Shown in pieces: positions 1-64,000 of a DNA stretch of 64,000 nt. Origin of the DNA: a bacterium (lineage in GTDB: Bacteria; Cyanobacteriota; Vampirovibrionia; Gastranaerophilales; Gastranaerophilaceae). Location: the NCBI GenBank assembly GCA_024408855.1, contig JAKSUQ010000005.1, positions 1-64,000 on the forward strand, read 5' to 3'. The translations under genes were made by a program, and so were the position numbers. The notes below the pieces were generated by a model that saw nothing but the letters and a program-made list of their open reading frames with translations, did no database searches and had not been told where the DNA came from. Numbering within the stretch: position 1 is the stretch's first letter; each line of letters opens with the position of its first letter.

Positions 1-151
1 TGGAAACCATCTGAACCGAAACTTCTGGTATGAGAAACTTTTTAGGCTTCATAACCTTATTATAAGGTTCTTTGAGAATTTTCATACTTTTTGTTTTATT
101 TGCGTAATAACGTGTTTTTGAATAATTCAAAGTGCATTTAGGAGTACGCAT
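1..151 (-). CDS. Unrecognised protein, N-terminal part only (3' end outside window)
   Basis: An open frame starts with ATG at 151 and runs without a stop to base 1, giving about 50 residues that begin MRTPKCTLNYSKTRYY and are rich in Lys, Tyr and Val. It begins only 7 nt after the ssb stop, so translational coupling with ssb is likely; no good Shine-Dalgarno is visible. In many bacteria rpsF-ssb is followed by rpsR (ribosomal protein S18), but this sequence lacks the usual S18 features, so it is probably a different gene. Function is unknown. The rest of the gene lies outside the window, so its length cannot be judged. Confidence 0.5.
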   Translation of the reverse strand, partial: MRTPKCTLNYSKTRYYANKTKSMKILKEPYNKVMKPKKFLIPEVSVQMVS

Positions 152-158
152 AATTACA

Positions 159-578
159 TTAAAACGGAATTTCGTCTTCTCCTATCAGTTCATTGGAGAG
201 TTCTTCCGATGAAAATTTAACGATTTCTTCATCCTTAGAAGATGAAGAAACTGAACTTGCTGCTTGTGGTGAAGAAACATAACCTTGACCAATAATTTCC
301 ACTGTACTTGCATCAATTTCGAAAATACGTCTTTCCGTTCCGTTGTCGCTTTTAACGGATGTAACTTGTAAGCTACCTTCCACTAAAACTTTTTCGGATT
401 TTGTAATTTGTGAAACGATTTCATCAAGAGCTGTTCTTCTTGAAATAACACGTAGCAACATTTCTTCTCTGTCGCCGATATTCAAAACGAAAGATGATAC
501 AGGTACGCCTGTCTGTGAGAAACGTTTTTCAGGCTCTCTGTATACAGTTCCAGTTACTACCGCTTTTGCTAATGTCAT
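159..578 (-). CDS. ssb: Single-stranded DNA-binding protein
   Basis: SSB coats single-stranded DNA in replication, repair and recombination. The 139-residue protein has an N-terminal OB-fold region (about residues 1-100, beginning MTLAKAVVTGTVYREPEKRF), a short Ser-rich linker, and the acidic tail ending DEIPF. That tail is the usual C-terminal tip through which SSB recruits partner proteins. The OB region is diverged from E. coli SSB and the linker is short. It follows rpsF with a 2-nt gap, which is the classic rpsF-ssb operon order and supports the call. Confidence 0.9.
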   Translation of the reverse strand: MTLAKAVVTGTVYREPEKRFSQTGVPVSSFVLNIGDREEMLLRVISRRTALDEIVSQITKSEKVLVEGSLQVTSVKSDNGTERRIFEIDASTVEIIGQGYVSSPQAASSVSSSSKDEEIVKFSSEELSNELIGEDEIPF

Positions 579-580
579 AG

Positions 581-883
581 TTAAACTTCCTGAACTTTCT
601 TTGCTTCTTCCATAAACATAAATCTGATAACATTTTCGTTAAGTTTAAGATTTCTTTTGAACTCAACAACTTTATCTGCAGGAATTGATATTGATACGGA
701 AGTATAATAACCGTCTCTGTATCCGTTAATACCGTATGCAAGTTTTTTTCTTCCCATTTTGTCTACTGAATTAACTGAACCGGTGTATGATTTAACTTCT
801 TCAGTAATTTTTTCAACTTCTTTGTCTAATTCTTCGGCATCTAAACTTGGTTTATAAATTGCCAATAATTCGTAATTTTTCAT
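581..883 (-). CDS. rpsF: 30S ribosomal protein S6
   Basis: Ribosomal protein S6 binds the central domain of 16S rRNA. The 100-residue product begins MKNYELLAIYKPSLDAEE and contains the family's middle segment around DKMGRKKLAYGI, with the usual length. The start is supported by an AAGGAG Shine-Dalgarno about 9 nt upstream. It is the first gene of the rpsF-ssb unit. A plausible promoter lies about 25-50 nt upstream on the same strand (TTGCAA, 16 nt, TAGCAT; window 908-935). Confidence 0.95.
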   Translation of the reverse strand: MKNYELLAIYKPSLDAEELDKEVEKITEEVKSYTGSVNSVDKMGRKKLAYGINGYRDGYYTSVSISIPADKVVEFKRNLKLNENVIRFMFMEEAKKVQEV

Positions 884-907
884 AATAATAATTCTCCTTA
901 TAGACTC

Positions 908-935
908 ATGCTAACATAAACAAATTCCGTTGCAA
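908..935 (-). promoter_or_regulatory. Candidate promoter for rpsF-ssb
   Basis: Read on the minus strand there is a TTGCAA hexamer (930-935), a 16-nt spacer, and TAGCAT (908-913). This resembles a sigma-70 -35/-10 pair and leaves a short leader that contains the AAGGAG ribosome-binding site of rpsF. It was identified by eye only. Confidence 0.35.
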
Positions 936-968
936 GAGGCTATAATATTGTATAATCATTATATAAAA

Positions 969-1445
969 TCAGTTTCTGATGAAACTTCTTTCCAACATCC
1001 TTACAAATCGGGTCGGAAAGTTTTCTGTCGGATTGATTGAACCTACCAATACAGTTTTACAGCCAAGTAGTTTTCCGGCGAGAATGTCCGTAAGTGGTCT
1101 GTCGCCTATCATTACTGCGTTTTGCGGCAATGTTTCTATTGATTTAAGGTATTCTCTCATTACTTTAGGATTAGGTTTATTTGCTTTTCCCAGAACTTCG
1201 CACGGTAGTATATTTTTTGCATTTTCAATGTATTCAGCACTCTTATTGTTTGAGATGATTACGGTTTTAAAATCTTTGCAAAATTTATTAAACCAATCCA
1301 TGGTTTCCGGCAGTATTTCAGCTGACTTAGAAACCATTAAAGTGCTGTCTAAATCAAACATAAGACATGTAATACCCATTGCTTTCAGTTCTTCAAAGTT
1401 TATGTCATAAATATTTTTCAAATTATAATCGGGTTTTATAAACAT
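969..1445 (-). CDS. YqeG-family HAD phosphatase (class IIIA)
   Basis: This is a small haloacid-dehalogenase-type phosphatase of 158 residues. The first HAD motif is visible as FDLDSTL (D31 and D33 as nucleophile and acid/base), followed by VIISNNKS (motif II) and GDRPLTDILAGKLLGC (motif IV region with the metal-binding Asp). This pattern and length fit the YqeG family found in Firmicutes and Cyanobacteria; the substrate is not established. A strong GGGGGAG Shine-Dalgarno precedes the ATG. It follows the U32 gene by 15 nt on the same strand, so the two are probably co-transcribed. Confidence 0.85.
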   Translation of the reverse strand: MFIKPDYNLKNIYDINFEELKAMGITCLMFDLDSTLMVSKSAEILPETMDWFNKFCKDFKTVIISNNKSAEYIENAKNILPCEVLGKANKPNPKVMREYLKSIETLPQNAVMIGDRPLTDILAGKLLGCKTVLVGSINPTENFPTRFVRMLERSFIRN

Positions 1446-1460
1446 TTTTCTCCCCCTTTT

Positions 1461-2735
1461 TTAAAATTGGCAACATTCGCAAGATTGATTGTCTTGGATT
1501 TTCCCCTTGATTCCTATTGTTCTGGCAAGAGCGTATTCGTAATTTTGAGGTTCGACACTCAATTTTACCCATAATTCTCCATTAGTATTTGCCAGTTCTA
1601 ATTCATCTCCGTTTTCGTTTTTAATCTCTGTAATTTGAGTTATAAATTTTTCTGTTGGAGTAATTATTTCAATATCTTCATTTTTATTAAACTTGTTTTT
1701 GGTTTTAATTTTATACAGGTCGTCTTTTTTATCCCAAAATTCGCATAAAAAATCGGCACCGGCGAGCCCTTTGGAAATATCATAGCTATAACCGTCAGAC
1801 GGATACTCTCCGTTTCCTAAATAAAAACCGGTCGTATATCCCCTGTTTCCGACTTTTAATAATTCTTGAAAATAAGGTTCCATATCGGAATTTCTGTCTT
1901 GCATAACGGCATCTATTGCTTCTCGGTATGCTTTAGCTGTTGCTGAAACATAGTATAAACTTTTTGTTCTGCCCTCGACTTTAAATGAGTCAATTCCTGC
2001 ATCAATCATGTTTTTTAGGTGTTTAACAAGACACAAGTCTTTAGTGCTTAATATATGTGTGCCTTTGTCATCTTGGATAATTTCTTGGTATTCATTTGGG
2101 CGAGTTTCTTCCAATAGCTTGTAGCTCCAACGGCAAGGTTGAGAACAGTTTCCGGAATTTGCTTTTCTTTCGCCATTTGTCATATAGTCGCTCAAAAGGC
2201 ATCTTCCTGAAAAAGAAACGCATTGGGCTCCGTGGATGAAACATTCTAATTCCATATCTGGTATTTTTTGTTTTATTTCGGCAACATCTTTTATAGGTAA
2301 TTCTCTTGCTAAAATTGCACGAGTTGCACCCATATCCTGCCAAAATCTAACGGCTTCATAGTTTAAAATATTAGCTTGTGTTGATATGTGGATGTCTGTT
2401 TTCGGCATGTATTTTTGAGCTAATCTCATAATCCCGACATCACTTATTATTAATGCATCCGGATTTGTTTCCGTAATTATTTCCATAGCATTTTCAAGAG
2501 CTTTGATATCTTTATTAAATGCAAAAATATTTAGTGTTAAATATGCTTTTGTATTCATACTGTGAGCTGTATTAATTGCGGTTTTGAGATTTTCAAGCGT
2601 AATCAATTCGCCTTTTCTCATAGCTCTCAGGCTAAAGTCTACGACACCCAAATATACAGCATCTGCACCGTATTTAATTCCGTATTTAAGTTTTTCAATA
2701 TTACCCGCAGGCATTAAAAGTTCAGGCTTTTTCAT
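1461..2735 (-). CDS. Peptidase U32 family protein, probable tRNA hydroxylation (TrhP/YegQ-like)
   Basis: U32 proteins such as E. coli TrhP (YegQ) take part in 5-hydroxyuridine formation in tRNA; others were described as collagenases. The N terminus (KKPELLMPAGNIEKLKYGI, then GADAVYLG) is the start of the TIM-barrel-like U32 domain. The U32 signature lies at about residues 164-183 (ECFIHGAQC then FSGRCLLSDY). Cysteines at about 172, 179, 197 and 201 match the cluster seen in tRNA-acting members. A small C-terminal domain follows, and the protein ends CECCQF, an unusual cysteine-rich tail. The 424-residue length is normal. It starts 12 nt after the DUF4127 gene. Confidence 0.8.
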   Translation of the reverse strand: MKKPELLMPAGNIEKLKYGIKYGADAVYLGVVDFSLRAMRKGELITLENLKTAINTAHSMNTKAYLTLNIFAFNKDIKALENAMEIITETNPDALIISDVGIMRLAQKYMPKTDIHISTQANILNYEAVRFWQDMGATRAILARELPIKDVAEIKQKIPDMELECFIHGAQCVSFSGRCLLSDYMTNGERKANSGNCSQPCRWSYKLLEETRPNEYQEIIQDDKGTHILSTKDLCLVKHLKNMIDAGIDSFKVEGRTKSLYYVSATAKAYREAIDAVMQDRNSDMEPYFQELLKVGNRGYTTGFYLGNGEYPSDGYSYDISKGLAGADFLCEFWDKKDDLYKIKTKNKFNKNEDIEIITPTEKFITQITEIKNENGDELELANTNGELWVKLSVEPQNYEYALARTIGIKGKIQDNQSCECCQF

Positions 2736-2747
2736 ATGTTGATACTA

Positions 2748-4076
2748 TCACAGACAAACTTCGACTTCAAACTTTCTGTTCCAAGGGTATGCGTAATCTG
2801 CTTTTATGCTGCTGTCAAACACTTGCGACAACCTTTTTTCGTAAGGTTTCATTAATGTTTTTATATCGCAAGGTTTTTCGATTTGACCTCTTACATTTGC
2901 TTGATATGCCCAATCATCAAGAAATCTTATAATTTGAAGTTTTTTAAAAGCAATGTTATTGTATTTTTTGGCATTATATTTAACTTTTGTGCAGGCAAGC
3001 AGGCTTCCTAACGTGTTAGCAGAAGTGTTCCAACCTGAATAACCGTAAAAATTTTCTGTTTTAATTTTATCTAATAATTGTTCAACAAAAGCGTTGTCCC
3101 CACCGTTTGCATATCGAACATCCGCTATTGCATATGGTTTTTGCGGAAGGTCAAGTGTTTTGTCAAAAGGCTCTGTATCCCAACCCATAACGAGTTCACC
3201 CTGCTTTTTAATAAAATTATTGACTATTAAAATCAAATCTGCATTTTTGGGGGTGTTAACGACATTAAATCCGCCTAAATTTAATTGTCCTATGATAGAT
3301 TTTTCGATAGAAACATCTTCATAATTGGAAATTTTATCTTTATATTCAGGTTCTGTATATTCGATAAAAACGTTCAAATCTTTATTTATAGCTCTTGCAA
3401 GAAGTGATAACGGAATTTCGTCAGCTCCGGTTTTGGTTTGTCCTCCCAATTTCTCTAATTCTCTTGCCTCTTGTACATTTAATCCGTACTCTGCACAGTC
3501 ATCCTTGGAGAATATCAGCGTATTAAAGAATTTATCTTTTTGCCAATTCAAATACATTCTGTTGATATTAAAATTCCGATTTCTTGTATTCAGATAATCT
3601 CCCAAAATGTTTTCAGGGATTGAATTATTTTCTGCAATTCCGTTTTTATCCATATTATATGAATATTCAAAGATTTTTTTACCAAAATCTTCCCAATACT
3701 CTTTTTCTTCTTCGTTGCAATTATTATTTGAAATTCTCATAATGCTCGAAAAAGCATAAATATTTTTGCACTTTTCCCAGATTATATTTCTAAAGCTATT
3801 CATTATTGATTTAATTTCTTCGTATGTATCATTGGAACGTCTTGAAGGAATTAACCCTCCGTATGCGATTGTATCTAATGATATAATTGCAACATCGCAA
3901 TTTGGCAGCTCTGAAATCCACTTGATGAGCATTTTCCTGTCAGCAGTTTTGGTCAAACTGCCAAGATATTCTTTTGGCGGAATAAGAAGTTCTATATCTT
4001 CATCTATTGCACAAATATCTTTGGCTAAATTATAGCAAACAGGACGGTTATCTATCGGAATAAAACAAATTTTCAT
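2748..4076 (-). CDS. DUF4127 family protein
   Basis: This 442-residue protein is recognised by its opening (MKICFIPIDNRPVCYNLAK), the PPKEYLG segment, and CDVAIISLDTIAYGGLIPSR. These together are typical of DUF4127, a family of unknown function in Clostridia, Cyanobacteria and gut bacteria. No signal peptide or membrane segment is seen. Several conserved Asp, Asn and Arg residues suggest an enzyme, but none is assigned. The gene has its own apparent promoter: a TAAAAT box ends 6 nt before the ATG and there is no Shine-Dalgarno, so the mRNA may be leaderless. It leads into the U32 and YqeG genes. Confidence 0.8.
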   Translation of the reverse strand: MKICFIPIDNRPVCYNLAKDICAIDEDIELLIPPKEYLGSLTKTADRKMLIKWISELPNCDVAIISLDTIAYGGLIPSRRSNDTYEEIKSIMNSFRNIIWEKCKNIYAFSSIMRISNNNCNEEEKEYWEDFGKKIFEYSYNMDKNGIAENNSIPENILGDYLNTRNRNFNINRMYLNWQKDKFFNTLIFSKDDCAEYGLNVQEARELEKLGGQTKTGADEIPLSLLARAINKDLNVFIEYTEPEYKDKISNYEDVSIEKSIIGQLNLGGFNVVNTPKNADLILIVNNFIKKQGELVMGWDTEPFDKTLDLPQKPYAIADVRYANGGDNAFVEQLLDKIKTENFYGYSGWNTSANTLGSLLACTKVKYNAKKYNNIAFKKLQIIRFLDDWAYQANVRGQIEKPCDIKTLMKPYEKRLSQVFDSSIKADYAYPWNRKFEVEVCL

Positions 4077-4082
4077 GATTAT

Positions 4083-4088
4083 ATTTTA
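4083..4088 (-). promoter_or_regulatory. -10 element, leaderless promoter of the DUF4127 gene
   Basis: On the minus strand TGA-TAAAAT stands exactly 6 nt before the ATG at 4076, an extended -10 with TG. No ribosome-binding site fits in between. A TTAAAC hexamer lies 17 nt further upstream. Transcription would start at or next to the ATG. Confidence 0.5.
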
Positions 4089-4127
4089 TCACATAAGGGA
4101 AAATTGTTTAATCAATAATTTGAGAAG

Positions 4128-5120
4128 TTACTTAGTTTTTATTTTAGGAATAACTGACATTCCGGGAATAATTGCGTATTCTTCCAAATCTTCCGGATTT
4201 TTGAAAACTATTTTAACAGGTATTCTTTGTACGATTTTAACAAAAGAACCGACAGCATTTTCAGGTGGGAAAAGGCTTGATTTTGCACCTGATGAGCGTT
4301 GAATTGAATCTATTTCTCCTTTAAAAACTTTATTCGGATATGCATCAATTTTTATATCAACCGGCATTCCTTCTTTCATTCCGCTAATTTGTGTTTCTTT
4401 AAAGTTTGCAACGACCCAAACATTATGCGGGACTATTACGAATAATGGTGAACCAGGTTGAACCATCATGCCTACTTCTACTTTTTTACCGCTAACAGTA
4501 CCATCTATTGGTGCTAAAATATCGGTGTATTGCATAGCAAGTTCTGCGGCTTCTTTTTGAGCTTTTAATACATTCAAGTCGGCATCCGCTACCTTTGTGG
4601 CTTTTGATTTATCATAAGAAAAAACCGACTGGTCTGCATTTATTTGTTTTGCCTGAATTGCTTCAAGATTTGTTACGGCTTTGTCAAGTGTTTGTTTGGA
4701 AACGGCACCGGCTTGATAAAGTCTTTGATACCTTTCGACGTCGGTTTTTGCAAGTTCAATTTCTGCATTGGCAGCACTGAGGTTTGCATAAGCATTGTTT
4801 TGTGCGAGTAAAGCTCGGTCATATGAAGCATTTGCCTGATTGAGTTTTACTTGATAATCAATTTTGTCGATTCTTGCAACAACGTCATTTTTTTTGACCT
4901 GTTGGTTATCTTTTACCAAGACCTCTACGATTTGTCCTGCAATTTTTGGAGATACTGAAACTGTTGTTGTATCAACATAAGCATCATCAGTTGATTGATA
5001 CTTTCTTGTTTCTATAATTCCAAAAACAGCACAAATTATAACTACTGCAATTAAAAATATAATCCAATATTTTTTAGTGCTTAATTTGTTTTTCTCATAT
5101 TCTGTATTTTGTTCTTCCAT
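4128..5120 (-). CDS. HlyD/EmrA-type membrane fusion (periplasmic adaptor) protein
   Basis: This is an adaptor that links an inner-membrane exporter to an outer-membrane channel. It has a short cytosolic N terminus, one membrane helix (about residues 17-38, IIFLIAVVIICAVFGII), and the EmrA-like sequence STDDAYVDTTTVSVSPKIAG. A biotinyl-lipoyl-like half follows (VLVKDNQQVKKNDVVARID), then a long coiled-coil hairpin and the second half-motif and beta-barrel. I place the start at the ATG at 5120, with AGGTGA 5-6 nt upstream, rather than at the GTG at 5129. It lies directly after the marR-like gene and divergent from the TolC-like gene. No EmrB-type pump is adjacent. Confidence 0.85.
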   Translation of the reverse strand: MEEQNTEYEKNKLSTKKYWIIFLIAVVIICAVFGIIETRKYQSTDDAYVDTTTVSVSPKIAGQIVEVLVKDNQQVKKNDVVARIDKIDYQVKLNQANASYDRALLAQNNAYANLSAANAEIELAKTDVERYQRLYQAGAVSKQTLDKAVTNLEAIQAKQINADQSVFSYDKSKATKVADADLNVLKAQKEAAELAMQYTDILAPIDGTVSGKKVEVGMMVQPGSPLFVIVPHNVWVVANFKETQISGMKEGMPVDIKIDAYPNKVFKGEIDSIQRSSGAKSSLFPPENAVGSFVKIVQRIPVKIVFKNPEDLEEYAIIPGMSVIPKIKTK

Positions 5121-5129
5121 TTTAATCAC

Positions 5130-5606
5130 CTATATTTGTATTTCTATTGTTTCATTTAATACATTTCGCAATTCTTTAAGCATTACGCTAACTTTTTCCA
5201 AATCGTGGTTTTTAATCTTTTTTTCAACAAGTCGGATGTGAGGATATATGTTTTTAGCCGTTGTTTCTGTTTTTTCAAGTCCATTTTGTGTTAATTTAAC
5301 TATTTTTACGGCACGGTTGTTTCTTGTTGTCAATATCCGTTCAATATAACCTTTTTCTTCCAGTCCGTCGAGAATTTTTCCTGTATTTGCTCTGTCTTTT
5401 AGAATAAGTTTTGCAATATCCCTTTGGCATATTTCCGGATTAGTCATTACGGTATCTAAAACTGCAAATTCTTCTATTGCTAAATCTGAATTGCAGTTTT
5501 CAAGAACTTGTATAGCCATCTTTTTGCAATATTTTGCAGTAAGTTCGATTTCATAAAAAAGCGAATCTGTAAAATGGTTTTTTAGTTCATTTGCAAATTC
5601 TTCCAA
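5130..5606 (-). CDS. MarR-family transcriptional regulator
   Basis: This is a 158-residue winged-helix repressor of the MarR family. The central segment (ICQRDIAKLILKDRANTGKIL, then DGLEEKGYIERI) is the helix-turn-helix, followed by the wing with TTRNNRAVKIVKLT. It starts with TTG at 5606, supported by GAGGA about 8 nt upstream. It is co-directional with the HlyD gene, with adjacent ends, and divergent from the TolC-like gene. An overlapping pair of GTTGC/GCAAC palindromes lies between the two start sites. It probably represses both transcription units and is relieved by a small-molecule ligand. Confidence 0.88.
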   Translation of the reverse strand: MEEFANELKNHFTDSLFYEIELTAKYCKKMAIQVLENCNSDLAIEEFAVLDTVMTNPEICQRDIAKLILKDRANTGKILDGLEEKGYIERILTTRNNRAVKIVKLTQNGLEKTETTAKNIYPHIRLVEKKIKNHDLEKVSVMLKELRNVLNETIEIQI

Positions 5607-5630
5607 AAGTCTATCCTCTGATTACAGTAT

Positions 5631-5651
5631 GTTGCTATTGCAACGTGTTGC
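5631..5651. promoter_or_regulatory. Nested palindromes, likely operator of the MarR-type regulator
   Basis: GTTGC-TATT-GCAAC (5631-5644) and GCAAC-GT-GTTGC (5640-5651) are perfect inverted repeats that share their middle arm. They lie in the 110-bp region between the divergent marR-like and TolC-like genes, where an autoregulatory operator is expected. Confidence 0.6.
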
Positions 5652-5717
5652 TTTTATAACATATATATGCTATCATTATTCTATAAAAAAATCAAGTATT
5701 CGGAGAAAATAACAGAA

Positions 5718-7100
5718 ATGAAAAAGATAATCCCGCTAATTTTAATCTTTGCGTTTATGGTATCTTATATAAATCCTGTTTTGGGAATAGAAGATGTTGA
5801 AAGTAATAATTTATCAATTAATACAAAGAATAAATCTGAAAAAATATTGCCGGCTAAAAATAAATTTGATTACGTAAATATGGAGTGGTGGAAAGGCTTT
5901 AATGATTCTGTTCTTGATGAATATATAATTAAAGCGGTTGAAAACAATAAAGACTTAAAGGTTGCAACTTTAAATATAGATGAATATTATCAAAAAATAG
6001 TGAAGCAAAGAGCCGGCGAAATGCCATCTCTCAGCGGTGGTTTTGCTCCTGCTTATGCCAAATTGGGGAAAGATGAAAGTGCTTCATTTGCAATTCCATT
6101 GATAGCGAGTTATGAATTAGATTTATTTGGTAAAAACCATAATAAAACAACAGCACAGAGAAAAATGTATGAAGCATCAATATTGGATGAAAGAGCGGCA
6201 TATATAGCGATAGCTTCAGCTGTCGGCAGTTCTTATGTGAATATTGTTCGGCTTGATGCAATGATTGATATGCAGGAAGAAATTGTAAAATTAAGAAAAG
6301 AAATTTACGAAATGATGGTAATAAGTAATGCTGAGGGTATTGCATCAACTTCTGACTTGGTAAAAGCAAATTCTTCGTATATTTTAGGAGTAACTGATTT
6401 AACCGAATTGAAAAAACAAAGGACTCAACTACTTAATGCTATGGCTGTACTTATAGGTGATAGTCCGAATAATATTGAAGAATATTCAAGAACAGACTGG
6501 AAAACATTAACATATAGCGGTAATATTCCACAAACAGTCAGTTCTGAAATCATTATGCAGCGTCCGGATTATTTGCGAGCAGAAAGAATGTTAGAAAAAG
6601 CAGGAATTGATGTTAAAGTAGCAAGAAAAGAATGTTTGCCGTCTTTGACATTGGGTGGGGCATACTTTTTTAATTCGCCGGAATTTGGAAGCCTATTGAC
6701 AACATCAAACGCAATTTGGGGTCTTGGCGGAGGAATTTTAGGTACTATTTTTGCGGGCGGAAGTATTAAAGCTAATTTAAAAATAAAGAAAATTGCCTAT
6801 GAAAAGAGTCTTAAAAACTATGAAAAAACTAATTTAACTTCAATTCAGGAAGTTAATGACTCACTTGTTTCTGTAAATATGGATAGGGAAAAATTAAGCA
6901 AACAAAAAGAAATCCAAAAGTTGGAGCAAAAAGATTTTAAATTGAATAGCTTGAAATATGACGAGGGGGTAATTTCGAAGTTGGACTTAAATCAACGCAA
7001 AGAAAACTTATTGAATGTCGATAAAATGGTTTATTCAAGTCAGTTTGATTGCTTGATTGATTATATAGGGTTTTACAAAGCTGTTGGAGCAAAGGTTTAA
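5718..7100 (+). CDS. TolC/NodT-type outer-membrane efflux protein
   Basis: This is the outer-membrane channel of a tripartite exporter. The signal peptide is clear (MKKIIPLILIFAFMVSY then INPVLG). The mature part has two repeated helical/beta segments typical of the OEP family, including YELDLFGKNHNKT and, in the second half, QRPDYLRAERMLEKAGIDVKVARKECLPSLTLGG, a hallmark of NodT-like channels. No lipobox cysteine is seen after the signal. The start at 5718 is chosen because the preceding 17 codons from 5667 would put charged residues before the signal peptide, and GGAG lies upstream of 5718. It is divergent from marR-HlyD and probably works with that adaptor. Confidence 0.85.
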   Translation: MKKIIPLILIFAFMVSYINPVLGIEDVESNNLSINTKNKSEKILPAKNKFDYVNMEWWKGFNDSVLDEYIIKAVENNKDLKVATLNIDEYYQKIVKQRAGEMPSLSGGFAPAYAKLGKDESASFAIPLIASYELDLFGKNHNKTTAQRKMYEASILDERAAYIAIASAVGSSYVNIVRLDAMIDMQEEIVKLRKEIYEMMVISNAEGIASTSDLVKANSSYILGVTDLTELKKQRTQLLNAMAVLIGDSPNNIEEYSRTDWKTLTYSGNIPQTVSSEIIMQRPDYLRAERMLEKAGIDVKVARKECLPSLTLGGAYFFNSPEFGSLLTTSNAIWGLGGGILGTIFAGGSIKANLKIKKIAYEKSLKNYEKTNLTSIQEVNDSLVSVNMDREKLSKQKEIQKLEQKDFKLNSLKYDEGVISKLDLNQRKENLLNVDKMVYSSQFDCLIDYIGFYKAVGAKV

Positions 7101-7106
7101 ATCACA

Positions 7107-7808
7107 TTATAATCGTATTGTTCTGAACAATGTCGAATATTTGTGATCACCGTAATAAATTATAATTGATACAAAATAATTTTCTAAGTCATTAATTTCC
7201 ATATATGATTTTACAGGTTCACGACGTTTTGAACTCTTTGTTTTACCAATAAAATTGAGGACTCCAATGTGGATTTTTTGTGCTTTTGTAAGTTTTGGTT
7301 TTGGTAAATGAGTTTCATAGAAATCCATAGGGGTAATTGAACGTTCATAAGTCGGAATTATGTGCATTACCCTGCCATTTTGTTTGAATAACATATACCA
7401 TTTCCCGTTATGCTCTCTCGGATTAATTAAATAGTACCCAGGCTCAATCGTTTGATTTTTGAAATATATGTATGAATTAAGTCTTAATAGCGGATAAGGT
7501 GCCCAAGTTGTGTCTTTAATATCATAGTATTGATCCGGATCCATATCATGCAGGTATGAAAAATCTGCCGGCTCAAGATTTTGGTATATGAGTGAATAAT
7601 TTTTTGATGAGGATTGCTTACTTGAATTTGCTGTGGATGGTGTTTCATCAGTTAACGGGTATTCAAATTCAGGATAAAATTCTTCCTCGCTCTCATTATC
7701 GTTTTCAGTCGAGAAATATCTGTTGTCATAACTTTGGTTTTGGGCTGAGAATGTAGGGGTTATACAAAATATACCAAGTAAAAAAATTAATAAAGTTTTC
7801 TTAATCAT
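7107..7808 (-). CDS. Secreted protein of unknown function
   Basis: I do not recognise this 233-residue protein. It begins with a clear signal peptide (MIKKTLLIFLLGIFCI then TPTFSA). An acidic, Ser/Asn/Tyr-rich low-complexity stretch follows (about residues 23-70), then a more globular C-terminal part with DTTWAPYPLLRLNSYIYFKN and NPREHNGKWYMLFKQNGRVM. It is probably periplasmic or outer-membrane associated, with no later membrane helix. The start has no Shine-Dalgarno, but a TAAAAT box sits 6 nt before the ATG, a mirror image of the rsmH promoter on the other strand. It converges with the TolC-like gene 7 nt away. Confidence 0.7.
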   Translation of the reverse strand: MIKKTLLIFLLGIFCITPTFSAQNQSYDNRYFSTENDNESEEEFYPEFEYPLTDETPSTANSSKQSSSKNYSLIYQNLEPADFSYLHDMDPDQYYDIKDTTWAPYPLLRLNSYIYFKNQTIEPGYYLINPREHNGKWYMLFKQNGRVMHIIPTYERSITPMDFYETHLPKPKLTKAQKIHIGVLNFIGKTKSSKRREPVKSYMEINDLENYFVSIIIYYGDHKYSTLFRTIRL

Positions 7809-7814
7809 ACAATT

Positions 7815-7820
7815 ATTTTA
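7815..7820 (-). promoter_or_regulatory. -10 element, leaderless promoter of the 233-residue secreted protein
   Basis: TAAAAT on the minus strand lies 6 nt before the ATG at 7808, with no ribosome-binding site. It faces the rsmH -10 element about 46 bp away on the other strand. Confidence 0.45.
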
Positions 7821-7866
7821 CTTAATTTTATTCAAAAATCAAGTTAAGTAATTGTTCATTTTATGT

Positions 7867-7872
7867 TAAAAT
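7867..7872 (+). promoter_or_regulatory. -10 element, leaderless promoter of rsmH
   Basis: TGT-TAAAAT (extended -10) ends exactly 6 nt before the rsmH ATG at 7879, leaving no room for a leader or Shine-Dalgarno. Confidence 0.5.
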
Positions 7873-7878
7873 TTTGTT

Positions 7879-8805
7879 ATGGATGATTTTAAACATTATA
7901 CGGTTATGCTTAACGAAGCGGTTGATGCGTTGGAATGTGAAGCCGGTAAAATATATGTTGATTGCACTCTTGGCGGTGGCGGACATAGTGAACTTATCCT
8001 TAAAAAGATTTCGCCGACCGGTCGTCTTATTGCATTTGATGTGGATGACGAAGCGATTACACATTCAAGGGAACGGTTGAAAGATTATTCCAATCTTACA
8101 ATTATAAAATCTTCCTATACAAATATAAAAAGCGAATTGAAAAAACTTGGTATTGAAAAAATTACAGGTGGTGTAATTCTTGATTTGGGTGCTTCATATC
8201 ATCAATTAACCAAGGCTGAACGAGGTTTTTCTTTTTCAAAAGATGCTCCGCTGGATATGAGATTTGATATGCAAGCTGAACTTTCTGCTTATGATGTTGT
8301 AAATTCGTACAAAGAAGAAGATTTGGTAAGAATATTCAGCGAATACGGAGAAGAAAGATTTTCAAAAAGGATTGCCAAAGCGATTGTTGAAATTCGTTCA
8401 CGAAAGAAGATAGAAACAACTGGTGAGTTGGCATCTGTTGTAGTCAACTCGACGCCAAAGATTAAATCGACCATACATCCTGCTACAAGAGTGTTTCAGG
8501 CGATAAGAATTGAAGTGAATAATGAGTTAAAAAATGTAAATTTTGTATTGCATGATATATTGGATTTATTAGATAAAGGTGGTATAATTTCTGTATTGAG
8601 TTTTCATTCTTTGGAAGATAGAGTAGTAAAAAGATTTTTCAAATATGAAAGCCAAAGGTGCAGATGCAACGAAATGATTTGCAAATGCCCGCCACCAAGA
8701 ATAGAGCTTGTTAATAAAAAGCCTATTACAGCGTCAATAGAGGAGTTAAAACAAAACCCACCATCAAGGAGTGCTAAATTAAGAATAGCGAGGTGCGTTT
8801 TGTAG
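7879..8805 (+). CDS. rsmH: 16S rRNA (cytosine(1402)-N4)-methyltransferase
   Basis: RsmH (MraW) methylates N4 of C1402 in the 16S rRNA decoding site. The 308-residue protein begins with the family's HYTVMLNEAVDAL and has the SAM-binding DCTLGGGGHSELIL (about residues 28-40). It also shows GVILDLGASYHQL, RGFSFSKDAPLDMRFD, and the C-terminal VLSFHSLEDRVVKRFF followed by a Cys-rich stretch. The length is typical. The ATG has no ribosome-binding site but a -10 box 6 nt upstream. It precedes an ftsL-like gene, as in the dcw cluster. rsmI, which methylates the same nucleotide, lies at 58967-59776. Confidence 0.95.
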   Translation: MDDFKHYTVMLNEAVDALECEAGKIYVDCTLGGGGHSELILKKISPTGRLIAFDVDDEAITHSRERLKDYSNLTIIKSSYTNIKSELKKLGIEKITGGVILDLGASYHQLTKAERGFSFSKDAPLDMRFDMQAELSAYDVVNSYKEEDLVRIFSEYGEERFSKRIAKAIVEIRSRKKIETTGELASVVVNSTPKIKSTIHPATRVFQAIRIEVNNELKNVNFVLHDILDLLDKGGIISVLSFHSLEDRVVKRFFKYESQRCRCNEMICKCPPPRIELVNKKPITASIEELKQNPPSRSAKLRIARCVL

Positions 8806-8827
8806 TTTCGTTTTGGGGAGCAGATAG

Positions 8828-9382
8828 TTGGTATACGCTTTAAAATCATATAGTAACAATCAGCAGTACAGGAGAGAGAGCAGTAGTGCTATCGATTCAT
8901 TGATTAGAAAAATATCCGGAGAAGCAACTTCACGATATGTTGTCAATGATTTTAACAGTAAAAAAAGTTTTTTAGATAAGTCTGTACAAAAGTTGGCAGT
9001 TAATAGTATAATAGAGGGTAATTTTCCAAAGGAGAATGTTGTTAAGCAAATGGCAATAAAACGGGTAAATAAAATGTTATGTATAGCTTTGGGCTTGTTG
9101 ATTACTGTTGTAATCGCAAGTTATTACCTTGCAATTTCTTATGAAATGAAATTAAACAATTTGAGTAAGGAAACAGTTGTTTTAAATAACGAAAATTCAG
9201 AGTTGCAAATAAAATTGGACAAACTCAGATCTTTTAATAATGTTGATCAGACATTGCAAAAAAATAATATTTTGCAAAAAGCAGGAGAAGTTGTGGTAAC
9301 GCCGGAAGTTGTAATTAACTCCGAAAAACCGGTTTCAAGATTTAAGAAAAAGAAACTGTTTGAATATGCAATAGGTTTTTAA
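8828..9382 (+). CDS. FtsL/DivIC-like single-pass cell-division protein
   Basis: This is a 184-residue protein with a charged cytosolic N-terminal domain (about 1-80), one membrane helix (about 83-103, MLCIALGLLITVVIASYYLA), and a periplasmic coiled coil (about 104-140) with leucine-zipper spacing. That layout and its place directly after rsmH match FtsL, which bridges FtsB and the septal transglycosylase/transpeptidase. It starts with TTG at 8828, supported by GGGGAG 7 nt upstream. The cytosolic part is longer than in E. coli FtsL. Sequence identity among FtsL proteins is low, so the call rests on architecture and context. The usual next gene, ftsI, is absent. Confidence 0.6.
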   Translation: MVYALKSYSNNQQYRRESSSAIDSLIRKISGEATSRYVVNDFNSKKSFLDKSVQKLAVNSIIEGNFPKENVVKQMAIKRVNKMLCIALGLLITVVIASYYLAISYEMKLNNLSKETVVLNNENSELQIKLDKLRSFNNVDQTLQKNNILQKAGEVVVTPEVVINSEKPVSRFKKKKLFEYAIGF

Positions 9383-9420
9383 TTCGTTTATTTAACTCCA
9401 ACTTAAATTTTAAAGTTACT

Positions 9421-12400
9421 TCATTTTGCTACTATTAAAAGTTTAGAGCCATTTATGGAATTATCTTTTTTTGCATACGGATTTGTAACAATATTATATT
9501 GTTTGTTGATGCTATTACCCCTAAATGGTATATGTTTGAGAATCATTACTCCGTTTTTGGTTGTTTTACCGTTAAGTTTAATTTTATTGCTGACTTTTTC
9601 TACTAATTTATATATTCCGTCTTCTAATTTTACAATATATTCATTTGTGTCATTGCCATTTATGTTTTTGAACATCATACCTGCTGTTAATGCAAGTCCT
9701 GCCGGCAGAATTAAACCGTCAATTTCTTTATCTGATTGAACAGGTACATATTTGTTTTCGTTATTAATTGTATTGACATTGTTTGCACAGCTTCTATTTG
9801 CGGTGTAATCGTGGCGATTATGCGAATCAATATCAGAAAGATTTAATACTGAAAATGCAACATTTCCCTTACTGTCTTGATACATAAATGCCGGAATTTC
9901 ATTGTTGTTGGTTTCTAAAATATACGGAGTTCCGTTGTTAATTGGCTCAACACCAGCAGTGCTTCTTATCGCCAATATCTCTTTAAACCTTTCAAGAATT
10001 TCATTTCTATAATTTTTCAGCGGTCCTTCTTCTAATTCTGCCCATTTTGTTACATTTCTGTCTTGTAAAGATATATTTTTGGCTTTTTCGTCATACCCTA
10101 AACCGCCCAATACATCTCTCATATAGACAGATGGTGTTCCCGGTAGTCCTGCAAGACAAGTTGCATACATTAATGTTTTTTGTATAGCAGGCTCTGTACT
10201 TGCACGAAAGAGTTTTCTAAGAATTAAATCATGTTCGTTTTGCGTAAAGTTCATTCCGTTATTAAGTTCTGCTTGTTTTATAATCATTTCAATAACGGTT
10301 TCAAAGTCTCGAGAGGCAAATCCGTTTAATTGTTCATTTTGTTGAGAACTATTTCTTAAAAGTTGTTGACTCTTACTTTTTTCAACTGTTGCTCGATCAT
10401 ATTTGTGAATAAATTCTTTAGCAGAATTTTTAAAGCTGTCAAAGCCGTTTTCTCCGATTACATTCTTGTAAGCATCTGTTAATATAGCTGCTAAACTGAC
10501 TGTATGCTGACTATATTTCATTAAGTCCCAATCAGAGTTGTCTAAAATAGTGTGTGCTTTGTTTTGGTTTTCATTATATAGCCATTGTGGTTCTTTCCAA
10601 TCGAAATCTCCTCTGATGGCATATTTTTTGATAATTTCCGGATTTTTTGCGTAACGAATAATTTGTTGTTTTTGTTCATTTGTAAGAGAATTTCCCACAA
10701 TAGAATTAAGTGCATTTTCAAAACTCTGAAGTTCAGGTATTGTGATTGTTTGAATATACGGATTAGTTTTTAATTTGAGATAATTTCCGTTTATTATATC
10801 AGTGAGAGCTTCTTTCAGTTTTCGTTTCATGCCCTCGCTTAAACCCATTTCTTCATTAATACAGCTTCTCATTAATTTTGCCATTGCAACAGCTCTTGTG
10901 TTAGCGGTTCTGAAATATTCTATGTTATCAATATTCAACATGGCTTCAAGCGGTAAATCTTCAAAACGGTCAGAATTTGTCATTTCTTTTAAAACATCAA
11001 TTCTTGCATCTCTGTTTTTTTCAGGGTTAAAAGGCACTATTCCATCTTGTAAATCAAATGTATCTAATGATGAATGGAATAATCCCATATCTAACGCCAT
11101 TCCGTGTATAACACTCGGTTTATCGTGGTTATCGGCAAAAGTCCATAAGTTTCTGATATAGTCAATATCTCTTGTTGCCATAAGAGTTTTAATTCTGTTT
11201 ACAAAATTCTGAGATTTCCATCTGTTATCGGAAATTTCACCCTTTTCAAAATCTGCTGAGAAAACTCTTAACAGGTCTGTAAATGTATATGAATAACCTG
11301 TTTCACTGCTCATTCCTGTTTCATTAAAGAATTTTATCATAGCATCTTCAACATTTTTATATTTGCAGTTATTTAAAGCTGAAAGGTCTCTGTCATATAC
11401 ATTTGTATTATGACCAAAGAGGTCCTGCATAATATATCCGAGGTCGGTTATTTCTCCGACTATATATGCATTTGGGTTGATTTCCTTAATTTCTTTCACG
11501 TATTTTTTCCAGAAATCTATTACCTGATCCCAAGCCTCATCAAATGTCATATCTCCGTTTCTTACGGAATCCATATCTGCAACATCTTTTAGCGCATCAG
11601 CTCTGACAGATAAGCCTAAACCTGCTTTATTTACCATTGCTTCCGCTAATTTAAATGAATTTGTGTTTGTTCCTTCGATTTTTTTGTATAAGGCATCAGC
11701 TAAATAATCGGTGTCTTTAAGGGTTAAATTCTTGTTCATTCCATCAATAATAATATTTGCAAGAGATATAGCTTCTGCCGTAGGGCTGTTTGCATCAATT
11801 CCTAATGCTTTTAGAGTTGTTATTTCTTTTAATTCCGGATAATTATATGTAATTTCTCCTTTTAAAACGTCATCAGAAATAACTTTTGTTTGTAATTTAT
11901 CACCTGCAAGAGCTTTGAGGAAAGCATATTTTGAAATATCCTGTCCGATATGATTTATAACATATTTGCCATATGTGGTGTAATTTCCGTTAGTGTCGAG
12001 TAGTTTTTCGGACGATTTTGAATTTAATTTCTTTATAACTTCATCTGCAAAATCTTTAATTTCATTGGCAAAAAGATTATCTATTTTATTGTATGTACGG
12101 CAATAAGGTTCTCCATAGCCCAAGTCTTTTTTGTACATTTCATATCTGGTCATTCCGATAGAGTTTTGGTTTATTGCTCTGTTTGAAAAATATGAAGTAG
12201 AAAGTACTCCGACAGTATTATCACCTAATTCCAGTGAATCCAACGGTAATTTCATCAGAGCTTTTATTGTTATATTACTTGTATCTTTTTCCCATTTTTG
12301 ATTTGAGTTGTACCAAGGGGAAAGGATGTTGTCTATTTCTTTCTGGGATAATTTAGCTTCTTCCGGCAAGCCTTTACCAATTAATTTTGATATTTCATCT

Positions 12401-13935
12401 TCATTTTTGGCATTTTGAATAAGTTGAGCCACATATAAATTTTGCGTATCATTGATTAATTGAGCCTTATATTTTCCAGATTGGATAATCATATCTTGTA
12501 CTTCGCAAGCACCACGTTCAATTAAGGTTCTTTCATAAGCTCTTGCGTGTTCAGAGGTGATTGCTTGAAGATTTTTTTCATCATATCCGGAAATGTGGAA
12601 GTTCATTTTAACCAAATCTTTATTATCATCCCAGAATAGTGCACCTGAAGCATTTGTATCAATTTTAAATCCGGAGAATTGACCTATAAAGATTGTACCT
12701 TCCGGAGAATTAAGCGTAATTGGTGTTGGATTATTTTTATTATATTTTATTAACTCATTTAATCTGTTTTCATATTCTTCTGGCCGTATTTCAAAAACAT
12801 AATTAATTACGGTATCATCTCTGCCATTAATTGCTAATTCATTTTCTGATACAAGGTTTTCATATTTGTCAATAATTTTGTTTGTATCTTTTCTTTGTTT
12901 ATCAGATATTAAGCTGTCATCATAAATCTGAAAATAAGTTTCTTTATGAGGATCGTAATTAGGGTTTGGTTCGATTTTTTGTTTTTCGGAATTGTAAATT
13001 ACGGATGGATTGATAATTCTGTGTCTGAGATTTTTATTGTTTTTAGGAACTACTCCTAAGGTTAAAGGATTATCTTTAATGCCGTTCATTTTAAACCAAT
13101 AGTATGTTTGCGGGTTTTGGTTTTTCCAACGTATGGCATATTGAAAATGGATACCCTCTAAGCCTTCCGAGGTATAAGCTGCATCATCAACGTGTTGTAT
13201 ACCATTTTTGAAGAGTTCTCGTATAAAACTTTTGTAATTTTCAATATTACCAACATTATCGCTTATTTGCATATTATTTTTTGTCCAATAATGATGAGCT
13301 GATTTATTATCCCCGCCCCAAATAGGAGTCGTAAATACTCTCTTTATACCCATATTGTGCCAATCTTTTATTGAACTTTCCAATCCGGCAAGTCCGCCAT
13401 TATCAGGAGTCGAAATATTCGTAATTATTTTTTCGGCATTTTTTTGCCTTTCTTTATCAAATAAAATTTTACCGGTTTCCGGATTATTAAAATCCGCATA
13501 ATATGCGTCAGCTCTTTGGATTTGAGGCATAGTGTGGATTGCTTGTCCATAAATTCTCGGGCTTTTAATCGGTATTATACCGTATCCGTCTTTTGTGGTT
13601 AATCCGGTGTCTTTTATGGGGGTTCCGTTAACAGAAATTCTATAACCGATATGATTATCAGTCGGTAATTTCTTAATTTTGTCAAGGTTTATAACACCAC
13701 CGGTTTCTCCTATATCAATTATTCCTATTGATGATGCGACTTCCAGCCCGCTTGGGTCAGTATTGCTTCTCTTCAGAATAACACATTCGCATTGGACTTT
13801 ATCGTCTTTTGAGTGTGGATAATTTATTCTGACAACATTATAACCGTAATTATCAACTTCGTGTTGATAACCCTTGAAACTTTGATACTTATTATCTATT
13901 TTGTTAACGAACACCTGCACGACCCCTTCACACAT
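9421..13935 (-). CDS. Very large GH13-like (alpha-amylase family) glycoside hydrolase
   Basis: A 1504-residue protein with the alpha-amylase-family catalytic signature spread over a long sequence. The nucleophile region is GLSVRADALKDV (D780), the acid/base is in AYIVGEITDLGY (E828), and the transition-state Asp is in WTFADNHDKPS (D938). A PGTPSVYMRDVLGGLGYDE segment lies towards the C terminus. Catalytic-site order is normal, but more than 700 residues precede D780, far more than in ordinary GH13 enzymes. No signal peptide is seen, so it may act on cytosolic glucan such as glycogen. The ATG at 13935 has no ribosome-binding site; a GTG at 13914 with AAGGGG 8 nt upstream is a better-supported alternative. 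It stands alone. Confidence 0.75.
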   Translation of the reverse strand: MCEGVVQVFVNKIDNKYQSFKGYQHEVDNYGYNVVRINYPHSKDDKVQCECVILKRSNTDPSGLEVASSIGIIDIGETGGVINLDKIKKLPTDNHIGYRISVNGTPIKDTGLTTKDGYGIIPIKSPRIYGQAIHTMPQIQRADAYYADFNNPETGKILFDKERQKNAEKIITNISTPDNGGLAGLESSIKDWHNMGIKRVFTTPIWGGDNKSAHHYWTKNNMQISDNVGNIENYKSFIRELFKNGIQHVDDAAYTSEGLEGIHFQYAIRWKNQNPQTYYWFKMNGIKDNPLTLGVVPKNNKNLRHRIINPSVIYNSEKQKIEPNPNYDPHKETYFQIYDDSLISDKQRKDTNKIIDKYENLVSENELAINGRDDTVINYVFEIRPEEYENRLNELIKYNKNNPTPITLNSPEGTIFIGQFSGFKIDTNASGALFWDDNKDLVKMNFHISGYDEKNLQAITSEHARAYERTLIERGACEVQDMIIQSGKYKAQLINDTQNLYVAQLIQNAKNEDEISKLIGKGLPEEAKLSQKEIDNILSPWYNSNQKWEKDTSNITIKALMKLPLDSLELGDNTVGVLSTSYFSNRAINQNSIGMTRYEMYKKDLGYGEPYCRTYNKIDNLFANEIKDFADEVIKKLNSKSSEKLLDTNGNYTTYGKYVINHIGQDISKYAFLKALAGDKLQTKVISDDVLKGEITYNYPELKEITTLKALGIDANSPTAEAISLANIIIDGMNKNLTLKDTDYLADALYKKIEGTNTNSFKLAEAMVNKAGLGLSVRADALKDVADMDSVRNGDMTFDEAWDQVIDFWKKYVKEIKEINPNAYIVGEITDLGYIMQDLFGHNTNVYDRDLSALNNCKYKNVEDAMIKFFNETGMSSETGYSYTFTDLLRVFSADFEKGEISDNRWKSQNFVNRIKTLMATRDIDYIRNLWTFADNHDKPSVIHGMALDMGLFHSSLDTFDLQDGIVPFNPEKNRDARIDVLKEMTNSDRFEDLPLEAMLNIDNIEYFRTANTRAVAMAKLMRSCINEEMGLSEGMKRKLKEALTDIINGNYLKLKTNPYIQTITIPELQSFENALNSIVGNSLTNEQKQQIIRYAKNPEIIKKYAIRGDFDWKEPQWLYNENQNKAHTILDNSDWDLMKYSQHTVSLAAILTDAYKNVIGENGFDSFKNSAKEFIHKYDRATVEKSKSQQLLRNSSQQNEQLNGFASRDFETVIEMIIKQAELNNGMNFTQNEHDLILRKLFRASTEPAIQKTLMYATCLAGLPGTPSVYMRDVLGGLGYDEKAKNISLQDRNVTKWAELEEGPLKNYRNEILERFKEILAIRSTAGVEPINNGTPYILETNNNEIPAFMYQDSKGNVAFSVLNLSDIDSHNRHDYTANRSCANNVNTINNENKYVPVQSDKEIDGLILPAGLALTAGMMFKNINGNDTNEYIVKLEDGIYKLVEKVSNKIKLNGKTTKNGVMILKHIPFRGNSINKQYNIVTNPYAKKDNSINGSKLLIVAK

Positions 13936-14173
13936 ATAAAAAATAAAAAATTTAAAAAATTGCTATAATAAAGCAGTAATTTTACAAAATTTAATATTTC
14001 TAATTATCTTAGATATTCTAATAACTTAAATTTTAATACAAAATTATGCAGACGTAAAATCCTGTTTTTTAAAGTTTATTTATTCTTATACTAAACATAC
14101 TGTATTTAAAGGATTTTATTCAATTAGCTTTGTTGTTTAATTAATTTAGAATAGTATACAATCGGAGATAGTT
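13936..14173. other. Intergenic region between the GH13-like gene and motA
   Basis: These 238 bp of very AT-rich sequence lie between divergent genes and should hold both promoters. An 8-bp inverted repeat (TAAAATCC at 14056-14063, GGATTTTA at 14111-14118) flanks a 47-nt interval. The motA side ends in TATACAATCGGAGATAGTT, giving a GGAG ribosome-binding site. No tRNA or conserved RNA is seen. Confidence 0.4.
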
Positions 14174-14947
14174 ATGGATATATTTGCTGTTATAGGTCTG
14201 TTTTTCGGAATGGGCATGATTTTAACCGGTCAGGCAATGGAAGGTGGTAATCTCGGACAATTATTGCAGATTACAGCAGCGTTTATTGTTCTTGGTGGTA
14301 CAACCGGAGCTATTATATTAAGTTTTCCGGCACCGATACTAAAACTTGCGATATCCATGCTTAAAAATGTGTTTTTCCCGCCTAATACTGATTTTCAAGG
14401 TTTAATAAAGGAAATTGGTGGCTTTGCAACAAAAGCGAGAAAGGAAGGAATTATTGCACTTGAAAAAGAAGCTCAAAATGCTTCAGATTCGTTATTGTCA
14501 TTGGGATTAGGTGCTGTTGCTGACGGTACGGATCCGTCGCTTGTTCGTTCAATGATGGAAAATCAACTTGAGCAGTTGGAAGCACAAGTCGCGAGTGCTG
14601 CAAAAGTTTATGAATCGTTTGGCGGATATTCTCCTACATTAGGTATTATTGGTGCAGTTATGGGATTAATTCAGGTTATGCAAAATCTTTCCGATCCGTC
14701 TAAATTAGGTGCCGGAATAGCAGTTGCTTTCGTTGCAACAATATATGGCTTATTTGCGGCAAACTTGGTTATGATACCACTTGGAACAAGAATGAAATTT
14801 ATATATCAAAATGTGTTCCTTTATAAAAATATGATTATTGAGGGTGTTCTTTCTATTCAGGCAGGAGAAAGCCCGGTGCTGATTGAAAGAAAACTCTATT
14901 CGTTCTTATTGGATGCGGGTCCAGAGGGTAATCAAGCAAATGGCTAA
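14174..14947 (+). CDS. motA: MotA-type proton channel (flagellar stator family)
   Basis: MotA with MotB forms the proton-driven stator of the flagellar motor. The 257-residue protein has the four-helix MotA layout: MDIFAVIGLFFGMGMILTG at the N terminus, GQLLQITAAFIVLGGTTGAI next, a cytosolic loop, then FGGYSPTLGIIGAVMGLIQV and AVAFVATIYGLFAANLVMIP. GGAG precedes the ATG. It overlaps the MotB gene by 8 nt. No flagellar structural gene lies in the window, so whether it drives a flagellum or another machine (such as a glide- or envelope-type motor) is not decided by this sequence. Confidence 0.85.
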   Translation: MDIFAVIGLFFGMGMILTGQAMEGGNLGQLLQITAAFIVLGGTTGAIILSFPAPILKLAISMLKNVFFPPNTDFQGLIKEIGGFATKARKEGIIALEKEAQNASDSLLSLGLGAVADGTDPSLVRSMMENQLEQLEAQVASAAKVYESFGGYSPTLGIIGAVMGLIQVMQNLSDPSKLGAGIAVAFVATIYGLFAANLVMIPLGTRMKFIYQNVFLYKNMIIEGVLSIQAGESPVLIERKLYSFLLDAGPEGNQANG

Positions 14948-15986
14948 AAAGAAAAAAGCGGAAGAACATGAAAATTTAGAAAGATGGCTCGTTTCATACG
15001 GGGACTTTATAACGTTGCTTTTTGCAACCTTTGTTGTGTTGTATGCTCTTGCTCAAATTGATGCTACGGATTTTGCTAAATTAGAAGAATCTTTGAAAAA
15101 TGCCTTTAATCAAAACACTCTTCTTGATGGTCAGCAAAGTGTTCTTGACGGAAGTGATTCTCTTTTTGATCAACAAACTGCAAATTCATTTATTCCGTCG
15201 CTCATGGTTGAATATATAAGTCCTAAATATGAAAATGACTCTTTTGAAGAAATAAGCAATGAAATTAAAGAACTGACGAATATGGGTGAATTATCCGGCA
15301 TAAACTCTAAAATTACAGACAGAGGATTATTGCTGACTTTTGATGATAAGTATTTGTTTGCTCCGGGCTCAGCAGTGCTTGATAATAATGCAAAAAAACT
15401 TTTAGATAAAGTTGGAGTATTAATTTGTAAAAAATTTATTTTGCACAATATGTTAGTAGAGGGGCATACTGATAGCATGGCGATTAATAGCGGTGCTTAT
15501 CCGTCAAATTGGGAACTTTCAAGTGCGAGAGCATGCTCTGTTGTAAGATATTTAATAAGAAGATTTAATTTTTTACCGAATTTGTTTTCCGCAATAGGTT
15601 ACGCTGATACAAGACCTCTTGAAACTTCAATATCTCCTAAAGATGCTACAAATAGGAGAGTAGAAATTCTTATATTACGTAATAAGTATTCTCAGCAAAC
15701 TGGTTTGAATAATGTTTATACAAATCTTTCCAAAAAACAACAGGAAGAAATTCAGGATAAAAGAGCAAAGATAATTCAGGAAGTTCAAGGGGATTCAATT
15801 TCGCAAGCTGCAAGGAAACTTTTGGAAGATAATCAGAAAAAATTGAAACAACACAAGAGCGAGAAACTTTCTAAACGAAATATGGAATTGTATGTGAATA
15901 TAGATGATAATGGTGAAGATGAAAAAACGCAAAAAGTTATCAAATTAAATACGGCAATTCCGTCCGATGAGGATTTTGGCTTATGA
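14940..15986 (+). CDS. motB: MotB-type stator protein with OmpA-like domain
   Basis: MotB anchors the stator to peptidoglycan and carries the proton-binding Asp. After a Lys-rich start (MAKKKKAEEHENLERWLVSY) comes GDFITLLFATFVVLYALA, whose Asp matches the conserved proton carrier. A periplasmic linker follows, then an OmpA-like domain with VEGHTDS, LSSARACSVVRYLI and NRRVEILI. About 90 charged residues, absent from short MotB proteins, follow it. The start is set at 14940, overlapping motA by 8 nt, with GAGGG about 10 nt upstream. An upstream in-frame ATG at 14883 lies inside motA and is unlikely. Confidence 0.85.
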   Translation: MAKKKKAEEHENLERWLVSYGDFITLLFATFVVLYALAQIDATDFAKLEESLKNAFNQNTLLDGQQSVLDGSDSLFDQQTANSFIPSLMVEYISPKYENDSFEEISNEIKELTNMGELSGINSKITDRGLLLTFDDKYLFAPGSAVLDNNAKKLLDKVGVLICKKFILHNMLVEGHTDSMAINSGAYPSNWELSSARACSVVRYLIRRFNFLPNLFSAIGYADTRPLETSISPKDATNRRVEILILRNKYSQQTGLNNVYTNLSKKQQEEIQDKRAKIIQEVQGDSISQAARKLLEDNQKKLKQHKSEKLSKRNMELYVNIDDNGEDEKTQKVIKLNTAIPSDEDFGL

Positions 15987-16582
15987 TAACTCATGTTGTC
16001 GGTTTATCTCTCGGGTCGAATTCATCAATAGAAAGTGGTGTTGCGGTTCGTGAAGTTTCGACAGGGAAACTGATTTTGTTGGATAAGTTGTTTTCAATGA
16101 GTGACGTGGAATTGTTTTTTGAAAACTATAATAATATCAAAAATTCAATTATTTGTGTATCTTTACCATGGGACATTTCTATGCTGGACGGGAAATGGCG
16201 TGTTCTTTCAAAACCCTACCAGTTGATACATCAAAATAATAATTTTTTAAATAAAGATAATTGGATGCAAAGATACTCTACACGTGGGAGTGAACTTCTT
16301 TTGTCGCTGAATGAACAAACTGAAGTAAAACGTTTTGAAATTTATCTAACAAGACAAAAATTCAACTTGTATTCCAATTATAAGGAACGTTCGTCGGCTG
16401 ACTGTAAGTTTTTACAAAGCATCTTAAAATTGGAATACGGATTTAAAGACCTTCCGTCTAATATGGTACCGGCAGCACAGCTTGAAGCTATTGTAGGAAC
16501 TCTTTTAGCATATAAATATATTCAAGGCGAAACAGAGACTATTTTTGAATTTAAACAGCTTGATGTTATTAACGTAAGATAA
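15983..16582 (+). CDS. Predicted RNase H-like fold protein (DUF429-like)
   Basis: I do not know a function for this 199-residue cytosolic protein. The pattern is a start HVVGLSLGSNSSIESGVAV (Gly-rich strand), IICVSLPWDISMLDGKWRVL in the middle, and an Ala-rich C-terminal helix AAQLEAIVGTLLAYKYI. This resembles DUF429-type proteins predicted to have a ribonuclease H fold, but the resemblance is partial and the usual leading Asp is replaced (GLSLGS). It overlaps the end of motB by 4 nt (ATGA), so it is translated with motA-motB. It may be a stator-associated factor or just co-transcribed. Confidence 0.5.
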   Translation: MITHVVGLSLGSNSSIESGVAVREVSTGKLILLDKLFSMSDVELFFENYNNIKNSIICVSLPWDISMLDGKWRVLSKPYQLIHQNNNFLNKDNWMQRYSTRGSELLLSLNEQTEVKRFEIYLTRQKFNLYSNYKERSSADCKFLQSILKLEYGFKDLPSNMVPAAQLEAIVGTLLAYKYIQGETETIFEFKQLDVINVR

Positions 16583-16698
16583 TTATTTTATGGTATTATT
16601 TATAGTTGTAAATATTTGTTAAATTTTTATCGAATAATAGCAATTTTAATTATTGACATGTTTATCATAGTATATGAATGTATTGAAAGGGAAATAAT

Positions 16699-17775
16699 AT
16701 GTCGCAAGTATCAGCAGTTGATAATGTACAAATGAATTATCCGTCAGCGTATTTTAATGCCGTAAAAATTCAAATTAATGAACCGCAAGCAAATATTCCA
16801 AATGAAAGAAATAATGATTTGAACGGAGAGTTTAATGCGGTAAATATTCAACTAAATAAGCCATCTATGGCGTTGAATAAATCCGGAGTATATGATTATC
16901 CTGAGGCGGAAGAAATTGTAACTTACGATAAAACATATCTTCCTTCCGGAACAAAAACAGACACTTATGTAAATGATGAAGTTATTGTTCCAGAACCGTA
17001 TATCACGACAGTGGAAGATGAAAAAAAAAATCTGACATTTCATTCCCATAAAGTTAATTTCAGAGCAAATCAAATTATAGGTAACATTGTGGCTGCACAA
17101 GATATCAAATCAAAGGTTGATATTGACGGTGTGGTTAATAATTTGAAAAGTACTGATTATGATAAACAAGCTATACAAATAGAAGAGATTGTATCTTCGG
17201 TACTTTCGGATGAAACGAATGCACTTCCTTATATTAATAAAAGAGTATTTTCACAATTAGCAAGTATTGTAAAAATGGATACTTCGAATTTAGCGGGACC
17301 TGCTCAGGATCAAATTGAATTAAGAAATAAATTTATATTAAACGAAATTGCACGAGAAGAAGCAATCAATGATGGAAAAGATGCTAAGGAAATTGAGTTA
17401 CCGTACACCCTTAGCCAGCAGGACTTGGAAAAAGCTATGCAGCTTAGTCCGTTAGAGCAAGCAGAACGTAACAAAGAGTACGGAATGCTTGCGATTGCTG
17501 TTTTGACTAAAAATTATGTTAATGAATATAAAAAACAAACAGGCAATACTGTATTATTCCTGGATTTACCGGCAATCTCCGAGATAGTTAATTCTCTCAA
17601 ATATGAAAAAAATCCGAGCGTCAGGATTACTGCTATTGATGCGTTGTCATATATCCAGCGACCGGAATATAAAAAAGAACTAACGGCAATTTATAAGATT
17701 GTTGCAAACGATAAAAATCCAGCAGTTGCTCAAAGGGCATTGCTTGCACTTGCAGACTTGGAAGAATTAAAATAA
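16699..17775 (+). CDS. HEAT-repeat protein with duplicated N-terminal motif
   Basis: Not recognised as a named family. It has 358 residues. The N-terminal 60 residues hold two copies of a short motif, FNAVKIQINEP (about 19-29) and FNAVNIQLNKPSMAL (about 45-59). Residues 60-230 have no recognisable domain. The C-terminal 150 or so residues form alpha-helical HEAT-type repeats, seen in AISEIVNSLKYEKNPSVRITAIDAL and TAIYKIVANDKNPAVAQRALLAL. There is no signal peptide or membrane helix. AAAGGGA precedes the ATG. It lies upstream of a second HEAT protein carrying the same motif, so the two are probably related. Confidence 0.65.
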   Translation: MSQVSAVDNVQMNYPSAYFNAVKIQINEPQANIPNERNNDLNGEFNAVNIQLNKPSMALNKSGVYDYPEAEEIVTYDKTYLPSGTKTDTYVNDEVIVPEPYITTVEDEKKNLTFHSHKVNFRANQIIGNIVAAQDIKSKVDIDGVVNNLKSTDYDKQAIQIEEIVSSVLSDETNALPYINKRVFSQLASIVKMDTSNLAGPAQDQIELRNKFILNEIAREEAINDGKDAKEIELPYTLSQQDLEKAMQLSPLEQAERNKEYGMLAIAVLTKNYVNEYKKQTGNTVLFLDLPAISEIVNSLKYEKNPSVRITAIDALSYIQRPEYKKELTAIYKIVANDKNPAVAQRALLALADLEELK

Positions 17776-17861
17776 TTTAACAAAACTTTACATGTAGTCG
17801 TTAAATAGGCAACTTTTATTGATTAAAAACGTTTATAATAATATAAGTGTAAAGGTTTGCT

Positions 17862-18683
17862 ATGTCTAATGTAACAACATCATCAAATCAACCAATACCG
17901 TCGTATTCAGGAGTTACAATTAATGTAACTAATCCTGCAATGGCAATTTCACCTGATTTAGTCGGAAGTTACGGAGCTGTAAAAACAGGTCCGCAAGTTT
18001 ATCAAGTTGTACCAGTTGCAAGTGAGCAAGTTCAAATACCGCAACAAGCTCAAATGCAAAGTTATCCGGCTCAGTATTACATGAATACATATAACATTCC
18101 GCAGAATACTAACGGCATGAATACAAATAATAATGAATATCCTATTCAATATCTTCCGGCACCGCAACAATCGGAAAGTTATCAACAAATGCCGAACGCA
18201 TATGGACAGTTTCCTGTTGGTGAAACTTCTCAGAATATAGTTTCAAACGGTATCATTTCAACTTTGGACGAAAGAGCCGAAGAACAAAAAGAATTGGAAA
18301 AAAATGGTAAGAAAAAACAAGTGAAAGCTCTTACAAACGAATATATTATGTCTTTGGAGAATTATTTGAATAATCCGAATACAGATATAAGAATGATGGC
18401 TGCAAAAGAAATTCTTACCCGTTTTGATGAGGATAGAAATCGATATGATGATGCTGCATTAAATGCATTATTGAATAAAATGTTACAAGATCCGGCAAAG
18501 CTTGTTAGAATAGCAGCGTTAAGTGCATTGTCTTCAGATCTTGCGAGTGGAAATGACTATACAATGAAATTACTTGATAATATACAAAGGGATCCACAGT
18601 CAGATCCGGAAGATGTTTTGGAAGCATCTCAAATTATGCTCAACAGGACATCAATTACTGAGGATAGGTATTTTCCTCAATAA
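17862..18683 (+). CDS. HEAT-repeat protein with N-terminal motif and Gln/Pro-rich linker
   Basis: A 273-residue protein of unknown function. The N terminus holds one copy of the motif seen twice in the preceding gene (YSGVTINVTNPAMAI, about 15-29). A Gln/Pro/Tyr/Asn-rich disordered stretch (about 40-130) follows, then helical HEAT-like repeats (SLENYLNNPNTDIRMMAAKEI, LNKMLQDPAKLVRIAALSAL, about 160-255). AAAGG precedes the ATG. The disordered tract and motif suggest a scaffold or adaptor. The next gene begins 23 nt downstream, so the run may be co-transcribed. Confidence 0.65.
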   Translation: MSNVTTSSNQPIPSYSGVTINVTNPAMAISPDLVGSYGAVKTGPQVYQVVPVASEQVQIPQQAQMQSYPAQYYMNTYNIPQNTNGMNTNNNEYPIQYLPAPQQSESYQQMPNAYGQFPVGETSQNIVSNGIISTLDERAEEQKELEKNGKKKQVKALTNEYIMSLENYLNNPNTDIRMMAAKEILTRFDEDRNRYDDAALNALLNKMLQDPAKLVRIAALSALSSDLASGNDYTMKLLDNIQRDPQSDPEDVLEASQIMLNRTSITEDRYFPQ

Positions 18684-18705
18684 AAAGCTATAAGGACTAC
18701 AAAAT

Positions 18706-19146
18706 ATGAATTTGGCAGGGAAAATAGTATGCAGAACGGTTGGTGCGGCAGGCATGTATCTGTCCTTGTCTGATGCTGCAAAAGTTTCGAAATTATATAA
18801 AAAAATTGAAAGCGAGCATGTGCAAGAAAATTATTTAGAAAAGGCTTATTATGATGCAAGAACAATTGATGCAGTCAGTTATTCGGCAAATGCTGCTCGT
18901 GAAAAGACTTTTGAATTACGTTCAAAATCAAAATTGCCGGAAATGGTAGGTCGGTGTAAAGGCTCAATTAAGGGATTTTTGTATGGGATAGGAAACTTCT
19001 TGCCAATGGTTGCATGTTCAGCACTTGCATTAATAAGTAAGGGCTTTTGGGCGAAAGCAGGAGCAATCGGAATCGGAGCAATTTTTGTTCGCAATATTGC
19101 CAGATCTGGTTTTGGTGTAGGCAAGCATAACCCTATTAACAGTTAA
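18706..19146 (+). CDS. Small membrane protein of unknown function
   Basis: A 146-residue protein that I do not recognise. It has a hydrophobic N-terminal stretch (IVCRTVGAAGMYLSLSDAA), a charged helical middle, and a membrane-like C-terminal half (GNFLPMVACSALALISKGF and AKAGAIGIGAIFVRNIA). It ends with its stop overlapping that of the opposite-strand gene by 3 bases, sharing the palindromic TTAA. It starts 23 nt after the HEAT gene. It could be a small integral membrane partner of the HEAT proteins, but that is only positional. Confidence 0.55.
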   Translation: MNLAGKIVCRTVGAAGMYLSLSDAAKVSKLYKKIESEHVQENYLEKAYYDARTIDAVSYSANAAREKTFELRSKSKLPEMVGRCKGSIKGFLYGIGNFLPMVACSALALISKGFWAKAGAIGIGAIFVRNIARSGFGVGKHNPINS

Positions 19147-19535
19147 TTCTGTTTGAATGGTATTTTTTTAGGGGTTATATTGATTTTAGTTTTTTTTTGC
19201 ATTGGATTTCTGCTTTTGCAAAAAAAATCTGTTGTTTCTTTTGCATTACGTTCAATTCCTCTGCTCTTATGCAAATTTTGGATTAAAAATGGAGTAATGA
19301 AAAACATTGTAAGCAAGGAGCCATACAGTCCCAGAAATCCTGCTTGTCCCCAAGAGGAAGTATAATTTCTGGTAATAGCCGTAACAAAGCCACCCGCTGC
19401 AAGGGAAGTCCCGATAGCTTTTAATACTACCCCGGGTTTTCCTGTTTGATGTTCTGATAAAGACCGATTGTCGTATGCTCTTCCAAATCCACTCAATCCT
19501 GCATTCGAGCTAAATGCACTCACAGGCTGAATCAT
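19143..19535 (-). CDS. Small membrane protein of unknown function
   Basis: A 130-residue protein not recognised. It has an N-terminal segment of small and polar residues (MIQPVSAFSSNAGLSGFGRA), a hydrophobic stretch (VVLKAIGTSLAAGGFVTAI) and a second one (LGLYGSLLTMFFITPFLI), then a basic tail. It probably spans the membrane twice. It converges with the preceding plus-strand gene, and the two stops share the palindrome TTAA at 19143-19146. Confidence 0.55.
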   Translation of the reverse strand: MIQPVSAFSSNAGLSGFGRAYDNRSLSEHQTGKPGVVLKAIGTSLAAGGFVTAITRNYTSSWGQAGFLGLYGSLLTMFFITPFLIQNLHKSRGIERNAKETTDFFCKSRNPMQKKTKINITPKKIPFKQN

Positions 19536-19653
19536 AGTTCACACACTTTCTTTTTATATGTCTTAATTTTAACGCAAAATAAACTGTCTGTAAAGGGTTA
19601 TTATCTAATACCAAAGTATGATTTATTAAGTGTAAAATGTACGTTATTACTGG

Positions 19654-19735
19654 ATTGCAGAGGGTTACTGCAATAAGGAATTACAAACGATTGTAATGAA
19701 ATTATGTTTATATTTTTTTTTACTTTTAGTAAAAT
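19654..19735. promoter_or_regulatory. Cluster of three dyads upstream of the ABC permease gene
   Basis: ATTGCAG-N7-CTGCAAT (19654-19674), TTACAA-ACGA-TTGTAA (19681-19696) and TTTTACT-TTT-AGTAAAA (19718-19734) are three perfect inverted repeats in 81 bp. The third overlaps the TAAAAT -10 box at 19730-19735, so a repressor bound there would block transcription. The first two look like LacI-type operators. Confidence 0.5.
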
Positions 19736-19741
19736 ATGATT

Positions 19742-20548
19742 ATGAAAAAAATAATTTTATATACAATTCTTATTTTAACAGCGTTTTCAATGATAATTCC
19801 TTTTGCGGCAATGTTTTTAATATCTTTGAGCGGAAATGAAAATATTTTTAGTGATTACAAAAATATTAATTTGAGTTTTTGTGCATATAAAAATGTTTTT
19901 CATTCTATACCGTTAGTACGTTATTTTATAAATAGTCTGCTTGTTGCGTTGATAACTACCGCAGGGCAAGTTTTAGTTTCCTCTCTTGCAGGTTATGGTT
20001 TTGCGAGGTTGAAATTCCGAGGTTCTGAATTTCTTTTTTTTATCGTAATATTAACAATGTTGGTTCCGTCGCAGGTAAATATTGTGCCTCTTTTTTATAT
20101 AATGAGTAAATTAGGCTGGATTAATACATATCAAGCTCTAATTGTTCCCGGTATCTTCGGTGCTTTTGGTGTTTTCTTTATGAGGCAATATTTTATTAAA
20201 ATATCAACTGAATTGGAAGATGCTTCAAAATTAGATGGATGTAATGTTTTTCAAACTTTTATTCATGTGGCTTTACCTTGTGCAATTCCTGCTATTGCTA
20301 CTCTTTCGATATTTACTTTTGTTACAACCTGGAACAGTTTTATGTGGCCTATGATAGTTACAAACACAGACTCTATGCGAACATTAGCGGTAGGATTGGC
20401 TATATTTAAAGGTTCTTTTCGTGAAATAACTATGTGGGGTGAGCTGACGGCATGTTCTTTTATCTGTTCAATTCCAGTAATTACTGTATTTATAATCGGT
20501 AAAAAATACTTGATAAATAACCCACAAGCAGGTGCGATAAAAGGTTAG
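19742..20548 (+). CDS. Carbohydrate ABC transporter permease (MalG-like)
   Basis: One of two membrane-spanning subunits of a sugar ABC importer. It has six predicted helices and the EAA loop near ELEDASKLDGCNVFQTFIHV. The ending (GKKYLINNPQAGAIKG) resembles MalG/CUT1 permeases. The 268-residue length fits. The start is ATG at 19742: a TAAAAT box ends 6 nt before it, and there is no ribosome-binding site. An in-frame ATG at 19736 lies too close to the promoter box. The companion permease, binding protein and ATPase are not adjacent, so it is an orphan in this window. Confidence 0.85.
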   Translation: MKKIILYTILILTAFSMIIPFAAMFLISLSGNENIFSDYKNINLSFCAYKNVFHSIPLVRYFINSLLVALITTAGQVLVSSLAGYGFARLKFRGSEFLFFIVILTMLVPSQVNIVPLFYIMSKLGWINTYQALIVPGIFGAFGVFFMRQYFIKISTELEDASKLDGCNVFQTFIHVALPCAIPAIATLSIFTFVTTWNSFMWPMIVTNTDSMRTLAVGLAIFKGSFREITMWGELTACSFICSIPVITVFIIGKKYLINNPQAGAIKG

Positions 20549-20549
20549 T

Positions 20550-21719
20550 TTAACAATTTTTTTCGTTAATAAATTTTACAAAATAAGAGAATATTACAGG
20601 TATTATTGAAAGGATTATAAGTACGTTTATAATTCCGTATTTTTGTGCGATAGAACCGAGTATTGATAGAATGAGAGCAACTGTTCCCCAACAAAATCCA
20701 TTTACAAAACCGGCAACAATACTTTTATACTTTGGTAAAGTTTTTTGAGCAGCTACTAAAACAACCGGTTGGGCAAGATTTGTGGTTAATCCCATTATAG
20801 AAATTAATATCGTTGAAAAAACATAACTGGTTTCGTATGTATAAGAAAATATTATCATCATTGGAAATGTCGCAAGCATTGAAAAATACAAAACAGATTT
20901 TGTTCCGTATTTATTTTCGATATAAGGACTTATCAGAGAGCCAATTGAACCGAAAAATACAAATAAAAATAATAAAAATCCGATATTAAACGCGGAATAT
21001 CCGATTTGTTTCCATAAAAAAGGTAACAAGATGCATGCACTGTTTGTTATCAATGACTTCATCATTGCAACTAACATTATTATATTCATTTGCTTGTTAT
21101 TAAAAATCTCTTTGAAAGTTTGGAAAAATTTATAATGTTTTGTTTTAGTTGAATTTAAGGATAATTTTGGTACAAATAAAAACATTATAAGAGCAACTGC
21201 AATACCGAAAATTGAAGCGTAGGAAATATTATCTAAACCGACAGTTTGTGTAAGTAAAGCCGCAAAGAGTGGACCTAACGCAAATCCGAATGATCCTAAG
21301 CAAACAAATAATCCCATGTTTTTCGAACATTTGTCTTGTGAAAATATATTAACAAAGCCTAACGATTGCGGATGGAAAAAACTTCCGCCAAGGCAGCCGA
21401 GGATCATGAAGAGATTTAATAAAATGATGTTTGGAGCGGAAGCTGCAAGTGGTATAAATACGGAAGCTAAAATTAATCCCCAAAATACAAAAAATCTTTT
21501 TTGGATGTTGTCAGCAAAAAATCCAAAAATTGGTTGGAGCATATTTGAGCAAATTTGGGTAATAGCAACCAAGATTGTAGCTATGCCAAGAGAAAAACCT
21601 AATTTTTCGGCAATAAAAGGCATAATGGGGTTTAGAAAACCACCATATATATCGCAGACGCAATGAGCGATTACCAACCACATAACGGCATTTTTATTAT
21701 ATTGTATAACTCGTTCCAT
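20550..21719 (-). CDS. MFS transporter, fosmidomycin-resistance (Fsr)-like
   Basis: A 389-residue major-facilitator protein with twelve predicted helices. It begins with VMWLVIAHCVCDIYGGFLNP and GSFFHPQSLGFVNIFSQDK, where the FHP segment is a hallmark of the fosmidomycin-resistance branch. It is probably a drug or metabolite exporter. The gene converges with the ABC permease gene: the stops are 2 nt apart. It could in principle pair with the HlyD/TolC genes but lies 15 kb away and is DHA1-like, not EmrB-like. Confidence 0.8.
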   Translation of the reverse strand: MERVIQYNKNAVMWLVIAHCVCDIYGGFLNPIMPFIAEKLGFSLGIATILVAITQICSNMLQPIFGFFADNIQKRFFVFWGLILASVFIPLAASAPNIILLNLFMILGCLGGSFFHPQSLGFVNIFSQDKCSKNMGLFVCLGSFGFALGPLFAALLTQTVGLDNISYASIFGIAVALIMFLFVPKLSLNSTKTKHYKFFQTFKEIFNNKQMNIIMLVAMMKSLITNSACILLPFLWKQIGYSAFNIGFLLFLFVFFGSIGSLISPYIENKYGTKSVLYFSMLATFPMMIIFSYTYETSYVFSTILISIMGLTTNLAQPVVLVAAQKTLPKYKSIVAGFVNGFCWGTVALILSILGSIAQKYGIINVLIILSIIPVIFSYFVKFINEKNC

Positions 21720-21787
21720 AACATACTATATTATATTTCAATGGTAGATTCTATGATTAAAATGTTAAGTTATAATAAACAATTATG

Positions 21788-21822
21788 TAAAAAACGGGTT
21801 CATTTTGAACCCGTTTTTTATT
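21788..21822. terminator. Intrinsic terminator downstream of ftsZ
   Basis: CGGGTTCA (21795-21802), loop TTT, TGAACCCG (21806-21813), flanked by A and T runs on both sides. It works for the minus-strand ftsZ transcript that ends at 21844, and is bidirectional by sequence. Confidence 0.85.
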
Positions 21823-21843
21823 ATATAAATAACATATCCTATT

Positions 21844-23022
21844 CTACTTTCTCAAAAAATCAGGCAATTCAATATCAATTGTAGATGTTCTTGGCATTAC
21901 AGGAATGGTTGTAGGTTTTGGAACACTGAAAATATCTCCGATACCTATGCCACTGCCAATCTTATTAGCTTCAACCGGCATTTGAGATTTTAGTTCAAAA
22001 CCGGTAGCAATAACTGTGATTTGAATTTCTCCTTGAATATTTTCATCCACAACAGCACCAATAATAACTTTTGCATCATCCAAAACAGCGTTATTAATGA
22101 TATTTGTTGCATCCGTAACTTCATGTAATGTCATATCAGGTCCGCCTGTAATGTTAACAATTACACCGCTTGCACCGTTTATAGATGTTTCAAGAAGCTG
22201 TGAATTAACTGCAATTTGAGCAGCTTCGGTTGCTCTGCCTTCTCCGGAACCTCTGCCTATACCCATAAGAGCTGAACCGGATGCTTGCATAACGCTTTTA
22301 ACATCTGCAAAATCGACATTTATTAATCCTGGAATTGTTATGATATCAGAAATACCCTGAACACCTCTCAACAATACATCATCGACAACGATAAACGATT
22401 CTTGTAAAGAAGCACGTCTGTCAACTACATCTAACAATTTGTCATTAGGTATAACTATAAGTGCATCTACTGATTCTCTGAGTTTTTCCAAACCTTGTTG
22501 TGCTTGATTTTGTCTGCGTTTTCCTTCAAAGGAGAACGGTTTTGTAACAACACCAATAGTCAAAATGCCCATGTCTTTTGCAATCTTAGCTACAATTGGA
22601 GCCGCACCAGTACCTGTACCGCCACCCATGCCTGCGGTTACGAATACCATATCTGCACCTTCAATAGCTTGAGTAATCTCTTGTTGGGCTTCTTCTGCTG
22701 CTTTTTCACCAACTTGAGGCTCTCCGCCGGCACCAAGACCATTTGTCAATTTAGCACCAAGCTGAATTCTGTTTTTGCAGAGAGAAGTGTTTAAAATCTG
22801 CAAATCAGTATTCATTAACCAAAATTCAACACCGGTTAATCCCGATTTAATCATTCTGTTAACAGCATTTCCGCCACCGCCGCCAACACCGATAACTTTA
22901 ATCTTGGCAGGACTAATGCCCGGAGCCGGTTGTACTATGTCGTCGGAAGATTGTATTCCATAAGCCTTGTTGTAAGAATCTTCTGGTTTTCTTCCAAAAA
23001 TATCTGCGCCTAAATTGTCCAC
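21844..23022 (-). CDS. ftsZ: Cell division protein FtsZ
   Basis: FtsZ is the tubulin-like GTPase that forms the division ring. The GTP-binding signature GGGTGTG lies at about residues 133-139. It also shows [15 protein letters not shown] (about 44-58), NTDLQILN, and the C-terminal peptide IELPDFLRK (the DIP.FLR tail that binds membrane anchors). The first 40 or so residues ([16 protein letters not shown]) form a longer N-terminal extension than in most FtsZ. It starts with GTG at 23022, preceded by GAGG. It stands alone, away from rsmH and ftsL-like. Confidence 0.97.
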
Positions 23023-23182
23023 AATTTTTCCTCTTTTTTATAAAACTATACTACTACAATACTAACATACTATTTTAAATAGAAAAAATTGTAAAGTTTT
23101 TTAGTAAAAATTTTTAGTTAAGTTAATATAAATTTACATGGCATTTTAATGAAAAATTTTTAAATTTTCTTCAGATTTATGT

Positions 23183-23188
23183 TATAAT
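23183..23188 (+). promoter_or_regulatory. -10 element, leaderless promoter of ribE
   Basis: TGT-TATAAT (perfect -10, extended) ends 7 nt before the ribE ATG at 23196. The upstream ATG at 23187 lies inside the box. There is no space for a leader, so no RFN riboswitch either. Confidence 0.55.
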
Positions 23189-23195
23189 GTATTTT

Positions 23196-23822
23196 ATGTT
23201 TACAGGTATCATAGAAGAAATAGGAAAAGTTCTTGAATTATCTGAAAATAGCATTCAGATTCAATGTAAAGAAGTACTGTCAGATTTAAAATTTGGCGAT
23301 AGTATTGCTGTTAACGGGACTTGTCTTACTGTTCGAAATATATTTTCAGACAGCTTTATTGCGGATATTTCGCCCGTAACATACAGGGTTACAATGTTTA
23401 GATATTTGCAAGTCGGAAGTCCTGTTAATCTCGAAAGAGCCATGTCTTCTAATGGTAGGTTTGGCGGTCATATTGTTTCCGGTCATGTCGAATCTGTCGG
23501 GAAAATTATTTGCATTGCAAGGCAAGGAGATTTTTATCTTTTTGAGATTGAAGCTGACGATTTTGTTATGAAATATATTGTTGGAAAAGGTTCTGTTTCG
23601 CTAAATGGAATTAGTTTAACAGTTGCAGATGCAGCAGATAATGGTTTCAAATTAATGATAATTCCGCATACATTTGACAATACTAATCTAAAATATTTAA
23701 AACAAGGTGATTTTGTTAATATTGAGCCGGATATTTTATCGAAGTATGTTGAAAAATTTTTATTAATGAGTGATAATAAGTCAAGAATAAATTTTGAATT
23801 CTTGCAAGAAAACGGTTTTTAA
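23196..23822 (+). CDS. ribE: Riboflavin synthase alpha chain
   Basis: It forms riboflavin from two molecules of 6,7-dimethyl-8-ribityllumazine. The 208-residue protein consists of two homologous lumazine-binding halves: MFTGIIEEIGKVLELS at the N terminus, ERAMSSNGRFGGHIVSGHVE in the middle, and a second half ending before the C-terminal helix. The start is ATG at 23196, because an in-frame ATG at 23187 sits inside the TATAAT box. ribBA follows 24 nt downstream. ribH and ribD are not in the window. Confidence 0.93.
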   Translation: MFTGIIEEIGKVLELSENSIQIQCKEVLSDLKFGDSIAVNGTCLTVRNIFSDSFIADISPVTYRVTMFRYLQVGSPVNLERAMSSNGRFGGHIVSGHVESVGKIICIARQGDFYLFEIEADDFVMKYIVGKGSVSLNGISLTVADAADNGFKLMIIPHTFDNTNLKYLKQGDFVNIEPDILSKYVEKFLLMSDNKSRINFEFLQENGF

Positions 23823-23846
23823 AATTGTAAACATGTAATTACAACT

Positions 23847-25058
23847 ATGACAAACATTAAAAAATTCAATACAATTGAAGAAGCATTGGAAGACTTTAAA
23901 ATAGGTAAACCTTTAATCGTAGCGGATGACGAGGACAGAGAAAATGAAGGTGATTTGATTTTGTCTGCTCAGTTTGTTACTCCGGAATTTATTAATTTTA
24001 TGACGAAAGAATGCCGGGGACTTATTTGTTTGGCTATTTCGTCTGAAATTGCTGATAAACTTGAACTTCCTCAAATGGTTTCAAGAAATACGGAAAGCAT
24101 GCAAACGGCATTTTCCTTAAGTATTGATGCTCATCAAAAATATGGTGTAACAACAGGTATATCAGCATTTGACAGAGCAAAAACGATTGAAGTTGCGATA
24201 GCTCCTGATGCAATTCCGACGGATTTGAGACGTCCGGGGCATATGTTCCCTTGTGTTGCCAGAAAAGGCGGAGTTCTTAAACGTTGCGGACATACTGAGG
24301 CGGTAGTCGATTTGGCAAGATTATGCGGACACAGACCTGCGGGGGTTATGTGTGAAATTTTAGCGGATAACGGTAAAATGGCTCGTCGTGATGAATTAAG
24401 TGAATTTGCGGGAAAACATGGTATAAAATTCATCACTGTATCTGATTTGATTGCTTATCGGTTAAAACTTGAAAAGTTTGTTAAAAAGGAAGTTGAAGTA
24501 TTTTTACCGACACAATTTGGTGAATTTGATATTGTCGGATATGTTGATACAATAACCGGTTGCGAACACGTGGCTTTAGTTAAAGATGACGGATCTGAAA
24601 AAGTTCCGCTTGTAAGAGTACATTCAGAATGTTTGACCGGAGATATTTTTCATAGTCTGAAATGTGATTGTAATTGGCAGTTGCATAATGCTTTACATAT
24701 GATTCAAGAATATGGGAAAGGTGCTTTGATATACATCCGTGATCATGAGGGTAGAGGCATAGGACTTATTAATAAACTTAAAGCATACAAATTGCAGGAA
24801 CAAGGGCAAGACACGATAGAAGCAAATGTTTCTTTGGGGTTTGCTCCGGATTTAAGAAATTATGGGGTAGGAGCTCAAATAATTTTGGATTTAGGTTTTA
24901 ATAACTTCAATTTGATAACCAATAACCCTAAAAAAATAATCGGGTTAAAAGGTTATGGTTTAACAATTAACGAGAATATAAATATAAAATCGGAAGTTAA
25001 TAAATATAATGAGCGATACATCAATACAAAAAGAGAAAAGATGCATCATTTAATGTAG
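23847..25058 (+). CDS. ribBA: Bifunctional DHBP synthase / GTP cyclohydrolase II
   Basis: This makes both riboflavin precursors. The N-terminal half (about 1-205) has the 3,4-dihydroxy-2-butanone-4-phosphate synthase motif DDEDRENEGDL, and later RPGHMFPC and KRCGHTEAVVDL. The C-terminal half (about 210-395) is GTP cyclohydrolase II with HSECLTGDIFHSLKCDC (zinc cysteines) and RDHEGRGIGLINKLKAY. 403 residues is the usual fused length. A TTGTAA/TTACAA dyad (23825-23844) precedes the ATG. It lies downstream of ribE. Confidence 0.95.
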   Translation: MTNIKKFNTIEEALEDFKIGKPLIVADDEDRENEGDLILSAQFVTPEFINFMTKECRGLICLAISSEIADKLELPQMVSRNTESMQTAFSLSIDAHQKYGVTTGISAFDRAKTIEVAIAPDAIPTDLRRPGHMFPCVARKGGVLKRCGHTEAVVDLARLCGHRPAGVMCEILADNGKMARRDELSEFAGKHGIKFITVSDLIAYRLKLEKFVKKEVEVFLPTQFGEFDIVGYVDTITGCEHVALVKDDGSEKVPLVRVHSECLTGDIFHSLKCDCNWQLHNALHMIQEYGKGALIYIRDHEGRGIGLINKLKAYKLQEQGQDTIEANVSLGFAPDLRNYGVGAQIILDLGFNNFNLITNNPKKIIGLKGYGLTINENINIKSEVNKYNERYINTKREKMHHLM

Positions 25059-25068
25059 AGGATTAATT

Positions 25069-26061
25069 ATGGCAGAAACAAATTATGTGGTAGAAAGGTT
25101 AGATACTTCAACATCCAAGATTTTCAAGGGTGTATACAATGATTTTAAGTCGAAAGCTATAAGTGATTACAAGTTTGAGCTTCAACCATTGGAGTTCGAA
25201 GAATTTATAAATGCGGTTGAGGCTAAGTATTTAGAATGTTTAGTGTTGAAAGAAAATGATATTCCGACGGCATTTTTAGTTTATACAAATTCAATTTCCG
25301 AGTCAGTCGAATTAAATATAATTCACTGTTTGGGGAATGAGTCTGAATCGCTAAAACAAAGCCTTTTGGTGGAAAAGTTTTTGGAATATACAGAGGCAGA
25401 CAGGCAAAACAGAGTGGTTGCGTATCCTATGACCGGTCATCAATCGGTATTTACAGCGGATATTGCAAAGTTTGGTTTTAGATTTATAGGCTTGGCTGTT
25501 CTTAGATTTGTCATGGGTAATTCTTCTTCAGAAAGAATTTTGGAAAACATGAAACTCCCTGAAAAACCTGATGAATACAAAATTGTAGGGTATTCTGAAG
25601 AATACAGAGAAGCTGCGATTAAGGTTATTCATGAATCTTTCAAAGATACTTCGGATGCTATATACGATACGAGATATAAAACAATTGAGGGAACAACTGA
25701 TATTATAAACAAGGTAGTTGAAGGTATATATGGTGAGTTTTTACCGGAAGCTACGTCGGTTTTATTGTACAATGACGAGCCTTGTGGTTTTGCTTTTGCG
25801 AATATTACAGGCGGAAAAATTGCAAATATTCCTTTAGTTGCAATAAGTAAAGCTCATAGGGGACAAAAATTTTCAGAGCTTATGCTTAATAGAACAATTA
25901 AGGTGTTTGTAGATTGGACTAAGTTGGGAAAAAGAAATTTCAGTGAGGTTAATGTTACTACTGAAACGGATAATTATAAAGCACTTAAAATGTATAGAAA
26001 AATCGGATTTAAGGAAGATTATTGTTATCCGCAAGCATATTTGTTGACTAAAAAGAAATAA
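25069..26061 (+). CDS. GNAT-family N-acetyltransferase (two-domain)
   Basis: A 330-residue protein. The C-terminal 120 residues hold the GNAT fold, with PLVAISKAHRGQKFSELMLN (the acetyl-CoA pyrophosphate-binding helix, here RGQKF) and TDNYKALKMYRKIGFKED, a classic GNAT C-terminal motif. The N-terminal half seems to be a degenerate second acyltransferase-like domain. AGAGGA precedes the ATG. It lies 10 nt after ribBA, so it is probably co-transcribed. Its substrate is not known, and it may be a surface, tRNA or protein acetyltransferase. Confidence 0.75.
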   Translation: MAETNYVVERLDTSTSKIFKGVYNDFKSKAISDYKFELQPLEFEEFINAVEAKYLECLVLKENDIPTAFLVYTNSISESVELNIIHCLGNESESLKQSLLVEKFLEYTEADRQNRVVAYPMTGHQSVFTADIAKFGFRFIGLAVLRFVMGNSSSERILENMKLPEKPDEYKIVGYSEEYREAAIKVIHESFKDTSDAIYDTRYKTIEGTTDIINKVVEGIYGEFLPEATSVLLYNDEPCGFAFANITGGKIANIPLVAISKAHRGQKFSELMLNRTIKVFVDWTKLGKRNFSEVNVTTETDNYKALKMYRKIGFKEDYCYPQAYLLTKKK

Positions 26062-26156
26062 TTTGATAAAATCTAATGATTTCATGGTATAGTAAATATA
26101 TTAAACGAAGATAGGAAAAAAGATAGTAGTTTGGAAAATTTTATGAAAGGAGAGTT

Positions 26157-27569
26157 ATGAAAATTTCTAAGAAACTATTAATGGCTGTAACTGCAATTTG
26201 TATGACATCTTGTGCCGTTATGGCTGAGGATTCAGTGCAAGCATATGCACACCCGACATTGTTCGGAACTCAAGGTCATTCCTTGATTAATGCTCAAAAC
26301 GACGTAGTCGTTGGCGGTAAAATCTGCACTCCTGCAAATGTAAAGACAATTCAAGGTAAAGAAAATGTTATTGTAGCACGTAGTGCTAAGAAAATGTTAT
26401 TTGATATGAAAGCAAAAATGGATCAAAAAAGAGGTTCTTTGTATGATCCTAAAATGCCGGTTCTTCGTTCTGAACTCGCATTCTTCATTTCTGAAGGTTT
26501 AGGTTTAACAAAAGTTGCAACTGACAGCTATTCTGATGTAGCTTCTGATTATTGGGCAAAAACAGAAATCGACAGAGTATTAACTCAAGATATTATGATT
26601 GGTTATCCTGATTCAACATTTAAACCTGACAAGGTAATCAACAAGGCAGAAGTATTCTGTACATTTGCTAAATTGATGAATGTTGAAGCAAGCAAAACTG
26701 ATGTTCCTACATTTAACGGTAAAACAATGCAATATATCCCTGAATGGGCATACGGAGCAACTAATGAAGTAATCGCTTCAGGAATTTTGGCTTCATTACC
26801 TAATCAAGATAAAGTTGTAAATGATGAATATCTTTCAAAGGAACAAGTAGCATTCTTAGTATCCGCTATGAGGAGAAGTTTCAGGATTGATCTTGAAAAT
26901 GGTGCTATTGGATGTGCTACTAAGTGTGAGCCAGTTGCAATCAAAATTAAATTAAGCGAAAGATTGAGTGCAAGAACTTCAACAGCAGGTGATACTTTTA
27001 CTGCTAAGACAACTGAAGATGTAACTGTTGCAGGAGTTGCTTTCCCGACAGGTTCAACAGTTAGCGGTAAAGTTGTATCTGTTTCAAGACCTGGAGTTAA
27101 AAACCCAGGATTTATTGAAGTTCAATTTGAAAAAATTAAAAATGGCGACAACTGTGTAGAATTCCCTGCTAAGATGGCAGGTGCTCAAACTGATGTAACT
27201 AAAAATCCTAACATTGCATCAAGAATTTTGGGTGCTCCGTTCTCTATTGTAGGCAGAGTTGCAGGTGTTGCAGGCAGATCTGTTTCCGAAACAGCAAATA
27301 TCATTTCTAACGGAACTGAAGAATATTTAGGTAATTGGTCTGATGCATTTGTTGATACAGCGTCTTTACACCCTCTAAAAGGTGCTAAGAGCGTTGGTTC
27401 ATCATTTATTACAGCAGGAAAAGGTGTTTACAATATCGCTAAGACCGCTGTATCAGGTTCATTTGGTGTTGTATATGAAATCGTTGATGAATTCAAATAC
27501 ATCATTGTTCCTAATACAACAAATGATTCTTGCTTGAACCCTGATGAAGAATTAACAATAATGTTTTAA
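26157..27569 (+). CDS. Secreted SLH-domain protein
   Basis: A secreted 470-residue protein. The signal peptide (MKISKKLLMAVTAICMTSCA then VMA) may be cut by signal peptidase I; the MTSC segment is not a good lipobox. SLH-type sequence follows at about 98-175 (RSELAFFISEGLGL, DVASDYWAKTEIDRVL, IGYPDSTFKPDKVINKAE), the part that binds peptidoglycan or attached polysaccharide. The second half, with GAQTDVTKNPNIASRI and SLHPLKGAKSVGSSFI, is not recognised; unlike cyanobacterial SLH porins it has no clear OprB region. AAGGAG precedes the ATG. Good codon bias and a strong ribosome-binding site suggest high expression. Confidence 0.75.
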   Translation: MKISKKLLMAVTAICMTSCAVMAEDSVQAYAHPTLFGTQGHSLINAQNDVVVGGKICTPANVKTIQGKENVIVARSAKKMLFDMKAKMDQKRGSLYDPKMPVLRSELAFFISEGLGLTKVATDSYSDVASDYWAKTEIDRVLTQDIMIGYPDSTFKPDKVINKAEVFCTFAKLMNVEASKTDVPTFNGKTMQYIPEWAYGATNEVIASGILASLPNQDKVVNDEYLSKEQVAFLVSAMRRSFRIDLENGAIGCATKCEPVAIKIKLSERLSARTSTAGDTFTAKTTEDVTVAGVAFPTGSTVSGKVVSVSRPGVKNPGFIEVQFEKIKNGDNCVEFPAKMAGAQTDVTKNPNIASRILGAPFSIVGRVAGVAGRSVSETANIISNGTEEYLGNWSDAFVDTASLHPLKGAKSVGSSFITAGKGVYNIAKTAVSGSFGVVYEIVDEFKYIIVPNTTNDSCLNPDEELTIMF

Positions 27570-27590
27570 TTTTAATTAAAATATTTAAAA

Positions 27591-27622
27591 GGCTCTGATA
27601 TTCAAATATCGGAGCCTTTTTT
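27591..27622 (+). terminator. Intrinsic terminator of the SLH gene
   Basis: GGCTCTGATAT (27591-27601), loop, ATATCGGAGCC (27606-27616), with one G-U pair, followed by a run of T. It ends the transcript of the SLH gene. Confidence 0.9.
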
Positions 27623-27694
27623 ATTTTTAAATTTTTGTGATATAATTGACCCGTAATATAAATATGTGACAGAGTTCTTTGAAAGGGAGATGTG

Positions 27695-28447
27695 ATGATT
27701 AATGTAGCGGTATGCGGAGCTAACGGTAAAATGGGGCAGGCTGTTGTAAATGCCGTCAATGAAGCAGAGGATATGACATTGATTGCTAAAATTGATATTT
27801 ATAACGGGGAATTTTCAACAATAAATGATGCAAAAAATTCCGTAAAAATTGATGTTTTGGTTGATTTTACTCAACCGAGTTCTGTGTATGAAAATGCACT
27901 ATATTGTCTTAATAACAACATAGCAACGGTAATTGGGACAACGGGGTTAACAGATATTCAAATAGCAGAATTAAAGGATTTGAGTATTAGAAATAAAACG
28001 GCTTGTTTGATAGCTCCAAATTTCTCAACAGGTGCGGTATTATTAATGCAATTTGCTCAAATGGCATCAAAATATTTCGAAAATGCCGAAATAATTGAAC
28101 TTCATCATAATCAGAAGAAAGATGCTCCGTCCGGCACTGCTGTTAAGACAGCTTTTATGATGAGCGAAGAGAATTCAAATAAAAGTTTTATATCCGGAAA
28201 TTGTGCTGAAAAAGAAACAATATCCGGAGCAAGGGGGGCAAGTTCATATAATGATATACACATTCATTCTGTCCGTATGCCGGGATATATGGCCTCCCAA
28301 GAAGTCTTATTTGGTTCAAACGGACAAATACTCACTTTAAGGCATGATTCTACTAATCGCGAATGTTATATGCCTGGGGTTATGCTTGCAGTAAGACATG
28401 TGGCTGAAAACAGTGACTTTATTTATGGTTTGGAAAATATAATGTAG
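27695..28447 (+). CDS. dapB: 4-hydroxy-tetrahydrodipicolinate reductase
   Basis: DapB reduces 4-hydroxy-tetrahydrodipicolinate in the lysine/diaminopimelate pathway. The 250-residue protein has the N-terminal dinucleotide motif VAVCGANGKMGQAVV, the ELHHNQKKDAPSGTAVKTA active-site segment with the conserved His pair and Lys, and a C-terminal stretch around LRHDSTNRECYMPGVM. The start is set at ATG 27695 because GGGAG lies 5 nt upstream; an adjacent GTG at 27692 is less well spaced. asd follows. This run opens a long plus-strand operon up to 34770. Confidence 0.95.
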   Translation: MINVAVCGANGKMGQAVVNAVNEAEDMTLIAKIDIYNGEFSTINDAKNSVKIDVLVDFTQPSSVYENALYCLNNNIATVIGTTGLTDIQIAELKDLSIRNKTACLIAPNFSTGAVLLMQFAQMASKYFENAEIIELHHNQKKDAPSGTAVKTAFMMSEENSNKSFISGNCAEKETISGARGASSYNDIHIHSVRMPGYMASQEVLFGSNGQILTLRHDSTNRECYMPGVMLAVRHVAENSDFIYGLENIM

Positions 28448-28467
28448 AGGATTGAGGAATTATAACA

Positions 28468-29496
28468 ATGCGAAAACCAAATATAGCAATTTTAGGCGCG
28501 ACAGGGGTCGTAGGCAGAGAAATTACAAAGATTGTTGATGAATTAAATGTTGAATTTGAAACAATTCAATTTTTGTCCAGTGCAAAAAGTGCTGGAACAA
28601 AATTGGATTTTAAAGGAAAAGAATACATTGTGAAAGAAACAATTCCGGATGTTTTTGAAGGTATTGATATTGTTTTGGCATCTGCGGGTGGCTCTGTCAG
28701 TCAAAAGTATGCTCCGGAAATTGTTAAACGTGGTGGCATGATTATTGATAATTCTTCAGCTTTTCGAATGGAAAAAGATGTTCCGTTGGTAATTGCAGGT
28801 GTTAATGATGAAGATTTGAAGTGGCACAATGGGATTGTTGCTAATCCTAATTGTTCAACATCTCAATTAATGCTTGTTTTAGAGCCGTTGAAAAAATATG
28901 GGATAAAAAGATTGATAGTTTCAACTTATCAATCGGTTTCTGGGGCTGGTTTAGCTGCAATCAAAGAATTGAAAGCTGATACCGAAGCTAATTTAAAAGG
29001 TGAAAAGTTTGAAAATATTTGTTTTAAAAAGCCCATTTCGTTTAATATAATTCCACAAATCGATGTTTTTTGTAAAAACGGTTATACAAAGGAAGAAATG
29101 AAAGTTGTCAATGAAACTCACAAAATTTTGCATTTGCCGGAAAGCGTGAAAATATCCTGTACAGCAGCGAGAGTGCCTGTCTTTAGAGGACATTCAGAGG
29201 CGGTTGATATTGAATTTGAAAATAATGTTTTGCCGAATGAAGTTCGTGAAGTTTTAAGAAATTCATATGGAATAGAAATTATTGATAATCCGGATAATTT
29301 TGAATATCCGACAACTCGTGATGCTGAGTACGTTAATCCTGTTTTTGTCGGCAGAATAAGAAAGAATTTGGCTTTTGAAAACGGAATTTCTTTGTGGTGT
29401 GTAGCGGATAATATTCGTATTGGTGCAGCTTTGAATACTGTAAGAATTTGCCAGAGTGTAATACGAATGGGATTATTCGGTAAGGAGCGGAATTAA
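28468..29496 (+). CDS. asd: Aspartate-semialdehyde dehydrogenase
   Basis: This makes L-aspartate 4-semialdehyde from aspartyl phosphate with NADPH. It has the N-terminal ILGATGVVGREITKI NADP site, the catalytic Cys in IVANPNCSTSQLMLVL, and YQSVSGAGLAA. The C-terminal His is in CTAARVPVFRGHSEAV. The 342-residue length is normal. It lies 20 nt after dapB, and the pair makes diaminopimelate precursors for peptidoglycan and lysine. Confidence 0.95.
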   Translation: MRKPNIAILGATGVVGREITKIVDELNVEFETIQFLSSAKSAGTKLDFKGKEYIVKETIPDVFEGIDIVLASAGGSVSQKYAPEIVKRGGMIIDNSSAFRMEKDVPLVIAGVNDEDLKWHNGIVANPNCSTSQLMLVLEPLKKYGIKRLIVSTYQSVSGAGLAAIKELKADTEANLKGEKFENICFKKPISFNIIPQIDVFCKNGYTKEEMKVVNETHKILHLPESVKISCTAARVPVFRGHSEAVDIEFENNVLPNEVREVLRNSYGIEIIDNPDNFEYPTTRDAEYVNPVFVGRIRKNLAFENGISLWCVADNIRIGAALNTVRICQSVIRMGLFGKERN

Positions 29497-29497
29497 T

Positions 29498-29968
29498 ATG
29501 GGGCAAGTTCTTGGTCAAGAAGAAATAATTGAAGTTGTAAAAAACGGACAGAAAAACGGAAAAACCTTTGTTCTTACAAATGGGTGTTTTGATATTCTTC
29601 ATGTCGGGCATATCAGATATTTGAAAAAAACAAAAAGTTTTGCTGATTATTCAATAATATTGCTTAATTCGGATAAGTCTGTAAAGGCTATAAAAGGCGA
29701 GTCCAGACCTGTCAATAATGAAAATGACAGGGCTGAAATATTAAGTTCTTTGAGCTGTGTTGATTATGTGGTATTATTTGAAGAGAATTCGCCGGCAGGA
29801 CTTTTGGATAAAATTAAGCCGGATGTTTATACAAAGGGTGCGGATTATACATTGGAAACTCTGCCTGAACGTGATATTGTACTCAAAAATAATATAAGAA
29901 CAGAGTTTGTCGAATTTGTACAAGGCAAATCGACGACAAATATAATAAACAAAATTAATGATAAATAA
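29498..29968 (+). CDS. rfaE2: D-glycero-beta-D-manno-heptose 1-phosphate adenylyltransferase
   Basis: It adenylates heptose 1-phosphate to give ADP-heptose for the LPS inner core. The nucleotidyltransferase motif FVLTNGCFDILHVGHIRYL is complete (HVGH catalytic), followed by the KGADYTLETLPERD and EFVQGKSTTNIINKI segments. 156 residues is the separate adenylyltransferase rather than the fused HldE, so the kinase (HldA-type) must be encoded elsewhere. It follows asd by 1 nt. With the next three genes it ties this run to the outer membrane. Confidence 0.92.
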   Translation: MGQVLGQEEIIEVVKNGQKNGKTFVLTNGCFDILHVGHIRYLKKTKSFADYSIILLNSDKSVKAIKGESRPVNNENDRAEILSSLSCVDYVVLFEENSPAGLLDKIKPDVYTKGADYTLETLPERDIVLKNNIRTEFVEFVQGKSTTNIINKINDK

Positions 29969-29985
29969 ATATAGAGGAGTTTACT

Positions 29986-31083
29986 ATGAATACTTTTACA
30001 TTGGAACAGATTGCACAAATTACGGACGGAATGCTGACGAAGGCGAAAGATGCTGTAATTACAAGAATTGCACCACCTTTGCTTGCTGATGAAAATACTT
30101 TAGCATTAGCTTTGGGAGAAGATGAGATTGCAAATCTCAACAATACTAAAGCGTTAGCTGCATTAGTTCCTTTGGGAGTTAATATTGACGGATTTTCTAC
30201 GATAGAAGTTGAAAGACCTCGTCTCGCAATGATGAAGTTAATTAATTTGTTTTATGAAGAACCGCATTTGAATAGCGGAATACATCCTACTGCAACGGTG
30301 CATCCGTCCGCTAAAATAGGGCAAAATGTTTCTTTGGGAGCAAATGTTGTTATTGCTGAGAATGCTGTTATCGGAGATAATACAAAGATTTTAGCAAACG
30401 GATATATTGGGAACGGTGCTATTATTGGTAATAATTGCTTTTTCCATCCGAATATAAATATTGGCGACAGAGTTAAAGTCGGTAATGATGTAATTTTACA
30501 TCATGGAGTGTCTTTGGGCGCAGATGGTTTTAGTTTTGTAACAGAAAATCCTAATAATATAGAGAAAGCAAGACAAGATGGTGAAATTAAGGATGCCAAT
30601 ATTGAACAAGTTATATTCAAAATTCCTTCAATCGGTTCTGTTGAAATAGGAAACAATGTTGAAATTGGGGCAAATACAACGATTGATAGAGGTACTATTG
30701 AAAACACCGTAGTCGGAAATAATACAAAAATAGATAATCTGGTTATGATTGGTCATAATTGCCACATAGGTGAAGGATGTATGATAGTTTCACAAGTTGG
30801 TATTGCAGGCAGTTGTGTTATCGGTAACAGAGTTGTAATAGCCGGTCAGGCAGGACTTGCAGACCATATTTCTATCGGAGATGATTCTCTCATTGCCGCT
30901 AAAGCCGGGGTTACAAAAAGTTTTCCTGCAAAATCGATTGTAGTAGGATCTCCTGCTGTTCCGAGAAAAGAGTTTATTAAGCAATTAAAGATTATGAAAG
31001 ATGCCGGTGATTTGATTGCAAAATTTAAAAAATATGAGCCGTTATTGAAATCTTTTGAAGAAAGTTTGGCAGAAAAGGTTTAG
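29986..31083 (+). CDS. lpxD: UDP-3-O-acylglucosamine N-acyltransferase
   Basis: LpxD adds the second acyl chain in lipid A synthesis. The 365-residue protein has an N-terminal uridine-binding domain (about 1-105), and a left-handed beta-helix of many hexapeptide repeats such as IGQNVSLGANVVIAENAVIG and IDNLVMIGHNCHIGEGCMIV, with the catalytic His in IGHNCHIGEG. A helical C-terminal tail follows. GAGGAG precedes the ATG. lpxC follows, so the lipid A genes are clustered. Confidence 0.93.
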   Translation: MNTFTLEQIAQITDGMLTKAKDAVITRIAPPLLADENTLALALGEDEIANLNNTKALAALVPLGVNIDGFSTIEVERPRLAMMKLINLFYEEPHLNSGIHPTATVHPSAKIGQNVSLGANVVIAENAVIGDNTKILANGYIGNGAIIGNNCFFHPNINIGDRVKVGNDVILHHGVSLGADGFSFVTENPNNIEKARQDGEIKDANIEQVIFKIPSIGSVEIGNNVEIGANTTIDRGTIENTVVGNNTKIDNLVMIGHNCHIGEGCMIVSQVGIAGSCVIGNRVVIAGQAGLADHISIGDDSLIAAKAGVTKSFPAKSIVVGSPAVPRKEFIKQLKIMKDAGDLIAKFKKYEPLLKSFEESLAEKV

Positions 31084-31103
31084 GTTGCGGGTAAATTGCA
31101 AAA

Positions 31104-31940
31104 ATGGTTACAATAAAGAAAGAAATACGTACATCTGGAAATTCTCTGATGAAGAATAAATTATGTGAGGTTTTGATAAAGCCTTCAAGAGGTGGAAAAA
31201 TCAGGCTTTTTCTTAATGACTCTGATGTATGTTTTGAAGCAAATATAGATAATTTATATTCGACAGAACATTGCGTTACATTGTGTAGCAAAGAGCATCG
31301 AACTCTATTGGGTGATTATAAATACAAAGCAATGTTATGTGAACATTTTATGGCAGCTTGTGCCATTTGCAAGATTGATTCGTTGGATGTATATCTTTCA
31401 GAATCGGAATTCCCTATTTTTGACGGGAGCTCAAAAGTTTGGGTTGAGTTGTTCAAGACGGCAGGTATTGATGGTGTAAATAATAAATTATATACTGTAA
31501 GCGAACCTGTATATTATCTCAACGGAAAAACGAGCATGGTTATTTTGCCTGATAAAGAATTATCCGTTACGTATGCAGTTAATTATAATCATCCTGATTT
31601 AACAAACCGTTGGGTAAGTTTGAATTTAAAAAATTTACAGGAAATTATTGAAGCAAGAACTTTTGGGTTTTATAAAGATTTGAAAAAATATCAAATGTTA
31701 GGTTTTGCCCAAGGCGTTACACTTGAAAATACTGTCGGATTAAAGGATGACGGGTATACTACTGAATTACGTTCGGAATTGGAGCCTGTTAAGCACAAAA
31801 TTCTGGATATGTTCGGGGATTTGTATTTGACGGGTGTGTCTCCTCTTAATATGAGAACAAAAATTCTTATAAAAGAAGCGGGGCATGCTGTGCATACGCA
31901 AGTTGCAAAAGTACTTAAAAGTAAACTTATCGAAATGTAA
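31104..31940 (+). CDS. lpxC: UDP-3-O-acyl-N-acetylglucosamine deacetylase
   Basis: LpxC is the zinc-dependent committed step of lipid A synthesis. The zinc ligands are visible: His in the MLCEHFMAACA segment (about residue 81), His and Asp in HKILDMFGDLYL (about 231 and 235), and catalytic His in AGHAVHTQVAK (about 261-264). The 278-residue protein is a little shorter than E. coli LpxC. The N terminus is diverged, but all key residues are kept. It lies between lpxD and fabZ. Confidence 0.9.
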   Translation: MVTIKKEIRTSGNSLMKNKLCEVLIKPSRGGKIRLFLNDSDVCFEANIDNLYSTEHCVTLCSKEHRTLLGDYKYKAMLCEHFMAACAICKIDSLDVYLSESEFPIFDGSSKVWVELFKTAGIDGVNNKLYTVSEPVYYLNGKTSMVILPDKELSVTYAVNYNHPDLTNRWVSLNLKNLQEIIEARTFGFYKDLKKYQMLGFAQGVTLENTVGLKDDGYTTELRSELEPVKHKILDMFGDLYLTGVSPLNMRTKILIKEAGHAVHTQVAKVLKSKLIEM

Positions 31941-31951
31941 AGGAGAAAATT

Positions 31952-32392
31952 ATGTCGGAAGAAGTTCTATCCTATAACGTAAATGAAATTATGGATATGA
32001 TTCCTCACAGATATCCGTTTTTGTTAGTTGACAGAATTACAGAATGTGTTCCGGGAAAATATTCCAAAGGTTATAAAAATCTGACTATTAATGAGGAATT
32101 TTTTCAAGGACATTTTCCGAATAATCCGATAATGCCCGGAGTATTACAATTAGAAGCTATGGCACAGTGTGCGGCTCCGATATTAATGGCACAAGAACAG
32201 TATAAAGGTAAACTTGCATTATTTGCAGGAATAGATAATGTAAGATTTAAAAATATTGTACATCCTGGGGATAAATTTGAGATGCACATAGAATTGGTTA
32301 AATCAAAAGGACCTGTAAGCAAATGTCATGCTATTGGTTCAGTAGACGGAAAAATATGTGTTGAAGCTGATATGACAGTGGCTATAAAGTAG
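31952..32392 (+). CDS. fabZ: 3-hydroxyacyl-ACP dehydratase
   Basis: FabZ dehydrates 3-hydroxyacyl-ACP in fatty-acid synthesis, competing with LpxA/LpxD for the same pool. The 146-residue protein has MIPHRYPFLLVDRI, and the catalytic His/Glu in FQGHFPNNPIMPGVLQLEAM (about H54 and E68). It starts 11 nt after lpxC with GGAG upstream. Its place next to lpxC and lpxD matches the lipid A gene order of other Gram-negative bacteria; lpxA and lpxB are not in the window. Confidence 0.95.
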   Translation: MSEEVLSYNVNEIMDMIPHRYPFLLVDRITECVPGKYSKGYKNLTINEEFFQGHFPNNPIMPGVLQLEAMAQCAAPILMAQEQYKGKLALFAGIDNVRFKNIVHPGDKFEMHIELVKSKGPVSKCHAIGSVDGKICVEADMTVAIK

Positions 32393-32461
32393 TTTAAATG
32401 TAGGGTTTTGTTTGCAGTTGCAATTATAATATGATACAATTTCACACAAGAGGGCGATAGT

Positions 32462-32887
32462 TTGACCGAAACAATTATATTAGGTTCTGACCACGGTGGT
32501 TATAATTTAAAGACAGAAATTAAAACATACTTAGAAAATGCAGGATATGAAGTATGTGATGTGGGCTGTTTTTCTCAAGAGTCGTGTGATTATCCGATGA
32601 TTGCAAAACAGGTTGCAGAAGGGGTTTTAAGATTATCTTGCAGAGGCATTTTAGTTTGCGGAACAGGTATTGGCATGTCAATTGCAGCTAACAGATTTGA
32701 CGGAATACGTGCTTCGGTGTGCAGTGATACTTTTACGGCAAGAATGACAAGAATGCATAATAATTCAAATATACTATGCCTTGGGGAAAGAGTTGTAGGA
32801 AAAGGTTTAGCGCTTGATATTGTCGAGATATGGCTAAAAACCGATTTTGAAGGCGGTAGGCATTTGAAAAGAATTGAAATGATATAA
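32462..32887 (+). CDS. rpiB: Ribose-5-phosphate isomerase B
   Basis: RpiB interconverts ribose 5-phosphate and ribulose 5-phosphate. The 141-residue protein begins ETIILGSDHGGYNLK, and has the catalytic Cys in GILVCGTGIGMSIAANRF and NNSNILCLGERV. It starts with TTG at 32462, supported by GAGGG 7 nt upstream. A possible promoter lies in the 70 bp before it. The gene is followed by rsfS. Confidence 0.92.
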   Translation: MTETIILGSDHGGYNLKTEIKTYLENAGYEVCDVGCFSQESCDYPMIAKQVAEGVLRLSCRGILVCGTGIGMSIAANRFDGIRASVCSDTFTARMTRMHNNSNILCLGERVVGKGLALDIVEIWLKTDFEGGRHLKRIEMI

Positions 32888-32896
32888 AGGATTAAA

Positions 32897-33295
32897 ATGA
32901 CAGATAAAGATTTAACATCATATAAATTCGCTTGTGTAGTAGCAAGGTTTTTGGACGAAAAAATTGCAGAGGGTATTTCTATTTTAAACATTAGTAATGT
33001 ATCATCTTTTGCGGATTATTTTGTAATTTGCTCAGCACAGACGAGTACGCAAGTAAAATCTTTAACAGAAAATTTAGTGGATAAAGTTAAGACTGAATTT
33101 GAAAGATTGCCGGTAGGCAAGGAAAAAGATCTAAAGAACCGTTGGAATCTTGTTGACTATGGAGATGTTGTTATTCATATCCTCAAACAGGAAGACAGAG
33201 AGTCATATGCGATAGAAAAATTCTGGAATCATTCTTTTAGTATTCCTCGGGATACGTGGTTAAAGGAATCTGAAGAATATTCGGAATACAAGTAA
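32897..33295 (+). CDS. rsfS: Ribosomal silencing factor RsfS
   Basis: RsfS binds L14 and blocks joining of ribosomal subunits in starvation. The 132-residue protein has the family's ILNISNVSSFADYFVICSAQ, then TQVKSLTENLVDKV and LVDYGDVVIHIL. The C-terminal FWNHSFSIPRDTWL varies from the usual W.DA.. end. It begins 10 nt after rpiB with AAAGGA upstream. Confidence 0.92.
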   Translation: MTDKDLTSYKFACVVARFLDEKIAEGISILNISNVSSFADYFVICSAQTSTQVKSLTENLVDKVKTEFERLPVGKEKDLKNRWNLVDYGDVVIHILKQEDRESYAIEKFWNHSFSIPRDTWLKESEEYSEYK

Positions 33296-33308
33296 GAGAG
33301 TTTGTGAA

Positions 33309-34382
33309 ATGGATAAAAAGGAATTAGAAAAAGCTATTGAAAAAACCGTATTAAAGATGGCATTGGAACCAAATAATACAGTGTATTATCATGAGTTGGC
33401 AAAATATTATGCTATGGATAAGCAATTTGAAAAAGTGATCTCTGTGTATGAGAGTTTGCTCGCCATAGACCCGAAAGATATGCAAACTCTTTTGAATTTG
33501 GGAAGCATTTGGTTTTATTCTAAAGAATATAAAAAGGCTTTGAAGTATTTTCATGAAGCTATGTTGGTAAATCCAAGTGACTATTTGGTTTATTACAATA
33601 TGGGTAATACTTATGCTGAACTCAAAAATTTTGACAAGGCTTTGCATTTCTATTCAAGAACCCTTGATTTTAATTCAAAAGAACCCGATATATATAATGC
33701 GATTGCTCTTTTATACCATGATTATGAAGATTATGTGGAGGCAAGAGCTTATTATGAAAAATCGCTTTCTTTAGACCCTAATAATTTAACTGCTTTAATT
33801 GATTTGGGCAATGTTTGTTATAAGTTATTTGATTACAAACAAGCCTTGGTTTATTATGATAAGGTTTTTGAGTTGGCACCGGATAACAGTACGGTTGCAT
33901 TATGTATTGCAAATACATATTCCATTATGAAAGATTTTGATAATGCTGCGAAATATTTTGAAAAAGCATTGGAATTGGGCGACAATCTTTATAAATCTTA
34001 CATATGTTATGCGATTTCATGTTCTGATTGCAAGAATTATGACAAGTCTGTGGAACTCTATAAAAAAGCAATAGAAATCAGTCCGAAAGAAGCTAATGCT
34101 TATATTCTTTTGGGGAACTTGTATTCTAATTTGAAAAAATACGGAGAGGCTGAAGAACAATATCGAGAAGCTTTGAAAATTAATAAACTTGATCCGAGTT
34201 TGTATGTATTGATTGCAAATCTTTATTATATGAATAATCAAACCGAACGCTCTCTTATTTCTTATCGTGCGGCTGTTAACTTACGTCCTGAAAATGATGA
34301 ATACAAACTTGTATTCATTCAGGTTTTGGAAGATTATTTGAAAGAAGCAAGGAAAGGAGATTTAATTGCAAATGCAAGATAA
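33309..34382 (+). CDS. Tetratricopeptide-repeat protein
   Basis: A 357-residue protein made almost entirely of TPR units, such as LLNLGSIWFYSKEYKKALKYF and YYNMGNTYAELKNFDKALHF, about nine in all. It has no signal peptide or catalytic domain, so it is a protein-interaction scaffold. It begins 14 nt after rsfS. The next gene (TTG start at 34366) overlaps its last codons, so both are probably translated together. Confidence 0.8.
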   Translation: MDKKELEKAIEKTVLKMALEPNNTVYYHELAKYYAMDKQFEKVISVYESLLAIDPKDMQTLLNLGSIWFYSKEYKKALKYFHEAMLVNPSDYLVYYNMGNTYAELKNFDKALHFYSRTLDFNSKEPDIYNAIALLYHDYEDYVEARAYYEKSLSLDPNNLTALIDLGNVCYKLFDYKQALVYYDKVFELAPDNSTVALCIANTYSIMKDFDNAAKYFEKALELGDNLYKSYICYAISCSDCKNYDKSVELYKKAIEISPKEANAYILLGNLYSNLKKYGEAEEQYREALKINKLDPSLYVLIANLYYMNNQTERSLISYRAAVNLRPENDEYKLVFIQVLEDYLKEARKGDLIANAR

Positions 34383-34770
34383 TCCATATCCTATTGAAAA
34401 ACTACTTTCGGTGGGTACATATTTGACGGCCGGCGGAGTCGGATTTGTTTGGCTGATTATTGCGGCGCTTGCAAAGAAGTCCGTACGCCCCTTTTTGATG
34501 TATCACATATTGCAATCTATATTCATTTCAATATTGTTTTTTCTTGTATCAGCATTTGGAGAAATGGTTTTTACAATAATATACAGGATACCATTTTTGA
34601 ATGCAATTCCGCTTTTAATAAGCATGCCAATACCTTTTGCGTTTGGTTTGTCATTGATTCAATTATTTACTACGATTGTAATTCTATATTTGGCTATAAC
34701 TTCTTTCTTAGGTTATTATAGCTATTTGCCTTGGGTTTCGGATATTATTAAAGGGAATTTTCACCATTAG
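34366..34770 (+). CDS. Small integral membrane protein of unknown function
   Basis: A 134-residue protein with four predicted membrane helices (for example VWLIIAALAKKSVRPFLMYH, then FISILFFLVSAFGEMVFTII). Not recognised. The start is TTG at 34366 with AGGAG 6 nt upstream; an ATG at 34372 is possible but less well spaced. It overlaps the TPR gene by 17 nt. The stop overlaps the opposite-strand repeat gene by 4 nt, so two transcripts converge here without a spacer. Confidence 0.65.
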   Translation: MQMQDNPYPIEKLLSVGTYLTAGGVGFVWLIIAALAKKSVRPFLMYHILQSIFISILFFLVSAFGEMVFTIIYRIPFLNAIPLLISMPIPFAFGLSLIQLFTTIVILYLAITSFLGYYSYLPWVSDIIKGNFHH

Positions 34771-35651
34771 AGAACCATTGCCAGTATCATCAACAGCATT
34801 GCACCTATTTCCATTGCCATAGACATTCTTTGTTGAAATTTTTGGGAGTCATATTTACCTGATGTTTTTTTTGCATTACTAACACTGTTTAATCTTTTAA
34901 TTCTGGTTGTTGTATCATCTCCGGAAAACTCTGTTCCGAAAGTTTGATATTCTAAATCGGCTAACTCATTGTTCAAATCAGGGTTATGTTGTATCGGACT
35001 GCTGTCATAATCGCCGTAATTTGCGTATGGTCTGGTATAATTTTTTTGACCGTATGTGTTCAGATTTCCGAAACGATTAGCATTAAGTCCGCTTAGAGAA
35101 GATGATGAAAGGGAATTGTTATTAAATTCATTATATGATGGTTCCGAAGCAATAGTTTCAGGCATGACGGCTTTTTTAATCCGTTCCATTCTTGTTGAAT
35201 AGTCTTCTACGTCATAGATTTTGCCAAACAACTTTCTTTCTATCGTAACAATTCTTGTGTGAAAATCACGATTTTTGTAAGTTTGATTAAATAATTTTGT
35301 TTCTATTTCGTTAACAATAGGATAATCAACAGTATTATCCGCAATTTCTTCTGCTTCACGATATGTATCTTCACTTGGCGTGATTTCTGAGCCTATTTGT
35401 TCAGCTATAATATCTTTGCTAAGTTTAGTCAATCTGCCGGCTAAATCTCCTTGCATTGTTTTACCATAAACGCTTTTTTCAAGTCGTTCAACCCTTTTTG
35501 CCAATTCTTCATTCGCATAATCAAATCCATAGAGGTTGTTTTCTATCTTTGAAATCTCTGCATTTTGAATTTGTCCTGAAGCATCCGAAATACAAGGAAT
35601 TGAGATATATAATAATAGTATCAAAAAGAAACTGATAATAATTTTTTTCAT
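34767..35651 (-). CDS. Secreted or lipid-side protein with 21-residue repeats
   Basis: Not recognised. 294 residues: a signal peptide or anchor (MKKIIISFFLILLLYISIPC), five copies of a 21-residue unit, and a C-terminal membrane helix (MAMEIGAMLLMILAMVL). Units start near residues 37, 58, 117, 138 and 234, for example ENNLYGFDYANEELAKRVERL and ERKLFGKIYDVEDYSTRMERI. The pattern is E-x2-[LV]-[YF]-[GN], then a fixed Arg at unit position 17 (16 in the shorter second unit). A Ser/Asn/Tyr-rich stretch lies between units 4 and 5. The cysteine at residue 20 lies near the signal end but with no good lipobox. It stands between the TPR-membrane genes and ispD. Confidence 0.65.
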   Translation of the reverse strand: MKKIIISFFLILLLYISIPCISDASGQIQNAEISKIENNLYGFDYANEELAKRVERLEKSVYGKTMQGDLAGRLTKLSKDIIAEQIGSEITPSEDTYREAEEIADNTVDYPIVNEIETKLFNQTYKNRDFHTRIVTIERKLFGKIYDVEDYSTRMERIKKAVMPETIASEPSYNEFNNNSLSSSSLSGLNANRFGNLNTYGQKNYTRPYANYGDYDSSPIQHNPDLNNELADLEYQTFGTEFSGDDTTTRIKRLNSVSNAKKTSGKYDSQKFQQRMSMAMEIGAMLLMILAMVL

Positions 35652-35801
35652 ATTGATTAAACCTTATAATTTCCATCAATATAAAAGTTTTGTTTATTTC
35701 AAACTATTGACCAAGTATGCAAAAAAACAGAATTAAAATAATTTAATATAAAGTTTGATACAATAAATGAATAATCTATATTTTTAGTACTTTTTATTTA
35801 G

Positions 35802-36461
35802 TTAATTTGATTGAATATAAAGTTTAGCAAAATCTAAATCAGGTTTTGATGTAATTTTTATATTTTTGTAATTTCCATTGACCATATATACAGGAAGTCC
35901 GAGTGCTTCCAGCATTGAGGAGTCATCCGTAAAAGTTTGGTTTACTAATTTTTCATGAGCATTTTTAATAATTTTTGTTTGAAATGCTTGTGGGGTTTGC
36001 GTGTTATAAAGTTTGCTTCTGTCAATGGTTCTTATTATTTTACCGTCAGGTGTAACTTCTTTGATTGTATCTGTTGTTTTGGTCATAACAGATACGGCAC
36101 TATATTCAACAACTCTTTGCATAACATTTTTGATTGTTTCTTTGTCAATTAGAGGTCTTGCACCGTCATGTATAATAACGTAATCTTCTTTTGTATGGCA
36201 CAATGCTTTATAAACAGAGGCTTGTCTTGTTTCACCGCCCTCTATAATTTTAATTCTAAAATCTTTAAAAAGTTTTTGCAAATTTTCAATGATTGATTTA
36301 TTGGCTGCGATAATTATTTCAGTGATGTTTTCAAATTCCAAAAAAGGTGCTGTCGCATATTCAATAACCGTTTTTTGGTCAATTAGTTCCAATAGCTTGT
36401 TCTTATTACCATATCTGGATGATGTTCCGCCTGCTGTAATTATCACTGAAAATTTTTGCAT
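35802..36461 (-). CDS. ispD: 2-C-methyl-D-erythritol 4-phosphate cytidylyltransferase
   Basis: IspD attaches CMP to methylerythritol phosphate in the MEP isoprenoid pathway. The start is ATG at 36461, giving MQKFSVIITAGGTSSRYG, the family N terminus. The reading frame extends upstream within thiL, but that part does not resemble IspD. The sequence then shows VIIHDGARPLIDKETI and LYNTQTPQAFQTKIIK. GGAGGG, encoded in the last codons of thiL, is the ribosome-binding site, so translation of the pair is coupled. Confidence 0.93.
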   Translation of the reverse strand: MQKFSVIITAGGTSSRYGNKNKLLELIDQKTVIEYATAPFLEFENITEIIIAANKSIIENLQKLFKDFRIKIIEGGETRQASVYKALCHTKEDYVIIHDGARPLIDKETIKNVMQRVVEYSAVSVMTKTTDTIKEVTPDGKIIRTIDRSKLYNTQTPQAFQTKIIKNAHEKLVNQTFTDDSSMLEALGLPVYMVNGNYKNIKITSKPDLDFAKLYIQSN

Positions 36462-36462
36462 T

Positions 36463-37320
36463 TTACCCTCCAAAATGGTCATATAAGTTAAGTTCATCAT
36501 AATTGGAATACTTTTGTCCGTCAATTTCCAACACTGCACCATTAAAATCAACAACTTCGCCAATAATTTTGTAATTATTTATTTCAGGAAGAAAATCTTT
36601 TGGCACTGCGGCTACGAGGTTGTAATCTTCCGCACCGAACATTCCGTCTATATAAATGGATTTAATAGTGCATTTGCTTGCTTGCGCAATTTTAAATAAA
36701 GCATCTGCTAAACCGTCAGATGTGTCCATCATTGCGTAATCGGTTTTAATTTTTGTTGCAATTCTTTCGGAAAACTCCGGATTTAATTTTGGTTCTAAAT
36801 GTGTGTTTATTGCTATGGTATCTTTTTTGCCCTGATAAAGCTCTTCTAAACCTTTACTGCTTATTCCGAAATTTCCGTATGTTATAACTGCATAGCCTAA
36901 TTTTGCGTTTTTTCTGGAAGATATTTTACGGTCTACGGTTGTTCCTATTGCGGTAATTGAGATAAATATTTTGCTTCCGCCTGTAATATCACCGCCGATT
37001 ATCTTTGCACCATAAGATCCGGCTTTTATTCCGCAATACAGTTCATCAATAAATTTGTTATCTGTATAATCAGGTAAAGAAAGTCCTATCGTGAGATATT
37101 TAGGTTTCCCTCCTGATGCCAATATGTCGCTAATATTTACAACGGCGGATTTGTAACCGATTTGATAAGGGGTTGCCCATTCTTTCTTAAAGTGGACATC
37201 TTCGATAAAATTATCCTGAGTTATTACAATACCGAGGTCTTTAAGATAGGCACAATCATCACCTAAGAATGTCGACTCTGTTTGTTTTTGTATAATTTTA
37301 ATAAAATCTTCTTCTTTCAT
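36463..37320 (-). CDS. thiL: Thiamine-monophosphate kinase
   Basis: ThiL phosphorylates thiamine phosphate to the active coenzyme. The 285-residue protein has FLGDDCAYLKDLGIVITQD near the N terminus, the metal-binding VNISDILASGGKPKYLTIGL, and the C-terminal SDGLADALFKIAQAS. The length is a little short of E. coli ThiL. An ispD ribosome-binding site overlaps its last codons. It follows lysS across a terminator (37332-37354), so it likely has its own promoter; TTTATAAAGTT precedes the ATG. Confidence 0.9.
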   Translation of the reverse strand: MKEEDFIKIIQKQTESTFLGDDCAYLKDLGIVITQDNFIEDVHFKKEWATPYQIGYKSAVVNISDILASGGKPKYLTIGLSLPDYTDNKFIDELYCGIKAGSYGAKIIGGDITGGSKIFISITAIGTTVDRKISSRKNAKLGYAVITYGNFGISSKGLEELYQGKKDTIAINTHLEPKLNPEFSERIATKIKTDYAMMDTSDGLADALFKIAQASKCTIKSIYIDGMFGAEDYNLVAAVPKDFLPEINNYKIIGEVVDFNGAVLEIDGQKYSNYDELNLYDHFGG

Positions 37321-37331
37321 AACTTTATAAA

Positions 37332-37354
37332 AGAGGCGAGAATTACTCGCCTCT
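37332..37354 (-). terminator. Intrinsic terminator downstream of lysS
   Basis: AGAGGCGAG (37332-37340), loop AATTA, CTCGCCTCT (37346-37354). On the minus strand it is followed by TTTTATAAAG, so it ends lysS just before thiL. Confidence 0.85.
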
Positions 37355-37362
37355 CTGAATTA

Positions 37363-38901
37363 TTAATTATCTTGTTTCTTTAATGTTGGGAATGCTATAA
37401 CATCTCTGATTGTAGGGGAATTCGTCAATAGCATTACAAGGCGGTCAATGCCCATCCCCATTCCGCCTGTTGGAGCCAATCCATATTCAAGAGCATTGAT
37501 GTAATCTTCGTCGATTTCCATTGCTTCTTCGTCCCCGTTGGCTTTAGCCAAAGCCTGAGCTTCGAATCTGTGGCGTTGATCAATCGGGTCGGTCAATTCT
37601 GAAAATGCATTAGCTATTTCCCAGCCGTTAACCCTTGTTTCAAACCTTTCGGTTAATCTGTCATTATCTCTGTGAACTTTTGCCAAAGGTGATATTTCAC
37701 GTGGGTAATCAATAATATGGACAGGTTGAATTAATGTAGGTTCTACTTTTTCTTCAAATACGGCATCAACTATTTGCCCCCAATTCATAGTTTCATCAAC
37801 TTCTACATGTAATTCTCTTGCTTTTTGGAATGCTTCCTGTACAGTAAATATTTCAGCAAAGTCAATTCCAGTCATTTCTTTGATAGCGCCGAGCATTGTT
37901 TTTCTGTCCCAAGGCGGTGTTAAATCTATTTCGTGGTCGCCATATTGAATTTTTGTTGTTCCCAAAACTTCTTGAGCAACATATGCGACTAAGTTTTCGG
38001 TTAAAACCATCATTTCATTATAATCAACAAATGATTGATAAAGCTCAATCATTGTAAATTCAGGATTGTGCCTTGTATCAATACCTTCATTTCTGAAACA
38101 TCTTGAAAGTTCAAAGATTTTATCGTTCAAACCTCCGACCATAAGTCTTTTTAGGTGTAATTCCGGAGCAATTCTCAGTGTCAAATCCATATCCAAAGCA
38201 TTATGGTGAGTAGTAAACGGTTTTGCATTAGCACCGGATGCTTGAGTATGAAGCATTGGTGTTTCAACTTCGATAAATCCTTGATTGAACAAATATTCAC
38301 GAACTTTTTGTATAATTAAACTTCTTTTTCTTAATGTATCTCTTGTGCTTTCATTAACAATCAGGTCTAAATATCTTTGGCGATACTTTGTTTCTGTATC
38401 GGACATTGTATGATAAGATTTTAATTGTTCTAATTTTTCTTCACTTATTTGCTTGTTAGGAAGTGGGAGCAAAGATTTTGAAAGCACTTTAAAACTAACA
38501 GCTTTTATTGATAATTCTCCCCTCGGCGTTCTTCTTATTGTGCCGTGAAAACCTATAATATCTCCAATATCAATAAGTTTAAGGGTTTTGAAGTTATCTT
38601 CTCCCAAATTATCTTTGTGGGAAAAAATCTGTATTTTACCGGTTGTATCCATTAAATCAATAAACATACCTGAATTTCTAATTGCCATAACACGACCTGC
38701 AACAGAGTAGGAGTCGGATGTTTCTTCACCTGCCGGTAAATCTTTGTATTTTTTTTGTAATTCATTAGCACTTGCGTCTCTGTCAAATTGATAAGGATAT
38801 GGGTTAATTCCTTTATCAGCAAGTTCTGCAAGTTTTTGTATTCTTGTTTGTCTTATTGTTTCTTTAGCAGAAACCGAATCTTTTGTTTCTAATTCTGTCA
38901 T
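37363..38901 (-). CDS. lysS: Lysine-tRNA ligase (class II)
   Basis: This is the class II lysyl-tRNA synthetase. It has an N-terminal OB-fold tRNA-binding domain (about 55-150, SVAGRVMAIRNSGMFIDLM), then class II motif 2 (FRNEGIDTRHNPEFTMIELY) and motif 3 (GMGMGIDRLVMLLT). The 512-residue length is typical. The start at 38901 is followed by a short acidic segment. A terminator lies downstream. It is preceded by the Xre regulator on the same strand. Confidence 0.97.
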   Translation of the reverse strand: MTELETKDSVSAKETIRQTRIQKLAELADKGINPYPYQFDRDASANELQKKYKDLPAGEETSDSYSVAGRVMAIRNSGMFIDLMDTTGKIQIFSHKDNLGEDNFKTLKLIDIGDIIGFHGTIRRTPRGELSIKAVSFKVLSKSLLPLPNKQISEEKLEQLKSYHTMSDTETKYRQRYLDLIVNESTRDTLRKRSLIIQKVREYLFNQGFIEVETPMLHTQASGANAKPFTTHHNALDMDLTLRIAPELHLKRLMVGGLNDKIFELSRCFRNEGIDTRHNPEFTMIELYQSFVDYNEMMVLTENLVAYVAQEVLGTTKIQYGDHEIDLTPPWDRKTMLGAIKEMTGIDFAEIFTVQEAFQKARELHVEVDETMNWGQIVDAVFEEKVEPTLIQPVHIIDYPREISPLAKVHRDNDRLTERFETRVNGWEIANAFSELTDPIDQRHRFEAQALAKANGDEEAMEIDEDYINALEYGLAPTGGMGMGIDRLVMLLTNSPTIRDVIAFPTLKKQDN

Positions 38902-38992
38902 ATCATACCTCTTTAATTTCAGTCATGATAAATTTTAACACAAAAATAAATTCATTACGATTGTTGATACAGATATTTTGAAAGTTGGTAAA

Positions 38993-39346
38993 TTAAAATA
39001 TGTTGGTTCTGATTTTTGAAAGACCTGTTTTAATAGCGTTGATTGATGAGTCATATAAGATAAGTTCGGTATTAGTGGAGTTAATAATATGACTAATTAA
39101 GGTGTCTTTTATTGGATTATTAGTGGGTTCTACATCAAAACCAAACTCTTTTAAATCTATTTTTAGAGCGGTAATTATTAGAAAAAATGATTTTAATGAT
39201 GGAATATAACAGCCGTTTTCAATTCTTGAAATATGTTGAACGCTCAATTCTGCTTTTTCTGCCAATTCTTCTTGAGTTAATCCCAGTCTTTTTCTGTAGC
39301 TTTTAATTTTTTCAGCAATAAATTTTTTATCATCAAATTTCATCAT
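38993..39346 (-). CDS. Xre-family helix-turn-helix regulator
   Basis: A 117-residue DNA-binding protein. The N-terminal 70 residues are a Cro/CI-type HTH (YRKRLGLTQEELAEKAELSV, then QHISRIENGCYIPSLKSFF). The C-terminal 45 residues have no recognisable domain. It is divergent from the Stealth gene, and the 170-bp gap between them holds two near-identical TGCATGC repeats. It may control the surface-polymer island. Confidence 0.8.
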   Translation of the reverse strand: MMKFDDKKFIAEKIKSYRKRLGLTQEELAEKAELSVQHISRIENGCYIPSLKSFFLIITALKIDLKEFGFDVEPTNNPIKDTLISHIINSTNTELILYDSSINAIKTGLSKIRTNIF

Positions 39347-39459
39347 AACAACGACCCCAATATTAAAATATGATACCTACACATAATTTTAAATTGGACA
39401 GGCACATAGTATTTAAATAAAAACAATGTATACAAATACATAAATCTTAACAATGTTGT

Positions 39460-39503
39460 TGCATGCGTATATTTTTATATTAACATGATGTGCATGCATA
39501 TAT
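39460..39503. promoter_or_regulatory. Direct repeats between the Xre regulator and the Stealth gene
   Basis: TGCATGCGTATAT (39460-39472) and TGCATGCATATAT (39491-39503) differ by one base and lie 31 bp apart, about three helical turns. The second overlaps the region between a TTAACA (39480-39485) and a TTATAA (39503-39508), which look like -35 and -10 with a 17-nt spacer. A shorter AACAATGT repeat lies further upstream (39422, 39449). Confidence 0.55.
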
Positions 39504-39519
39504 TATAAGGGAGTAGATT

Positions 39520-40497
39520 ATGGAAGAGAAAATTGATTTAGTTTACCTTTGGGTAGATGGCTCGGATAAAAATTGGCTGGAAAAGAAAAATAAATTTTTT
39601 AAAGAAAATAATATAAAAACCAAAAATGAAGATACCAATGAGTGCAGATTTATTGATAATGACGAATTAAAATATTCACTAAGAAGCGTTGAAAAATATG
39701 CTTCTTGGATTAATAAAATTTATATTGTTACGGATAATCAAGTTCCAAATTGGCTTGATACGAATAATCCTAAAATTAAAATTGTTGACCATAAAGATAT
39801 AATGCCTGAAAATGCTTTACCTTGCTTTAATTCTATTGCGTTAGAAACTCAAATTTGTAATATCGATGGTTTATCCGAGCATTTTTTATATGCAAATGAT
39901 GATATGTTTTTAAATGATTATGTTTATCCTGAAACTTTCTTTAATAAAGAGGAATATCCGATTTTTAGAGTCGGAAAACCCGTATTTAAAAAAGATAACC
40001 TGCACCATATTGCCATAATTAATGCACAAAATTTAATTAAAGACAAATTTAATTATTCAATTACAAACGGTATGCACCATAATATTGATGCATATTGTAA
40101 ATCCGATATTATTGCTTGCAATAAAATTTTTGAAAAAGAAATTAATAAAACAACATTTTCAAATTTAAGAAATGAAAAAAATATTTCCAGATTGTTGTAT
40201 TTGTATTATTCATTAGCAATCGGTCATGGCGAAAAAAGAGTTGTTCAAAAGATAGACTCAACTTTGCCTTTGTATAAAAAAATATTTTATTTTTTAGCAA
40301 AAAAATATTCAAAAGAATCTGTTTTAATTAATCCGAATGATAAAAACAATTTTAAAAAATTGGAAAAATTTAATTCAAAAATGTTTTGTATAAATGATAA
40401 CGAAGAAGTAACGAATAAAGATAGAAAATATTTAAAACAATTTTTGAAAGAAAAGTTTAATAATGAGTCAAGTTTTGAGGAGGAGGATAATGTTTAA
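39520..40497 (+). CDS. Stealth-family sugar-phosphate transferase
   Basis: Stealth proteins are hexose-1-phosphate transferases that build phosphodiester-linked capsular or LPS polysaccharides. The 325-residue protein has the CR1 motif IDLVYLWVDGSDKNWL (about 5-20), CR2-like DNDELKYSLRSVEKYASWIN (about 48-68), and EHFLYANDDMFLNDYV, the catalytic aspartate cluster. GGGAG precedes the ATG. It opens a four-gene run that is more AT- and Lys-rich than its neighbours, which suggests transfer. Confidence 0.85.
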   Translation: MEEKIDLVYLWVDGSDKNWLEKKNKFFKENNIKTKNEDTNECRFIDNDELKYSLRSVEKYASWINKIYIVTDNQVPNWLDTNNPKIKIVDHKDIMPENALPCFNSIALETQICNIDGLSEHFLYANDDMFLNDYVYPETFFNKEEYPIFRVGKPVFKKDNLHHIAIINAQNLIKDKFNYSITNGMHHNIDAYCKSDIIACNKIFEKEINKTTFSNLRNEKNISRLLYLYYSLAIGHGEKRVVQKIDSTLPLYKKIFYFLAKKYSKESVLINPNDKNNFKKLEKFNSKMFCINDNEEVTNKDRKYLKQFLKEKFNNESSFEEEDNV

Positions 40498-41434
40498 AAC
40501 AATATTTTCTGTAAGTAATTCTAAAGATAAAAAAAATAAAATTGTTACAATACTGGGTTTAAAATTCAAACTTAAAAGAAGAATAACGCATGAACAATTT
40601 TTAAATTATTTGAATAAATTTGTAGATATAAAATTAGTTCCCAAGGCAACCGGCGATTTGAGAAAAAAACAACTTTTAGAGTTGCATATGATGAATGATC
40701 TAAAAAATATTTGTAATAACCTTGGTATAAATTTTTGGCTTAGAGGCGGAACTGCTCTTGGAGCATATCGTCATAAAGGTTTTATTCCTTGGGATGATGA
40801 TGTTGATTTAGGTTTAATGAGAAAAGATTTCGATAAACTTGTTGAATACGTTAATTTAACATCAAATAAATACAAAATTATTTATTATTATGGTTCTGTA
40901 AGTAAAGTTGCAAAATTAGTTTTTAAAAACAAAGTTGGTGGAGTATGGCTTGATTTATTTCCATATGATTGGTGCGAATATGAAGATGAAAATTTGTATT
41001 GGAAAAAATGGTTAAATGATAAGGAAAAACTTCAAAAAGAGTTATCTTTTCTATTCTTCAGAGGTGGATTATTTGCTGATGAAATAAATGAAAAATTGCT
41101 AAATAAGATAGAAGTAATAAATGAAAAATACAAAAATAAATATAAGGATTATACAGAAAAAAATGCAATATGTTCGGCAATTGAACAAATGTGTGTAGCG
41201 AATAAAAAAAGAGTTTTTTCAAAAAATTATATTTTCCCTCTTAGGTTAATTGAATTTGAAAAGGAAAAATTTTATACGGTTAACAATATAGAAAAATATT
41301 TGGAATTGTACTACGGAAATGACTATATGCAATTCCCTGCTCATGTAACCGGACATGGTATAAAGTTTAAAAAAGAAGATATACAAAATCTTCATTATGT
41401 TTTTGATAAATATGTGAATATTCAAGGAGAATAA
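40490..41434 (+). CDS. LicD-family phosphotransferase
   Basis: LicD proteins transfer phosphocholine or related phospho-groups from CDP-donors onto glycans. The sequence LRGGTALGAYRHKGFIPWDD then DVDLGLMRKDF holds the nucleotidyltransferase-like core with the conserved Asp triad. The start is ATG at 40490 (preceded by GAGGAGG), 8 nt inside the Stealth frame, so they are coupled. A further ATG at 40463 in this frame is upstream of the site and less likely. It is followed by a cytidylyltransferase, which fits supply of a CDP-activated donor. Confidence 0.85.
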   Translation: MFKTIFSVSNSKDKKNKIVTILGLKFKLKRRITHEQFLNYLNKFVDIKLVPKATGDLRKKQLLELHMMNDLKNICNNLGINFWLRGGTALGAYRHKGFIPWDDDVDLGLMRKDFDKLVEYVNLTSNKYKIIYYYGSVSKVAKLVFKNKVGGVWLDLFPYDWCEYEDENLYWKKWLNDKEKLQKELSFLFFRGGLFADEINEKLLNKIEVINEKYKNKYKDYTEKNAICSAIEQMCVANKKRVFSKNYIFPLRLIEFEKEKFYTVNNIEKYLELYYGNDYMQFPAHVTGHGIKFKKEDIQNLHYVFDKYVNIQGE

Positions 41435-41436
41435 CT

Positions 41437-41865
41437 TTGAAAAAGATAATTGGATATACTACAGGAGTTTATGATTTATTTCACATAGGACATTTAAATT
41501 TATTAAAAAATGCAAAAGCAAATTGCGATTATTTAATTGTTGGAATAACAACGGATGAACTGGTTCAATATAAGGGAAAATCTCCCGTAATAACCCTATC
41601 TGAAAGAATGGCAATAGTTGAAGCAATTAAATATGTAGATAAAGTGGTTATTCAAGACGATTTAGATAAGGTTAAGGCTTGGGATAAATATCATTACGAT
41701 ATTCTTTTTGTTGGCAGTGATTGGCAAGGAACAGCCAAATGGAATAAATATGAATTGGAACTTAAAAAAGTTGGTGCAAAGGTAATGTATTTACCATATA
41801 CAAAAACTACAAGCTCAACTCTAATAACCGAAGTTTTAAAAAAAATAGAACAAGATGTTGAATAA
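41437..41865 (+). CDS. Glycerol-3-phosphate/choline-phosphate cytidylyltransferase-like (TagD family)
   Basis: A 142-residue nucleotidyltransferase with IGYTTGVYDLFHIGHLNLLK (HIGH catalytic), VGITTDELVQYKGKSPVITL, and the C-terminal TSSTLITEVLKKI, typical of TagD and related cytidylyltransferases. It likely makes CDP-glycerol or a similar CDP-donor for the LicD enzyme. It starts with TTG at 41437, with AAGGAG 7 nt upstream. The specific substrate cannot be read from the sequence. Confidence 0.85.
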   Translation: MKKIIGYTTGVYDLFHIGHLNLLKNAKANCDYLIVGITTDELVQYKGKSPVITLSERMAIVEAIKYVDKVVIQDDLDKVKAWDKYHYDILFVGSDWQGTAKWNKYELELKKVGAKVMYLPYTKTTSSTLITEVLKKIEQDVE

Positions 41866-41876
41866 AAGAGGTTCTT

Positions 41877-42707
41877 ATGAAAATCAAATTTATACAAAAA
41901 ATAATAGACAAATTAAGAAATAAGATTGGTCTAATGTCTTCCATAATTACCAGAAGTATATTAATTCCAAAAATTAATTCTTGTAAATCTTTGTATATAG
42001 GTTCATCTCATCTGACAAGATTTATTCCAAATAAAAATGAAATTAATATAGCCATGCCCAGTGTTGATTTATACTATACTTATAATATTTACAACAAATA
42101 TAATGCTAAAAATATCGACAATGTTATTGTTTCGTTTTCTGTTTTTACTCCCGGTGCTTCGTTAATTATGACGTATGATTCTGATTTATGCATTTCATTA
42201 AAACTTCTTTTTGATATTCCATATCAATATCCTGATGTTGCAAAAAAGAAAAAATTATATCAAAAAGAAAAATATGCTATAAAACAAATCGAAAAATATA
42301 AAAAAAGATTAAAATTACCTCCTGATTATCGAGGTGAATTTTTAAGTTATAAAGATAAAGAAATTGATAAAAATAAAACAATTCAGCGAGCAAAAGGTCA
42401 TTATAAAAACAACCAAAGAGAAAATTCTCAAATGGAATATTGTTTAAAATTGATTGAAGAAACAAAGCAAAATAATCAAAATTTAATCTTTGTTTTACCT
42501 CCTGCAACTGAAATATATAAAAGTGCTATTCCAAGCTCTGATGTGCTTTTCAAGGTCTTATATGATATGGTAAAAGATTTTGACCATGTTAAGGTTATAA
42601 ATTTATATGATGACCTTGATTTTAAGCAAGAAGATTTTATGGACGGCGACCATTTGAATTATCAAGGAGCGGTTAAATTCACGCAAAAAGTAAGAGAACG
42701 CTTATAG
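41877..42707 (+). CDS. SGNH-hydrolase-like protein of the surface-polymer island
   Basis: A 276-residue protein of unknown function, very rich in Lys, Asn, Ile and Tyr. It has a block I-like SLYIGSSHLTRF (about 39-50, GxSH form) and the C-terminal DFMDGDHLNYQGAVKF (about 253-268, DxxH catalytic dyad), as in the SGNH/GDSL family. That would suit an esterase or acyl-transfer role on a glycan. No signal peptide is seen. It ends the four-gene island. Confidence 0.6.
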   Translation: MKIKFIQKIIDKLRNKIGLMSSIITRSILIPKINSCKSLYIGSSHLTRFIPNKNEINIAMPSVDLYYTYNIYNKYNAKNIDNVIVSFSVFTPGASLIMTYDSDLCISLKLLFDIPYQYPDVAKKKKLYQKEKYAIKQIEKYKKRLKLPPDYRGEFLSYKDKEIDKNKTIQRAKGHYKNNQRENSQMEYCLKLIEETKQNNQNLIFVLPPATEIYKSAIPSSDVLFKVLYDMVKDFDHVKVINLYDDLDFKQEDFMDGDHLNYQGAVKFTQKVRERL

Positions 42708-42710
42708 AAA

Positions 42711-42748
42711 ATGCGGAAAAATCCAAAAAAATGTCAATTTTTTCGCAT
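42711..42748 (+). repeat. Dispersed intergenic repeat, copy A (hairpin)
   Basis: ATGCGGAAAAAT at 42711-42722 and its near-complement ATTTTTTCGCAT at 42737-42748 form a 12-bp hairpin with one G-U pair. The 12-bp left arm and the following GTCAATTTT recur with little change at 57847-57867 (GTTAATTTT there). It lies 4 nt after the stop of the SGNH-like gene and could act as a terminator. Confidence 0.45.
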
Positions 42749-42766
42749 CCTCTATAAACAAAAAAA

Positions 42767-43522
42767 TTATAAAAATACTTGAGAATTGTATATGTCGCAG
42801 ATACCTTTAAGTGTTACATCTCTGTCTGTAATGTCAATTCTGTTTTTAAGATATTCAATGATAAAAGGATATTGTCCACCTGTGAGGATAATTGTTGCTT
42901 CGTTTTTGAGTTCATTTTCGCTTTGTGCAATCAACCCGTCAATAGCTGATGCTGTACCACGAATAACTCCGGATAAAATACAACTTTCTGTCGTATTCCC
43001 GATTGCTTTTTTAGATTTTTTTAATTCAATCTTAGGAAGTTTTGATGTACAAAGATTTAGGGCTTTAAGCTGCATGTCCAATCCAGGCATAATTACACCG
43101 CCGACAAAATCCCCGTCTTTTGATACAACATCAAAAGTTATTGCTGTCCCTATATCAATTACTATTGCAGGCAGGTTAAATTTTTTTGCGTAATATGCAT
43201 TTGCAAGTCTGTCCGCTCCGACCGTTTCAGGAAAATCAGTCAGAATTTTCATATCTGCTTTTCCGGTAGGAAGTATGAGTAACGGTTCTTTGTCAATTAT
43301 GTTTCTTATTCCTGTTTTGATAGCATTTTCAACTTCTTTATTTACGGAAGATATTAAGCAGTCTGTTATTTGATATTCGCATAATTCCTGTTTTATGGAT
43401 TTTTCATAATCGTTTGCGGATAAATTTTTGTCCGAATTACACCTAAAAGTTTTTTTAAGAACATTTTTATCAAAAATTCCAAAAGCCGTGCTTGTATTCC
43501 CTATATCAACTGCCAAAAACAT
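42767..43522 (-). CDS. coaX: Type III pantothenate kinase
   Basis: CoaX phosphorylates pantothenate, the first step of coenzyme A synthesis. The 251-residue protein begins MFLAVDIGNTSTAFGIF (Asp in the ASKHA phosphate loop), then shows GADRLANAYYAKKF and VIDIGTAITFDVVSKDGDFV, and the C-terminal GG of the adenosine motif. GGAG precedes the ATG. It follows the WYL gene on the same strand (3-nt gap). Confidence 0.93.
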   Translation of the reverse strand: MFLAVDIGNTSTAFGIFDKNVLKKTFRCNSDKNLSANDYEKSIKQELCEYQITDCLISSVNKEVENAIKTGIRNIIDKEPLLILPTGKADMKILTDFPETVGADRLANAYYAKKFNLPAIVIDIGTAITFDVVSKDGDFVGGVIMPGLDMQLKALNLCTSKLPKIELKKSKKAIGNTTESCILSGVIRGTASAIDGLIAQSENELKNEATIILTGGQYPFIIEYLKNRIDITDRDVTLKGICDIYNSQVFL

Positions 43523-43525
43523 ATC

Positions 43526-44395
43526 TTATTCTCCGTAATTAGATAATGTGTCGTTTATAATTTGCTTCATTTCTTCTCTATATGATTTCGGGCTTATTAT
43601 TTCACACAAAGTATCATATTTAAGGAGTCTTGTAAGCAACAATTCTTTTTTCTCACCTCGATTTGCAATTGTGATAAATTCCGGAATGTTGTATTCAATT
43701 ATATTTTCATGCTCTCGAAGATGATATCTCTTTATTAATTCGCCTTTTATTTTAAAAATAACGGTATTATCCATATTCATGGGTAAAAATTTGTCATTCA
43801 AAACCTCGACATAAAAGACGTTTGATGATGAAATAAGTTTTTCTTTGTTGTTGTAATAAACATTAAAAAATATTTTACCGTTATTAAGAACCAAATCAAT
43901 CGGAATACACTCTATTGGTGGAGAAGTTCGAAATCTTATACGAATTTTACGCTTGTCGCTTATGGCTTTTTCAAAAACTGTTCGGGTAAGGTCGGTAGTT
44001 GATTTGTCAATTTTTACAATATCTCGGTTTGTGTATTTGTCTAACAAACCTAAAAATTGCTTAAAAATTTTCATATCCTTTCCTGACAAAATCTGATATG
44101 ATGCGAGTTGAAGTGTTAATAATGTATCAAGATCGGTATCTGTAAATTCAACTCCGAACGGAAGTCCTGCAATGATGTATTTGTTGTTATTTTTTATTAT
44201 ATTTATTCCGCAATATCTGCAAGTATTGATGTATTTACTTATAGCACCTGTATTAAAACAAAGTCCCATGTCGTTGTCATTCAGCAACCCGACAAGTTCA
44301 TGCATATTGTAGTTGCCGGTCATAAGTAACTTAAAGGTTTTTAAAACTTGCAAAGAGGAAATATTTTTTTTCACTGCAGATTTTTTGTTATTCAT
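43526..44395 (-). CDS. WYL-domain transcriptional regulator, second of a tandem pair
   Basis: A 289-residue putative regulator. The N-terminal 80 or so residues look like a winged helix (LQVLKTFKLLMTGNYNMHEL). A WYL-type domain (about 140-220, with KIRIRFRTSPPIECIPIDLV) and a C-terminal WCX-like part follow. The WYL aromatic residues are partly replaced, so the call is by architecture. It overlaps the end of the upstream gene by 8 nt and the two are probably translated together. coaX follows 3 nt downstream. Confidence 0.7.
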   Translation of the reverse strand: MNNKKSAVKKNISSLQVLKTFKLLMTGNYNMHELVGLLNDNDMGLCFNTGAISKYINTCRYCGINIIKNNNKYIIAGLPFGVEFTDTDLDTLLTLQLASYQILSGKDMKIFKQFLGLLDKYTNRDIVKIDKSTTDLTRTVFEKAISDKRKIRIRFRTSPPIECIPIDLVLNNGKIFFNVYYNNKEKLISSSNVFYVEVLNDKFLPMNMDNTVIFKIKGELIKRYHLREHENIIEYNIPEFITIANRGEKKELLLTRLLKYDTLCEIISPKSYREEMKQIINDTLSNYGE

Positions 44396-45311
44396 ATATT
44401 TTCCTCATTTCTTTGAGTTTTTGAATAACAGATTTCCTAAAACCAAGAGGTTCAAGTACAGTGCAGTTAGAACCGAGTGAAAGCACTCTTTGCATTGCAA
44501 AAAATTCGTTATAATATTCGCCGGTTACAATCTTTTCTCCGTTTTCATTTTGCGTTAATGTTTCCCGTTGTTCCAATCCGTCAGGTATATCTTCTTTTAT
44601 TGAAAATTTAACTTTATAATAAACAGGATTGATATTTGCCGAACAAATGCTTCTTGTAAGTATTGTTTTGATTCTTTTTATGTTCAAAACTGTTTGTATA
44701 TTTTTGTTTAAGTCGTAACCGTAAATATATAATCTGTCGTTCTTTAATATCATTTGCTGCATAGCAATATCTTTTTCGATTTCAGAGTCAGCAGTTTTTT
44801 TATAAATTAGTTTTACGGTTCGTCTTTTTTTGCAATCATTATACAAACTCATTACTTCATCTATGTTGTAATGTTTTAAAATGGAAATTCCTAAAATAGA
44901 TTCTTTAACTTCATCATCACAGATAAGTTGTGTGAGTTTTTTGAATAAAGTATCTAAATTTACCAGTTGTTCTATTGAGGCTGTTATTTTAATTTTATCG
45001 TACAATTTTTTTAAAATTTTTATCTCATTTTTCCCGATATCTAATGCAAACGGATGTTTGGTCAAAACGTATTTGTAATTGGTTTTTGCACAAGCACGAG
45101 ATACTTCGCAACCTATTGCTTTAATCGTATTTAGGTCAATTCGCAGAATATCATTTGAATGAGTTTCGTCAATAAGTCCCATTTTAAGAAAAGACTCCCG
45201 AATTTCATCCAAAGAACGAGGTGCAAGAATTAAAAGTCCAAGCAAAGCAATCGCTCTTACTCCTGTTAATGATATTTGATTTGGGTCTGTTTTTAAATCA
45301 GGTTTTAGCAC
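44388..45311 (-). CDS. WYL-domain transcriptional regulator, first of a tandem pair
   Basis: A 307-residue protein of the same architecture as its neighbour: an N-terminal winged-helix part (LTGVRAIALLGLLILAPRSL), a WYL-like segment (about 165-225, RRTVKLIYKKTADSEIEKDI, MILKNDRLYIYGYDLNKN) and a C-terminal WCX-like end. Tandem WYL regulators such as PafB/PafC in actinobacteria work as a heterodimer, and the 8-nt overlap here suggests the same. It starts with a non-ATG codon (GTG) supported by GAGGA upstream. Confidence 0.7.
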   Translation of the reverse strand: MLKPDLKTDPNQISLTGVRAIALLGLLILAPRSLDEIRESFLKMGLIDETHSNDILRIDLNTIKAIGCEVSRACAKTNYKYVLTKHPFALDIGKNEIKILKKLYDKIKITASIEQLVNLDTLFKKLTQLICDDEVKESILGISILKHYNIDEVMSLYNDCKKRRTVKLIYKKTADSEIEKDIAMQQMILKNDRLYIYGYDLNKNIQTVLNIKRIKTILTRSICSANINPVYYKVKFSIKEDIPDGLEQRETLTQNENGEKIVTGEYYNEFFAMQRVLSLGSNCTVLEPLGFRKSVIQKLKEMRKIYE

Positions 45312-45331
45312 GATACATCCTCACTTAAAAA

Positions 45332-45910
45332 TTATTTGCATAAATTTAACAAATATTCAATGGTTTTATCACAATAAAATCTGTCTTCTGCACTAAACGG
45401 CAAAACATCTCCTCCAAGTTGTTTTTTTATATCATTAAGCACTTTTTGTATACTGCCCCTTGAAATGCAATCAATTTTTGTAACAACGGTTATTATCGGT
45501 AATTTTTGAGAATTAACCCATTCTCTCATTTGAAAATCATTTTTTTGAATTTCATGTCTTGCATCAATAAATTGTATTAAACATTTGATTTGAGTCCGTT
45601 TTAAAAGATATTCTTCAAGATATCTTTGCCATTTTGCTTGAGCTTCTTTTGAAACTTTTGCATAACCGTATCCCGGTAAATCAGCAATGGTAAATTCATT
45701 TGCGAAGTTGAAGAAATTTATCAATCTTGTTTTCCCTGGGGTATTAGATGTTTTAGCGAGTTTTTTATTATTAGCCAATGCATTTATAAAAGAAGATTTC
45801 CCGACATTTGAACGTCCTAACAATGGAAATTCCGGAATAGAGAACTCGGGACATTGTGAAAGTTTTTCTGCACTTATTATAAATTTTGCATTTAGAGATT
45901 TTGTCGTCAT
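45332..45910 (-). CDS. engB: Ribosome biogenesis GTP-binding protein
   Basis: EngB (YsxC/YihA) is a GTPase in assembly of the 50S subunit. The 192-residue protein shows G1 as LLGRSNVGKSSFINALA (about 31-47), G3 as DLPGYGYAKVSKEAQ, and G4 as VVTKIDC. Length is standard. The ATG is preceded by AAGAGG inside the last codons of the small upstream gene. Confidence 0.95.
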   Translation of the reverse strand: MTTKSLNAKFIISAEKLSQCPEFSIPEFPLLGRSNVGKSSFINALANNKKLAKTSNTPGKTRLINFFNFANEFTIADLPGYGYAKVSKEAQAKWQRYLEEYLLKRTQIKCLIQFIDARHEIQKNDFQMREWVNSQKLPIITVVTKIDCISRGSIQKVLNDIKKQLGGDVLPFSAEDRFYCDKTIEYLLNLCK

Positions 45911-45915
45911 TGTGA

Positions 45916-46164
45916 TTAAACCTCTTGTTTGTCTTCCGCTTTATGTTTCATTTTGGCTTTGTATGTAACTAAAGAAAGAAGATTATACAATCTATCGTTG
46001 TTAACAACAGTAATTTGCGTGCCATCTTTCAGCAAAGATGCTTCACAAGAAGATTTTTGAGCAAAAATGTTATCGGCTTGCAAATTTACAATCTGTACGA
46101 TATTATTTTTTAAAATGCTTATCGGTTCTTTTAAGAAAGTCTCAAAGGTTTTAAATATATTCAT
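45916..46164 (-). CDS. Small protein of unknown function upstream of engB
   Basis: An 82-residue protein that I do not recognise, mostly hydrophilic, with MNIFKTFETFLKEPISILKN at the N terminus and DRLYNLLSLVTYKAKMKH near the C terminus. It has no clear ribosome-binding site. It ends 5 nt before engB, whose ribosome-binding site is inside its last codons, so it is probably part of the same transcript. A real gene is likely but not certain. Confidence 0.5.
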   Translation of the reverse strand: MNIFKTFETFLKEPISILKNNIVQIVNLQADNIFAQKSSCEASLLKDGTQITVVNNDRLYNLLSLVTYKAKMKHKAEDKQEV

Positions 46165-46248
46165 AAAATTTCACTTCTAACTTAATACAGAATATTGTAT
46201 AATAATTCTTATTAAATGTAAATTTATAACTTTGTTGAGGCTTATATT

Positions 46249-47160
46249 TTGGACGAGAAAGAAAAATTATATCTTGAAAATTTCAAAACCTATTTAAGTG
46301 TTGAAAAGAACTTTTCAAGCCATACGATTACGGCATATTGTTCTGATATAATCAGTTTTCTTTTGTGGCTTAACGGATTGAGTTGTCTTGATGTCGAGTA
46401 TAATAAATTACGTGAATATTTGCATTTTATACAAAGATTTGAGTATAAAAAAACAACAATTGCACGAAAAGTAGCAGCAATAAGGACTTTTTACAAATAT
46501 TTATTGAGAGACAGATATATTGAAAATAATCCGTCCATCTCATTGTCAGCACCGAAAAGACCAAAACCTTTGCCTAAGTTTTTGACGCCTTATGAAGTCG
46601 AGAAAATTTTGAATAATGTAAAAATTGATACTCCGGCAGGTTTTAGAAACAGAGTTATTATTGAACTTTTATGGGCAACGGGAATGAGAATTTCTGAATT
46701 GAGCAATCTCAATTTCGGGGATTTGAATTTAGAAGAAAATGAGATAAGAGTTTTTGGTAAGGGGGCAAAAGAGAGAATAGTTTTAGTGTCTGACAGAGCT
46801 AAAAATTACCTTACTCAATATATCAAAACTGCAAGGAATTTGATTGCACCTGATTATAATACAGCGGAAACAGATGAAAATTCTCCTCTGTTTATCAATA
46901 AAACGGGGTTTAGATTACAAAATAAAACAATTAGAACAGTAATTAATGAAGTCGTGCAAAAAATTGAGCTGCCAAAGAAGGTAACACCCCATGTTTTCCG
47001 GCATAGTTTTGCAACCAAACTCATAGAAAACGGCGCAGATTTGAGGGTTGTGCAAGAGTTGCTTGGTCATGCCGGAATTTCTAATACGCAAATTTATACA
47101 CATATATCTATGAAACATCTGCGTGAAGTATACGACTCAGCTCACCCGCATGGGAAATAG
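46249..47160 (+). CDS. xerC: Tyrosine recombinase XerC/XerD family
   Basis: A 303-residue site-specific recombinase for chromosome dimer resolution. The N-terminal SAM-like core-binding domain is at about 5-90. The catalytic residues are all present: R147 (WATGMRISEL), K171, H248 and R251 (PHVFRHSFATKL), H274 (LLGHAGIS) and Y283 (IYTHIS). The C-terminal VYDSAHPHGK matches XerC rather than XerD. It starts with TTG at 46249 after GAGG. It could be an integrase relative, but length and ending favour Xer. Confidence 0.85.
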   Translation: MDEKEKLYLENFKTYLSVEKNFSSHTITAYCSDIISFLLWLNGLSCLDVEYNKLREYLHFIQRFEYKKTTIARKVAAIRTFYKYLLRDRYIENNPSISLSAPKRPKPLPKFLTPYEVEKILNNVKIDTPAGFRNRVIIELLWATGMRISELSNLNFGDLNLEENEIRVFGKGAKERIVLVSDRAKNYLTQYIKTARNLIAPDYNTAETDENSPLFINKTGFRLQNKTIRTVINEVVQKIELPKKVTPHVFRHSFATKLIENGADLRVVQELLGHAGISNTQIYTHISMKHLREVYDSAHPHGK

Positions 47161-47233
47161 TAAAATATAAAAAATTTTCTGGCTATTTACAGCAGATTAT
47201 TTTATAATGATTTGTATCTTGGAAAGGATTTTT

Positions 47234-48187
47234 ATGGAGAGTACAAAATTAGCTGTTGTTATACCTTGCTATAATGAACAAGAAGTTTTGCCATATACAT
47301 TGGATACTTTAGAACAAGTTATCTTGAGGCTTATTGCGGAAAAGAAAATTTCTGAAGAAAGTTATTTGTTCTTTGTAGATGACGGAAGTCGTGATAATTC
47401 TTGGGAAATTATAACAACAGCTTCTCAAATCAGAAAAATTAATATTAAAGGGGTAAAATTTACTACCAATTATGGTAATCAATCTGCTATTCTGGCAGGA
47501 CTCAACGAAGTTAGGAAACGTGGTGCGGATGCTGTTCTCACTATTGATGCTGATTTGCAACAAGATGTTAATAAGATAGAGGAATTTGTCAAATATTATG
47601 AAGAAGGATGTGACATAGTTGCAGGTGTCAGAAACGACAGAAAAACAGACGGATTTATTAAGAAAATCTTTTCAAGTTTTTTCTATACGTTTATTAACTG
47701 GCTTGGAGTGCGGATAAAACCAAATCATTCGGAATATAGACTTATAAGCAAAAAAACTCTTGGTATTATTGGTTATTATACCGAAAGAAATATATTTTTG
47801 CGTGGATTATTCCACGAATTGGGATTAAAAACAAAGTATGTTAATTTTGATGTGAAACCGAGAGAACACGGGCAAAGCAAGTTTTCATTCATGTCTTTGT
47901 TTGCTCTTGCAATGTCAGGTATTGTTGCTTTTAGTACATATCCGCTCAGACTAGTGTTTTTTATTGGGATTTCAATTTCCATGATTTCATTTATTGTAGC
48001 GGCTTTGATTTTTTTCGAGCAAATTTTAAAAGTAAATCTTATTTTTGATATAACTTTTTTCAAAATATGGATAACTTTTATATCAGGCTTACAAATTCTA
48101 TGTATCGGAATTATTGGGGAATATATAGGACAAATTCTTACTGAAGTTAAAGGCAGACCGCAATATATTATTGCTGAGGAGTTATAG
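47234..48187 (+). CDS. Membrane-anchored glycosyltransferase family 2 (polyprenyl-phosphate sugar transferase)
   Basis: A 317-residue GT2 enzyme of the dolichol-phosphate-mannose synthase/ArnC/GtrB type. VVIPCYNEQEVLPYTLDTLE and FFVDDGSRDNSWEII are the nucleotide-sugar part, and DAVLTIDADLQQDVNKIEEF holds the DxD-type Asp. Two C-terminal helices (LRLVFFIGISISMISFIVAA, ISGLQILCIGIIGEYIGQIL) anchor it. The start is ATG at 47234 with AAAGGA 6 nt upstream. The next gene begins 1 nt after its stop, and the two probably make and use a lipid-linked sugar. Confidence 0.85.
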   Translation: MESTKLAVVIPCYNEQEVLPYTLDTLEQVILRLIAEKKISEESYLFFVDDGSRDNSWEIITTASQIRKINIKGVKFTTNYGNQSAILAGLNEVRKRGADAVLTIDADLQQDVNKIEEFVKYYEEGCDIVAGVRNDRKTDGFIKKIFSSFFYTFINWLGVRIKPNHSEYRLISKKTLGIIGYYTERNIFLRGLFHELGLKTKYVNFDVKPREHGQSKFSFMSLFALAMSGIVAFSTYPLRLVFFIGISISMISFIVAALIFFEQILKVNLIFDITFFKIWITFISGLQILCIGIIGEYIGQILTEVKGRPQYIIAEEL

Positions 48188-48188
48188 T

Positions 48189-49820
48189 TTGAAATCTTTT
48201 TTTATCAAGAACAAGAAAATTTTTTGTATTTTATCGGTGTTTGTCGGTATTTATTTTTTGTTTTTTCACAATCTATGGGCTTATAAATTATTGGATGTTG
48301 ATGAAACAAGATATGTTGATATGGCAAGAAAAATGTTTGCCGATAAAGAGTTTTTTACTTTGTATTTAAACGGAGATTATTTTTTTGAGAAGCCTCCGCT
48401 TTATTTTTGGTTGGAAAGCATATCATTTGCGATATTTAGGCATGTGAGTGAATTTACGGCAAGAATACCGATAGCTTTGCAGGCAATATGCACTGTATTT
48501 GCCGTATATTTAGCCGGAACAAAAATTGTTTCAAAAAAGTTTGGTATAATGTCAGCACTTATATTAGCTACAACTCTTGAGTTTATTATTTTTGCTAAAA
48601 TAAGCATGCTCGATATGTTATTAACTTCATGTATTACAATATCAATATTTTCCGGATTTTATACATTTTTTGCTAAAGATAAAAATAAAAAATATTTTTG
48701 GTGGTTGTTTTATTTGTTTTCAGGGTTAGCAGTAATGGCAAAGGGTATTCCCGGAGTAGCAGTTCCTTTCGGTGTAATGTTTTTTGCAGGAATTTATTCA
48801 AAGAAGTTTAAAGAATATTTTAAACCGCAGTATTTACTGGTTGGGTTCGGAATATTTTTATTAACAGTTTTACCTTGGCATATTTTGATGTGTAAAATTC
48901 ATAATCCGCTTTTCTGGAACGAATATATAATGAAACATCATTTCGCAAGATTTACTGGTTCGGATGTTATTAACAGAGAACGCCCTTTTTATTACTATAT
49001 GATAGTGATAATTTGGGGCTTTTTCCCTTGGATATTTTCATTTGTTTCAATGTTTGCGGATAAATGGAAAAAATTAAAATATATTTCTTATAATACATTG
49101 GATAATGAAGGGAAATTTGTTGCTTTATGTACGATAGGAGCGTTATTTACCTTTTTGTTTTTTACGTCTTCCGGTACAAAGCTGATTACATATATTTTAC
49201 CGATTTATCCGTTTGTTGCGGTAATTCTTGCTAAGTATTGGCTTGAAGAAAATATTTCAAAATGGTTTCGTATTTTTGCGAAAATATTTGGTTGCTTGAT
49301 ATTTATTGGAGGAGTTGCTTCAATTTTTGCAAAATTATATTTACCGGAACAGGTCTATGTTGATATATTTGATTTGCAAATAATTGTAGCCTTAATCTTT
49401 ATGGTATCCGGAGTTTTAGCGGTTAAATTTGTAAATAATAAAACGAGTTTATTTATAACATATGTTGTTTATATGATTGCACTTTCCGGTTTTTTTGCTC
49501 CAAAGGCATTTTCCATAGATTACAAATTTGGGGAGAATGATTTGATTAAATATGCTCAAATGGCAAAAGCGGAGAATATGGATATTGTAACATACGGAAT
49601 GGGAAGAAGGTATTGCTTGTTGTATTATTCTAATGATAGAAAAATTATTTCCATCAAAGATAAGGATATTGATACATTATATAAATATTTAAAAGATAAA
49701 AAAAGTATAGTAGTTATGAAAAATAATGATTTTGAATATTTGAACAAATATGTTAAACATGATGTAATGGAACGTGGCAGAAAGTTTTCGGTTATAACAG
49801 AGCAGGGGTATTATGATTAA
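48189..49820 (+). CDS. ArnT-like polyprenyl-phosphate-sugar glycosyltransferase (GT83/GT39-type)
   Basis: A 543-residue membrane enzyme with a dozen predicted helices. Near the N terminus LLDVDETRYVDMARKMF holds the conserved Asp-Glu of the ArnT/PMT fold, then FFEKPPLYFWLES (KPP). It transfers a sugar from a polyprenyl carrier, probably to lipid A or a surface glycan. The start is TTG at 48189 (GAGGAG 6 nt upstream, 1 nt after the GT2 stop); a further frame start at 48171 would lie inside the GT2 gene. The C-terminal part is a soluble periplasmic domain. Confidence 0.8.
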   Translation: MKSFFIKNKKIFCILSVFVGIYFLFFHNLWAYKLLDVDETRYVDMARKMFADKEFFTLYLNGDYFFEKPPLYFWLESISFAIFRHVSEFTARIPIALQAICTVFAVYLAGTKIVSKKFGIMSALILATTLEFIIFAKISMLDMLLTSCITISIFSGFYTFFAKDKNKKYFWWLFYLFSGLAVMAKGIPGVAVPFGVMFFAGIYSKKFKEYFKPQYLLVGFGIFLLTVLPWHILMCKIHNPLFWNEYIMKHHFARFTGSDVINRERPFYYYMIVIIWGFFPWIFSFVSMFADKWKKLKYISYNTLDNEGKFVALCTIGALFTFLFFTSSGTKLITYILPIYPFVAVILAKYWLEENISKWFRIFAKIFGCLIFIGGVASIFAKLYLPEQVYVDIFDLQIIVALIFMVSGVLAVKFVNNKTSLFITYVVYMIALSGFFAPKAFSIDYKFGENDLIKYAQMAKAENMDIVTYGMGRRYCLLYYSNDRKIISIKDKDIDTLYKYLKDKKSIVVMKNNDFEYLNKYVKHDVMERGRKFSVITEQGYYD

Positions 49821-50631
49821 GCGTTTTTTATTTTTTTTAATGTTATTTTTCTTATGTGTAACCGTCGTTGGTGCACAAGATATAAGATTTGTTCAAGTTG
49901 CTGATTTAAACTATTCTTCAGATAATTCTGAGTCAGAAAAGGTTTTGAATGAAATTTTGAAAAATATTAATAAAGAAAAAAATATTAATTTTGTTGTGTT
50001 TAGTGGTGATAATATTAGTAAGGCAAATCCTGCAATACTTGAAAGTTTAATAAAACAACTCAAATCCTTAAAATGCCCTTATTATCTTGTATTGGGTGAT
50101 AAGGATGTTTTCAAAGTGAATAAATTGTCGAAAGAAGAATATTATAAGATAATCAAATCGGTTGATGGTTCTTATTCGCAAAAATCTCCGAATTATACTT
50201 TTACAAAAAACGGATATAGATTTATTATTGCAAATGGTGCAAAAGAGTTTATTCCCGGAACGACAGGATATTATAGACAGGAAACGCTCAATGAAATCAA
50301 AAATATTTTAAAAAAAGAAAAAAAGAGAAAAGTAGTATTGTTACAGCATTTCCCTTTAGCATATCCTCCTGTTCCGGAATATAAAATCAAAGCGTATGAA
50401 ACGTATAAGCGTGATGAATATTTATCAATGTTGAAAAATTATCCGAATGTAATTTCAATAATATCCGGACATTTTAATACAAACTGGGAAGGCTATGCAA
50501 ACGGAATGTATAATATTTCTACACCGTCAGCTAAGGCATCGCCACATTATTATAAAATTATTGACATTACGAAAAGTAGGGGCGGAGAACCTGTTGTATT
50601 TACTGTATTGAAAGAGTGCCCGATTGAATAA
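49813..50631 (+). CDS. Secreted metallophosphoesterase-like protein with altered metal ligands
   Basis: A 272-residue calcineurin-like protein with a signal peptide (MIKRFLFFLMLFFLCVTVVG). The core order is normal: VQVADLNYS (family D-x-H, here D-x-N at about 31-33), VVFSGDNIS (GDxx), LVLGDKDVFK (family GNHD, here GDKD at 95-98), VLLQHFPL (His 179) and ISGHFNTN (family GHxH, here GHFN). Three of the usual metal-binding histidines are replaced. It may bind another metal, be inactive, or bind rather than cleave. It overlaps the ArnT-like gene by 8 nt. Confidence 0.75.
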   Translation: MIKRFLFFLMLFFLCVTVVGAQDIRFVQVADLNYSSDNSESEKVLNEILKNINKEKNINFVVFSGDNISKANPAILESLIKQLKSLKCPYYLVLGDKDVFKVNKLSKEEYYKIIKSVDGSYSQKSPNYTFTKNGYRFIIANGAKEFIPGTTGYYRQETLNEIKNILKKEKKRKVVLLQHFPLAYPPVPEYKIKAYETYKRDEYLSMLKNYPNVISIISGHFNTNWEGYANGMYNISTPSAKASPHYYKIIDITKSRGGEPVVFTVLKECPIE

Positions 50632-50687
50632 TCAAATCGGATTTTATGCTTATTCACTTTTTTGAGAATATGTTTTAATATAATTTT

Positions 50688-51659
50688 ATGGATAATTTAT
50701 TGGAGATAAAAAATCTAAATCTTTTCTTCAAAGGTGATAAACAAGAGTATCAGGCTTTGTATGACCTAAATTTGTCTTTCGAAAAAGGGAAAGTTCATGC
50801 TATTGTCGGCGAATCAGGATGCGGTAAAACTATGACGGTTATGTCAGTATTGGGATTAATTCCCAAAACTGCTTATATCAAAAGCGGTGAGATACTTTTT
50901 AGCGGTGAAAATGTTTTGGAATATAAAGCCTCTGAAATGAGGAATTTGCGTGGGAACAGAATATCTCTTATTCCGCAAGATCCTATGACGTCATTAAACC
51001 CTTTATATACAATAGAAAACCAACTTGTTGAAGCTGTTCAAGCTCATATAAAAGTTAACAAAAGGCATGCTTTAAGGAAAGTAAAAGAAGTTTTGGCATT
51101 AGTAAAAATTCCTAATATTGAAAATATTTTAAAATCATATCCGCATGAATTGTCAGGCGGTATGAAGCAACGCGTGCTTATTGCAATGGCTTTGCTCGGA
51201 AATTCTGAGCTTATTATTGCTGATGAACCCACGACGGCATTAGATGTAACTATACAAAAACAGATTATGGATTTAATTTTAGAAATTCAAAGAGAATTGA
51301 ATGTAACGGTCATACTCATTTCGCATGATTTGGCGTTAATAAGTAATTATGCAGATACGGTAACAGTTATGTATGCAGGTCATGTTGTTGAAAAAGCTGA
51401 TGCGAAAGAATTTTTATCAAATGTTAAGCATCCTTATTCCATGGCACTTTTAAACTCTTTACCGTCTGCAAATACAGGGGCTGTATTAAAGGTTATTTCC
51501 GGAATTCCTCCGAGTTTGAATGAGAAAATTGACGGGTGCAAGTTTCATCCAAGATGTCAATATGCTGAAGCCGGTTTATGTGATATTGAGTCGCCCAAAT
51601 TGGAAGAAAAGTGCAAATCGCATTGGTGTGCTTGTTATAAAGTTAGCGGTTGTTTGTAA
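50688..51659 (+). CDS. Oligopeptide/dipeptide ABC transporter ATP-binding protein (OppD/DppD-type)
   Basis: A 323-residue ATPase with Walker A GESGCGKT (about 41-48), signature LSGGMKQRVL, and Walker B LIIADEPTTALD. The C-terminal extension CKFHPRCQYAEAGLCDIES is the cysteine-rich oligopeptide-ABC tail of the OppD/DppD family. It has no permease or binding-protein genes beside it. Its 3' end overlaps folC by 17 nt on the other strand, so the two transcripts converge. A -10-like TATAAT lies 3 nt before the ATG. Confidence 0.88.
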   Translation: MDNLLEIKNLNLFFKGDKQEYQALYDLNLSFEKGKVHAIVGESGCGKTMTVMSVLGLIPKTAYIKSGEILFSGENVLEYKASEMRNLRGNRISLIPQDPMTSLNPLYTIENQLVEAVQAHIKVNKRHALRKVKEVLALVKIPNIENILKSYPHELSGGMKQRVLIAMALLGNSELIIADEPTTALDVTIQKQIMDLILEIQRELNVTVILISHDLALISNYADTVTVMYAGHVVEKADAKEFLSNVKHPYSMALLNSLPSANTGAVLKVISGIPPSLNEKIDGCKFHPRCQYAEAGLCDIESPKLEEKCKSHWCACYKVSGCL

Positions 51660-52827
51660 AATATTCGGATATAAAGTCTATTTTATTAAGCATATAAAAT
51701 GAACCACAAATTATGTTTAATTTATCGGTTGATAATTTTGTATCAGATGAAAACTTTAGGGCTTTGTACGGACAGTTTTTTGCCAATTCATCATAAGTGC
51801 AACTATCAGGGTAATCAAATTCATTGAAGTATATTTCGTCATCTTTTTTAAAAAGAATTTCTATCATTTTTTTGTAGTTTTTTCGTTTCAAACATCCGAA
51901 TACAAATCTTCTTTTTTCGTTCGGATAAAATAAATCAAGATTTTTTCTTAATGCCTCAATTCCATTTGGATTATGGGAAGCATCTATGATTAATTTTTTA
52001 TCTTCAAAATATTGAAATCTAAACGGATGAGATACTTTTTTAAGACCGTTTAATATTTTTTCGTTTGCTATTTCAGGAAAAAATTGATTAATGGTGCAGA
52101 GTGCCAATTTGAGATTTTCTTCCTGATGCAATCCTTTTAGTGCCAAATAATTTGTGTATATTTTTTCAATTTTGGCGGGCGGGTTAAATATTGCGGAAGA
52201 TAACTTTCTGACAGTATCTGTAATTGCCTGATACTTCATTGATGTAACCAAAGGACAATTTTGCTTAATAATACCGGCTTTTTCAAAAGCTATTTGTTCA
52301 AGAGTTGTTCCAAGCCTGTCTGTATGATCAAGATCAATTTTTGTGATTATACTGCAAATATTCTCTTTGATTATATTTGTTGCATCAAATCTGCCGCCCA
52401 TGCCGGTTTCCAAAACGACGTATTTGACTGAATTCCTTTGAAAATAAAGAAACATAATTGCTGTAAGCATTTCAAATTCTGTGAGATTAATATTATTTTG
52501 TAAAGCGGTTTCATTTACTTCCTGAAAATATTCAGTAAAATCTTGTTTTGAGATATCTTTTCCGCAGATTTTTATTCTTTCGGTGTAATCGAATATATGA
52601 GGACTTGTGTATAGCCCGACTTTGTAACCTTGCTCGCACAAAATGGAACTTATAATTGCACACACTGAACCCTTGCCGTTAGTGCCGGCAACATGAATAT
52701 ATTTTAGATTATTCTGCGGATTACCAAACAAGTCCATTATGTCGGCAATTCTGTTCAATTCAGGTCTAATACGAAACATTCTGCTTGATGTAAGTTTTTT
52801 TATTGTTTCTTCATATGTCATAACCAT
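51643..52827 (-). CDS. folC: Dihydrofolate synthase / folylpolyglutamate synthase
   Basis: FolC adds glutamate to dihydropteroate and then lengthens the glutamate tail. The 394-residue protein has the Mur-ligase-like P-loop VAGTNGKGSVCAII (about 46-58), then LETGMGGRFDATNI, and KIDLDHTDRLG. The C-terminal domain begins near IDASHNPNGIEALR. The start is ATG at 52827 with TAATAT exactly 6 nt before it and no ribosome-binding site, so the mRNA may be leaderless; ATG 52821 is a second choice. Its 3' end overlaps the OppD-like gene by 17 nt. Confidence 0.92.
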   Translation of the reverse strand: MVMTYEETIKKLTSSRMFRIRPELNRIADIMDLFGNPQNNLKYIHVAGTNGKGSVCAIISSILCEQGYKVGLYTSPHIFDYTERIKICGKDISKQDFTEYFQEVNETALQNNINLTEFEMLTAIMFLYFQRNSVKYVVLETGMGGRFDATNIIKENICSIITKIDLDHTDRLGTTLEQIAFEKAGIIKQNCPLVTSMKYQAITDTVRKLSSAIFNPPAKIEKIYTNYLALKGLHQEENLKLALCTINQFFPEIANEKILNGLKKVSHPFRFQYFEDKKLIIDASHNPNGIEALRKNLDLFYPNEKRRFVFGCLKRKNYKKMIEILFKKDDEIYFNEFDYPDSCTYDELAKNCPYKALKFSSDTKLSTDKLNIICGSFYMLNKIDFISEYFTNNR

Positions 52828-52833
52828 AAAAAT

Positions 52834-52839
52834 ATATTA
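52834..52839 (-). promoter_or_regulatory. -10 element, leaderless promoter of folC
   Basis: TAATAT on the minus strand ends 6 nt before the folC ATG at 52827, with no ribosome-binding site in the gap. Confidence 0.45.
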
Positions 52840-52861
52840 CAATAAAATATCGCTAAAACAA

Positions 52862-52883
52862 AAGGTGCATTACATTGCACCTT
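52862..52883 (-). terminator. Intrinsic terminator of the 52917-56349 gene set
   Basis: AAGGTGCA (52862-52869), loop TTACAT, TGCACCTT (52876-52883). On the minus strand it is followed by TTTTGTTTT, so it ends the transcript of the 107-residue gene that stops at 52917 and separates it from folC. Confidence 0.8.
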
Positions 52884-52916
52884 ATTGTATTTAACTATCT
52901 TTTCTTACACCATTTG

Positions 52917-53240
52917 TTAATACGAGAATGAGCTTTGGATAGAGTCAGAAACAGCTTTTTGGCATGATTGAAGTTCTGCTTCAACCATTTGTAACCTGTT
53001 TTGATATTCTTGCATCTGAATATCTAATTTCTTTTCCAGAACGCTCAACTTATCTCGTCTTGCTTCTAACTGTTTAACCGCAGGATTTTCGGGATCCAAA
53101 TCATTGCCAAGTCCGAGTACTTCGTCAGAGGATGCGACCAATTCCATTTTTGCTGTTGCAATCCACTGGATTTTTGTTTCCAAGGTGAACTTGTATGCTG
53201 TTAAATACATCATTCTGTAACTTGCAGTTATTAATCCCAT
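52917..53240 (-). CDS. Short helical 'bookend' protein of unknown function
   Basis: A 107-residue protein, not recognised, that is almost wholly helical. The N terminus (MGLITASYRMMYLTAYKFTL) and the C-terminal coiled coil (about 55-107, ending KAVSDSIQSSFSY) match in form the two ends of the 491-residue protein at 54874-56349, but the large middle is missing. The shared C-terminal pattern is E-[IL]-x4-K-[AV]-V-[GS]-D-[NS]-I-[EQ]-x-S-F. GGAAGGA precedes the ATG. It is the last gene before the terminator and 17 nt after the 89-residue gene. Confidence 0.6.
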   Translation of the reverse strand: MGLITASYRMMYLTAYKFTLETKIQWIATAKMELVASSDEVLGLGNDLDPENPAVKQLEARRDKLSVLEKKLDIQMQEYQNRLQMVEAELQSCQKAVSDSIQSSFSY

Positions 53241-53257
53241 AACACAATCCTTCCGAT

Positions 53258-53527
53258 TTATCTTGTTTCGTTGAGATTTTTGCCTTTCAGGAATGTATGT
53301 TCATTGTTTTCGGCAATCAAGTTTTCCATTTTGTAAAGCTGATGTTGATGATAAGTAACACGGTACTTTGCCATTTTCAACTTTTGCCTGATGGTCAACA
53401 TGTCCTTTAGGCTTGCCAACAAACTTTCAAATAATGCTTTTATCGGATTTTTTCGTACAAAGAATGCACGAGCAAAATTCAAGAAATTCATTAATTTATG
53501 TATGCTGTCTTGTATCTCCTCACGCAT
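53258..53527 (-). CDS. Small basic helical protein of unknown function
   Basis: An 89-residue basic protein, not recognised, predicted to be mostly helical (FLNFARAFFVRKNPIKALFE then LLASLKDMLTIRQKLKMA). AGGAGA precedes the ATG. On the minus strand a TATAAT lies about 36 nt upstream of the ATG (window 53563-53568), so it may start its own transcript with the following 107-residue gene. It lies in the set of unrecognised genes at 52917-56349. Confidence 0.55.
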   Translation of the reverse strand: MREEIQDSIHKLMNFLNFARAFFVRKNPIKALFESLLASLKDMLTIRQKLKMAKYRVTYHQHQLYKMENLIAENNEHTFLKGKNLNETR

Positions 53528-53628
53528 AGATTTTTTCTCCTACACGAAATGAGTCTACACATATTATAAAACATGTTGGTGCCCATAATTGCTTATATTT
53601 ATTCTTTTTTGTTACAAAATTTAACATG

Positions 53629-53859
53629 TTATTTAATAATTGCCTCACTACGAATTGAACTGTTAAAAATAAATTTGTTTTTGTAATCGTTTTCTGTTAC
53701 ATTTTTATCTAACGGCACAAATTCTGAAAACTTTAATTCTTTATTAGAAAAATAGTATTGTTCATTACAAAATTTTACAAAACTGTTGACAGTTCGACAA
53801 ATAACGTTGTCAACGAATAATTTTTCAAACATTGTTCTAAAAAAAGTACGTCCTTGCAT
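53629..53859 (-). CDS. Small protein of unknown function
   Basis: A 76-residue protein, not recognised, with no visible membrane helix. AAGGA precedes the ATG at 53859, which is the main reason to prefer it over the overlapping frame 53775-54035. It lies between the glycine-rich gene and the 89-residue gene on the same strand. It might be a small partner or chaperone of its neighbours, but that rests on position only. Confidence 0.45.
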   Translation of the reverse strand: MQGRTFFRTMFEKLFVDNVICRTVNSFVKFCNEQYYFSNKELKFSEFVPLDKNVTENDYKNKFIFNSSIRSEAIIK

Positions 53860-53898
53860 TTTTCCTTATTCCTTAAGGGTTCAATTTTTATTAAGAAC

Positions 53899-54765
53899 CT
53901 ATAAATCTTGAATTTCTTTGCTCTTGCCTTCCAAATCATCTTTAAGCATTTTCTTAACAACATCACTTTGGGTATCAAGCATTTTGCAAACTGTTTCAAT
54001 ATTCGCGACTTTTTGAGAAAGTATGGTATCGGCATTTGAGAGTACGTTTGCGGAAACAGATTGATATGCTGAAAGTGCGGCAGATGTTGTTCCCTGCATT
54101 AAATTTCCCATAACGACAGCCGGCAGACCAAATTCTCCCAAATAAGGAGCTGCGGCAGTCATAATTCCGCCCCAACCGGAAACAATTCCGGCAAGAGGCA
54201 TTAATATATTTGAAGCCCCGATACCGTATCCGTTGGCTGTACCAATGCCGTATGCAGCTGTGCTTGCGATATCAGCAATACTTCCTATTCCTGAAGCAAA
54301 ACCTGTCGGAGTTCCGTTAGAGCTTCCGTATCCGAATAAATAATTTCCGATACTTGCGGCACCACCGGTTGCAAATCCGCCGAGTCCTGTCCTGTAACCG
54401 CTCAAACTTGCAGCATAACCGCTTGGAAATCCTGAATAGTTGCCTAAACTGTTAACTCCGAAAGACGAGTATGTTCCGTTAAGTCCGCCTGTACCTCCTG
54501 TATATGGCGACCAATAAGATGTTCCCGGAATATTCATTGCGGTTGTTCCGCCCAAAGTTGTCATAAATGCTGACGGTGCAAAAAGGCTTGCTAATTGGTA
54601 TAAGAAACTTCCTGCACTCTCAAAACCAGTTCCCGAAGAAGCTGAGCCGGAAACGGTTAAATCTCTTAACCGGTCATATGTTTCGTATAACATAGCTTTG
54701 GCATCAGATGAAGCTGAGCCGTATTTGTTTGCTATTACGAGATATCCGTCATTTTTGTAAGCCAT
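53899..54765 (-). CDS. Glycine/serine/alanine-rich protein with helical C terminus
   Basis: A 288-residue protein of unknown function. The first 45 residues (MAYKNDGYLVIANKYGSASS and on) are followed by a 180-residue tract rich in Gly, Ser, Ala, Tyr and Thr, with few charged residues (TGGTGGLNGTYSSFGV, GYGSSNGTPTGFASGI). The C-terminal 55 residues form a charged helix (VANIETVCKMLDTQSDVVKK). There is no signal peptide. The composition resembles exported structural proteins rather than enzymes. The ATG lacks a good ribosome-binding site. It lies between the 491-residue and 76-residue genes. Confidence 0.6.
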   Translation of the reverse strand: MAYKNDGYLVIANKYGSASSDAKAMLYETYDRLRDLTVSGSASSGTGFESAGSFLYQLASLFAPSAFMTTLGGTTAMNIPGTSYWSPYTGGTGGLNGTYSSFGVNSLGNYSGFPSGYAASLSGYRTGLGGFATGGAASIGNYLFGYGSSNGTPTGFASGIGSIADIASTAAYGIGTANGYGIGASNILMPLAGIVSGWGGIMTAAAPYLGEFGLPAVVMGNLMQGTTSAALSAYQSVSANVLSNADTILSQKVANIETVCKMLDTQSDVVKKMLKDDLEGKSKEIQDL

Positions 54766-54873
54766 TTTTTTAGTTAATAAGTAAATAAGGTTTATTTTTA
54801 TATGCTTTTTTACTTATTTATCCTTTCTTTTTTGTTGATTATTTTAATAATTATTTTGATTATGTCAATTATA

Positions 54874-56349
54874 TTAACCGCCGAATGTCTTGAACGATTT
54901 TTCAATGTTATCGCCTACGACTTTCGAAACTGCATCAATTTCTGTTGATAATGCTTTTTGTTCGGTGTCTAATTGTTTTAATCGCAATTCCAACTGTACA
55001 TCTTCCTGCTGAATGATTGAGGTTTTTGCATTTATGTCCTGAATAGTTTTGTCATACTTAGCATTCAGGTATGTATATTCATTCATTGCATCTTGATAAG
55101 CGACATCATCCGTAACTGTTTCCATATTAAGGGTGTATGTAACCGAGTCATCTTCAAACCTAATTGAAGTAAATCTTCCGCTACCGTCTGTTTCTACCAA
55201 TGCGTTTTCTGTTTTTTCGATTTTAGTTTGAACATAAGTTGCGTTGTAGTATGGCAGCTTGATTTGTCCGTCAATATTGTTTGGTCCTGTTCCGCTCGAA
55301 TAGGATGCGTCAAGATCCTCAAAGGTTGTATAATAAGTTATTCCGTTTAGCTTGAATTGATATATACCGCCGATATAATTGCCGTTGACATCAAAACAGC
55401 TTGAAATGTTAGAAGTAATTCCTTGTTCTTCAAGGTCTTGAATGACTTGTTGAATTTCAGCCAACTGAGCATTATTTAATTCTGCTAACGGTGTCAAACG
55501 ACAGTTGCCTACATGGGTTGGGTGATTTAAATCGTTATATGCTTGAATTGCTTCATTTAGTGCGGTTTCTTTATTATTGATTTCCTCATGCAACGTTTGA
55601 CTTATACTATCAATATTATCTGTATTGTACAACGGAATTTCAGTAATACGGTTTTCATTATATTCAGTAATATCAGACATTAATATAAAGTTTAAATTAA
55701 TAGGGTCAAAATATAAATCATTTAATGAAACACCACTGTCAAGAGCACCATTTCGTACAAGCGTATTGTATGCCCTACGCAGCACATCTTTATCAGTATC
55801 GTCTAAATTGGTAAAACTTTTGTAGTCTCCATAATTGCCATCAGTGTCTGAATCAAAAGGTAGAGATGGTGTGTATTGGTCATTCGAATAGTTTTCAATA
55901 TTTCTAAGGTCTGCTAAGGCACCTTCGTATGCTGATCGTGCTAGATCAATAGCCTCTTTGTTATTCTTTATTTCTCCAAAATTAGTGTGAACTGCATCTT
56001 CATCAAACTGTACTTGCGGGTCAGAGAGCAATTTCATTGAGCCGGTGTACCTGTCTGTGTAGTAATAATGGGTAACAACATAGTTATAATTTTCGCTTTG
56101 AGGCCCTAATTGCTGCCATTCGGCGATTACGGATGAATTTATACCGTCGCTGTATGAGTATTGAACTTTTGTATAGTCAAGTGTGCTTGGAGGTACAGGA
56201 ACCTGTAATCCGAGCATTTGATTAAAAAGATTGGCACTCTGATTTGACAAGGCTGTTCTTGCCTGATTAATCTGTTGTCCTTCATATTCACAATTAGTTT
56301 TTCTTGCCACCAGAGCCAAATATCTGGCTTGAGAAGCTGCCATACCCAT
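54874..56349 (-). CDS. Large protein with terminal helical 'bookends' and an Asn/Tyr/Asp-rich middle
   Basis: A 491-residue protein of unknown function. The N-terminal 45 or so residues form a helix (MGMAASQARYLALVARKTNC, EYEGQQINQARTALSNQSAN). The middle (about 55-425) is rich in Asp, Asn, Tyr and Thr with beta-like stretches and no Cys-rich or catalytic pattern. The C-terminal 65 residues form a coiled coil (LELRLKQLDTEQKALSTEID, VSKVVGDNIEKSFKTFGG). The layout resembles axial proteins such as flagellar hook or type III-secreted subunits, whose two ends pack as helices, but no family is recognised. No signal peptide. AGGAGA precedes the ATG. Confidence 0.6.
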   Translation of the reverse strand: MGMAASQARYLALVARKTNCEYEGQQINQARTALSNQSANLFNQMLGLQVPVPPSTLDYTKVQYSYSDGINSSVIAEWQQLGPQSENYNYVVTHYYYTDRYTGSMKLLSDPQVQFDEDAVHTNFGEIKNNKEAIDLARSAYEGALADLRNIENYSNDQYTPSLPFDSDTDGNYGDYKSFTNLDDTDKDVLRRAYNTLVRNGALDSGVSLNDLYFDPINLNFILMSDITEYNENRITEIPLYNTDNIDSISQTLHEEINNKETALNEAIQAYNDLNHPTHVGNCRLTPLAELNNAQLAEIQQVIQDLEEQGITSNISSCFDVNGNYIGGIYQFKLNGITYYTTFEDLDASYSSGTGPNNIDGQIKLPYYNATYVQTKIEKTENALVETDGSGRFTSIRFEDDSVTYTLNMETVTDDVAYQDAMNEYTYLNAKYDKTIQDINAKTSIIQQEDVQLELRLKQLDTEQKALSTEIDAVSKVVGDNIEKSFKTFGG

Positions 56350-56698
56350 ATTGGTATCTCCTATTATGTTTTTTTATGTATTCTGTTCTTAATAACGGTT
56401 TGTAAAAAGTCAAGTTTACGACTGTTTACTCTCTATTATCTGCCATTTACATTATATATTACGAACCGAAAAATTCTCTCGTTCTAAGTCTGAAAATCAT
56501 ATATATGAATGAGAAAATTCTTTAAAAATCAGTAGTTTGGAGGAGAGGTTTTGCTTCTCAATGATTTTGTGTGGTTTTAACTTTTTCGCAAATTCTAACG
56601 GGAATTATTTACTTAAATAAAGATTATATTAAGGCTTAGTAATAATATGTTAAACTATAAGTATAGTTTTATTTAGGAATAATAGAGGAGGAAGAATT
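56350..56698. other. 349-bp intergenic region between the helical-protein set and the DegT gene
   Basis: It holds the promoter of the minus-strand 491-residue gene at one end and that of the plus-strand aminotransferase at the other. A perfect palindrome lies at 56652-56669, and an AGGAGG ribosome-binding site just before the ATG at 56699. The middle has no gene, tRNA or long repeat that I can see. Confidence 0.4.
56652..56669. promoter_or_regulatory. Perfect palindrome upstream of the DegT gene
   Basis: AAACTATA-AG-TATAGTTT is an 8+2+8 perfect dyad, 29 nt before the AUG of the aminotransferase gene. It is a probable operator or promoter-overlapping regulator site. Confidence 0.5.
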
Positions 56699-57817
56699 AT
56701 GATACCTATTTTGGATTCAAAAAGACAATATGCAAAGATTGGAAGTGAAGTAGAAAAAGCCGTTTGTGAAGTTTTGCGTTCAGGACAATACATCTTGGGA
56801 CCAAACTGCAAAGCTCTTGAGAGCGAACTTGCAAAATATATAGGCTGCAATTATACTGTTGCTTTGAACTCAGGTACAGATGCTTTGCACCTTGCATTGA
56901 GAGCTTTGGATATAGGTGCCGGTGATGAAGTTATAACAACAGCATTTACGTTTGTTGCTACAACTGAAGCAATCGGCATTGTTGGTGCTAACCCTGTCTT
57001 TGCTGATATTGATGCAGATACATTTAACATTGATCCGAGCAAGATAGAAGCATTGATTACTCCGAGAACAAAGGCAATCATCCCTGTACATTTGTACGGT
57101 CAGCCATGCGATATGGATATGATTATGGATATCGCAAAACGTCATAATTTGTATGTTATTGAAGATTGTTGTCAAGCAATCGGTGCTGAATATAAAGGTA
57201 AAAAAGTTGGTACGTTCGGTGATATCGGATGTTACAGTTTCTATCCGACAAAGAATTTAGGCGGTATGGGTGATGGCGGTTTGATTACCGTGAACAGCGA
57301 AAACTTGAAGAACAGAATAGTTGCATTGAGAAATCACGGCGGTGCTGTAAGATACTACCATGATGAAATCGGTGTAAATTCACGTTTGGATGAAATTCAA
57401 GCAGCCATTTTGAGAATTAAATTAAACTATATTGATGAGTGGAATACTGCACGCAGAGAACATGCACATACATATAATGAATTGTTTGCAGGTCATTCTG
57501 ATATTCAAACTCCAAAGGAATTGAGTGATACATATTGCGTTTATCATCAATATACGGTAAAAATTCCTAACAGAGATAATATTCACAAAATGCTTCAAGA
57601 AGCAGGGATTGGTGCAATGCTTTATTACCCTGTACCTTTGCATTTGCAAAAAGTTCATGCTCACTTAGGATTTTCAAAAGGCATGCTTCCGATTACCGAA
57701 AAGAATACAGAGTTGGTAATCTCGCTTCCTATGTTCCCAGAACTGACTCTTGAAGAACAAAAAACGGTAGCATCAACTCTTATTGATTGCCTTGAAAAAT
57801 CAAAAGCTCTTGTATAA
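56699..57817 (+). CDS. DegT/DnrJ/EryC1/StrS-family aminotransferase
   Basis: A PLP-dependent sugar aminotransferase of 372 residues that makes amino-deoxy sugars for surface glycans. NSGTDALHLALRAL is the phosphate-binding part. VIEDCCQAIGAEYKG holds the Asp that contacts the PLP nitrogen (about 156). CYSFYPTKNLGGMGDGG contains the PLP lysine (about K185). AGGAGG precedes the ATG. It stands alone, so the nucleotide-sugar substrate is not known. Confidence 0.88.
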   Translation: MIPILDSKRQYAKIGSEVEKAVCEVLRSGQYILGPNCKALESELAKYIGCNYTVALNSGTDALHLALRALDIGAGDEVITTAFTFVATTEAIGIVGANPVFADIDADTFNIDPSKIEALITPRTKAIIPVHLYGQPCDMDMIMDIAKRHNLYVIEDCCQAIGAEYKGKKVGTFGDIGCYSFYPTKNLGGMGDGGLITVNSENLKNRIVALRNHGGAVRYYHDEIGVNSRLDEIQAAILRIKLNYIDEWNTARREHAHTYNELFAGHSDIQTPKELSDTYCVYHQYTVKIPNRDNIHKMLQEAGIGAMLYYPVPLHLQKVHAHLGFSKGMLPITEKNTELVISLPMFPELTLEEQKTVASTLIDCLEKSKALV

Positions 57818-57846
57818 GGTTTGGTAAATATAAGATAAAAACGTGG

Positions 57847-57870
57847 ATGCGGAAAAATGTTAATTTTCCC
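57847..57870 (+). repeat. Dispersed intergenic repeat, copy B
   Basis: ATGCGGAAAAAT followed by GTTAATTTTCCC shares its first 12 bases exactly with copy A (42711-42722) and then GTYAATTTT. Like copy A it lies just after the stop of a plus-strand gene. Only two copies are seen in this window. Confidence 0.4.
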
Positions 57871-57873
57871 AAA

Positions 57874-57916
57874 AACTAAAACAGGTGTTCGTGATTTATG
57901 AACACCTGTTTTAGTT
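57874..57916. terminator. Long perfect hairpin after the DegT gene
   Basis: AACTAAAACAGGTGTTC (57874-57890) pairs perfectly with GAACACCTGTTTTAGTT (57900-57916) across a 9-nt loop. It is a 17-bp stem, probably a terminator, though the T-run lies inside the stem and the region after it is not a classic U-tract. Confidence 0.6.
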
Positions 57917-58045
57917 GTGCTTGGAAAGTAATGATTTTTTTATAAATATTTATAATGTGCTTGCATATTTGTACGAATATAGTGTATATTAAAAGAATGA
58001 ACAACTATGTTCGCTCTTTTTAAAAAGGAAGATGAGGAAAGTTTT

Positions 58046-58918
58046 ATGAGTAATATTGTAATTTATTCAACAAAGCCAATGCCACAAATCGAAGCGATTT
58101 TGGCGGAAATTGACGAAGCGGAAGTAAGAACGGTAGATATTAATCAAATAAAGGACTATGCAGTAGTAAATCCGTCTTTAATAATAATTACTGATATTAA
58201 TTTGGCAACGGATGCTTTAATGACTAACAAATTCCCTTGCCCAATACTTTTTATCGGTTCTGCAAGACGTGATTTTACAGTTAGGGCAGATGGTTTTGAT
58301 TTTATCGAAAATCCGCTGAACAAAGATGAATTAATCGTTCGTACAAATGCTTTATTGAAAATAAAAGCGGCTAAAGATTTATTGGAAAAAGTCAGCACGA
58401 CTGATGAATTAACAGGTTTGCATAACAGAAAATATCTTCAGGAAAGACTTGAAGAAGAAATTTCCCGCTCAAAACGTTACGGAACAAAACTTTCGTGCAT
58501 ATTGTTTGATATAGACTTTTTCAAAGTTGTAAACGATATGTACGGTTATGAATGGGGCGATATTTTACTTAAAAATATTGCAAATAAACTTGATGCAATG
58601 CTTAGAAAAGAAGATATTTTAACAAGATACGGCGACGAAGAATTTTTATTGGTGCTTCCGAATACAACGGAAGAAAATGCATTCTTGTTCGGGGAAAGAT
58701 TTAGACGTGAAGTCGAAAAAATGGAATTTATACCGGCAGGAGAGGAAGAAGCTCACAGAATAACTGTATCAGGCGGAATTTCTACTTATCCTTGTATGGC
58801 TGATGTTGATGAAGATGCCAATACAGTCATCAGATATGCAGAGCATGCTTTGTATAATGCGAAACATAGAGGAAAGAATAAAATTATCCAATTCTCTCAA
58901 ATGAATTTGGAAATGTAA
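58046..58918 (+). CDS. Diguanylate cyclase-like protein (receiver-like + GGDEF)
   Basis: A 290-residue protein with an N-terminal pseudo-receiver part (about 1-105) and a C-terminal GGDEF domain. The domain starts with DELTGLHNRKYLQERL and FDIDFFKVVND. The signature is RYGDEEFLLVLP: the second Gly is replaced by Asp (G196, D197). The product-inhibition site RKED (about 187-190) is kept at the usual 5-residue distance. The receiver lacks the usual Lys (FIENPL). The start is ATG at 58046 with GAGGAAA 5 nt upstream, not the earlier ATG at 58007. It may have lost or changed cyclase activity. Confidence 0.8.
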   Translation: MSNIVIYSTKPMPQIEAILAEIDEAEVRTVDINQIKDYAVVNPSLIIITDINLATDALMTNKFPCPILFIGSARRDFTVRADGFDFIENPLNKDELIVRTNALLKIKAAKDLLEKVSTTDELTGLHNRKYLQERLEEEISRSKRYGTKLSCILFDIDFFKVVNDMYGYEWGDILLKNIANKLDAMLRKEDILTRYGDEEFLLVLPNTTEENAFLFGERFRREVEKMEFIPAGEEEAHRITVSGGISTYPCMADVDEDANTVIRYAEHALYNAKHRGKNKIIQFSQMNLEM

Positions 58919-58936
58919 TTGATTTATAATGCGATA

Positions 58937-58968
58937 AAAAACGGTTTCAGTTCATTGAAGCCGTTTTT
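58937..58968. terminator. Bidirectional terminator between the GGDEF gene and rsmI
   Basis: AAAAACGGTTTCA (58937-58949) pairs with TGAAGCCGTTTTT (58956-58968) with one G-U pair. T-runs flank it on both strands. It ends the GGDEF transcript and lies at the stop of rsmI. Confidence 0.85.
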
Positions 58969-59776
58969 ATTTTGTTTCCAGACTCTTTTTATAAACTTCG
59001 TTTTTATTGTAATCGTGCAAAGTTGATAATATAACGGAAATATCTTTGTCCTTATATCCTTTTGATTTGAGTTTTTTAATTTCGCTTATCATATCAAAAT
59101 CCGGAGTAGCTTCATCCGCATAGAGCATACAAACAATTTCTCCTTTGATTTCAGATTTGTAATGTTCCAGTACGTTTGATATTTTATCTGTTATAACTTC
59201 TTCAAAAAGTTTGGATAGTTCACGACCGAGGGAAATTCGGATATCGCCTCTAATTTGCTTAATTGTTTTTAAAGTTTTTAAAATGCGTTCTGGCGATTCG
59301 TAAAACACGGCATTATGCTCACGGAAACGTTCAACAGTTGATTTTATTTGGCTTTCTGTTTTTGGAAGAAATCCTATAAATGTAAATTCTTCTGTTTTAC
59401 GTGGGATTTGGGACAAAAATGTAATAACCGCGCTTGCTCCGGGAAGTGATGTAACTTTGTATCCGTTTTCCAGCAATGCCTTTAATATTACTGTTCCGGG
59501 ATCGCATATCATTGGAGTTCCGGCATCAGATACGAGTGCAATTTTCTTTCCGTTTTTTAATTCGTTTAAGAAAAATTCGACCCTTTCTTGTTCGTTATAT
59601 TTATGATAAGAAATACATTTTGTCTTTATATCATAATGATTGAGCAGTTTTTGTGTGGTGCGAGTATCTTCGCATGCAATAATATCAACCATTTTTAATA
59701 TTTCAACAGCTCTTAATGTTATATCTTGAATGTTTCCGATAGGTGTTGGAACTATATAAAAATCAAATTCACGCAT
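58967..59776 (-). CDS. rsmI: 16S rRNA (cytidine(1402)-2'-O)-methyltransferase
   Basis: RsmI methylates the 2'-O of C1402, the nucleotide also modified by RsmH (7879-8805). The 269-residue protein begins FYIVPTPIGNIQDITLRAVE, the tetrapyrrole-methylase fold start, with IIACEDTRTTQKLL, KIALVSDAGTPMICDPGTV and SLPGASAVITFLSQIP. All match the YraL family. It begins 6 nt after the small membrane protein gene. Confidence 0.95.
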   Translation of the reverse strand: MREFDFYIVPTPIGNIQDITLRAVEILKMVDIIACEDTRTTQKLLNHYDIKTKCISYHKYNEQERVEFFLNELKNGKKIALVSDAGTPMICDPGTVILKALLENGYKVTSLPGASAVITFLSQIPRKTEEFTFIGFLPKTESQIKSTVERFREHNAVFYESPERILKTLKTIKQIRGDIRISLGRELSKLFEEVITDKISNVLEHYKSEIKGEIVCMLYADEATPDFDMISEIKKLKSKGYKDKDISVILSTLHDYNKNEVYKKSLETK

Positions 59777-59782
59777 TAAAAT

Positions 59783-60247
59783 CTATGTCCACTTTGTTTT
59801 ATCTAAAAATGTTTTTACCGCTTCTTCAATATTTTCAGGAGTTTTTAATGGTGTTTCTCCTTCAAAAGTTTTGATTTGATTATTAATATTTTTATGAATA
59901 TTTTGATATACTGAAAGTATTGCGTACAAAATTAATGCGGCAAATAAGACACAAAACATTGATAGTACAAACTTTTTAAGAATTTTTTTCTTGCTCATTG
60001 GTTTTTTGAAAGGAATTTGATTGATTGCTTGTGAATTATTCTCTGCAATCTGTTCATCAGGTTTTATTTCATTAACTTCCTCTGTAACGTTATTGGCAAC
60101 ATTCTGCTCTGAATTTGTATCGGCTATATTGGTTTGTTCAGCCGATACAGGTACATAGCCATTGTTCTCGATATTTTCAGGTAAGCCATAAGCTGTTATT
60201 ACAGATATAAATATCGTAGTAATAATTAAAAGCAGTCTATTTTTCAT
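59783..60247 (-). CDS. Small secreted or membrane protein of unknown function
   Basis: A 154-residue protein, not recognised. A signal peptide or anchor (MKNRLLLIITTIFISVITAYG) is followed by an Asn/Glu/Thr-rich linker (about 22-75), a basic segment (KKPMSKKKILKKF), one membrane helix (about 90-110, LSMFCVLFAALILYAILSVY) and a soluble tail ending KTKWT. It overlaps the start of rne/rng by 11 nt, so the two are probably translated together. Confidence 0.55.
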   Translation of the reverse strand: MKNRLLLIITTIFISVITAYGLPENIENNGYVPVSAEQTNIADTNSEQNVANNVTEEVNEIKPDEQIAENNSQAINQIPFKKPMSKKKILKKFVLSMFCVLFAALILYAILSVYQNIHKNINNQIKTFEGETPLKTPENIEEAVKTFLDKTKWT

Positions 60248-61979
60248 TTTCTTTCACTTCACTTTTTGTAGTTTTTTTCGTTGTTTTAGTTTTCTTTTGT
60301 GTATTTCTGTTTGGTCTTCTTGAACGTCCTTTTTTTTCCGGTTCTTCAGGTTTTATTTCCGAATTTTCTTCTTGAACGACAGGTTGTTCTGTTTCTTGAG
60401 ATTTTATTTCCGGTAAAACAGGAGCTATTTGAGAATTTTCGTCAATAACGGTTTGTGCAAGATTTTTATCGGCACTTTCTTGCTTGATTTTCTTTGTGTT
60501 AAATTTTCCGTTTCTTGAATTTCTCTTTTTCGTTTCTGTTTTTTCGGTTTCAATTTCCCGAATTTCTTCTTGTGCTTGTACGGACGGATTAAGTTTTATT
60601 TCCTGTTTTTCTTCCTGTACAAATTCTTGTTCTTTTATTTCTTGTTGTGGTTTATTTTGATTTTGTTGATTGTTAAATTTGTTATTTTTCTTACTGCCCA
60701 TAGGTAATCTCAGTTTCGCAGCTTTGGCTCTGTATTCACCCTCAGCAGTTGCTGATGCGAACTTAATATCTTCCATAATATAGCCGTTACCTTGGCAATG
60801 CGGACAGCGTTTTGCAAAAATTTCACTAATTGCCTGTCCTTGACGGTGTCTTGTCATTTCAACAAGTCCTAAATCAGAAAGTTGACCAACTTGCGGTTTT
60901 GCCTTATCAATTTCTGTCGCAAGTTCCAATTCTTCCATCATTGCAAGTTTATCAGCACGACTCGACATATCAATAAAGTCAATGATAATCATGCCGCCGA
61001 TATTACGAAGTCTTAATTGGCGTGCAATTTCATGTACTGCTTCAATATTCGTTTTTAAGATAGTTTCATCCTGAGTGGCTGAATTGGTGAACTTACCGCT
61101 ATTAACGTCAATTACAGTGAGAGCTTCGGTTGTTTGAATGAACAAATAACCGCCTGACGGCAAATTGACTTTCATTTGAAGTGCGGACTTAATTTCTTTG
61201 TGAATATCCATTGCAACCAAAAGTGGTTCGGAACCCTTGTAAAGAGTTACGTTGATATTTTTATTCATATGCCAATTTTGTAGCAGATTTTGGACTCTGT
61301 TTAATGCAAAACCTGTATCAACAATGATTTCTTGCGTATCTTCGTTGCATGCCTCTCTGATTACTCTGTATAGCAAATCTTGATCTCTGTACAACAAATT
61401 CGGAGGTGTCATGCTTTCCGCTGAAGTAACTATATTATTCCACTTTTCCAATAAAATTTCTAAATCTTCTTGGATATCAGCTTCGGTTTGTCCTTCAGCT
61501 TCTGTTCTGACAATAATTCCGACTCCGACAGGTTTGATTAAATTAACAACAGATTTGAGTCTTGCTCTTTCTTTTGCTGAAGTGATTTTTTTACTTACAT
61601 TAATACCTGTTTCATTTGGCATAAGTACTAAAAATCTTCCTGGAAGTGAAATTTCAGTAGTAACACGAGGACCTTTGTGTCCGGTTGGTTCTTTTACAAC
61701 TTGAACAACAATTTTTTGTTTTGGTTTAACTTTATCTTGCAAAGCTCCTTTTCCGGTGATATCTTGGGCATGAAGAAATCCCATTTTGTCGGAACCGACA
61801 TTTACAAATGCGGCTTCGATACTTGGAAGTACGTTTTCTACTTCTGCCAAATAAACATCACCTAATATTATTTCACCACGGTGTACATAAAATTCTGAAA
61901 CCCTGCCGTTTTCTAATACAGCTGCAATATTATCTCTTTCAGCTATAATGATTTTGTTTGTAACATTTAATTCTTTCAT
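60237..61979 (-). CDS. rne: Ribonuclease E/G
   Basis: A 580-residue endoribonuclease acting in rRNA, tRNA and mRNA decay. It begins with an S1 RNA-binding part (about 35-115, IILGDVYLAEVENVLPSIEA) and keeps the catalytic aspartates D291 (TVIDVNSGKFT) and D334 (IIIDFIDMSSRADK). The zinc-link cysteines are 392 and 395 (RCPHCQGNG). From about 430 it becomes a Lys/Glu/Gln-rich disordered tail, shorter than E. coli RNase E. AAAGGA precedes the ATG. It follows the radical-SAM gene with a 19-nt gap. Confidence 0.92.
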   Translation of the reverse strand: MKELNVTNKIIIAERDNIAAVLENGRVSEFYVHRGEIILGDVYLAEVENVLPSIEAAFVNVGSDKMGFLHAQDITGKGALQDKVKPKQKIVVQVVKEPTGHKGPRVTTEISLPGRFLVLMPNETGINVSKKITSAKERARLKSVVNLIKPVGVGIIVRTEAEGQTEADIQEDLEILLEKWNNIVTSAESMTPPNLLYRDQDLLYRVIREACNEDTQEIIVDTGFALNRVQNLLQNWHMNKNINVTLYKGSEPLLVAMDIHKEIKSALQMKVNLPSGGYLFIQTTEALTVIDVNSGKFTNSATQDETILKTNIEAVHEIARQLRLRNIGGMIIIDFIDMSSRADKLAMMEELELATEIDKAKPQVGQLSDLGLVEMTRHRQGQAISEIFAKRCPHCQGNGYIMEDIKFASATAEGEYRAKAAKLRLPMGSKKNNKFNNQQNQNKPQQEIKEQEFVQEEKQEIKLNPSVQAQEEIREIETEKTETKKRNSRNGKFNTKKIKQESADKNLAQTVIDENSQIAPVLPEIKSQETEQPVVQEENSEIKPEEPEKKGRSRRPNRNTQKKTKTTKKTTKSEVKENEK

Positions 61980-61998
61980 ATTTTTAAATCCTTTATTG

Positions 61999-64000
61999 CT
62001 ATAATTCTCTCAATTTCTCGTCAAGGAAACGCGTGCGGGTTATTTCAAAAATCCTTTCATTATCAACTAACTGCATAAGGCTGTCAGCTCTAAGGGCAGG
62101 AGTTTGTGATCCTTGACCTGTTTTAAGATATATAAACAGACTTCCGTTTTCAAACCTATGTGAACCGATAGAGTTTTTTATGTCTGTTGTTTTTTCTAAA
62201 CCTTTTTTGTTTTTCTTTGTCAATAAAATCTCTGACATAGATAAAACTTTTTCTACATCATACAGAAATTTATCAAAATTGTAAAGAGTTTTTTCATTTG
62301 ATTTTATGTAAGGTGTAATTTTATACTCTGCCCATTGAGCTTCAATCTCAACAGGTGTGGCATAACGTTCTATTTCTTTTATGTCGATAACTTGTGCACC
62401 ATCTGGCAGTTTGGAATTAAGTGTTTCAACTAATTCATTACAAGGTATTTTATCCAAAATTTCTATATCGACAAGTTCACCTTCGCTTTCGGCAAATAGT
62501 GGGAGAGCTATTCCCATAGATACTTTCATTGTAGGGTTATAGCCAAGGGTATAAGCCATTCTCAATCCTGTTCTCGCTAAAACTTTATGGAATGTATTTT
62601 GCCAATCTAAGTGTGAGAAATATTTTAAAAGTCCTTTTTTAGTGATTTTTAATCTATATCTGTAAACAGGTATATTTGGGTTAGGATGGGCATTTGCAGG
62701 GTCAATGTGTTGTGCTTCTTTAATTATATTTTGTGCTTTTTCAGAGGCAGTCCATTGAGGTGCTAAAACTTTTTTTGTGTTCAAATTTTTGCAAACTCCG
62801 CATTGAACGCACTTGTGTTCGCAGGTTGGTTGAAGATTAAACTCGCAATCCTGTTGGAATGCCGTTTTATATTCATTTACAAGCCAATTTTTTTCAATTC
62901 CTACATTTATAAAATCCCATGGCAAAGTTTCTTCAAGTAGATACTTCTTTTCAGCTTTTTCGCTAAGGTCGAAGCCACATTCTAAAGCAGTTTCTCGCCA
63001 TATATTTTTATCAAAAAACTCTCCCCAAGCATCCAAGTAACATCCTTTTTTATAAAGTTTTTCAATATATTGGCATAATGAGTCATCCCCTCTTGTAAGC
63101 ACCGCTTCTATTTGCGATACAAATTTTTCGTGGTAATTTATTTTCAAACCTTTGATGTGTTTTGTTTTTTCTTTTAAATAATCAATATGTTTACTAACTT
63201 CATCAAGACTCATTTGCGGACACCATTGGAACGGTGTAAACGGTTTTGGAACAAAAATTGAGAGTGTACAGGTTATTTCCAAGCCGTAATTCAAATTTTT
63301 TTCTTTTTTAATACGTCTTACACCATTTTTGATTTTTTCAAGCATAATTACTGTTTCATCTATGTCTTCAAATGTTTCTGTCGGCAATCCGGCAATTAAA
63401 TAAAATTTTATTTTAGACCAGCCGTTTTCGTACAATGTTAATGCTGAATTTGCAATTTGTTCTTCTGAAATGTTTTTCTTAATCACATTTCTAAGTCTTT
63501 GACTGCCGGCTTCCGGAGCAAGTGTCATTCCGCTCTTTCTTACGCTTTGTGTTAATTCTGCCAATTCAAGATTAAATCCGTCAATTCTTTGACTTGGAAG
63601 TGATACGGAAATTTTATGTTGATTAAAATCTACTGCCAATTCTTTTATGACTTCATTAATATTCTTGTAATCGTTTGAGGATAATGAAAGTAGTGAATAC
63701 TCATCATATCCTGTATTTTCAACAAGATTTTTAACTATTTTTATTATGTCCTCTGCTTTTCGTTCTCGAATAGGTAACGTTACATGTCCGGGTTGGCAAA
63801 ATCTGCACATTCTGCCGCAACCACGTCTAATTTCTACAATAGCTCTGTCGTGTACTGAATTTGAAAACGGAATAGGATAATTTTTAGGTGCATATTCAAC
63901 AGGAATTTGCGATATTCGTTTGTTAACTTTTGAATTATATCCTTTTGCCCAACATCCATCAATTTTAGAAAGTTGCTTAATACGTTCTTTTCTGGTTAAA
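61999..64000 (-). CDS. Radical-SAM protein fused to DUF2344 (TIGR03960/TIGR03936-type), 5' end beyond the window
   Basis: An open frame reads from the window edge (64000) to a stop at 61999, about 667 residues, still lacking its own start. The [4Fe-4S] motif is in RRGCGRMCRFCQPGHV as C-x3-C-x2-C, preceded by GCWAKGYNSKV and YPIPFSNSVHDRAIVEI. A radical-SAM TIM barrel follows. The C-terminal 180 or so residues (YRYRLKITKKGLLKYFSHLD, GIALPLFAESEGELVDIEIL) are the DUF2344 domain. Its fusion and place beside rne/rng are shared by Cyanobacteria and Firmicutes. An internal Met at 63810 could look like a start but falls within the Fe-S motif. Confidence 0.85.
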   Translation of the reverse strand, partial: LTRKERIKQLSKIDGCWAKGYNSKVNKRISQIPVEYAPKNYPIPFSNSVHDRAIVEIRRGCGRMCRFCQPGHVTLPIRERKAEDIIKIVKNLVENTGYDEYSLLSLSSNDYKNINEVIKELAVDFNQHKISVSLPSQRIDGFNLELAELTQSVRKSGMTLAPEAGSQRLRNVIKKNISEEQIANSALTLYENGWSKIKFYLIAGLPTETFEDIDETVIMLEKIKNGVRRIKKEKNLNYGLEITCTLSIFVPKPFTPFQWCPQMSLDEVSKHIDYLKEKTKHIKGLKINYHEKFVSQIEAVLTRGDDSLCQYIEKLYKKGCYLDAWGEFFDKNIWRETALECGFDLSEKAEKKYLLEETLPWDFINVGIEKNWLVNEYKTAFQQDCEFNLQPTCEHKCVQCGVCKNLNTKKVLAPQWTASEKAQNIIKEAQHIDPANAHPNPNIPVYRYRLKITKKGLLKYFSHLDWQNTFHKVLARTGLRMAYTLGYNPTMKVSMGIALPLFAESEGELVDIEILDKIPCNELVETLNSKLPDGAQVIDIKEIERYATPVEIEAQWAEYKITPYIKSNEKTLYNFDKFLYDVEKVLSMSEILLTKKNKKGLEKTTDIKNSIGSHRFENGSLFIYLKTGQGSQTPALRADSLMQLVDNERIFEITRTRFLDEKLREL

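What the first reader, a model, noticed from the sequence alone, without database searches (positions are those of the whole stretch)
52917..56349. Five-gene set of unrecognised proteins with paired 'bookend' helices
Reading the minus strand, a 491-residue protein, a 288-residue Gly/Ser/Ala-rich protein, and proteins of 76, 89 and 107 residues lie together and end at a clear terminator (52862-52883). None shows a catalytic pattern or a signal peptide. The 491-residue protein has an N-terminal helix, a large Asp/Asn/Tyr-rich middle and a C-terminal coiled coil. This shape is known from axial subunits (flagellar hook/filament, type III-secreted proteins) where both ends pack as helices. A new secreted filament or injected-effector system is possible; the sequence does not prove it.
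Basis: partly seen in the sequence, partly recalled or inferred. Interest (0 to 1): 0.75.

Follow-up and report, generated by a model that had tools for sequence, protein, structure and literature searches.

The report
Secretion-linked two-helix surface protein module
Four neighbouring genes of a gut bacterium are conserved across its class and always occur with a second, non-swimming flagellum-like export machine; they probably encode its outer needle- or filament-type subunits and a partner protein, none of them described before.

Summary
In detail: five ORFs and the terminator lie where stated. Four of them (491, 288, 89, 107 aa) are conserved in the same order in about 28 family genomes. 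The 76-aa ORF has matches only in one other genus.

The 491-aa protein belongs to a large unnamed family with conserved helical ends and a hypervariable middle: 7 members here, 12-20 matches per relative. The 107-aa protein is a short member. In distant families the same locus encodes a 109-aa version that is the two ends alone, followed by the 288-aa and 89-aa homologues. So the ends are the core and the middle is an insert.

The family and the 288-aa protein occur in the same bacterial families, and only there in a 117-genome sample. All these families carry a second FlhA, distinct from the flagellar one. In 37 of 38 own-family genomes flagellin, MotB and P-ring are missing, yet the second FlhA (36 of 37), rod-type proteins and, where examined, FliE/FliF/FliP persist. 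In 21 genomes the module lies 7-18 kb from that FlhA.

Best reading: exported axial subunits, and a secreted partner, of a second non-flagellar type III machine. Published work read these genes as lost flagella. Export itself is not shown.

The parts
54874..56349 (-). 491-aa 'bookend' protein: N-terminal helix, beta-rich variable middle, C-terminal helix
   Evidence: 6 paralogues in the own genome
56212..56346 (-). conserved N-terminal helix (residues 2-46), motif MGMAASQAR..
   Evidence: AF2 model pLDDT about 90; 46% mean identity among own paralogues against 18% in the middle
54880..55107 (-). conserved C-terminal helix (residues 415-490), motif LDTE..ALSTE..DNIEKSFKTF
   Evidence: AF2 model; 42% mean identity among own paralogues
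53899..54765 (-). 288-aa Gly/Ser/Ala-rich protein (G288) with two adjacent hydrophobic Gly-rich stretches (about residues 187-219) and a long C-terminal helix; candidate tip or pore-type partner
   Evidence: same phyletic set as the bookend family
53629..53859 (-). 76-aa ORF, not generally conserved
   Evidence: found only in L046 and L047, same genus
53258..53527 (-). 89-aa basic helical protein, possibly a dedicated chaperone
   Evidence: conserved in family and, next to G288, in distant families (profile-profile E 3.8e-7)
52917..53240 (-). 107-aa short bookend-family protein: two predicted helices around a DPENP turn, no middle
   Evidence: profile-profile E 1.2e-5 with the bookend N-terminus; six orthologues hit the bookend HMM at 1.4e-10 to 0.004
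52862..52883 (-). intrinsic terminator after the set

Best explanation
The four conserved genes encode exported parts of a second, non-flagellar type III secretion machine that is ancestral in this class and survives where the flagellum has been lost. The bookend proteins (491 and 107 aa, plus the dispersed paralogues) are type-III-exported axial subunits. Their N- and C-terminal helices pair and pack into a needle- or filament-like core, and the variable middle points outward as the surface-exposed, possibly host-contacting part. The ancestral subunit is the 109-aa two-helix hairpin still seen in distant families; the middle was inserted at its turn. G288, single copy and hydrophobic with a helical C-terminus, is probably the secreted tip or membrane-contacting partner. 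The 89-aa protein is probably a cytosolic export helper. Shown: the gene set, family, ends-only relatives, phyletic linkage, gene linkage and distinct FlhA lineage. Inferred: export, axial assembly, and the roles of G288 and the 89-aa protein.
For: Conserved four-gene order. In f3, f8 and f9 a 109-aa minimal bookend (HMM E 1e-21 to 1e-31) stands directly upstream of G288 and an 89-aa homologue directly downstream. The bookend family is in 56 and G288 in 53 of the same 56 genomes, none outside, in 117 genomes. The second FlhA forms its own clade apart from flagellar FlhA, with the bookend-bearing families as a 100/99 subclade. It scores below both the curated FlhA (701 against 772) and SctV (586 against 692) cut-offs. 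In 37 of 38 own-family genomes flagellin, MotB and FlgI are absent while a full second FlhA (36 of these 37), FliP (all five checked), FliE-FliF (in the loci read) and FlgB/FlgC/FlgG-like rod genes (one genome read; 1-3 Flg_bbr_C hits in each) remain. Module and second FlhA are 7-18 kb apart in 21 genomes. In f3 genome G014 the module lies about 6 kb from fliE and about 8 kb from a rod-type gene. The model pairs its end helices and 23 of 50 structural neighbours are flagellar axial proteins. No Pfam match and no strong relative among solved structures.
Against: No direct evidence of export or assembly. Structural Z scores of 6.6-8.7 are within what unrelated helical arrangements give, and Foldseek finds nothing at E <= 0.001. 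No Pfam needle or flagellin match. The G288 model failed (pLDDT 42), so a pore role rests on composition. In the own genome the module is not on the same contig as the second FlhA. Sister families f4, f5 and f6 have related FlhA copies but no detectable module. Genomes are related, so co-occurrence counts are not independent. The protein at the fliG position has no family match. Outer-membrane passage was not examined.
Confidence: 0.6

Rival explanations
1. The bookend proteins are diverse secreted substrates (adhesins or effectors) that share only export and chaperone-binding ends, and do not themselves build the axial structure.
For: 12-20 matches per genome with middles of very different size (open frames up to 882 aa) scattered around the chromosome; hypervariable middle.
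Against: Both ends are conserved, and in distant families a member consisting of the ends alone is kept at the core locus, which suits a structural subunit better than a bare secretion signal.
Confidence: 0.2
2. The genes belong to a decaying flagellum: remnants of flagellar export and axial proteins with no present function, as earlier papers concluded from incomplete flagellar gene sets.
For: Flagellin, motor and P-ring genes are missing in 37 of 38 family genomes; Soo 2014 (PMC4040986) and Di Rienzi 2013 (PMC3787301) read this as loss.
Against: The retained FlhA is not the flagellar one but an old second lineage that coexists with a flagellum in other sampled genomes. It is intact in nearly all family genomes, and the module is conserved and expanded.
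Confidence: 0.05
3. The set is a cytosolic coiled-coil scaffold or envelope-associated structure whose co-occurrence with the second export system is only shared ancestry.
Against: Linkage in 21 family genomes and in f3 genome G014, near-identical phyletic set, Asn/Thr/Ser/Gly/Tyr/Asp/Gln-rich, Lys-poor composition.
Confidence: 0.15

Closest known systems
Flagellar axial proteins (flagellin, FlgL/HAP3, rod and hook proteins)
   Same: End helices that pair, with a variable exposed middle; linked to FliE/FliF/FlhA-type genes; resembling structural neighbours.
   Different: No Flagellin, rod or hook Pfam match; own conserved end motifs; goes with the second FlhA, not with flagellin.
Injectisome needle subunits (SctF: MxiH, PrgI, YscF)
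   Same: The 107-109-aa members are predicted two-helix proteins with a Pro-containing turn (DPENP, DPDSP), like needle hairpins (recalled resemblance, a lead only).
   Different: About 109 aa rather than about 80; no PF09392 match for the short members.
Non-flagellar type III secretion systems and flagellar export
   Same: Same core genes: FlhA/SctV, FliP, FliF/SctJ, FliH/SctL, FliI/SctN.
   Different: FlhA, FliI, FliF and FliH score under the curated flagellar and injectisome equivalog cut-offs; it keeps FliE and FlgB/FlgC/FlgG-like rod genes but lacks filament, P-ring and motor in most of the family.
Type III translocators (for the 288-aa protein)
   Same: Hydrophobic Gly-rich stretches plus amphipathic C-terminal helix, one copy, next to axial-type genes.
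   Different: No detectable homology; the model is unreliable.

Membership tests
Type III secretion machine (the system linked to the set) | FlhA/SctV export gate component | tested here: met
   Full-length FHIPEP match in 37 of 38 own-family genomes; below both FlhA and SctV equivalog cut-offs
Type III secretion machine (the system linked to the set) | FliP/SctR | tested here: met
   PF00813 in all 12 genomes checked; one copy in the five flagellin-less family genomes, two where a flagellum is also present
Type III secretion machine (the system linked to the set) | FliI/SctN ATPase and FliF/SctJ ring | tested here: met
   FliI/YscN subfamily 561 bits, cut-off 380 (own genome); YscJ_FliF 112 bits
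Injectisome (NF-T3SS) | SctV equivalog (TIGR01399) | tested here: not met
   586 bits against cut-off 692
Injectisome (NF-T3SS) | Secretin SctC | not tested
   no search was made
Injectisome needle protein (PF09392) | Pfam match of the short members | tested here: not met
   no PF09392 match up to E 1 for six short members
Bacterial flagellum | Flagellin, stator and P-ring in the genomes that carry the set | tested here: not met
   absent in 37 of 38 own-family genomes; present in the own genome and f3, f8, f9, which also have a second FlhA
Flagellin / flagellar axial proteins | Sequence match to flagellin or rod Pfam families | tested here: not met
   none of 34 members matched
Flagellin / flagellar axial proteins | Paired terminal helices with exposed middle | tested here: met
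   AF2 model of the 491-aa protein
Flagellin / flagellar axial proteins | Significant fold match | tested here: inconclusive
   23 of 50 rows flagellar, Z 6.6-8.7; Foldseek none at E <= 0.001
Flagellin / flagellar axial proteins | Export by the type III machine and polymerisation | not testable with these tools
   needs experiment
Type III translocator (288-aa protein) | Membrane insertion and secretion | not testable with these tools
   two hydrophobic stretches, maximum 19-residue mean 1.5; model pLDDT 42

The most novel reading that the evidence does not exclude
Gastranaerophilales and related families carry a third lineage of type III secretion machine, neither flagellum nor described injectisome, with its own needle/filament family (ancestral 109-aa hairpin, expanded into a dozen or more surface variants) and its own tip or pore protein, acting at the surface of gut bacteria.
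Probability: 0.45. Interest if true: 0.9.

Novelty: new variant of a known kind. Interest (0 to 1): 0.75.

Why it matters
Earlier papers concluded that most Gastranaerophilales kept a useless subset of flagellar genes. These results say the retained FlhA is a separate old lineage with its own conserved gene module and an expanded family of variable candidate surface proteins. If the proteins are exported, common but mostly uncultured gut bacteria would have an undescribed protein-export appendage that could touch host or neighbouring cells, and the puzzle of the incomplete flagella would be solved. It is directly testable by imaging and proteomics.

Tried and rejected
Pfam, NCBIfam and PHROGs scans of the set: only sub-threshold, mostly coiled-coil matches, rejected. 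Phage origin: no relatives in viral contigs. Solved-structure sequence search: the best match is a repetitive helical, apparently designed protein, rejected. 288-aa structure: unusable. Homology between the 288-aa protein and the bookend family: not found. Divergent modules near FlhA in f4 and f6: nothing convincing. Bookend family elsewhere in the phylum: no match outside the own order among 292 sampled genomes, a sample that held no f3, f8 or f9 genome among the matches listed. T3SS_needle match in the 491-aa middle (E 0.36): chance, wrong region. Papers linking these bacteria to type III secretion: none relevant by title and abstract in the held library; subscription papers and preprints were not searchable.

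Full report
What was checked. None has a credible match in Pfam or NCBIfam, and the 34 bookend proteins of alignment A6 (491-aa protein, orthologues and paralogues) show only stray sub-threshold hits.

The 491-aa protein is one of a family. Its own genome holds six further members on six other contigs. All begin MG[ML][AS]A[ST].. and end with a coiled coil; the middle varies in length and sequence. Mean pairwise identity among the seven is 46% in the first 46 residues, 18% in the middle and 42% in the last 77. Relatives in the same family give 12-20 matches per genome, open frames up to 882 aa. The 107-aa protein is a short member: profile comparison aligns its N-terminus (E 1.2e-5), and six of its orthologues are found by the bookend HMM at 1.4e-10 to 0.004.

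The gene set is real. In about 28 genomes of the family the order 491-type, 288-type, 89-type, 107-type is kept on one strand, as far as the fetched stretches reach. The 76-aa ORF has matches only in two genomes of one other genus. In three distant families of the class (f3, f8, f9) the 288-type gene is again present, preceded directly by a 109-aa protein that is the N- and C-terminal ends without any middle (22-28 of the first 45 and 13-21 of the last 40 residues identical to the 491-aa protein) and followed by an 89-type homologue. The middle therefore behaves as an insert at the turn between two helices, as the bookend idea predicts.

Linkage to an export machine. In 117 genomes of the class the bookend family occurs in 56 and the 288-type protein in 53 of those 56 and nowhere else (Fisher p about 4e-30, inflated by relatedness). 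FlhA searches show that own-family genomes have one full-length copy (37 of 38; in one genome, G088, the full copy, the 288-type gene and a good 107-type match are all missing), while f3, f8, f9 and the own genome usually have two. The tree splits them: flagellar FlhA in one clade; the single copy of the family, the second copy of the own genome and the second copies of f3 and f9 in another, 100/99 supported; f4, f5 and f6 carry a sister group and no module (the f8 second copy was not placed in the tree, and the program warns of long branches). The second FlhA scores below the curated cut-offs for both flagellar FlhA and SctV.

What the machine keeps and lacks. Flagellin, MotB and FlgI are absent in 37 of 38 family genomes, the exception being the own genome. 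Rod/hook C-terminal matches drop to 1-3 per genome against 4-12 in flagellated ones; the one read in detail has FlgB, FlgC and two FlgF/FlgG-like proteins. The operon fliE-fliF-(gene at the fliG position, no family match)-fliH-flhA lies downstream of the module in the family genomes read. Distances between the 288-type gene and the second FlhA, read off, are 7-18 kb in 21 genomes; in most others, including the own genome, they are on different contigs. In f3 genome G014 fliE and a FlgF/FlgG-like gene, named here by sequence, lie about 6-9 kb from the module.

Structure. The 491-aa model (mean pLDDT 77.5, pTM 0.40) has helix 2-46 and helix 415-490 with high confidence and a mostly beta middle. 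Among the 50 best second-look structural matches 23 are flagellar axial proteins, mostly aligned over both ends, Z 6.6-8.7; by the tool's own warning this may be only a common arrangement, and Foldseek gives nothing significant. The 288-aa model failed; its sequence has two adjacent hydrophobic Gly-rich stretches and a helical C-terminus.

Interpretation. The most economical account is that the set encodes exported axial subunits (bookend proteins), a secreted partner (288 aa) and a helper (89 aa) of a second, non-flagellar type III machine. Export and assembly are inferred. Earlier genome papers described the incomplete flagellar gene set as loss of flagella (PMC4040986; PMC3787301; reviewed in PMC5877343); two flhA genes of ACD20 appear in a methods list of PMC3787301. 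No paper in the held library was found to describe a type III secretion system in this group (judged by title and abstract).

Limits. Homology-based counts use related genomes; family labels f1-f9 are unnamed in the tool. The genome-contig hits name mostly Gastranaerophilales and Melainabacteria MAGs and unnamed gut bins, many from ruminants.

Noticed in passing
window 14946-15107: MotB plug-domain match on the plus strand: the own genome is a flagellated exception in its family (flagellin, MotB and FlgI present).
   Followed up: partly
L084:15224-16702 and L086:8755-10242: About 495-aa protein with only the cytosolic FlhA domain after an unrelated N-terminus; matches to this half of FlhA with frames of about 500 aa are seen in nearly all own-family genomes.
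   Followed up: partly
L087:7726-9369: A 547-aa bookend-family gene lies directly beside what read as prophage genes (terminase, portal, capsid-like by sequence).
   Followed up: no
L017:8290-9333: A bookend gene starts about 340 bases after two small genes downstream of flagellar fliP-Q-R-flhB-flhA.
   Followed up: no
L020:8408-9625: A bookend gene lies about 1 kb from FliI (L020:10615-11961), whose scores fall below both FliI and SctN equivalog cut-offs.
   Followed up: partly
L053:6514-7125: Divergent 203-aa coiled-coil protein beside the module, conserved in seven of the family loci read but absent next to the window's module.
   Followed up: partly
L053:14294-15316: Protein at the fliG position of the second operon has no Pfam or NCBIfam match.
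   Followed up: partly
L182:10219-11101: Two tandem 109-aa minimal bookend genes in one f9 genome.
   Followed up: no
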